25,108 bases of DNA from positions 1-25,108 of the IMG/VR virus record IMGVR_UViG_3300036876_000303. The stretch is one strand, 5' to 3'. The notes under the pieces were generated by a model. That model was not told the DNA's origin and did not search any database. It saw only the letters and a program-made list of their open reading frames with translations. The stretch is from a virus. Made by a program: the position numbers and the translations under genes. Shown one piece after another: positions 1 to 25,108 of this stretch (within the stretch, counting starts at the first letter, position 1; every line of letters begins with the position of its first letter).

Positions 1-210
1 ATGACCCAAACCACTTTACCTACGACCAAGAACGTCTTCAACGAACATGAAGCTGCGGAATGGCTGGGGCTGGACGTGACCACGCTCCGGGATTGGCGTT
101 TCCGCCGTGTTGGCCCCGCGTACCGCAAATACCTCAATAAATCCATCCGCTACCCCCTGGATGAACTCACGAAGTTTGCGGAGCGGTCCAGGGTCCAGAC
201 CGCAGCGTAG
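1..210 (+). CDS. AlpA/excisionase-type helix-turn-helix DNA-binding protein
   Basis: A 69-residue protein whose ATG is the first base of the window, so its ribosome binding site and promoter lie outside. Residues about 13 to 60 form a MerR/AlpA-like helix-turn-helix. The pattern is NEHEAAEWLGLDVTTLRDWR, then a basic turn (RRVGPAYRK), a YLNKSIRYP wing and a DELTKF helix. This is the small HTH_17/AlpA family, whose members act as excisionases or as activators of phage and satellite operons. It is followed by the small-gene and replication cluster, which fits a regulator or Xis role. Family membership is read from the pattern; the exact target (attachment site or promoter) is not visible. The short length and the absence of any other domain are normal for the family. 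Confidence 0.75.
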   Translation: MTQTTLPTTKNVFNEHEAAEWLGLDVTTLRDWRFRRVGPAYRKYLNKSIRYPLDELTKFAERSRVQTAA

Positions 211-233
211 CCCGGCTGGCCGTTCGCTGCGGG

Positions 234-257
234 GGTCCGTATCGTCTACACCGGACC
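234..257 (+). other. Small inverted repeat in the gap after the HTH gene
   Basis: GGTCCG (234-239) and CGGACC (252-257) form a 6-base-pair stem around a 12-base loop. It lies in the 168-base space between the helix-turn-helix gene and the next ORF, which otherwise shows nothing recognisable. No T-tract follows, so a rho-independent terminator is not supported. It could be a weak operator or chance in GC-rich DNA. Confidence 0.2.
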
Positions 258-378
258 GCTGGCCCCCACGTTCCTAACGAATTCCCACCCGCGCAAGCAC
301 GCCCTGATAGGGAACTTTGCGCCCGCGCATGGCCAATGCACGGACACCGTTTATACGCACTTCGGAGCACACAACAAC

Positions 379-699
379 ATGAATAATGAAAGTTACTATT
401 CGGACCTGCGCGCCAAGACAAACGCCCTGGCCGCGCAGTACCCTGACGGCTGCCTTTTGGTGGTGTCCGTCTCTAATCGGCTGAAAGGCAGCACTGGCGG
501 GACCATCGCTGAAGTGGATACCGCGAATGGTGCCCGGATCATTTTGGACGGAACCCACCGCGAAGCCAACCCAGAGGAAGCCCGGCTATATCGTGAGGCG
601 CAAGAGTTGGCGCGCGCCCGAACTTCTAGCGATCCACTGGAAGCAGCCCGAAGGCAGTTCGGATTGCTGGTGGGCACCAAGGGGAATTCACATGCCTGA
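379..699 (+). CDS. Small hypothetical phage protein (106 aa)
   Basis: A 106-residue protein with an ATG preceded by GGAG at 364-367. I do not recognise a family. The N-terminal half is predicted beta-rich (CLLVVSVSNRL and GARIILDGTHR). The C-terminal half is a charged helix from about residue 62 (EANPEEARLYREAQELARAR). It overlaps the next gene by 8 bases (692-699), which indicates translational coupling. Its place among small ORFs between a regulator and a replication gene is typical of early phage accessory genes. No function is proposed. Confidence 0.65.
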   Translation: MNNESYYSDLRAKTNALAAQYPDGCLLVVSVSNRLKGSTGGTIAEVDTANGARIILDGTHREANPEEARLYREAQELARARTSSDPLEAARRQFGLLVGTKGNSHA

Positions 700-1408
700 C
701 ATGGCCGGGCCGTTGGCCTTGAGACTTCCACCCAACCCAACACCGCTGGACTTGCTTATTGCGGGCGCGGAAACCCCAGACCCGGCATTGCTGCCGGAAT
801 ACATCACCATGGCCACAGAAGCTGGCCCGCATCGTGTAAGGCGCATCCATGAAGAGGAAGCCGCATTTGCCGAAGAACGTATGCTGATGCATACAAGGGG
901 TTCCGTTGAAGACTTGCTATCAAAGCTTAAGTTGGAACTCCAAAAACTGCGGATTCCCAGTTGGGACGAACTGCTTGACAACATCACCGCGTGCGACTCC
1001 CTGGCATTGTCTGAACGGCTGCGGCCCATCGAATATCAGGTGGTGTTCGTATCGGATGCCAAGGACCGGCTAGAAGTCCGAATCGCAGCAGCGCGTCTGC
1101 GCCGTATGGAAGCCACCCTGGAACGCTGCAAGATCGAAGCATTTGAAAGCCAACTGCTCTGCGCGATATCGGTGCTCAAAACCGAAACTGCAATGGCTGC
1201 GATTCGCGAACAGGAGGGTGGCGCTGTGGTCTTTGGCAAGCGCTCACAAATGCTTCGCCAAGCGTCCTGCGAAGCCGCGCGACAGGTGGGCTTGGCAGAA
1301 GATGCTCTCAGGCAAGAACGTAACGCGCAACTGACCGCAGAACAAACCCGCATGGCACAGGGAACGATCACGCGCGCCGCGATAGCTTCAGCCATTCCGG
1401 CCTTTTGA
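692..1408 (+). CDS. Hypothetical protein, helix-rich (238 aa)
   Basis: The ATG at 692 is chosen because AGGGG lies at 680-684 and the start overlaps the previous stop by 8 bases. An open extension back to 527 exists but would overlap most of the upstream gene. The 238 residues are mostly helical. The segments around residues 45 to 90 and 125 to 225 are rich in Glu, Arg, Ala and Leu and could form coiled coils, for example AARLRRMEATLERCKIEAFE. There is no signal peptide, membrane segment or known catalytic motif. The glutamates are almost all GAA, like the rest of the left part of the window. The family is unknown to me; a DNA-associated or structural early phage protein is possible but not shown. 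Confidence 0.65.
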   Translation: MPDMAGPLALRLPPNPTPLDLLIAGAETPDPALLPEYITMATEAGPHRVRRIHEEEAAFAEERMLMHTRGSVEDLLSKLKLELQKLRIPSWDELLDNITACDSLALSERLRPIEYQVVFVSDAKDRLEVRIAAARLRRMEATLERCKIEAFESQLLCAISVLKTETAMAAIREQEGGAVVFGKRSQMLRQASCEAARQVGLAEDALRQERNAQLTAEQTRMAQGTITRAAIASAIPAF

Positions 1409-1465
1409 ACTCACGGATTTTCACGGAAGTCTCACACGCAGCAAAACGAATTGGACAACTGAATT

Positions 1466-1711
1466 ATGACTGACGAAACACGTCAGAAGTGGGAAGAGAT
1501 TAACGCATTCCTGAACCCGAAACCAGCGGACCCAGCGGTGCCGTTACCGGCACAAGCCAACCGCGCGGCAATGACACCTGCACAGCAAGAAGCGACCTTC
1601 AACAACTGGGTTGAATTTATCGACAAGAAGCCAATAAACTCCTGGCAACCCGATGAGGTTGCGGCCTACAGGTTTGCGGCCCAACGCGCCCTGAAGGAAA
1701 TCGGGCGCTGA
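1466..1711 (+). CDS. Small hypothetical protein (81 aa)
   Basis: An 81-residue ORF with an ATG and only a weak upstream GGA (1453-1455). The 57 bases before it hold a short direct repeat, TCACGGA twice near 1411-1427, and no gene. The protein has a polar N-terminus, a Pro/Ala-rich linker (about residues 18 to 32) and a C-terminal helix with FNNWVEFIDKKPINSWQPDE. No family is recognised. Position and size match the early unknown genes often found upstream of phage primases. Confidence 0.55.
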   Translation: MTDETRQKWEEINAFLNPKPADPAVPLPAQANRAAMTPAQQEATFNNWVEFIDKKPINSWQPDEVAAYRFAAQRALKEIGR

Positions 1712-1743
1712 AGACAACGGCACGACACGACAAGGATAAACAC

Positions 1744-2013
1744 ATGTTTGCTACCGAACTTCAAAAGGCGGAATACGTCCGCCAAGTCCAAGCCTTCATC
1801 GGCACCGCCGATGATGTCACACTGACCGCGCTGGAATCCGCGATCAGGGAAGCGCGCGCCGCGCGCATTGCCGAACGTAACGCAGCGCTACCCGAATGCC
1901 CTGTCCTTGTGGACATCGGCGGAAACCGTGTTGAAGTCACGCGGGAACGGGCCATCGAACTTCTGGACGCGGGGAAGCACAGCCTAGCGCCTGCGGAAAC
2001 GAACGGACAGTGA
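1744..2013 (+). CDS. Small hypothetical protein (89 aa)
   Basis: An 89-residue protein with an ATG and a good AAGGA (1732-1736) seven bases upstream. The N-terminal 50 residues look like a pair of amphipathic helices (ELQKAEYVRQVQAFIG, then ALESAIREARAARIAERNA). A short beta segment follows (PVLVDIGGNRVEVTRERA), ending in a helix. No family is recognised. The stop overlaps the region of the next start, so it sits in the same transcription and translation unit. Confidence 0.6.
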   Translation: MFATELQKAEYVRQVQAFIGTADDVTLTALESAIREARAARIAERNAALPECPVLVDIGGNRVEVTRERAIELLDAGKHSLAPAETNGQ

Positions 2014-2015
2014 TT

Positions 2016-2258
2016 ATGGAAGGTCCCATCAATGATGAAATCGCGGCCTTGCGGGCGCTGTGGGCAGAAGAGGAATCAGACGCAAAGGCGCGCCGCGATG
2101 CTGCCCAACGCGAAAAACTAGAGAAGCGCCGCGAATTGCTGCGGTCCGGTCAATGGAAGCCGGACTGCCGATGTGACACCTGCCTTCGTGCGGTGCTTGA
2201 ACTGACGGCCCCCGCTGGGCTGTGCGAGAAAGCGCAGCACGGCAATCAGTGGTGGTAG
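2016..2258 (+). CDS. Small Cys-containing hypothetical protein (80 aa)
   Basis: The ATG at 2016 is the simplest start. A GTG at 2010 in the same frame, overlapping the previous stop (TGA 2011-2013), is an alternative that adds two residues. The first 50 residues are a charged helix (EIAALRALWAEEESDAKARR). The C-terminal part carries CRCDTC and a fourth Cys about 20 residues on, a possible small metal-binding site. No family is recognised. It is the last small gene before the hairpin and the primase. Confidence 0.55.
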   Translation: MEGPINDEIAALRALWAEEESDAKARRDAAQREKLEKRRELLRSGQWKPDCRCDTCLRAVLELTAPAGLCEKAQHGNQWW

Positions 2259-2269
2259 TTGTCAAAGGT

Positions 2270-2297
2270 CGTGCGGGGGAACGATACCCCCCGCACG
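2270..2297 (+). other. Strong GC hairpin just upstream of the primase start
   Basis: A perfect 10-base-pair stem is formed by CGTGCGGGGG (2270-2279) and CCCCCGCACG (2288-2297) with the 8-base loop AACGATAC. It lies 11 bases after the preceding stop and ends two bases before an alternative TTG start (2299) and 49 bases before the preferred ATG (2347) of the primase gene. No T-run follows, so it is not a classical terminator. It may limit read-through into, or translation of, the replication gene, or protect the mRNA end. The fold is seen; the role is inferred. Confidence 0.45.
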
Positions 2298-2346
2298 GTT
2301 GAAGAAGAACTCTAACGATGTGGGAACGATTGAGTGGGAAACACAA

Positions 2347-4797
2347 ATGACAGAAGAACTCAGGGGGCCGGGGGCTGAATCCGGCCCAATCACAACACAA
2401 CCCATTTTACCATGCGGCCCCAACAGCGCAAATAGCTTTTCTACGCAAATCGAATGGGCTGTAGCGTATGCGCAAGCCGGTTGGTGCGTGTTGCCGTTGC
2501 ATGAACCGCAGGGGTCCGGCTGTTCCTGCGGAAAGCCTGATTGCGGCAAGCCGGGGAAGCATGCACGGGTCCGCGAATGGCAGAAGGCATCATGTGACCC
2601 GGCCACGGTTGCCGCTTGGTGGAAGCAGTGGCCGAATGCAAATATCGGCCTACGGCTGGACGGTCTGATTGTGCTGGACGTGGACGGGGCCGAAGGGTTT
2701 GAATCGCTGGCCGCAATGGAAGCGGAACACGGAATCCTGGACGCGTGCGCCCGCCAGCGGAGTGGTAGCGGCGGGTGGCACTACCTGTTTGAAGCGGTGC
2801 CGGGCATGGAAAAGCGTATCAAGTTTCGGCCCGGTCTTGACCTGTTGACGGGGGCCGGGTGCTATATCGTGTGCGCGCCAAGCCTGCACGCCAGTGGGGG
2901 CCGTTACGAATGGGTTGACGAACACAGCCCGCTGTCCGCGCACCGGGACAAGATACCCTTGACGGTTCCCCCAGCGTGGCTGCTGCGCGCCGCAACGAAT
3001 GAGAAGGCCAAGACCACAGCCCGCGCCAAGCAACCCATTGCGGAACGCGTGCCCGCTGAACGCATGCTGTCCATGGCACTAGAAAAGATCAAGGCTGGTG
3101 AAGCGCGCAACAACACCGGGCTATGGTTCTTTGCCCAACTGCGTGATAACGGCTACACCAAGGACGAAGCGCTGCTATCGTTGCGTGACTGGGTGAACGC
3201 TGCGAATGATGCCGCGCCCGGCCAGCACCGGTACACCATGCAGGAAGCTGAAGCCAGCTTGCGCAGCGCGTACAGCAAGGACGCCCGTGACCCGTGGGAC
3301 GAAGATGACAAGCCCAGCCACGCGGACATCTTGCTGAAGCTGATTGACGATTTCGAGTACTTCAAGTCCGGCCCGGCCAATGATGGCTACGTCCGCATGG
3401 TGATTGGTGACCACCACGAAGTCTGGAAGGTAGACGCGAAAAGCCCACGGGTCCGCGAAGTCTTGACGCATCGCTTCCTGACGCAGAAGGACCGCGCACC
3501 CAGCCGTGAAGCCTTGAACACCGTGATTGATACTATATCGGCAAAGTGCGGGGCCGGGCCGAAAGTTGACGTACACGTGCGTTTCGCACGCGGGCGTGAC
3601 GCGATCTACCTGGACATGTGTGATGACCAGTGGCGCGCCATCGAAGTGACCAAGGACGGGTGGCAGGTGGTCCAAAACCCGCCCGTGCTGTTCAGGCGTG
3701 GCGCGGGCGCGCTGCCCTTGCCAGTGCCGGTGAAAGGCGGAACCCTGGACCCGCTGCGCCCGCTGCTGAACTGCGGGGATGACGCGCAATGGTGCCTGAT
3801 GCTGGCGTGGCTGGTGGGTGCCTTCTTACCGGAAGGCGCGTTCAGCCATCTGGTGCTGCAAGGCGAACAGGGTAGCGCCAAGTCAACCACGGCCCTGCTG
3901 CTGCTGTCCATGTTGGACCCGAGTGACGCGGGCCTTTCAGCGCCCCCGAAAGATGAAACAGACGCTACGGTGTCCGCGATGCACGCGGGCATTCTGGCGT
4001 ATGACAACCTGTCCGGGTGCCGGGCTGAAATGGCTGATGTGTTTTGCAGGTTCAGCACCGGGCAGGGCTACAGGACGCGGACGTTTTACGAAAACCTTGG
4101 AATTACCGTTGCCAGCGTCAAGCTGCCGATACTGCTGAACGGGATTGATTCAACGGTCATGCGTGGCGACCTGCTGGAACGGTCCATCACGCTGAAGTTG
4201 CCGCGCATCACCCCAGAGAATCGGCTTACGGAACAAGGAATATGGGCTGACTTTGAACGTCTGCATCCGGGCTGCTTGGGTGCCCTGCTGGATTCGGTAA
4301 GCACAGGGCTGCGGAATCTACCGAACACCAAGCTGACGGACGCGCCGCGCATGTCAGACTTCTGCACGTGGCTGGTTGCATGTGAACCGGCCCTACCGTG
4401 GAAGCCGGGCGAATTCATCGCGGCCTACAGGGGCAAGCTGGAATCTGCCAACAGCGACCTTGCGGAGAATGACTCCGTAGCGTCTGCGCTCATTGAATGG
4501 GTGGAACAGTCTACCAGTCCGGGCACCGGTCAACTTGTCACTGCTAAGGACCTGCTGATTGCTCTGAATGAAATCACGCATGAGTGGCCGAAGGACCTGC
4601 GCCACTGGCCCCTTAGCCCGGAAGCCCTGGCCCATCGTCTGGTGCGCCTTGCCCCGGTCCTGCGGGCGCAGGGGATTGAAGTGCGCAAGTGGCCACGCAC
4701 TAATAAGGCGCGGTCACGTTGGGAAATCTGGCGGGATGCGCCGCAAGGGTACCTGCTTCCGCGCTTCATTGTGGATGCGTGCAAAGAGGCTGCCTGA
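2347..4797 (+). CDS. Phage replication protein: Prim-Pol primase/polymerase fused to a helicase
   Basis: An 816-residue bifunctional replication protein. Residues about 36 to 215 match the Prim-Pol (archaeo-eukaryotic primase-like) domain: the Cys-rich GCSCGKPDC (58-66), the metal-binding DVD in IVLDVDG (D111, D113), the GGWHYLF histidine (H145) and the GAGCYIV...PSLH core. A primase C-terminal helical segment follows (about 235 to 315). Residues about 470 to 640 form a helicase/ATPase module with Walker A GEQGSAKST (506-514), Walker B ILAYDN (549-554) and an arginine-bearing MRGDLLERS (605-613). Such proteins prime and unwind phage or satellite DNA at their own origin, in the cytoplasm. The ATG at 2347 is preferred, with GAGTGGGAA upstream; a TTG at 2299 would add 16 residues. 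The repeat-rich region directly downstream is a likely origin. Glu codons are overwhelmingly GAA (43 to 6). Confidence 0.9.
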   Translation: MTEELRGPGAESGPITTQPILPCGPNSANSFSTQIEWAVAYAQAGWCVLPLHEPQGSGCSCGKPDCGKPGKHARVREWQKASCDPATVAAWWKQWPNANIGLRLDGLIVLDVDGAEGFESLAAMEAEHGILDACARQRSGSGGWHYLFEAVPGMEKRIKFRPGLDLLTGAGCYIVCAPSLHASGGRYEWVDEHSPLSAHRDKIPLTVPPAWLLRAATNEKAKTTARAKQPIAERVPAERMLSMALEKIKAGEARNNTGLWFFAQLRDNGYTKDEALLSLRDWVNAANDAAPGQHRYTMQEAEASLRSAYSKDARDPWDEDDKPSHADILLKLIDDFEYFKSGPANDGYVRMVIGDHHEVWKVDAKSPRVREVLTHRFLTQKDRAPSREALNTVIDTISAKCGAGPKVDVHVRFARGRDAIYLDMCDDQWRAIEVTKDGWQVVQNPPVLFRRGAGALPLPVPVKGGTLDPLRPLLNCGDDAQWCLMLAWLVGAFLPEGAFSHLVLQGEQGSAKSTTALLLLSMLDPSDAGLSAPPKDETDATVSAMHAGILAYDNLSGCRAEMADVFCRFSTGQGYRTRTFYENLGITVASVKLPILLNGIDSTVMRGDLLERSITLKLPRITPENRLTEQGIWADFERLHPGCLGALLDSVSTGLRNLPNTKLTDAPRMSDFCTWLVACEPALPWKPGEFIAAYRGKLESANSDLAENDSVASALIEWVEQSTSPGTGQLVTAKDLLIALNEITHEWPKDLRHWPLSPEALAHRLVRLAPVLRAQGIEVRKWPRTNKARSRWEIWRDAPQGYLLPRFIVDACKEAA

Positions 4798-5092
4798 CGG
4801 GTGCCGGTTGTGACGGTTGGTGACGGTTGCTATTTACGAACCGTCACCGTCCATGCGCCTGAATCGCAAGGGGTCTACGTAGACGCGTGCCGGTTGTGAC
4901 GGTTTTCCTTCTCTCTTAGAGGGAGAAGGGGTAAGGGAGTGTGTCACGCACTGCCCCTGCGGACTTCCTTCCCCCAGCGCGCCCCCTAAGAGTTAGGCAA
5001 AAAAACAGTCATTTCCGTCACTCCGTCACGGCTCTTTGGAATCAATGCGTTGCGGAGCGTCGGTTTCAGGGGCGTGACGGTTAGACCGTCAC
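4795..5092 (+). repeat. TGACGG repeat cluster, candidate replication origin (iteron-like)
   Basis: At least nine copies of TGACGG or its complement lie in about 300 bases. Direct copies are at 4795, 4811, 4821, 4897 and 5075; complement (CCGTCA) copies are at 4841, 5015, 5023 and 5086. Two copies are embedded in an exact 18-base direct repeat, GTGCCGGTTGTGACGGTT, at 4801-4818 and 4887-4904. An 8-base inverted pair, GTGACGGT (5074-5081) and ACCGTCAC (5085-5092), has a 3-base spacer. The cluster starts on the stop codon of the Prim-Pol/helicase gene and contains no gene. Repeats beside a replication gene are typical of phage and plasmid origins. That role is inferred. Confidence 0.55.
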
Positions 5093-5151
5093 CAACCCGC
5101 CCGCGAATCCGGGTGAAGTGGACAGCATTAAGAAACGTTCATGCACCCTAA

Positions 5152-5179
5152 TTCAATACTGTAGAGTACTTTGCATAAT
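5152..5179 (+). promoter_or_regulatory. Possible sigma70-type promoter for the packaging genes
   Basis: TTCAAT (5152-5157) and CATAAT (5174-5179) are separated by 16 bases in an AT-richer patch that stands out from the GC-rich surroundings. It is about 200 bases upstream of the small-terminase-like gene start, leaving a long leader containing GC hairpins. Neither hexamer is a perfect consensus, so support is weak. Confidence 0.3.
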
Positions 5180-5272
5180 AGAGGAAACGTGAAAGCCGCT
5201 AAACGCGCGGCGCGGGTGGCGTACAAGGATCTGCCACCCAGCCCCAACAATATCGGTTATACAGAATCATCA

Positions 5273-5325
5273 CCGGCCCCCCAGGGGCCTTCACGGGGCC
5301 GGGTAGGGTCAACCATCCTGCCCGG
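5273..5325 (+). other. Two adjacent GC hairpins in the leader of the small-terminase-like gene
   Basis: The first hairpin pairs CCGGCCCC (5273-5280) with GGGGCCGG (5295-5302). The second pairs 5299-5309 with 5315-5325: 11 base pairs counting two G-U pairs, with the 5-base loop CAACC. They share bases 5299-5302, so they are mutually exclusive in RNA. No T-tract follows. Alternative hairpins of this kind can act as attenuators or RNA control elements; here that is only an inference. Confidence 0.35.
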
Positions 5326-5380
5326 CCCGTCACAACCCCGCTGGTATCTCACGGACACCAGCACCCATAGGAAGACGCAC

Positions 5381-5923
5381 ATGTCTGAAGAGACGAAACC
5401 AGCCACCCAGGTGGCAAAGAAAAACCCCGGTCACCGATTTCACGAAGGTCACCCCAGGTTCGGGGGCAAGAAAAAGAACACGGCTGCTACGGCCAGAGCC
5501 ATGGCCAGCGAGCTTGGATGCGACCCGCTTGAGTTCATGATGAAAATTATCAACGCAGACACCATCGAACAGACCGTGATTGTAGATGGCAAAAAGAAGC
5601 GCGTGGAAGTTGCCATACCGCTGGACACCAGATTGGACGCGGCCAAGACAGTGGTGAACTACCTGTACCCGCGTCTGACGGCACAGCAGGTCAGCGGCCC
5701 CGCTGACCGCCCCATTGAAACGGTGACCTTCGATATCACCAAGCTGCTTCAGGACCCAGTTGCGGTTGAAGCGGCCCAGAAGCTGGCGCTGATGATGGCC
5801 GCGCAGGACACGGCACAAGCACCGGCCAGAATCTGCGGCCCGGCTGATGAATCCTGCGCGCGGCCCGCTTACGATCCATCGGAAGTGCTCAGAGATCACA
5901 ACGGCCACTATCTGCCGAAGTGA
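5381..5923 (+). CDS. Putative small terminase subunit-like phage protein (180 aa)
   Basis: The ATG at 5381 has AGGA at 5369-5372; the open frame back to TTG 5171 is not convincing. The N-terminus is basic and Gly/Lys-rich (HEGHPRFGGKKKNTAATAR, about residues 23 to 41). A helical segment, ASELGCDPLEFMMKIIN, follows. The central part ends with LDTRLDAAKTVVNYLYPRL, which resembles small terminase-like or terminase-associated phage proteins that recognise DNA for packaging. The C-terminus is unremarkable. Small terminases usually sit directly before the large terminase, but here the large subunit is absent and a DNA-binding ORF and a truncated portal follow. Glu codons are 8 GAA to 3 GAG, the left-part style. 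It could instead be an unrelated DNA-binding accessory protein. Confidence 0.55.
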   Translation: MSEETKPATQVAKKNPGHRFHEGHPRFGGKKKNTAATARAMASELGCDPLEFMMKIINADTIEQTVIVDGKKKRVEVAIPLDTRLDAAKTVVNYLYPRLTAQQVSGPADRPIETVTFDITKLLQDPVAVEAAQKLALMMAAQDTAQAPARICGPADESCARPAYDPSEVLRDHNGHYLPK

Positions 5924-5946
5924 CGTGAAGTGTAAACGGACAACTT

Positions 5947-5966
5947 GGGGCCGGACACCCGGCCCC
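5947..5966 (+). terminator. Terminator-like hairpin after the small-terminase-like gene
   Basis: A perfect 8-base-pair GC stem, GGGGCCGG (5947-5954) and CCGGCCCC (5959-5966), closes an ACAC tetraloop. It is extended by a T-G and a T-A pair and followed by GAACTTCTT. The stem is strong but the U-tract is poor, so termination is possible but not certain. The arms are the same 8-mer used in the hairpin at 5273-5302. Confidence 0.35.
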
Positions 5967-5986
5967 GAACTTCTTGGAGAGAATTC

Positions 5987-6346
5987 ATGAGACGAACCTT
6001 TGACCGGTACGGCGTGGACATTTCGCCCTTCCCTGCCTTCTGTGAACGGTATGCTAACGGCATGCCGTTGCGCCCGCCCATGGCCCAGCGCCCGGCCCGT
6101 GCCTCTATCGCCACGATGCCCGCACCCCGCGTGCCGGAACCCGCGCCCGCTGTGGTTTCCTTGGATGTCAGCGATGAAGCAGCCGTGGCGCGTCAGATTC
6201 GGACGTGGTTCAGCGCTGGCCGGACGCCCCGCGCCATTGCCGCAAACCTGAACCGCTTGGGCGCGCCCGTCAATCGTGGTTCCCAGTGGTACGCAAGCAC
6301 GGTGAAAGTCATACTGCTTCATGATCCATGCCCACGGTCTGCATGA
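5987..6346 (+). CDS. Small protein with a serine-recombinase-type DNA-binding segment, possibly cut at its 3' end
   Basis: The ATG at 5987 has GGAG at 5975-5978; a TTG at 5945 is less likely. The 119-residue protein has a Pro/Ala-rich N-terminal half. From about residue 65 it shows a helix-turn-helix like the Recombinase domain of large serine recombinases: ARQIRTWFSAGRTPRAIAAN, then LNRLGAPVNRGSQWYASTVKVIL. No resolvase catalytic domain (active-site Ser with its Arg residues) is present, so it is not an active recombinase alone. Similar stand-alone DNA-binding modules occur in phages near packaging genes. The last residues (LLHDPCPRSA) run into the suspected junction, and the stop at 6344-6346 lies inside the portal ORF. 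The natural C-terminus may therefore be lost. Confidence 0.5.
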   Translation: MRRTFDRYGVDISPFPAFCERYANGMPLRPPMAQRPARASIATMPAPRVPEPAPAVVSLDVSDEAAVARQIRTWFSAGRTPRAIAANLNRLGAPVNRGSQWYASTVKVILLHDPCPRSA

Positions 6347-7649
6347 CCTAAGTTACGTGAAATCAACAGCGCAACTTTTTCTGAAGAAATGGAACCGATG
6401 GATCAGGGAATCGGATGTCGAGTACGACCCGAACAACCCGGCATCCGGCCAGACTGACTTCTACGGTCAGCAGATGATCATCGCACGCGAAGTGATGGAG
6501 GCTGGCGAGGTGTTCGTCCGGTTCCGCCCGCGCCCACGGAAAGAAGGCCTGGCGGTACCGCTGCAACTGCAGTTGATCGAAGCGGAGCAGTTGCCTCTGT
6601 GGCGCATGTCCTCGCAGGAGATGCCTACGGACAACCGCGTGCGCTCCGGGATCGAGTTCCGGCCGGATGGACGGCGCGCAGCGTATCACTTCTGGCGCGC
6701 GCATCCCGGCGAGACGATGTTCTTCCCGCTCGAGGCGATGTCCGTCGAGCGTGTGCCAGCGACAGACGTGCTGCACGTTTACAAGCCGATCCGCGCCGGC
6801 CAGTTTCGGGGCCAGCCGTGGCTGACATCGGTGCTCGCGAAGCTCTACGAACTGGAGCAGTACACCGACGCCGAGATCGTCCGCAAGAAAGTCGCGGCGA
6901 TGATCACCGGGTTCATCAAGCAGGTCAGCCCGGACAATCCGATCATCCCGCCCGATCAGCAGCAGAACGGTCCAGGACAGACCGACCCGGGCGCGCAGAT
7001 TTCGAAACTCGAACCAGGAACGTTCCCTGTTCTGAATCCTGGCGAGGAAGTGGAGTTCGCGGAGGCGCGCGACAGCGGGGATTTCAAGGCGTTCATCCGG
7101 ACGTGCCTCCAGGCGTTCGCGAGTGGCGCGGGCCTGGCGGAATACCAGATCAGCGGGGACCTGTCGGGAATCAACTACTCGTCGATCCGCGCGGGCCTGC
7201 TGGAGTTTCGCCGCAAGTGCGAGCAGTTCCAGTATTCGGTTTTCACTTTCCAGGTGTGCCATCCGATTTATCGCCGGTGGCTGCGGGAGGCCATGCTCGC
7301 GTTGGTGTTCGGCGTCGAGTTCCTGACCGCTTACGACAAAGATCCCGAGCCGTTCGAGGAAGTGCAGTGGGTCACGCCGGGCTGGCCGTGGGTCGATCCC
7401 GATAAGGACATGAAGGCCGCCGAACGCGCGATCCGTGACGGTCTTTCGACGCGTTCGATTGAATGTGCCGAGCAGGGGTACGACGCGGCCCTTATCGACT
7501 CACAGCAGAAATCCGACAACGACCGCGCCGACAAATATGGTCTCTCCTACGACTCCGATGGGCGCAAGATCCTCACCGGGCGCAACGCCGGCATGACTGA
7601 GGAAGAGATCGAGAAAGACGGAGTGAGCGGAAAGATGGAGGCGCAGTGA
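6321..7649 (+). CDS. Phage portal protein, lambda family, N-terminally truncated
   Basis: The 442 residues match the lambda gpB-type portal family, the dodecameric ring at the prohead vertex through which DNA is packaged. Recognisable features are KKWNRWIRESD, the segment DFYGQQMIIAREVMEAGEVF followed by VRFRPRPR, IEAEQLPL, GIEFRPDGRRAAYHFW, RVPATDVLHVYKPIRAGQFRG and DLSGINYSSIRAGLLEFRR. Family members are usually about 500 or more residues, with roughly 100 residues before the KKWNRW region. Those are missing here. In the same frame a stop lies at 6303-6305, so the native start cannot be upstream. The first ATG (6321) has no ribosome binding site and overlaps the previous gene, so it is a by-product of the junction. 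The 3' end overlaps the protease start (GTGA). Glu codons are 25 GAG to 12 GAA, unlike the genes to the left. Confidence 0.88.
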   Translation: MIHAHGLHDLSYVKSTAQLFLKKWNRWIRESDVEYDPNNPASGQTDFYGQQMIIAREVMEAGEVFVRFRPRPRKEGLAVPLQLQLIEAEQLPLWRMSSQEMPTDNRVRSGIEFRPDGRRAAYHFWRAHPGETMFFPLEAMSVERVPATDVLHVYKPIRAGQFRGQPWLTSVLAKLYELEQYTDAEIVRKKVAAMITGFIKQVSPDNPIIPPDQQQNGPGQTDPGAQISKLEPGTFPVLNPGEEVEFAEARDSGDFKAFIRTCLQAFASGAGLAEYQISGDLSGINYSSIRAGLLEFRRKCEQFQYSVFTFQVCHPIYRRWLREAMLALVFGVEFLTAYDKDPEPFEEVQWVTPGWPWVDPDKDMKAAERAIRDGLSTRSIECAEQGYDAALIDSQQKSDNDRADKYGLSYDSDGRKILTGRNAGMTEEEIEKDGVSGKMEAQ

Positions 7650-9241
7650 AGCATCTGGCGCACGTTGCATCGCGGTTTGTGAACTGTCCGCTGATGATTC
7701 ATCCGCCCAAGCTGGAGGTGATCATCAAAGCCCTCGCGCCGAGGCTCGGTGTCGACCCCGACATCGTGCTGGCCAGCCGCGCACCGATGGATGCTACCGC
7801 CACGTTGATGGCCCGTTATGGGGACGCCGGCGAGGAGAGAGATTACGCCGTCATCGATGGGATCGCGGTGATTCCGGTCCAGGGCACGCTGCTCAAGAAG
7901 GAATCGTTCATGTCCGCGTGGAGCGGTGCGACCTCGTATGAGCAGATTCAGCGGCAGGTGGCGAGCGCCATCGATGACGGGGGCGTGCGCGCGATCCTGC
8001 TCGATATCGATTCGCCGGGCGGTGAGACCACCGGCTGTTTCGAACTGTCCGATTACATCTACTCGGTGCGCGCCATCAAGCCGGTATATGCGACCGCGAA
8101 CGACATTGCATTGTCGGCGGCCTATGCAATCGCGAGCGCGGCCAGCAAGGTATTTGTGACGCGCACGGGGGCAGTGGGGTCCGTCGGTGTGTATGCGCTG
8201 CACGTCGATCAATCCGGGTTCGACAAGGAACTCGGCGCGAAGTACACCTACGTGTTCGCCGGCGAGAAGAAAGTCGATGGGAACCCCCACGAACCACTGG
8301 CTGAGCGCGCCAAGGGCGACATCCAGGATGAAGTGGACCGGGAGTACGGGATCTTCACTGAGACCGTGGCGCGGAATCGCAAGGTTGCGAAGAAACAGAT
8401 CGTCGCGACACAGGCGGGGTTGCTCTGGGCAGAGAACGCAGTGCCCCTGCTGGCCGACGCAGTGGGGACGATTGACGATGCCATGAATGCGCTCATCGGA
8501 TCGATGGGTGCGCGCAGTAGGAGTTCAACCGCGGCGGCAGCCGCAATTCCAACCAAGGGAGAGCATATGACCGAAGATGTGCAAGCCCTCGCCGCGAAGA
8601 AGGATGGCGAGGCCACTGACAACGAGACCAAGAAGTCGAAGAAGAAACCGGACGAGGCCGACGCCAAAGAATGCGATTCCAAGCCTCCAACCGACGATGA
8701 CGAAGACGACGAGGACGAGGAAGACAGCAAGCCGAAGAAGGACGGCAGCAAGAAGAAGGCCGCCGCTTCGACGCTTGCCGCCACGCAGCCGGGCGGCATG
8801 CGCGCCGAAAGCGACATCGAGGCCATCGGGGCGCTGTGCAAGATCGCAGGGTGCCCGGAGCGCGCCGCCGAGTTCCTCACTAAACGGAAAGCCAACGGGC
8901 AGTATCTCGGCGTCGCGGACGTGAGCGAGTTGCTCACCAATTCCCGCGTTGCGGAAAGCGAGAGTCACATGATCACCTCCCACGTCGATCCGAACAAGAG
9001 CGCCACGGCGCGCATGCAGGATCTCGAAGCCGAGGCCACGGCCTTCGCGCGCCAGAACAAAGGCGCGACGATGGACAACCTCTATGTGCACGGGCAGAGT
9101 CGCGGCGTCTCCAAGGAACAGGCGGTCGCGCGGGCACTGGAAGCGCACCCGGAAACTTACGCGGCCTATCGGAACCAGCACAACGCCGCTGCGCTGGTCC
9201 GCACGCTGCAGAACGCGGGCCTGCAGATCGTCCAGCGGTAA
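7646..9241 (+). CDS. S49-family prohead protease with C-terminal scaffold domain (gpC-like)
   Basis: A 531-residue protein starting with GTG in a GTGA overlap with the portal stop. Residues about 68 to 285 form an SppA/S49 serine peptidase: IAVIPVQGTL, LLDIDSPGGE (118-127), the nucleophile S157 in IALSAAY and K209 in GEKKVDGNP. The S157 to K209 spacing of 52 equals that of the S147/K199 dyad of Bacillus SppA. Lambda gpC-type proteases mature the prohead by cleaving scaffold and other head proteins. Residues 308 to 531 form a separate scaffold-like part: a highly charged Lys/Asp/Glu linker with an acidic run near residues 350 to 360, then a helical C-terminus. An internal ribosome binding site and ATG inside the gene indicate that the scaffold is also made alone. 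Confidence 0.9.
   Translation: MKHLAHVASRFVNCPLMIHPPKLEVIIKALAPRLGVDPDIVLASRAPMDATATLMARYGDAGEERDYAVIDGIAVIPVQGTLLKKESFMSAWSGATSYEQIQRQVASAIDDGGVRAILLDIDSPGGETTGCFELSDYIYSVRAIKPVYATANDIALSAAYAIASAASKVFVTRTGAVGSVGVYALHVDQSGFDKELGAKYTYVFAGEKKVDGNPHEPLAERAKGDIQDEVDREYGIFTETVARNRKVAKKQIVATQAGLLWAENAVPLLADAVGTIDDAMNALIGSMGARSRSSTAAAAAIPTKGEHMTEDVQALAAKKDGEATDNETKKSKKKPDEADAKECDSKPPTDDDEDDEDEEDSKPKKDGSKKKAAASTLAATQPGGMRAESDIEAIGALCKIAGCPERAAEFLTKRKANGQYLGVADVSELLTNSRVAESESHMITSHVDPNKSATARMQDLEAEATAFARQNKGATMDNLYVHGQSRGVSKEQAVARALEAHPETYAAYRNQHNAAALVRTLQNAGLQIVQR
8567..9241 (+). CDS. Nested in-frame scaffold protein (Nu3-like), internal start within the protease gene
   Basis: Inside the protease gene, AAGGGAGAG (8555-8563) precedes an in-frame ATG at 8567 with ideal spacing. 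The product would be the last 224 residues of the protease ORF, beginning MTEDVQALAAKKDGEATDNE. It starts exactly where the protease domain ends. It contains a Lys-rich segment, an acidic DDDEDDEDEED stretch and a helical C-terminus (ALVRTLQNAGLQIVQR). Lambda makes its scaffold Nu3 from an internal in-frame start of gene C, and this arrangement is the same. The scaffold would direct capsid assembly and then be removed by the protease. The start signal is seen; the function is inferred from the lambda parallel. Confidence 0.72.
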   Translation: MTEDVQALAAKKDGEATDNETKKSKKKPDEADAKECDSKPPTDDDEDDEDEEDSKPKKDGSKKKAAASTLAATQPGGMRAESDIEAIGALCKIAGCPERAAEFLTKRKANGQYLGVADVSELLTNSRVAESESHMITSHVDPNKSATARMQDLEAEATAFARQNKGATMDNLYVHGQSRGVSKEQAVARALEAHPETYAAYRNQHNAAALVRTLQNAGLQIVQR

Positions 9242-9256
9242 AGGAGAAAACTCAAC

Positions 9257-9625
9257 ATGGCTTACGAACAGACTTTACGAACCATCGGCGCGCCGGCGAG
9301 TGCGGACCTGAGTGCATCTCAGTTCTGCTTCATGACGATTAACTCAAGCGGACAGCTTGCCCTGCCCTCGGCTGGCGGTGACGCTGACGGCATCCTCCAG
9401 GACAAACCCAACGGCGTGGGCGTCGAAGGCGAGCTCGCGGTGCTGGGCATCAGCAAGCTGGTAGTGGGCACTGCCGGTGTCACGTGCGGCGACCTGCTGA
9501 CCACCGACGCCAACGGCAAGGCGGTGACCGCCACCACTGGCAACAAGATCCTCGGCCGCGCGCTGGCGACCGGAGCCTCCGGCGTCATCATCCCGGCGCT
9601 CATTCAACAGAAGGGCAAGCTGTAA
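9257..9625 (+). CDS. Capsid decoration/cement protein (gpD-like, DUF2190-type)
   Basis: A 122-residue protein with AGGAG (9242-9246) ahead of its ATG. It is Gly/Ala/Val-rich and beta-strand-rich, with GDADGILQDKP, GEGELAVLG-like strands (VEGELAVLGI), a GDLLTTDANGKAV turn and GRALATGASGVIIPAL. This is the pattern of DUF2190 or head-decoration proteins that bind the outside of the mature capsid and stabilise it. It sits between scaffold and major capsid genes, the lambda D position, which supports the call. The length is close to lambda gpD (110). Confidence 0.78.
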   Translation: MAYEQTLRTIGAPASADLSASQFCFMTINSSGQLALPSAGGDADGILQDKPNGVGVEGELAVLGISKLVVGTAGVTCGDLLTTDANGKAVTATTGNKILGRALATGASGVIIPALIQQKGKL

Positions 9626-9663
9626 TCGTCAGCGGCCCAAACAACGAAAAGGAGAACAAGTAA

Positions 9664-10668
9664 ATGCCTCAACCGACTTTGAGCGATGTACACGTAAATC
9701 GCCCGCTGACGAACATCTCCGTGGCGTATAGCCAGGAGGCGGCTGGCGTCGAGTTCGTCGCGGATCGCGCGTTCCCGCCGATCCCCGTCGAAAACAAAAG
9801 CGACCTCTATTGGACCTACAAGCGCGGCGACTGGAACCGCGACGAGATGCAAAAACGCGGCCTCTCGATGGAATCCGCGGGCGCCGGGTATGGCCTGGAT
9901 TCCACGGGCACGTACAACTGCGACGTGTGGGCGCTTCACAAGGATGTGGACGACCAGGTACGAGCGAATAGCGACTCGCCGCTCGCGCCCGACCGCGACG
10001 CGACCATCTTCCTGACGCAGAAGGCGCTCATCCGGCGCGAGAATCAGTGGGCCGCGCAGTACTTCAAAACCGGCCTGTGGACCGGCGAAGTGGCCGGCCA
10101 GGCGACCTCCGACAGCACGCACGTCGTGTACTGGGATTACGCCACGTCCAGCCCGATCACGGATATTCGCCACGCCAAGACCCAGGCGCGGCTGAACTCC
10201 GGCGGCTTCGTGCCCAACATCGGCGTCTTCTCGCGCCCGGTGTTCGACAAGCTGGTCGACCACCCCGATTTCATCGACCGCACCAAGTACGGCCAGACTG
10301 CGCCGAACCCGGCGATGGCCACGCGCCGCATCATCGCCGAAATCCTGGAACTGGAAGACGTCCTGGTGATGGACGCCGTGTACAACACCGCGGCGGAAGG
10401 CGCCACCGAGTCGAACTCTTTCATCGGCGGGCTCGCGGCGGGCCTGTTCTATCGTCCGAAGAACGCCGGGCTGATGGTGCCGAGCGCCGGTTACACCTTC
10501 AATTGGACCGGCTTGATCGGCTCCATGGGCGGCGCGGGACTCCGTATCAAAACGTTCCGCATGGAGCACTTGGCCTCCGACCGGGTCGAGATCGACTCGG
10601 CCTTCGCCATGGCGCAGGTCTCCAAGGACTGCGGCTTCTTCTTCAACAACGTGATCACGGCGGTGTAA
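9664..10668 (+). CDS. Major capsid protein (gpE-type)
   Basis: A 334-residue protein with a strong AAGGAG (9650-9655) before ATG 9664. It follows the protease, scaffold and decoration genes. Features fit a lambda E-type HK97-fold coat protein. The N-terminus carries the sentence-like pattern NRPLTNISVAY and ADRAFPPIPV. KSDLYWTYKRGDWNRDEM follows, then a long helix with TIFLTQKALIRRENQWAAQY, GVFSRPVFDKLVDHPDFID, RRIIAEILELEDVLVMDAVY and a C-terminal DRVEIDSAFAMAQVSKDCG. It would form the capsid shell. No signal or membrane segment is present. The length equals that of lambda gpE (341) within a few residues. Confidence 0.87.
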   Translation: MPQPTLSDVHVNRPLTNISVAYSQEAAGVEFVADRAFPPIPVENKSDLYWTYKRGDWNRDEMQKRGLSMESAGAGYGLDSTGTYNCDVWALHKDVDDQVRANSDSPLAPDRDATIFLTQKALIRRENQWAAQYFKTGLWTGEVAGQATSDSTHVVYWDYATSSPITDIRHAKTQARLNSGGFVPNIGVFSRPVFDKLVDHPDFIDRTKYGQTAPNPAMATRRIIAEILELEDVLVMDAVYNTAAEGATESNSFIGGLAAGLFYRPKNAGLMVPSAGYTFNWTGLIGSMGGAGLRIKTFRMEHLASDRVEIDSAFAMAQVSKDCGFFFNNVITAV

Positions 10669-10670
10669 CC

Positions 10671-10952
10671 ATGTTTCTCCGCAAACTTTCGTGGGCGCAA
10701 CTGACCAAGGGCGGCGTGCCGCCGCTGTTCGTGCTGCGCCCGTTGCCTGGCGGCTTCACGCCGCCCGAAGTCGGAGCCGAGTATCCGGCACCCGATCCGG
10801 TTGACAAGTTCCAGTTGACACGGGCCCGGCAGATGTATGAACAGCGGCGGATTGGAACGCGGCTGGAACTCGAGGTGGCGCTCGCCAAGTCGCCACCCGC
10901 ACCAGCGAAACCGGCGAAAGCCAGGAAGGAGAAAGGGAATGGTCGAAATTAA
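10671..10952 (+). CDS. Small head-region hypothetical protein (93 aa)
   Basis: The ATG lies two bases after the capsid stop. The open frame extends much further upstream, inside the capsid gene, but that part is a shadow. The protein begins MFLRKLSWAQLTKGGVPPLF and has a middle helix (VDKFQLTRARQMYEQRR). It ends in a Pro/Ala/Lys-rich tail (KSPPAPAKPAKARKEKG). No family is recognised. It occupies the lambda FI-like position between capsid and connector genes, so a packaging-assisting or head-completion role is possible. It overlaps the next gene by 14 bases. Confidence 0.6.
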   Translation: MFLRKLSWAQLTKGGVPPLFVLRPLPGGFTPPEVGAEYPAPDPVDKFQLTRARQMYEQRRIGTRLELEVALAKSPPAPAKPAKARKEKGNGRN

Positions 10953-11226
10953 GAAGGTCCCGGTCAATGCGCCGGAGTTTCAAAGCAACGGTCCGCACCC
11001 GAAGTTGAAGGGCGTGTTTCTGTCGTTGCAGAAGCTGTTCTTCGCGAGCCAGCAGGCGGGAACCGGATCGAGCCAGAGCATCGCCCATGGCTTGGGCGTG
11101 GTGCCAGCCGGTGTGCTCTGCATCCCGACGGACGGCGGCACCGTCACGTATGGCACTCACACCGCAACCAACGTCGTGGTGACGGTGACGAGTGCGAAGC
11201 ACTTCGATGTGCTGGCCTGGCTATGA
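10939..11226 (+). CDS. Small beta-rich virion-region protein (95 aa)
   Basis: The ATG at 10939 lies 14 bases before the stop of the previous gene, with AGGAG/AAAGGGA just upstream. A longer frame to 10837 is Arg-rich shadow sequence and is rejected. The 95 residues contain SSQSIAHGLGVVPAGVLCIP and a beta-rich end (TATNVVVTVTSAKHFDVLAW). The HGLG-x-x-P pattern is common in phage head or tail surface proteins with a beta-sandwich. No exact family is recognised. It ends with ATGA shared with the next gene. Confidence 0.6.
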   Translation: MVEIKKVPVNAPEFQSNGPHPKLKGVFLSLQKLFFASQQAGTGSSQSIAHGLGVVPAGVLCIPTDGGTVTYGTHTATNVVVTVTSAKHFDVLAWL

Positions 11227-11570
11227 CGCCGACTTCCCTGGGGCGGGTCAACGTCGCCACACCCGGTACTCCCGTCCATCTGGCCGCGACTCGCACGCCG
11301 TGTTGCCGCATCCGTGTGCAGGTGATTGCCGGGCTGACGGGCAAGATGTATTTCGGCACTGCCAGCGTCAACAAGAGCACGCTGGCCGGAGTCATCAAAG
11401 AACTCTGGCCGAATTCGGGAGGTGGGGTAGACGACTCCTACGAGGTGTGGTCAGGCACGGACACCGACACCCTTGATCTCTCGGATTACTGGATCGACGC
11501 CGCCATCGCGGGCGAGGGCCTGATCGTGTCCTATTGGAACAAACCCTCGTGGACGTATCCCGCAGGTTAA
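11223..11570 (+). CDS. Small beta-rich virion-region protein (115 aa)
   Basis: A 115-residue protein that starts in an ATGA overlap with the previous stop. It opens with GRVNVATPGTPVHLAATR, followed by RVQVIAGLTGKMYFGTASV. It closes with DLSDYWIDAAIAGEGLIVSYW. The alternation of strands and Gly turns suggests a beta-sandwich surface protein. Phage structural operons often carry such proteins next to connectors. I cannot name a family. Translational coupling to both neighbours suggests co-assembly with the head or connector. Confidence 0.6.
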   Translation: MTPTSLGRVNVATPGTPVHLAATRTPCCRIRVQVIAGLTGKMYFGTASVNKSTLAGVIKELWPNSGGGVDDSYEVWSGTDTDTLDLSDYWIDAAIAGEGLIVSYWNKPSWTYPAG

Positions 11571-11573
11571 CCG

Positions 11574-11891
11574 ATGGCCTGGTCAGATCTCGTCAACACG
11601 ATGGATGACGCGTGCCTCTCCACCTTCGGCACACCCGCTACCTTCACGCCGCAGGATGGCTCAGGCGCGCAGCAGATTACAGGCATCATCCAGCATCCGG
11701 CGATGGCGGAAGACTACGTGCCGGGCGGTGTCCAGGGCACGTCCGTAGTACGGCTCTTCGTGCGCTTCGCGAACATCACGCCATCGCCACGACACGGCGA
11801 CACCGTTGCGATTAACGGCATCGTTTACGACGTTGTCGATGTGGACGTGGATGCGCAGGGCGGCGCGGTACTGAAGCTGAGGGTCACGTAG
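11574..11891 (+). CDS. Head-tail joining protein (gpFII-like)
   Basis: A 105-residue protein. MAWSDLVNTMDDACLSTFGT, the strand pair FTPQDGSGAQQITGII, then RLFVRFANITPSPRHGDTVA and YDVVDVDVDAQGGAVLKLRV give the short beta-barrel pattern of lambda gpFII-type head-tail connectors (lambda FII is 117 residues). These bind the portal and neck and form the tail attachment site. The TAG stop is followed immediately by the ATG of the next gene. Position before the tail terminator and tail tube genes matches the lambda order. Confidence 0.7.
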   Translation: MAWSDLVNTMDDACLSTFGTPATFTPQDGSGAQQITGIIQHPAMAEDYVPGGVQGTSVVRLFVRFANITPSPRHGDTVAINGIVYDVVDVDVDAQGGAVLKLRVT

Positions 11892-12356
11892 ATGCTGAAT
11901 GCCGCACCGATCACGGATGCCATCGCGAGCGTGCTCCTATCGATCCCCGAGTTGAGCGCCGCCATGGGAGGCCGGATCAGCGCGTTTCACTTTCGCCTCG
12001 GGCAGGAGCATCGCCTCGCCGAGGCCATCTACAAGATGCCCGCGCCGTCCATGCTCGTGGCATGGGAAGGGACGAAGGGCGGCAACTTCGACGGCCAGAC
12101 GATTTGGAAGCACCGTTGGGGCATTTACTACCGGATGGGCAACGCGGCCGGAGTCGCCCAGCCTCTGGGCTATGAGGACTTGTGGTCGATTACCTGTAAC
12201 CGCCCGCCCGGCGGCAGCGGCGCGAACATCCGCTATCTGCAGATCTACCCGGGCCTGGACATCATGGACACGCCGAGCATCGACCACGAACTCGATGAAG
12301 ACCTGATCGACCGTTTCAAAGGCGTCTTCATCATTCCCGAAATCGGAGACAACTGA
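11892..12356 (+). CDS. Tail terminator-like protein (gpU-like)
   Basis: A 154-residue protein whose ATG directly abuts the previous stop. It starts with a helix (ITDAIASVLLSIPELSAAMG). Strands follow (MLVAWEGTKGG and KHRWGIYYRM), with a C-terminal helix and strand containing HELDEDLIDRFKGVFIIPE. Size, position between the head-tail joiner and the tail tube gene, and alpha/beta pattern fit gpU-like terminator or minor tail proteins, which cap the growing tube. The sequence match is not strong, so a head-completion protein is possible. It overlaps the next ORF by one base (TGATG-type junction). Confidence 0.55.
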   Translation: MLNAAPITDAIASVLLSIPELSAAMGGRISAFHFRLGQEHRLAEAIYKMPAPSMLVAWEGTKGGNFDGQTIWKHRWGIYYRMGNAAGVAQPLGYEDLWSITCNRPPGGSGANIRYLQIYPGLDIMDTPSIDHELDEDLIDRFKGVFIIPEIGDN

Positions 12357-12505
12357 TGGACGACCAAGAGAGCACTCCAACGAAAGAAACCGTGCGGTTG
12401 CGCCACCCGCACACCGGCGATGTCCAGGAAGTGGAGGCGACGCCGGAGAAACTGGTGCCGTTGATGGGCCTGGGGTATGTACAGGTCCGGGAGGTGAGCG
12501 AATAA
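12356..12505 (+). CDS. Very small conserved-looking tail-region ORF (49 aa)
   Basis: An ATG overlapping the previous stop (TGATG, 12354-12358) opens a 49-residue frame that ends TAA just before the tail tube ATG. The product starts MDDQESTPTKETVRLRHP. It carries a GDVQEVEATPEKLVPLMGLG segment and ends YVQVREVSE. The spacing to both neighbours is one to two bases, which is hard to explain unless it is coding. Small genes with this kind of RHP...GEVxEVEATPEKL pattern occur in phage head-tail modules. Its function is unknown. Confidence 0.6.
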   Translation: MDDQESTPTKETVRLRHPHTGDVQEVEATPEKLVPLMGLGYVQVREVSE

Positions 12506-12506
12506 T

Positions 12507-13520
12507 ATGCCCGCAAGAGTACAGCAGTTAATAATGGGCCTTGGCAAAGGCAAGCAAACAAACATTGCCACGGCCGGCACGACGTTTCTGCGCTTCAAGA
12601 AGCTCGACACGGGCCTGACGACGCCGAAGCCGATTTTCGAAAACGACGCCGCGGAAATCGGCAAGGGCCACGAGTTCATCACCCAGACGTTCGCTTCCCA
12701 TTACGAGGTCGCGAATCGCTTGGAGAAGTACGCGAGCGCGGAGTTCGTGACCTGGGCGCTGGCCTATGGGCTGGGCAACATCGTACAGACTGGCTCGGTG
12801 GCGCCGTACACGTACACGATCACGCCGCTCAATCCGGGCGTCGCGCTCGAACTGCCGTACTTCTCGCTGGTCGAGCAGGTGGCGGAAGGCGGCGGCAACG
12901 CCATCGACAATCTGTACGTTGGCTGCGCGATCGAGGACTTCACCTACCAGTTCAACTACGGTCCGGGGCGCGCGTCTTCCAAGATGACGGTCAACTGGGT
13001 CGGCTCCGGCCTGTTGACGACGCCATCGGGGATCACTGTTCCCGCGCTCACCACCGAGAACAACATGCTCGCGGCATCGATGTCGCTCTCGGTCAACGGC
13101 GTCGATTACGTAACGACGAAGCGCATCTTGTCCGGGTCGGTCGGCTGGAAGAACAACCTGCTGCTGAACGCGGGTTTCTATCCCGGCTCCGGGCTGCAGA
13201 ACGGACTGCAAGTGCGCGGCCGCATGGAGATCGGCGCGCGCGTGCCGTCGTTCCAGTTCACGGCCCGGCTACTCGCCGGATCGCCCGAATACACCACGCT
13301 GGTGAATCAGACCACCGGGACCGCGACGCTCAGCGTGCAGCACGACGCCAACAACTCGGTGAGTTTCACCTTCCCGCAGATGGCGTTCCAGGTGGCAGAG
13401 AACGCCGAGGCCGATGGCATTGTTGCGGTGACCGTCACCGGCGCGCCGCAGTACAGTAACGCCCAAAATACCGTGATGTCCGCGAGCACGCTGTGCAGCG
13501 TGGCGGGTATCGCTCAATAG
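12507..13520 (+). CDS. Major tail tube protein (gpV-like)
   Basis: A 337-residue, strand-rich protein one base after the previous stop. Features are GLGKGKQTNIATAGTTFLRF, GKGHEFITQTFASHYEVANR, PYFSLVEQVAEGG, YVGCAIEDFTYQFNYGPGRA, TTKRILSGSVGWKNNLLLNA and a C-terminal half with GTATLSVQHDANNSVSFTFP. These fit major tail proteins that polymerise into the noncontractile tube. It is longer than lambda gpV (246), mainly through added surface strands. The stop (TAG 13518-13520) overlaps the Shine-Dalgarno sequence of the next gene, and chaperone genes follow directly, as usual for tail tubes. Confidence 0.8.
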   Translation: MPARVQQLIMGLGKGKQTNIATAGTTFLRFKKLDTGLTTPKPIFENDAAEIGKGHEFITQTFASHYEVANRLEKYASAEFVTWALAYGLGNIVQTGSVAPYTYTITPLNPGVALELPYFSLVEQVAEGGGNAIDNLYVGCAIEDFTYQFNYGPGRASSKMTVNWVGSGLLTTPSGITVPALTTENNMLAASMSLSVNGVDYVTTKRILSGSVGWKNNLLLNAGFYPGSGLQNGLQVRGRMEIGARVPSFQFTARLLAGSPEYTTLVNQTTGTATLSVQHDANNSVSFTFPQMAFQVAENAEADGIVAVTVTGAPQYSNAQNTVMSASTLCSVAGIAQ

Positions 13521-13528
13521 GAGGATTC

Positions 13529-14143
13529 ATGTACGGAGACATTCCCGCCGAGGGCATCACCATCAAGGTGCCCAACCCACCAAAGACCGCTTTTCTGCGG
13601 TTGCCCACGAGCCAGGAACTGCTGGAACGGCTCGACCAGCAGAAGTCCATCCGGCGCACCATCGGACGCCGGAAATCGCAAACGGAGTTCGTGCCCAACC
13701 TCAAGGCAGACCTCGACCTGTTCTGCAAGATCCGGCTGGACAAGGACGGAGCGGAATTCGACGAGTTCGAGGCCGGCAACGCGATCTCGAAGCTGACCTT
13801 CTGCGAGGTCACCGATTGCCAGCGCGCCGGTGACGAATACCGAATCGCGCTGCGAACGCCATTCGGCGAGACCATCCACCAGGTGAAGATCCCGACGCAG
13901 CGCGACATCACCGTGTACAGGCGCACCGTCGTGTCGTCGACCGACCTTCCGCACGGCCAGGAGGAGTTGCGGTACCGCATCGAGCCTTCCGTTGGCCTCT
14001 ACGATTCGGTGGTGACCAAGGTCGAAGGTTACGCCGCGTCGGTTAAGCCTGCCGACGTGCCTCCCCACCACAAATCGTCGGTCGTTGTGGAACTGGTCCA
14101 GGCCATCGACGAACTCGACCCGGCGCTGGACCCAAACTCCTAG
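13529..14143 (+). CDS. Tail assembly chaperone (gpG-like), frameshift donor
   Basis: The ATG at 13529 has a perfect AGGAGG (13519-13524). The 204-residue product is rich in charged residues: GITIKVPNPPKTAFLRLPTS, QELLERLDQQKSIRRTIGRR, DLDLFCKIRLDKDGAEFDEF and a C-terminal HKSSVVVELVQAIDELDPAL. It lies between tail tube and tape measure, where gpG-type chaperones sit; these coat the tape measure during tail assembly. Just before its stop is the heptamer CCCAAAC (14131-14137) in the X-XXY-YYZ register. The second frame (-1) is open through to 14586. It is therefore read as the short partner of a G/GT pair. The sequence itself is divergent from lambda gpG. Confidence 0.75.
   Translation: MYGDIPAEGITIKVPNPPKTAFLRLPTSQELLERLDQQKSIRRTIGRRKSQTEFVPNLKADLDLFCKIRLDKDGAEFDEFEAGNAISKLTFCEVTDCQRAGDEYRIALRTPFGETIHQVKIPTQRDITVYRRTVVSSTDLPHGQEELRYRIEPSVGLYDSVVTKVEGYAASVKPADVPPHHKSSVVVELVQAIDELDPALDPNS
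14131..14137 (+). promoter_or_regulatory. Programmed -1 frameshift slippery site CCCAAAC
   Basis: C CCA AAC is in the reading frame of the upstream gene, so both tRNAs can slip back to CCC and AAA. The upstream stop TAG is at 14141-14143, one codon after the heptamer. The -1 frame is open from 14047 to 14586 without a usable start codon of its own. A short GGAC (14148-14151) and GTCC (14167-14170) could pair downstream, but no strong stimulatory structure is seen. The arrangement matches the lambda G/GT frameshift. Confidence 0.75.
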
Positions 14144-14586
14144 CCCCGGACGAGTGGCCCGCGCCGGTCCCTCTCCGGTTGCTGATTTACCGCTCGGTGC
14201 GCGCCGCCGAACTGTGTGACGGCGACGTTGATGGGCCGCGCGGCTGCCCCGACGCGAATGACGTCACGTGCGGGAAATGCGGCTTCGGACGCACAGTGGG
14301 AGACACGAACGCGCCGGGGCCCTGTCCGCAGTGCGGCGGCTGGCGGTTCACCGTCAATCGCTGCACGCATTGCAAGCTCGACGACCTGGATCATGCGCGG
14401 ACCCATTCCAATGCCGGCCGCCTCTTTGAACGGCTTCTGGAACTGGAGTTCGACGCCGGGCACTTCAGCATCCCCTGGAGCGACGTCACCGCCGAGGAAG
14501 TCCGCGGTCTCCAGATCCTGAAGGAGGAACGCGACCGCTATCAGCGAGAGCAGGCCCAGAAGCCGCCCAATGCCTTTCCAAACTAA
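14137..14586 (+). CDS. Frameshift-encoded T domain of the GT-like tail chaperone, Cys-rich
   Basis: Read by -1 frameshift at 14131-14137, this adds 149 residues to 203 residues of the upstream gene, giving about 352. It has no ATG; a TTG at 14179 lacks a Shine-Dalgarno sequence. The new part begins LLAPDEWPAPVPLRLLIYRS. It then has three CxxC pairs, CGKC, CPQC and CTHC, with two further Cys upstream, which looks like a zinc-ribbon fold. After that comes RLFERLLELEFDAGHFSIPW and a helix RGLQILKEERDRYQREQ. In lambda the T part recruits tail tube subunits to the tape measure. A metal-binding module in this position is unusual. It overlaps the next gene by 17 bases. Confidence 0.7.
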   Translation, partial: LLAPDEWPAPVPLRLLIYRSVRAAELCDGDVDGPRGCPDANDVTCGKCGFGRTVGDTNAPGPCPQCGGWRFTVNRCTHCKLDDLDHARTHSNAGRLFERLLELEFDAGHFSIPWSDVTAEEVRGLQILKEERDRYQREQAQKPPNAFPN

Positions 14587-15019
14587 GATCACACGCGCCC
14601 GCTTCGTGCTGGGGCCCTTCACCGGCGAGGACATGCAGACCATCGGCAACGTCCTGGTGGACAGTATCTCCACACGCATCCGGAAGGCAATCACCGTGAA
14701 CGACGTGCCAGCCAAGCCGCTCAAGCCGGGGCGCAACGGTCGGCGCGGTTATCCCGAATACAAGGCTGCCCGCGGCCTGATGCCGATCCGCGACTGGGTG
14801 TGGACCGGGCGCACCATGCGGTCGCTCAAGGTCAAGAGCGCCAACGAGAACACGGCCACGGTTGGCTTCGTCGATCCGAACGCGGATCGAATTGCGCACG
14901 TGAATAATCTGCGCGAGCGGCAGTTTGGGATTTCCCCGAAGGACCGCAGCGCACTCAACGCGGCTGTGCTGGCGGTGTTGCGTCAGGCGCGAGTCATCCG
15001 CATCAAGAGAGCAGCGTAG
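14570..15019 (+). CDS. Virion morphogenesis/tail completion-type protein (gpZ-like)
   Basis: A 149-residue basic protein starting with an ATG 17 bases inside the end of the previous frame. Pattern: IGNVLVDSISTRIRKAITVN, then PAKPLKPGRNGRRGYPEYKA, then WTGRTMRSLKVKS, TATVGFVDPNADRIAHVNNL, RERQFGIS and a C-terminal helix. This helical start, Pro/Lys/Gly stretch, small beta core with a boundary RQFG-like loop and helical end is typical of phage virion morphogenesis, tail completion and neck proteins. In lambda the comparable gene (Z) lies before the tail tube; here it lies after the chaperones. The stop abuts the tape measure ATG. Confidence 0.6.
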   Translation: MPFQTKITRARFVLGPFTGEDMQTIGNVLVDSISTRIRKAITVNDVPAKPLKPGRNGRRGYPEYKAARGLMPIRDWVWTGRTMRSLKVKSANENTATVGFVDPNADRIAHVNNLRERQFGISPKDRSALNAAVLAVLRQARVIRIKRAA

Positions 15020-18000
15020 ATGCCGGACCAGGAATCCATCGTCCTCGAGGTCGATCCGCGCAGCGTCCTCACTGCAATCAAACAGGCCAACCAGGCCGTC
15101 GAAGGATGGGAAAAGGGCACGGTCGGCGCCGGTGAGCGCATGCAGAAGTCGCTCGAGCGGATGGGCGAAATGCTGCTCAAAGTGAACGACCGCTCGCGCA
15201 GTTCGATGGAGCGGCTCACCCAGTCCATCGAGAAGCAGGCCGCTGCTTACGGGAAGACGGAGGTTGAGCGGCTCATCGCCGACCGCGACCGGTTCATCAA
15301 GAAACTCGGCGACGAGCAGGGCATGGTCGACCGCGTGACGGCGGCCTACAACAAAATGATCGAGGCCGCAGGCAAGTCCGGCGGCTCCGAGATCAAACAA
15401 CTTGGGGCAGAAGCTCGTGAGTCGAAGGCGTCGCTTGCCCTGATGGGCGAGGAGATCGGAGTTCACATCCCGCGCCACATCCGCGGCTTCATCTCCTCCA
15501 TGCCCGGCGTCGGCGCGGCACTGAGCGCGGCGTTCAGCGGGATCGCGGTCGTGGTCTTAATCGGGGTCATCGTCGAGGCGATCAAGAAAGTTGTGGAGTT
15601 CCACGAAAACCTCGAAAAACTGCGCGAGGCGCCGGAACGCATCCAGGCCGAGTTCGCGCGCCTCACCGGCGCAACGAAGGCCGCCAACGACGAAATGCGT
15701 GTCGCGAACGACCGGCTGGAGAACGCCATCGCAAAACTGGAACACAGGCCCCAGAACAACCTGAAGCTCGCCATCGACGAGGCGGCGGTCGCTGCCGATC
15801 ACCTCTCGGAAAAGATGGACAAGGCTCTTCGATCCTTCGCGGATGTGGCCATCAAGAACGCTCCTGGAGTGTTCGCCAACATCATAGGCGGCCAAGCGGG
15901 TATCGACGATGTCGTGAAGCTCGTCCAAGGTAAATCGGGTTACGGCGGCCTCATCGGCGATGTCTACAAGGCCACCTCCGCTGGGGGCGATCCCACCAAA
16001 GTGCTCGGGCAGTATCGTGCCGCCGTCGGAACCATGATCCGGCAGTCCGAAATGGCCGAGGCGTACCAGCAGGGCAAGGGATTTGAGGGCGTCAGCTACG
16101 AAGACATCCGCGGTGCGATGACCGGCAGAGGCCAGCTGCCGCCCGGACTGCACTTCGAGAACATGCTGGCCGAGCAGGGCCCGAGGTTGGAAACGCTGCG
16201 CGCGCTCGATCGGGAGATGGACCTGCTGGGCCAGAGCTACGGCCTCGAAAAGAAGAATAGCAGCCTCAGCGGCCAGGAGGACCGGCTCAAGGAAGTTGCG
16301 AAATCGAGCGGCGTCACGGAAGAACTGCGTCAGCAGGTGGCCCGCGCCCAGGAAGGCGAGTTGAACGGCTTGGCCCGTATCAACGCCGCCCATGAGGAGC
16401 GGCTACGTCATCTGAGAGAAGAGGGTCAACTCAATACGGTCAACGTCAAGCTCGCCGGCCAGATCCGAGACGCCGAGATCGCCCGCTTCGAAAAGGACGA
16501 GAAACGGAAGACCGCCGCTGCCGTGTTTGGCACGAACACCTCACTGGGCGAAGCAGGCATTCGATCCAACTACACGATCTTCCAGGCCAACCGAAAGGCC
16601 AGTGGCGCGGCGTTCGGCGAGGCTGATATCAGCGCCGAGTACGACACCGCCATGGCACTCACGCAGAAGCAATTCGATGTTGCTGGCCAACATGTCCGCG
16701 AACTGCGCGAAATGAACGCCACGGACGGAGAGATTCAGCGCGCCCAGATCGAGGCGACGAAGAATTTCGCACTGAGTGCGCTGGACGCGGAGACGAAGAA
16801 GCGGGTCGAGTTGATCGACCTGGCCAAACAGCAACGGGATGAAGAGTCCAAGACCGCCCGTGCGAACTACGAGAACGCCCGCAGGCTCAGCGACACCGTG
16901 GCGGGCGAGCAGGAGCGAAGGGAGCGCGACGCGCTGCAGCGTCAGATCAAGCTGGCTGAGGCGCTCGGCATGAAGACTTCCGGCGGCCAGGTCGCCACGG
17001 CACTCACGGTCGAACAACTGCGGATTGCCGCCGCGCAGATGCAACACTCTCAAACCCTCGCGCGAGTCGGCCAGGAGTCTTTCGAAGCCCAGAAGTTGCC
17101 CGGCGGCACCCCGGAGGAGCGGCGCCAGCGGGATTCCGAACTCAACCGGCTCAAGATCGAAGGTCTGAAGGCCGAGGGCGAGTTGCAACGCCAGATCGAT
17201 GACGCGCACCAGGACCGCGTTGTGAAGCTAATGGAGCTTCAGAAGCGCGAGATGGAGGAGATCCAGAACAAAGCATCAGGCCTGTTCCACACGCTCTTCA
17301 CGAAGCCGCAGGAATTTGGCAAGCAGCTCGCCAGCACGATGAAGGAGGCTGTGCTTAAGCCGATTACGGAGGGCCTGGGAGGTATGGTCGCGGGCGCGAT
17401 CCATCCTCTTATATACGGCTCCGATGGGCAGGGCGGGATCGCGGGCGTTTTCAAGGGGATCTTCGGCGGCGGTAAGCAGGACCCCATCAAGGCGGCCACC
17501 GATCTGAATACGGCTGTCACCGCGCAGAACTCGGTCGCGATTGCGTCGTTGACGGCTGTTTTCGCGGCTGCGATGGGAATGGGTGCGCCTGCAATTGCTG
17601 CGCCGTCCGGCATCCCGGGCGGCATCTCGCTCCCGGTGATTTCGATTCCGGCGGCTGCAGGCGGCTCTGCTTCGGGCGACGTAGGCGGCATTGGAGCGGG
17701 GGCGTCCATTCCGATCGGTATCGGAGGGGCGGGCAGTCCTGGTGCCTCAGGTGTGCCGCCCGCCGACATCTTCAACCTGCCCACCACGCACGCCGGTGCC
17801 AGCATGAATCCCCTGGGCATGATCTTGGGCGCGAATCAGAAGGGCGGAACGTCGGGATTCTACAGTATGTTCTCGAAAGAAGGCTTCTCGAAGACTCTGC
17901 AGAACCTGAAGGGCACCGTCTGGAACCAGAAGGTCTTTGACGATGCCGGCGGCGGGCTATCGGGAGGAATTCAGGGCGTCGCGAAATCGCCGGCCGCTGG

Positions 18001-18700
18001 TGCCGCCGGAATGATGCTCGCGATGAACGGCCTGGTCGGCTCGCGGCGCGGCACGTGGGGAGGCATCGCGGAAAGCACCGCTGGCGGCGCGCTGATCGGC
18101 GAGCAGATTGGCGGCCCGCTCGGCGCGGCTATCGGGGCGGGCGCGGGCTTCCTGGCTGGTGTCGGGGAAAAGCTGTTTGGCGTCGAGTCTCCGGAGAATG
18201 AAGCCAAGCGGCTGGTTAAGCAGCTTTACTCCATCAGCATCGACAACTCGATGGCGAAGCAGATTGCGGGCATCGCGCAGCAGAAGTATGCCGGCCATGT
18301 GAGCATCGCCGTGCGCGATCCGGACGTCCGGAAGATGCTGATGCTCTATTCGGAGGCCACGGGGCAGAAGATGCCACTCTCGGCGACGACGCCGCAGTCA
18401 GGGAGTTTGGCCGAAATGGGCGGCAAGCTATACCAGCAGGCGACCTACGTGAACGGCACGCCGTACACGTTTCAGAGCAATCTGCCTGTGGCGGGAGGCT
18501 ATTCGACGGGCACGTATCCGGCTCCCGGCCCGATGACGTTGCAGGTAAACGTTGCTGGGCAAGGTGCCGCGCAGTTCGTGGCCGGTCAGGTCGTGACGCC
18601 GGAGTTCGTGCAGTCTCAGTGGTCGAGCGCTGCGGCCGCGAGCAACGGGCGGCTGCAGAACTCGGCGATCATCCAGCAGCCGGGATTGGTGGTAACATAA
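15020..18700 (+). CDS. Tape measure protein (gpH-like)
   Basis: The longest early tail gene: 1226 residues starting with an ATG that directly follows the previous stop. The N-terminal 140 residues and the middle (about 380 to 760) are long charged helices, for example SMERLTQSIEKQ and ELRQQVARAQEGELNGLARI. A hydrophobic, membrane-capable segment lies at about residues 165 to 188 (AALSAAFSGIAVVVLIGVIV). A Gly/Ala/Pro/Ile-rich stretch lies at about 830 to 920, and a Gly-rich glycine-zipper-like segment at about 1010 to 1050 (GGALIGEQIGGPLGAAIGAG). Such proteins fill the tail tube, set tail length and help DNA cross the inner membrane. At about 0.15 nm per residue the tail would be near 180 nm long. 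No lysozyme-type insertion was seen. Confidence 0.88.
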   Translation: MPDQESIVLEVDPRSVLTAIKQANQAVEGWEKGTVGAGERMQKSLERMGEMLLKVNDRSRSSMERLTQSIEKQAAAYGKTEVERLIADRDRFIKKLGDEQGMVDRVTAAYNKMIEAAGKSGGSEIKQLGAEARESKASLALMGEEIGVHIPRHIRGFISSMPGVGAALSAAFSGIAVVVLIGVIVEAIKKVVEFHENLEKLREAPERIQAEFARLTGATKAANDEMRVANDRLENAIAKLEHRPQNNLKLAIDEAAVAADHLSEKMDKALRSFADVAIKNAPGVFANIIGGQAGIDDVVKLVQGKSGYGGLIGDVYKATSAGGDPTKVLGQYRAAVGTMIRQSEMAEAYQQGKGFEGVSYEDIRGAMTGRGQLPPGLHFENMLAEQGPRLETLRALDREMDLLGQSYGLEKKNSSLSGQEDRLKEVAKSSGVTEELRQQVARAQEGELNGLARINAAHEERLRHLREEGQLNTVNVKLAGQIRDAEIARFEKDEKRKTAAAVFGTNTSLGEAGIRSNYTIFQANRKASGAAFGEADISAEYDTAMALTQKQFDVAGQHVRELREMNATDGEIQRAQIEATKNFALSALDAETKKRVELIDLAKQQRDEESKTARANYENARRLSDTVAGEQERRERDALQRQIKLAEALGMKTSGGQVATALTVEQLRIAAAQMQHSQTLARVGQESFEAQKLPGGTPEERRQRDSELNRLKIEGLKAEGELQRQIDDAHQDRVVKLMELQKREMEEIQNKASGLFHTLFTKPQEFGKQLASTMKEAVLKPITEGLGGMVAGAIHPLIYGSDGQGGIAGVFKGIFGGGKQDPIKAATDLNTAVTAQNSVAIASLTAVFAAAMGMGAPAIAAPSGIPGGISLPVISIPAAAGGSASGDVGGIGAGASIPIGIGGAGSPGASGVPPADIFNLPTTHAGASMNPLGMILGANQKGGTSGFYSMFSKEGFSKTLQNLKGTVWNQKVFDDAGGGLSGGIQGVAKSPAAGAAGMMLAMNGLVGSRRGTWGGIAESTAGGALIGEQIGGPLGAAIGAGAGFLAGVGEKLFGVESPENEAKRLVKQLYSISIDNSMAKQIAGIAQQKYAGHVSIAVRDPDVRKMLMLYSEATGQKMPLSATTPQSGSLAEMGGKLYQQATYVNGTPYTFQSNLPVAGGYSTGTYPAPGPMTLQVNVAGQGAAQFVAGQVVTPEFVQSQWSSAAAASNGRLQNSAIIQQPGLVVT

Positions 18701-18720
18701 TTCGCGATGCGCAACTGGGC

Positions 18721-18738
18721 CTGCGCGATCTTGCGCAG
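18721..18738 (+). other. Small hairpin between tape measure and the Cys-rich gene
   Basis: CTGCGC (18721-18726) and GCGCAG (18733-18738) form a 6-base-pair stem with the loop GATCTT in the 73-base gap after the tape measure gene. No U-tract follows. It may partly separate expression of the Cys-rich gene from the tail operon. Chance formation in GC-rich DNA cannot be excluded. Confidence 0.25.
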
Positions 18739-18773
18739 TACTGTTCGCTCTCGTTCGCCATCTGGAGGAATAC

Positions 18774-19631
18774 TTGGCTCGATTCGACTCTTGTCCGGAC
18801 TGCAAAGGGAAGAAGCAGTTCGAGTGCACTTCGTGCCGGTGCGGCAGATGTAACGCGTCCGGCGTGGTCGCGGTGCGCTGCTCGTCATGTAGCGACGGAG
18901 CAGTCCAGTGTTCGACCTGTAAGGGCAGCGGGAAGATACTCGTAAAGAAGGGGTTCTTCTCCGACACGTATCGAACGTGTTCCAGATGCAACGGGACAGC
19001 GCGTCACGCCTGCAACACTTGCCAAGGAAAGCGCGAGGTTTCTGGAACCTGCCCGTCGTGTAACGGGTCCAAGAGAAACACCTCTTGCACCAATTGCGGC
19101 TCTACTGGGAAGGTCAGTTGCTCGAAGTGTAGGGGAAACGGGGTGGTCGAAAGCGAATGGAGTCGTTCCTTGCATACCCAGTCCGTCGAGCGGCTGAAAC
19201 TTGAGCATGAAAAACGCAGCCAAAAGGTGATCGCGATGGAGCGCCAGATATTCGACCTTCAGGAAGAATATTGGGGCAGGGGCAGAGAGGGCAACATCGA
19301 CGGGGATCTTTCATATCTCAGAAGGAACATTTCAGAGATGGAAGGCGAGGTGGCAGCAATCGAAGAAGAGCTGGATCGCAGGGCCGGCGTAGGAGTAGCA
19401 GGGGCGGCGCAATCTTTTGAATCGCAATCAACGGAACGGCTGAAACTGGAGCACCAAAAGCGGCAGCGAGCGGTCCTGGCCCTGGAAAAACGAATGAACG
19501 ACCTTCAAGAAATGTACTGGGGTGAGGGCCGGCAGGGAGACATTGAGAACGACCTTTCCTCCTACAGAAGAGAAGTTCGGACATTTAGTGATGAAATGGC
19601 TGCGATAGAAAAAGTCCTCGATCAACGGTGA
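18774..19631 (+). CDS. Cys-rich protein: DnaJ-like zinc-finger repeats plus a duplicated coiled-coil domain
   Basis: A TTG start with GGAGGA at 18764-18769 gives 285 residues. Residues 7 to 119 contain ten CxxC pairs (7/10, 18/21, 23/26, 36/39, 46/49, 69/72, 80/83, 93/96, 105/108, 116/119). Several are in the DnaJ style CxxCxGxG (CSTCKGSG, CSRCNGTA, CSKCRGNG), which bind zinc in pairs. Residues 136 to 203 and 218 to 285 are two ungapped 68-residue copies of one helical domain, with 38 identical positions by hand count. Both contain ERLKLEH, DLQE-x-YWG, a Gly-rich turn and AAIE. No J domain and no membrane segment are present. It interrupts the tail operon between tape measure and minor tail genes and has gaps on both sides. 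Its codon use is looser and more AT-rich than its neighbours. An acquired accessory (moron-like) gene is likely; a virion chaperone is possible. Confidence 0.75.
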   Translation: MARFDSCPDCKGKKQFECTSCRCGRCNASGVVAVRCSSCSDGAVQCSTCKGSGKILVKKGFFSDTYRTCSRCNGTARHACNTCQGKREVSGTCPSCNGSKRNTSCTNCGSTGKVSCSKCRGNGVVESEWSRSLHTQSVERLKLEHEKRSQKVIAMERQIFDLQEEYWGRGREGNIDGDLSYLRRNISEMEGEVAAIEEELDRRAGVGVAGAAQSFESQSTERLKLEHQKRQRAVLALEKRMNDLQEMYWGEGRQGDIENDLSSYRREVRTFSDEMAAIEKVLDQR

Positions 19632-19706
19632 ATCGGAGTCAGCCCGCTTTGAGTATCTCGCTAGACAGTCTTCGCTGAGATCGCCCACCATTCGGAGCAA
19701 GTCCCG

Positions 19707-20099
19707 ATGCCTGACAGTATCCAGAACGCTGCGCCTAGCGGCGTGATGCCCTACGCGCTCTGCACCGCTTTCTCGGAATCGCGCGAGTTTGCCCAACTCC
19801 AGGCGCAATACCATGACGGAACCACGGAGCGTTCCCAACTCGCCCAGACGTCGCGGAAGGCATTCAAGCTTGCGCAGAGGCTAACCGCCGTGCGCGCCAT
19901 CGCCCTGAAGACATTCTGGGACGGCCAGCAGGGTGGCGTCGTGCCGTTCCTGTTCTACAACCTCGCAGAGGGCGCATACGACGCCACCGGCAATTCGACG
20001 CAGGGGCGGTACACGGTCGTGTTCCGCGGCAGTTGGTCACAGACCACCGGATTGCTGCGCACGGACGTCCCGCAAATCGAATTCGTCGAAGTCGCGTAA
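19707..20099 (+). CDS. Minor tail protein (gpM-like)
   Basis: A 130-residue protein with an ATG and GGAG about 10 bases upstream. It has a short N-terminal region. Then follow the segments TERSQLAQTSRKAFKLAQRL, LKTFWDGQQGGVVPFLFYNL, a YTVVFRG strand and a closing PQIEFVEVA. This is the pattern of lambda gpM/DUF2460-type minor tail proteins: an N-terminal strand and turn, an Fw-x-x-x-x-G-x-x-x-x-F helix-strand core and a final strand ending in EV. They form part of the tail tip between tube and receptor-binding protein. The N-terminus of the next protein has the same layout, so the two are probably paralogs. Confidence 0.65.
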   Translation: MPDSIQNAAPSGVMPYALCTAFSESREFAQLQAQYHDGTTERSQLAQTSRKAFKLAQRLTAVRAIALKTFWDGQQGGVVPFLFYNLAEGAYDATGNSTQGRYTVVFRGSWSQTTGLLRTDVPQIEFVEVA

Positions 20100-20111
20100 T
20101 CCCCAACTTCC

Positions 20112-23100
20112 ATGTCCGACACCATCGGCCGCATCAGCGTGCCCGCGCTCGTCGATTCGGGCCTGACGTTCCCGCTGACCAGCGATTTCGGGTACGGCTT
20201 TACCCAGGAGCGTCCGGTCGTCGTGCACCAGTTCGGTGAACTGGATGCCAAGGCAGAACAGCGCTTCGCCGTCGGCATCGGCCCGCGCAAGTTCGCCTTC
20301 CGCCGCCAGCATCTCAGCATGCGTGACCGCGCGACGCTGGTTTCCTTTTGGGAGAGCCAGCAGGGTGCGTGGAAATCGTTCACATACAGCGTCCCGAACC
20401 CCGACCAGACCACCAGCCCCACCAAGGTCACCTGGGAGTACGCGCCGCTCTCGATCCAGTACTTGGCGAACGCCTGCCAGGTCGGGTTCAACTTCATCGA
20501 GGTCCCCAACCCGTCGGCCGCGCCCAGCTATCCCGTCAATTCCACTTGCCTGCGCTTCCCCTCCAGCACACTTCAAACCGCGCTTCTCTCCCAGGTCCAG
20601 CAGATCATTCCCTTGGTCCACATCCGCGTGCGCGAGCAGGCGGTGCCCGACATCTATCTCTCGGATCGTCGCTGCACTGTCGGCGGCCAGCTCTACTTGC
20701 CGCGCGTGCTCGGCCTCGGTGAACCCGGATCGGACGTCATCATCTCCCAGGACATCAAAGGGACCGCCGACAACGTTCAGTTCACTTTTGGTAATGCCGA
20801 CCGCGCGATGACTGCGCTCGCGAACGACACGGACCTGAAGTTCGCCAGCATCGACCTCTCCCTGTACCACGTCAACACGGGCATCCTGCTCCAATTGTGG
20901 TCGGGGTTCATCGTCGGTTTCGTCTCCGATGGCTCGCCGCAATTCACCGTGCGCGCCAGCGATGGTCTGTACCAGATCACGCAGATGTACCCCGCGCGGG
21001 CCATCTCGCGGCAATGCTGGAAGACCTTCAACGATGGCGTGAACTGCCCGTACGCTGCTCACGGCCACGGCGGCGATCCGGCCTCCTGCGACTACTACTT
21101 CGATTCCACCAACGGTTGTCAGGCGCACGGCATGACTGCCTACTTCGGCGGCCATCCCGCCGAGCCGCAGGGCGTGGTTATCAAGGACAACTCGACCGGC
21201 CTGTGGGGCTTCGGTCGCAGCATGGTCACGGCGACCTCGATCATCTCCGACACCATCTGGGGCAACGCGCTCCAGGAAATCTGGTGCAACGACGATGGCG
21301 ACGCGGGCAAGGCGTTCTGGGTGAACTGCATGATCGCGGCGGGCCGCGACGAGTCGGACTATTACGACGCCCTCGGCATTGTCGGTGCCGGGCCAATCGG
21401 CGCGTACACCGGCATGCTGGTCTACCAGAATGCCGACGGGTACCGCTACATCATCGCGCCGATGCTTGACGGCCAGCCGCCGCACGGGTTCAAAGTGGAT
21501 GGCAGCCTCAACGTGATCTCGGACAACCCGACGATGGGCTTGCGCGAAGTGGCCGGCAACGATCCGCAAGCGAACTCCTTCTCGCTCGGCCAGGGAACGC
21601 CGCAAGTCTGGGGACCGGAGACGGCGGCGGGCACGGCGTTCGTCGAGATCCGGCGCACCGATCAATCGGGGATTCAGCCGACAACAACCGACCAGCACCA
21701 GATGCAGGTGCCGATCTCGCAGGGCCTGACCGGCTGGGCCTGGGACCAGAATGGAAACCGTACTGCGGTCACGGGCATCACGAACCCGTTCTGGATCGCC
21801 GTCAATAGCCTGTTGCGCGCGCTCGGCCTTTCCGGTGTCATTTCGCCATTGCAACTCGGCAGGTTCGTGCTGTCCTCTCTGTTCGTCGGCGACGGCTGCG
21901 GCACAGCGGAGATTGCCGACGATCTGATCACGCCGATCCTCGGCGCCGGGGTTGAGAAGCAGTTCCGCTTTCAGGGAGTGCTGGCGCAACAGAAGCCATT
22001 CCGCGACTGGCTCACCGAAATCCTGGCGTGCGGCCTGGGCTTCTACACCTGGGAATTCGGCAAGCTGAAGCTCGGCTGCCGGATCAACGCATCCTCGACC
22101 GACGCGTTCACCATCGGCAACTTCCTGTTCCAGAGCCTTCGGCTGGAACCAACCGAGGCTTCCTTCGAGCACCTGATCATCGACTTCGCCGACCAGGCGT
22201 ATCAGTATCAGGCCAACACCGCCGAGTACCAGGACAAGACCCACGCGGCATACTACAGTCGCGCCGGTGCGCCGCTCACGGCCCGGCAGCACATGGTCGG
22301 GTGCGCCACTTTGTCGCAGGCACTGCGACTGGCGGCCGTGCGGACGCGCGAGGAGATCGGTGGCGTCAACCCGGCAGAATGGCGCAATGCCCGGAACGCA
22401 TCCTGGAAGACGACGATCCTGGCTCTCGGCACCGAGGTCGGCCAGGTAGTCTCGATTTCGCACCCGGACGTGCCCGGCATGAAGGGGACGTGCTCCGTTA
22501 CGAGCGGGCAGTGCGGCAATCTGACGGGCGATCCGCTCGACACGTTCATCGTCAATAAAGAGGTGCTGATCAACGGTGTTCAATGCACTGTGACGCAGAT
22601 CTTCACGTCCGCTGACTATAAGACGGTCACCGGCTTCGCGGTCTCGCCCGCGCCGGCCAATGCCGTCAACGCGACGTTCCGCTTCATCACGGGCGACTTC
22701 CGCATCCAGTCCTGGCGGCTCAACAAGGACTGGTCCATCAACATCACGGCGCGGACCGTGACGGCGTCGATGTACGATCTCACAGTCGGGCCGAAGCCGT
22801 TGGATGTTGCGCCCGCGCCCTTGCCCGCGCTGTTCTACCCGATCCCGTTCGGCCCGGCGTGGGCGCCGTATCAGATCCAGGCACGGGCAGACGACGCGCT
22901 GTTTCCCGGCGAGTGGACCTTCGATACCAACCAAAGCTACGCGCAGATGGCCGACGGCAGCATGCTGGCGAGTCTGGTAGTCGCCGGGAAGCTGCCGACG
23001 AATACGTTCAGTCCCGGCGTAGGCGCGCCGGTCGCGGGGACTGTCGCGGTGAACGCCACGAGTGGCTCCCTGCTGGGCGGGACAACGATTCGCTTCACGC

Positions 23101-24485
23101 TTTGCGCTCTGGACACGAACGGTCTTCCGTCAGTGCCGATGGCGATAGCGATTGTTCCGCTGCCAGTTGGCGGCTCCAGTTACTCGATCACGTTGAGCAA
23201 TATCGTGTGGCCCGCCGTCGCAGGGCTCGCCGCGTATGTTATCTTCGCGGCTGCGCAGGACGATCTGATTTGTGCCCAGCAGCTCGGCAACTATGGCGGC
23301 GTGGTGGCGAGTGGCGCGCTTACGCCCACCGGAAACGGCACCACCTACACTCCGGGCACGATCACCTTCGCCGGGCCGCTACAGCGCTCCACCTTCGCTT
23401 TGCCGTCTCCTTACGTCGCCAACCTGCGGCTGAAGGCCAAGCATCTGATCCACGGTGGAATCATCGGAGGGTCGGTGGACACCGTGTCGGCTGGCACGCT
23501 GGTGTGTGGGTCTCTGAAGGGTGCGCCGCCCTCGAGTAATCCATCGTTCACTCCGGTGGGCCGCATCGTCTCGATCATCGGCAGGCCGGAAGCCGCCACC
23601 CCGTATTTCAGCGCGAGGGTCACGTCATGGGACTCCAGCACGGGCACCATCGGCGTCACTCCCGACCCAAACGGCATCCTTGAGGAAGGCGACTGCTTCG
23701 TCCTCCGCTTCAATGCCGATGCTTCGAATTCCGCAAACCCGATTTCCATCACGGACTCCTGCTGCCAGAACGTTGTCTATCCCAATGGCATGACGCCCGG
23801 CGCGGAGGTCGGCAATCTGGTCCGGGTGATTCAAGGTGTCTCGCGCGGTCTGCCGCCGCGGAAGATCACCGCGAACACGGCGACCACCATCACCTGGGAC
23901 ATCCCCATGGTTATCAATCCGGGTGACGTCTGGATTATCGAGGAACCGACCTGGCCCTACACGTGTGACACCACCTCTTTCAGTAACGCCAATCCGCTGG
24001 CAGTAGTCACGATGAACATGCCGACCGGCAACTTCGTGGACGAAAACCTCCTGATTTCCGGCTTCACGGTGGACGTGAATGGCAACGAATCGCCCGATGG
24101 GGATGCGCCGATCCGCGAGGATTGGGTTTTTGGTGCGGAAGGGCTTTCAAAGGTCGCGGGCCTCGTTTTTCAAATGCAGGGCACGCTCGGCGTGGAATCC
24201 AACGCCGCGCAGCCCCTGTATTTGAATCGTCCGGTGACCGTCGGCGACGTAAAAGCCTATGTGCAGGCCGCGCCCACCGGCTCCGGGATCACATTCACGA
24301 TCTACGTGGGCGGCACCGCCTGGCTGGCACTGACCATTCCGGCAGGCCAGACCGTAGTGGTCGCGACGCCGTCTCAGATTGCGGCGCTGACGGAGATCCC
24401 GGCGAACACGGCGGTCTCCATCGGCATCACGGCGGTGGGCTCCACGTTTCCGGGCTCGAACCTCTCCGTCTTCATCTACTCGTAA
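20112..24485 (+). CDS. Tail-tip fusion protein with M-, L- and J-like domains
   Basis: An ATG 12 bases after the previous stop opens a 1457-residue protein. Residues about 20 to 132 repeat the gpM-like layout (VSFWESQQGAWKSFTYSVPN, ending NFIEVPN). Residues about 150 to 350 match lambda gpL or DUF2163-type tail proteins. There the Cys set C302, C312, C326 and C336 (C-x9-C-x13-C-x9-C) resembles the iron-sulphur-binding Cys of gpL. Residues about 580 to 900 are gpJ/phage-tail_3-like: SSLFVGDGCGTAEIADDLIT, then FRFQGVLAQQKPFRDWL, ILACGLGFYTW and RIQSWRLNKDWSINI. From about 960 on come beta-sandwich, fibronectin-III-like and jelly-roll-like modules, for example TIRFTLCALDTNGLPSVPMA near residue 996, suited to receptor contact. 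It would form the tail tip hub. Lambda uses three separate genes for this. Confidence 0.8.
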   Translation: MSDTIGRISVPALVDSGLTFPLTSDFGYGFTQERPVVVHQFGELDAKAEQRFAVGIGPRKFAFRRQHLSMRDRATLVSFWESQQGAWKSFTYSVPNPDQTTSPTKVTWEYAPLSIQYLANACQVGFNFIEVPNPSAAPSYPVNSTCLRFPSSTLQTALLSQVQQIIPLVHIRVREQAVPDIYLSDRRCTVGGQLYLPRVLGLGEPGSDVIISQDIKGTADNVQFTFGNADRAMTALANDTDLKFASIDLSLYHVNTGILLQLWSGFIVGFVSDGSPQFTVRASDGLYQITQMYPARAISRQCWKTFNDGVNCPYAAHGHGGDPASCDYYFDSTNGCQAHGMTAYFGGHPAEPQGVVIKDNSTGLWGFGRSMVTATSIISDTIWGNALQEIWCNDDGDAGKAFWVNCMIAAGRDESDYYDALGIVGAGPIGAYTGMLVYQNADGYRYIIAPMLDGQPPHGFKVDGSLNVISDNPTMGLREVAGNDPQANSFSLGQGTPQVWGPETAAGTAFVEIRRTDQSGIQPTTTDQHQMQVPISQGLTGWAWDQNGNRTAVTGITNPFWIAVNSLLRALGLSGVISPLQLGRFVLSSLFVGDGCGTAEIADDLITPILGAGVEKQFRFQGVLAQQKPFRDWLTEILACGLGFYTWEFGKLKLGCRINASSTDAFTIGNFLFQSLRLEPTEASFEHLIIDFADQAYQYQANTAEYQDKTHAAYYSRAGAPLTARQHMVGCATLSQALRLAAVRTREEIGGVNPAEWRNARNASWKTTILALGTEVGQVVSISHPDVPGMKGTCSVTSGQCGNLTGDPLDTFIVNKEVLINGVQCTVTQIFTSADYKTVTGFAVSPAPANAVNATFRFITGDFRIQSWRLNKDWSINITARTVTASMYDLTVGPKPLDVAPAPLPALFYPIPFGPAWAPYQIQARADDALFPGEWTFDTNQSYAQMADGSMLASLVVAGKLPTNTFSPGVGAPVAGTVAVNATSGSLLGGTTIRFTLCALDTNGLPSVPMAIAIVPLPVGGSSYSITLSNIVWPAVAGLAAYVIFAAAQDDLICAQQLGNYGGVVASGALTPTGNGTTYTPGTITFAGPLQRSTFALPSPYVANLRLKAKHLIHGGIIGGSVDTVSAGTLVCGSLKGAPPSSNPSFTPVGRIVSIIGRPEAATPYFSARVTSWDSSTGTIGVTPDPNGILEEGDCFVLRFNADASNSANPISITDSCCQNVVYPNGMTPGAEVGNLVRVIQGVSRGLPPRKITANTATTITWDIPMVINPGDVWIIEEPTWPYTCDTTSFSNANPLAVVTMNMPTGNFVDENLLISGFTVDVNGNESPDGDAPIREDWVFGAEGLSKVAGLVFQMQGTLGVESNAAQPLYLNRPVTVGDVKAYVQAAPTGSGITFTIYVGGTAWLALTIPAGQTVVVATPSQIAALTEIPANTAVSIGITAVGSTFPGSNLSVFIYS

Positions 24486-24490
24486 TTGCC

Positions 24491-25108
24491 GTGGACCAAA
24501 TCTACAAACTGCAGCCGCATCGCACGATGCACCTGCAGGGCTTTGACGACTATGGCGCGGCGGCCGCACTGTGGGGCGCTTCGGACACGGGATTCACCGT
24601 CTCCGGCGTCTTCCGCGACATGGCCGACTTCGCCGTGCTGGTCCTGTTCCAGAAGGACGATCCCTTCGGGCATCCACTCTTCTCCTACCTGCCGGATGGC
24701 GATCTCACCGGTCTCGTTCTCGATTTCGACGTCACGTGGCAGGGCATTCAATCCTGGGAGTCGCTCAAGAACCCGTGGACCGACTGGGGCTCCCTTGACT
24801 ACACCATCAACGGAATCGGCCACACCGACGTGAAGTGGTTCGGCACCACCGGCATCACGGTGACGTGCAACACGACTGGCCGCACTGGCGCTTCAGCCAC
24901 CTACGTCCTCAATCTGAACAGTCCGCAGCCCGGCGACAAGGTCACGCTCTGGTATCAGAACCAGTCCTTCATCAGCCCCGCGATTTCGACGTCGCACACC
25001 ACCACCGATCAAGCCCTCTGGTGGCAGGGCAATGCCACATACAACCACTGGGTCAGGATCGGTGCGGCCACCTATTCCTGTCTGGAAGATTCGCTGAATA
25101 GTGCGGGC
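24491..25108 (+). CDS. Tail-region protein, partial (runs off the window end)
   Basis: A GTG five bases after the tail-tip stop opens a frame that stays open for 206 codons to the end of the window. There is no clear Shine-Dalgarno, so translational coupling is assumed; another start is possible. The product starts VDQIYKLQPHRTMHLQGFDD. It continues with TGFTVSGVFRDMADFAVLVL, DLTGLVLDFDVTWQGIQSWE and a beta-rich part with VTCNTTGRTGASATYVLNLN. No family name is given. Its strong, non-shadow composition and its position after the tip protein suggest a tail fibre, tip or baseplate-associated virion protein. Confidence 0.6.
   Translation, partial: MDQIYKLQPHRTMHLQGFDDYGAAAALWGASDTGFTVSGVFRDMADFAVLVLFQKDDPFGHPLFSYLPDGDLTGLVLDFDVTWQGIQSWESLKNPWTDWGSLDYTINGIGHTDVKWFGTTGITVTCNTTGRTGASATYVLNLNSPQPGDKVTLWYQNQSFISPAISTSHTTTDQALWWQGNATYNHWVRIGAATYSCLEDSLNSAG

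Follow-up and report, generated by a model that had tools for sequence, protein, structure and literature searches.

A candidate iteron origin of replication directly 3′ of the Prim-Pol/helicase gene of a probable acidobacterial prophage

The Prim-Pol/helicase locus and its repeats

The DNA analysed here (the window, 25,108 nucleotides of IMG/VR record IMGVR_UViG_3300036876_000303) belongs to a virus of soil bacteria. Its host is probably an acidobacterium, because the MAGs of two matching loci both belong to Acidobacteriota: L417, a contig of a Bryobacterales MAG, contains the first 8794 bases of the window unchanged, and L418, in a Terriglobia MAG, carries a gene 86% identical (best segment) to the Prim-Pol/helicase gene of the window. 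The element is an ordinary prophage with head-module genes for a portal (ORF from 6321; PHROG 21, E 7.6e-83), an S49 protease and a major head protein (PHROG 1005, E 1e-80); since it has its own portal and major head genes, unlike a satellite, we did not file it as a PICI. Upstream of the phage genes, L417 carries both a gene for an isocitrate/isopropylmalate dehydrogenase (PF00180) and a sequence resembling tRNA-Asn, with two masked bases, which was read by eye and is not called by ARAGORN.

The presumed initiator gene (Table 1) more likely starts at ATG 2347 than at TTG 2299, because the sequence MTEELRGPG found there is common to the L418 protein. Its product has an N-terminal Prim-Pol domain (PF09250, residues 54-212, E 6.5e-33) and a Walker A motif, GEQGSAKS, at residue 522.

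An array of short repeats starts at the stop codon of this gene and spans 4795-5092, directly 3′ of it. The first-pass annotation had listed nine TGACGG hexamers in both orientations, and all nine are present (starts 4795, 4811, 4821, 4897 and 5075 on the plus strand; 4841, 5015, 5023 and 5086 on the minus strand), as are the exact 18-base repeat GTGCCGGTTGTGACGGTT at 4801 and 4887 and the 8-base inverted pair GTGACGGT/ACCGTCAC at 5074-5081/5085-5092. The cluster does lie right after the replication gene, but not wholly in non-coding DNA, as had been stated: the first hexamer shares its initial three bases with the stop codon TGA (4795-4797) and is thus partly coding. As the repeat unit, GTGACGGTT is the better description. 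The window holds ten iterons, eight GTGACGG and two GTGCCGG, in two groups (4801-4902 and 5015-5092); the GTGCCGG words at 4801 and 4887 look like degenerate copies because intact words align opposite them in L418. The 12-base palindrome GTCTACGTAGAC, also noted earlier, is present at 4873-4884 but is not kept in L418; we rejected it as a functional centre, and it is probably incidental.

Table 1. Positions of genes and sequence features at the locus
Feature	Position	Strand	Basis or remark
Prim-Pol/helicase gene, presumed initiator	2299..4797	+	832 aa from TTG
C-terminal winged-helix domain, residues ~726-812, presumed iteron reader	4474..4734	+	AF2 models
TGACGG overlapping stop codon	4795..4800	+	sequence
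Putative degenerate iteron GTGCCGG (L418: ATGACGG)	4801..4807	+	L418 alignment
Iteron GTGACGG	4810..4816	+	motif count, L418 alignment
Iteron GTGACGG	4820..4826	+	motif count, L418 alignment
Iteron GTGACGG	4841..4847	-	motif count, L418 alignment
Putative degenerate iteron GTGCCGG (L418: ATGACGG)	4887..4893	+	L418 alignment
Iteron GTGACGG	4896..4902	+	motif count, L418 alignment
Spacer separating the two iteron groups	4903..5002	.	bounded by imperfect inverted repeat (21 nt, 76%)
Short AT-rich stretch (0.67 A+T) preceding the right iteron group	4985..5014	.	composition
Iteron GTGACGG	5015..5021	-	motif count, L418 alignment
Iteron GTGACGG	5023..5029	-	motif count, L418 alignment
Iteron GTGACGG	5074..5080	+	motif count, L418 alignment
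Iteron GTGACGG	5086..5092	-	motif count; last base opposite gap in L418 alignment
Candidate unwinding element	5121..5185	.	most AT-rich 60-nt windows of 25 kb (0.65, step 5) start at 5121 and 5126
Next gene, function unknown (PHROG 15261)	5381..5923	+	ATG 5381 preceded by AGGA, likelier start than TTG 5171

The enrichment against shuffled sequence that had been proposed as a check is pronounced. GTGACGG occurs 8 times in 4798-5170 (373 nt) against 0.10 expected, a count reached in 0 of 5000 dinucleotide shuffles, the maximum in any of which was 2. For the same interval, any hexamer or any 7-mer reached 8 copies in 0 of 2000 shuffles each, and any 8-mer reached the observed count of 6 in 1 of 2000. 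The number of TGACGG words per 300-nt window is 8 at the array and at most 3 in every window starting outside 4481-5169; the whole window holds 39 of these hexamers against 19.7 expected.

Between the iteron groups (4905-5013) the A+T content is 45%, compared with 38% for the window, and reaches 67% in the last 30 nt; the AT-richest stretch of the whole window is not there but starts at 5121. Compared with 100 shuffles, the region 4795-5170 folds more stably (z -3.55), as is expected of iterons in opposite orientations. Cumulative GC skew, another of the proposed checks, lent no support to an origin: it makes no major turn at the array, either within the window or over the rest of the 39-kb contig G001, and shows just a slight local dip past 5 kb. 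No Rfam match at the gathering threshold was found in 4500-5500, and no terminator or sigma-70-like promoter in 4600-5500, in a scan blind to promoters of other types. The window was also searched for a central element of alternating purines and pyrimidines and has none, the longest such run being 8.

Conservation of the array and its placement in relatives

Comparison with L418 separates the core of the repeats from their surroundings. Each of the ten iterons of the window pairs with an L418 word in the same order and orientation, and the two sets of TGACGG cores agree at 58 of 60 positions (97%), against 198 of 275 (72%) for the other aligned intergenic positions, with 38 more gapped. The base before the core is identical in 0 of 9 pairs, all nine being changed from G to A, and the tenth stands opposite a gap; in L418 all 13 of 13 words of the array read ATGACGG. 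The array is kept there even though a 140-aa ORF lies between it and the gene. A lack of conservation in relatives, which the first-pass annotation had named as evidence against its proposal, is therefore not what we found: the core is retained and the flanking change is concerted. Co-evolution of the array with one protein that reads it would be expected to leave the core intact and to alter its flank uniformly, and the G to A change suggests words read by a single protein whose preference has shifted.

The proteins themselves have diverged unevenly. Their identity is 0.46 in the first 52 residues, 0.83-1.00 in blocks of residues 53-728 save one at 0.77, and 0.73-0.75 in residues 729-832. The predicted recognition helix is the same in both proteins; the wing differs, RKWPRTNKA in the window becoming RRLPRNTKA in L418.

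Beyond this pair, the proposed check for the motif after homologous primases was positive for some distant homologues, which carry arrays with a GACGG core, but not for most, which have none. A query with the helicase and C-terminus yielded, among the best 80 of 137 relatives, 78 that were new and 28 nonredundant ones with enough downstream sequence. Arrays sharing GACGG and differing before the core are found in L446, L449, L420, L421 and L019 (identical to L404), besides the window and L418. In the distant homologues the arrays lie just after the gene and are mostly dominated by a single word: CTGACGG in 10 of 11 words in L446, CGGACGG in 5 of 5 in L420 and GTGACGG in 7 of 10 in L019. The exceptions are L449, with two words (TAGACGG 6 times, GAGACGG 3 times), and L421, which is mixed (CGGACGG in 3 of 7). 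At least four GACGGT per 600 nt occurred downstream of 4 of the 28 homologues, drawn from the best 80 of 137 relatives, compared with 2 of 273 other windows (Fisher p 8e-4), for a core chosen after the arrays had been seen. Plain repeat abundance does not separate the helicase family, because a 7-mer count of at least 5 per 600 nt was reached by 5 of 41 homologues and 21 of 335 control windows, most homologues being without an array. A homologue is present in 14 of 396 sampled genomes of the phylum, and one of the 14 is the genome containing L417. Of the others, L509 carries a 3+3 array of TGACGCT with its halves inverted, and GTGACGG occurs three times in L510. Zeta1847, the sole isolated phage found with a related helicase, has no array.

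To look at placement from the side of the motif, we scanned for three close GTGACGG words, which returned at least 120 loci. Since 95 of the 120 listed clusters lie inside ORFs of at least 90 aa and 25 outside, we rejected GTGACGG clusters as origin-specific by themselves. A primase/helicase-like ORF was detected in 23 of the 120 listed loci; its 3′ end precedes the cluster by 3 to 352 nt in 16 of the 23, and 7 of the 16 belong to one D5 family. Pfam searches on ten large ORFs neighbouring the 25 non-ORF clusters, a set that excluded large ORFs beside other clusters (e.g., L015, L044, L059), identified nine as primase/helicase and one as terminase. Two motif-selected loci, L058 and L093, have the cluster 5′ of the primase gene, which counts against the placement.

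Loci were then fetched by protein for four primase-helicase classes, with the best 80 loci per fetch. The 290 loci obtained, which include two copies of the window's gene, were reduced to 173 by dropping redundant loci, loci lacking the 3′ end of the gene and loci with less than 400 nt after it. Scoring an 8-mer present at least 5 times within 500 nt downstream of the gene, with other windows of the same loci as controls, we obtained 58/65 vs 1/797 for DUF5906, 20/36 vs 3/433 for PrimPol, 17/54 vs 9/669 for VapE and 1/18 vs 1/242 for D5; these fractions do not describe a random sample, because the class seeds came from motif-bearing loci (for PrimPol the window, L019 and L058) and the seeds and the window's copy were counted. 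Within these best-80 sets, D5 arrays are short: at a threshold of at least 4 copies they reach 5/18 vs 8/242, and before redundancy removal D5 loci contain 4.34 GTGACGG per kb after the gene and 0.23 further away. Thus, 3′ placement is shown in four primase-helicase classes and is strong in two. The words vary widely between loci, and we therefore rejected the idea that one word, GTGACGG, serves all phage primases.

Seven named phages were picked by hand from the match lists. An array follows the gene in Stenotrophomonas phage S1, AcaML1, phi105, PG1 and Aminay, the array of AcaML1 being weaker in that one other window of its locus also reaches 4. In phi105 the repeats read TGTTACT and lie within 250 bp downstream of the primase gene HWA84_gp40. 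In Presto, repeats are visible by eye and were missed by the filter; the seventh phage is Zeta1847, mentioned above as lacking an array. Together, the class survey and the named phages suggest that phages, too, have this 3′ iteron placement. Among the matches listed in the open-licence literature, none surveyed iterons located 3′ of phage primase genes.

Predicted fold of the presumed initiator protein

An AF2 model of residues 401-832, built from a 31-row alignment (pLDDT 86.1, pTM 0.82), predicts a helicase followed by a terminal winged helix (helix-strand-helix-helix-strand-strand); the C-terminal part modelled alone has a pLDDT of 71.3. The top solved VIA match to the larger model is SaPI5 Rep (7ola; Z 15.7, rmsd 5.7 over 328 residues), and asfarvirus and poxvirus primase-helicases and SCCmec Cch (Z 13.7) are among the other solved matches. 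Keeping in mind that MCM helicases match the ATPase core at Z up to 14.0, the lead of SaPI5 Rep is less than 2 Z units. Foldseek placed the NrS-1 phage polymerase first for the helicase half (6k9c, E 1.3e-7).

For the C-terminal domain alone, a RepE-type initiator ranks first (Z 7.3), with pi at 6.6, both in complex with iteron DNA, and SMC5/6 subunits ranking between them; these scores are middling and may simply reflect a common fold. A search for solved initiators by sequence gave no match with the single protein, and none by profile among the best 60 of 76 rows, which were ABC transporters and a few other P-loop proteins. The assignment as an initiator helicase with a C-terminal winged helix thus holds by predicted fold.

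A putative origin and its known counterparts

Cumulatively, these data suggest that the array is very probably a replication origin read by the neighbouring initiator. The first-pass proposal of an origin bound by the adjacent protein finds support in the enrichment, in the concerted change in L418 and in the same-core arrays of some distant homologues; moreover, the model of the protein is similar to initiators whose iterons are described in the literature as lying 3′ of the gene.

Two other functions would place repeats here, and both are weaker readings because the genes after the array vary. The words could be operators of a late-operon regulator, or sites at which the initiator represses transcription. 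The array does lie within some 580 nt of noncoding DNA that precede the structural genes, and plasmid initiators such as RepE bind operators too (2z9o, RepE with operator DNA, is among the C-terminal-domain matches). We nevertheless regard this as improbable: the promoter scan described above was negative, the placement tracks the primase gene and not a shared downstream operon, and ten words in two orientations over 290 nt are more than operators usually comprise. Use as an operator would not exclude use as an origin.

A packaging start (pac/cos) read by a terminase small subunit is very improbable, even though head genes follow in the window, genes for the small and large terminase subunits closely follow a comparable array in phage S1, the L421 terminase large subunit lies about 2.3 kb after the gene and one motif-selected cluster (L105) adjoins a terminase gene. 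What comes next differs from array to array: in L421 an ORF without a match and then a ParB-like/methyltransferase protein, in L446 an 81-aa ORF without a match, in L420 an ORF without a PHROG match, in L449 a gene with a pilin-like N-terminal motif, in AcaML1 a polynucleotidyltransferase and in phi105 a hypothetical protein and a nuclease. The neighbour common to the arrays is the primase-helicase gene, and no terminase small subunit was recognised among the scanned subset of window ORFs. Chance expansion of a short word that serves no specific function is largely excluded, for although GTGACGG also occurs in coding tandem repeats and most listed clusters lie within ORFs, drift does not predict cores better conserved than their surroundings, sites paired one to one in order and orientation, or a uniform flanking change.

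If the array is indeed an origin, positions 4795 to about 5185 would serve to replicate an Acidobacteriota prophage. The Prim-Pol/helicase would bind the GTGACGG words via its C-terminal winged helix, and helicase rings would assemble on the oppositely oriented word groups, as the SaPI Rep family leads us to expect. DNA may then melt nearby, perhaps at AT-rich 4985-5014 or 5121-5185, and the Prim-Pol domain, judging from its family, would make the first primers. Apart from placement and conservation, the steps of this scheme are drawn from SaPI Rep and its relatives.

An iteron origin in itself is of a known kind; the array-wide change of word between close relatives is the most interesting part. 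We tentatively envisage, as a possibility rather than the likelier case, that 3′ iteron origins form the common replication module of temperate phages with several primase types, and that the word acts as a private code, quick to switch, by which replicons are kept apart or parasites evaded. One such switch would then be captured by the window and L418, with the wing reading the first base, since the array word changed while the predicted recognition helix stayed identical and the wing changed. To our knowledge, the replication origins of most temperate phages are unmapped. If arrays 3′ of a primase-helicase gene are origins, sequence alone suffices to locate them, in phages kept in the laboratory, Bacillus phi105 among them, and in uncultured ones alike. 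Comparing the window with L418 would directly test how an initiator and at least ten binding sites change specificity together.

The closest counterpart is the pri-rep-ori region of SaPIs and other PICIs. SaPI Rep is described as recognising, via its C-terminal domain, an iteron origin directly downstream of its own gene (PMC7581432). As reported for these elements (PMC6092414, PMC7581432), the region lies directly 3′ of the initiator gene, a likeness by position in the window and one from which L418, with its array displaced by one ORF, departs; the iterons form two groups; and an initiator helicase carries a C-terminal origin-binding domain, which is predicted for the window's protein. The window differs in being not a satellite but a prophage that encodes portal, protease and capsid proteins of its own, in having the Prim-Pol domain fused to the helicase, and in having AT-rich stretches inside and beside the array in place of one clear AT-rich centre. 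SCCmec Cch2 likewise binds, via its C-terminal domain, repeats just after its own gene, and its primase partner is reported to prefer the same region (PMC7581432); it differs by a separate primase-polymerase, three 5-nt iterons and a staphylococcal cassette setting.

The pRN1 protein ORF904 shares the combination of Prim-Pol, SF3 helicase and winged helix, and 166 bp downstream of its gene are described as essential, but pRN1 needs a 100-nt stem-loop (PMC4234260). For phage BIP-1, the same authors discounted the repeats as an origin and indicated a stem-loop instead (PMC4234260). The C-terminal region of the NrS-1 phage polymerase resembles the helicase half of the window's protein by the Foldseek match given above. 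The mini-F RepE iteron also starts with TGTGAC. Finally, in the RepA/ori pair of PLE of Vibrio cholerae, the initiator DNA-binding domain and the origin covary between variants, with iterons of about 30 bp (PMC8263062); this RepA, described as a member of the RepA_N family and not predicted to be a helicase or primase (PMC7145576), differs in kind from the window's protein.

Alternating purine/pyrimidine runs downstream of primase genes

In loci L127–L206 and L287–L366, which were fetched by protein, we searched the 400 nt 3' of the primase gene for runs in which purines and pyrimidines alternate over 14 nt or more. Of the 65 DUF5906 loci, 57 had such a run 3' of the gene, compared with 9 of 373 other windows; all 18 D5 loci had one, compared with 2 of 88 other windows. 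The runs, frequently CGCGCGCATGTGCGCG-like, are Z-DNA-prone and, in the few arrays inspected by eye, were placed between the two groups of iterons. No run of this length was found in the window.

Genes and features around the arrays

The features flanking the arrays and the prophage are collected below. The ORF of L418, the relative locus from a Terriglobia MAG, had no PHROG match. In the window, two ORFs lying between the array and the portal gene were scanned, and no terminase match was obtained for either. The tRNA-Asn-like sequence in L417, the Bryobacterales MAG contig, is possibly the prophage attachment site, and the gene group on the 39-kb contig perhaps represents a defence island.

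Features beside the arrays and the prophage
Locus	Coordinates	Feature	Position
L418	6463-6885	140-aa ORF	between primase gene and array
Window	5945-6346	133-aa ORF, partial Recombinase domain (PF07508)	directly before portal gene
L417	about 1290-1360	tRNA-Asn-like sequence, two masked bases	adjoins prophage left end
L498 (39-kb contig)	8216-16611	DUF2779/RNase_H_2, weak PLD-like and SNF2/ResIII-type helicase proteins	past phage genes

Repeat clusters within coding sequence and the array of phage S1

Among the matches listed for viral contigs L006–L125, many GTGACGG clusters were spaced 6 or 12 nt apart and lay inside ORFs, as coding tandem repeats would. In Stenotrophomonas phage S1 (NC_011589.1), TGTGCGG occurs 11 times within 500 nt at the array. 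Annotated gp2 (2454–2804) overlaps most of this iteron array, and because most of the array lies under it, the gp2 CDS may be a spurious annotation.
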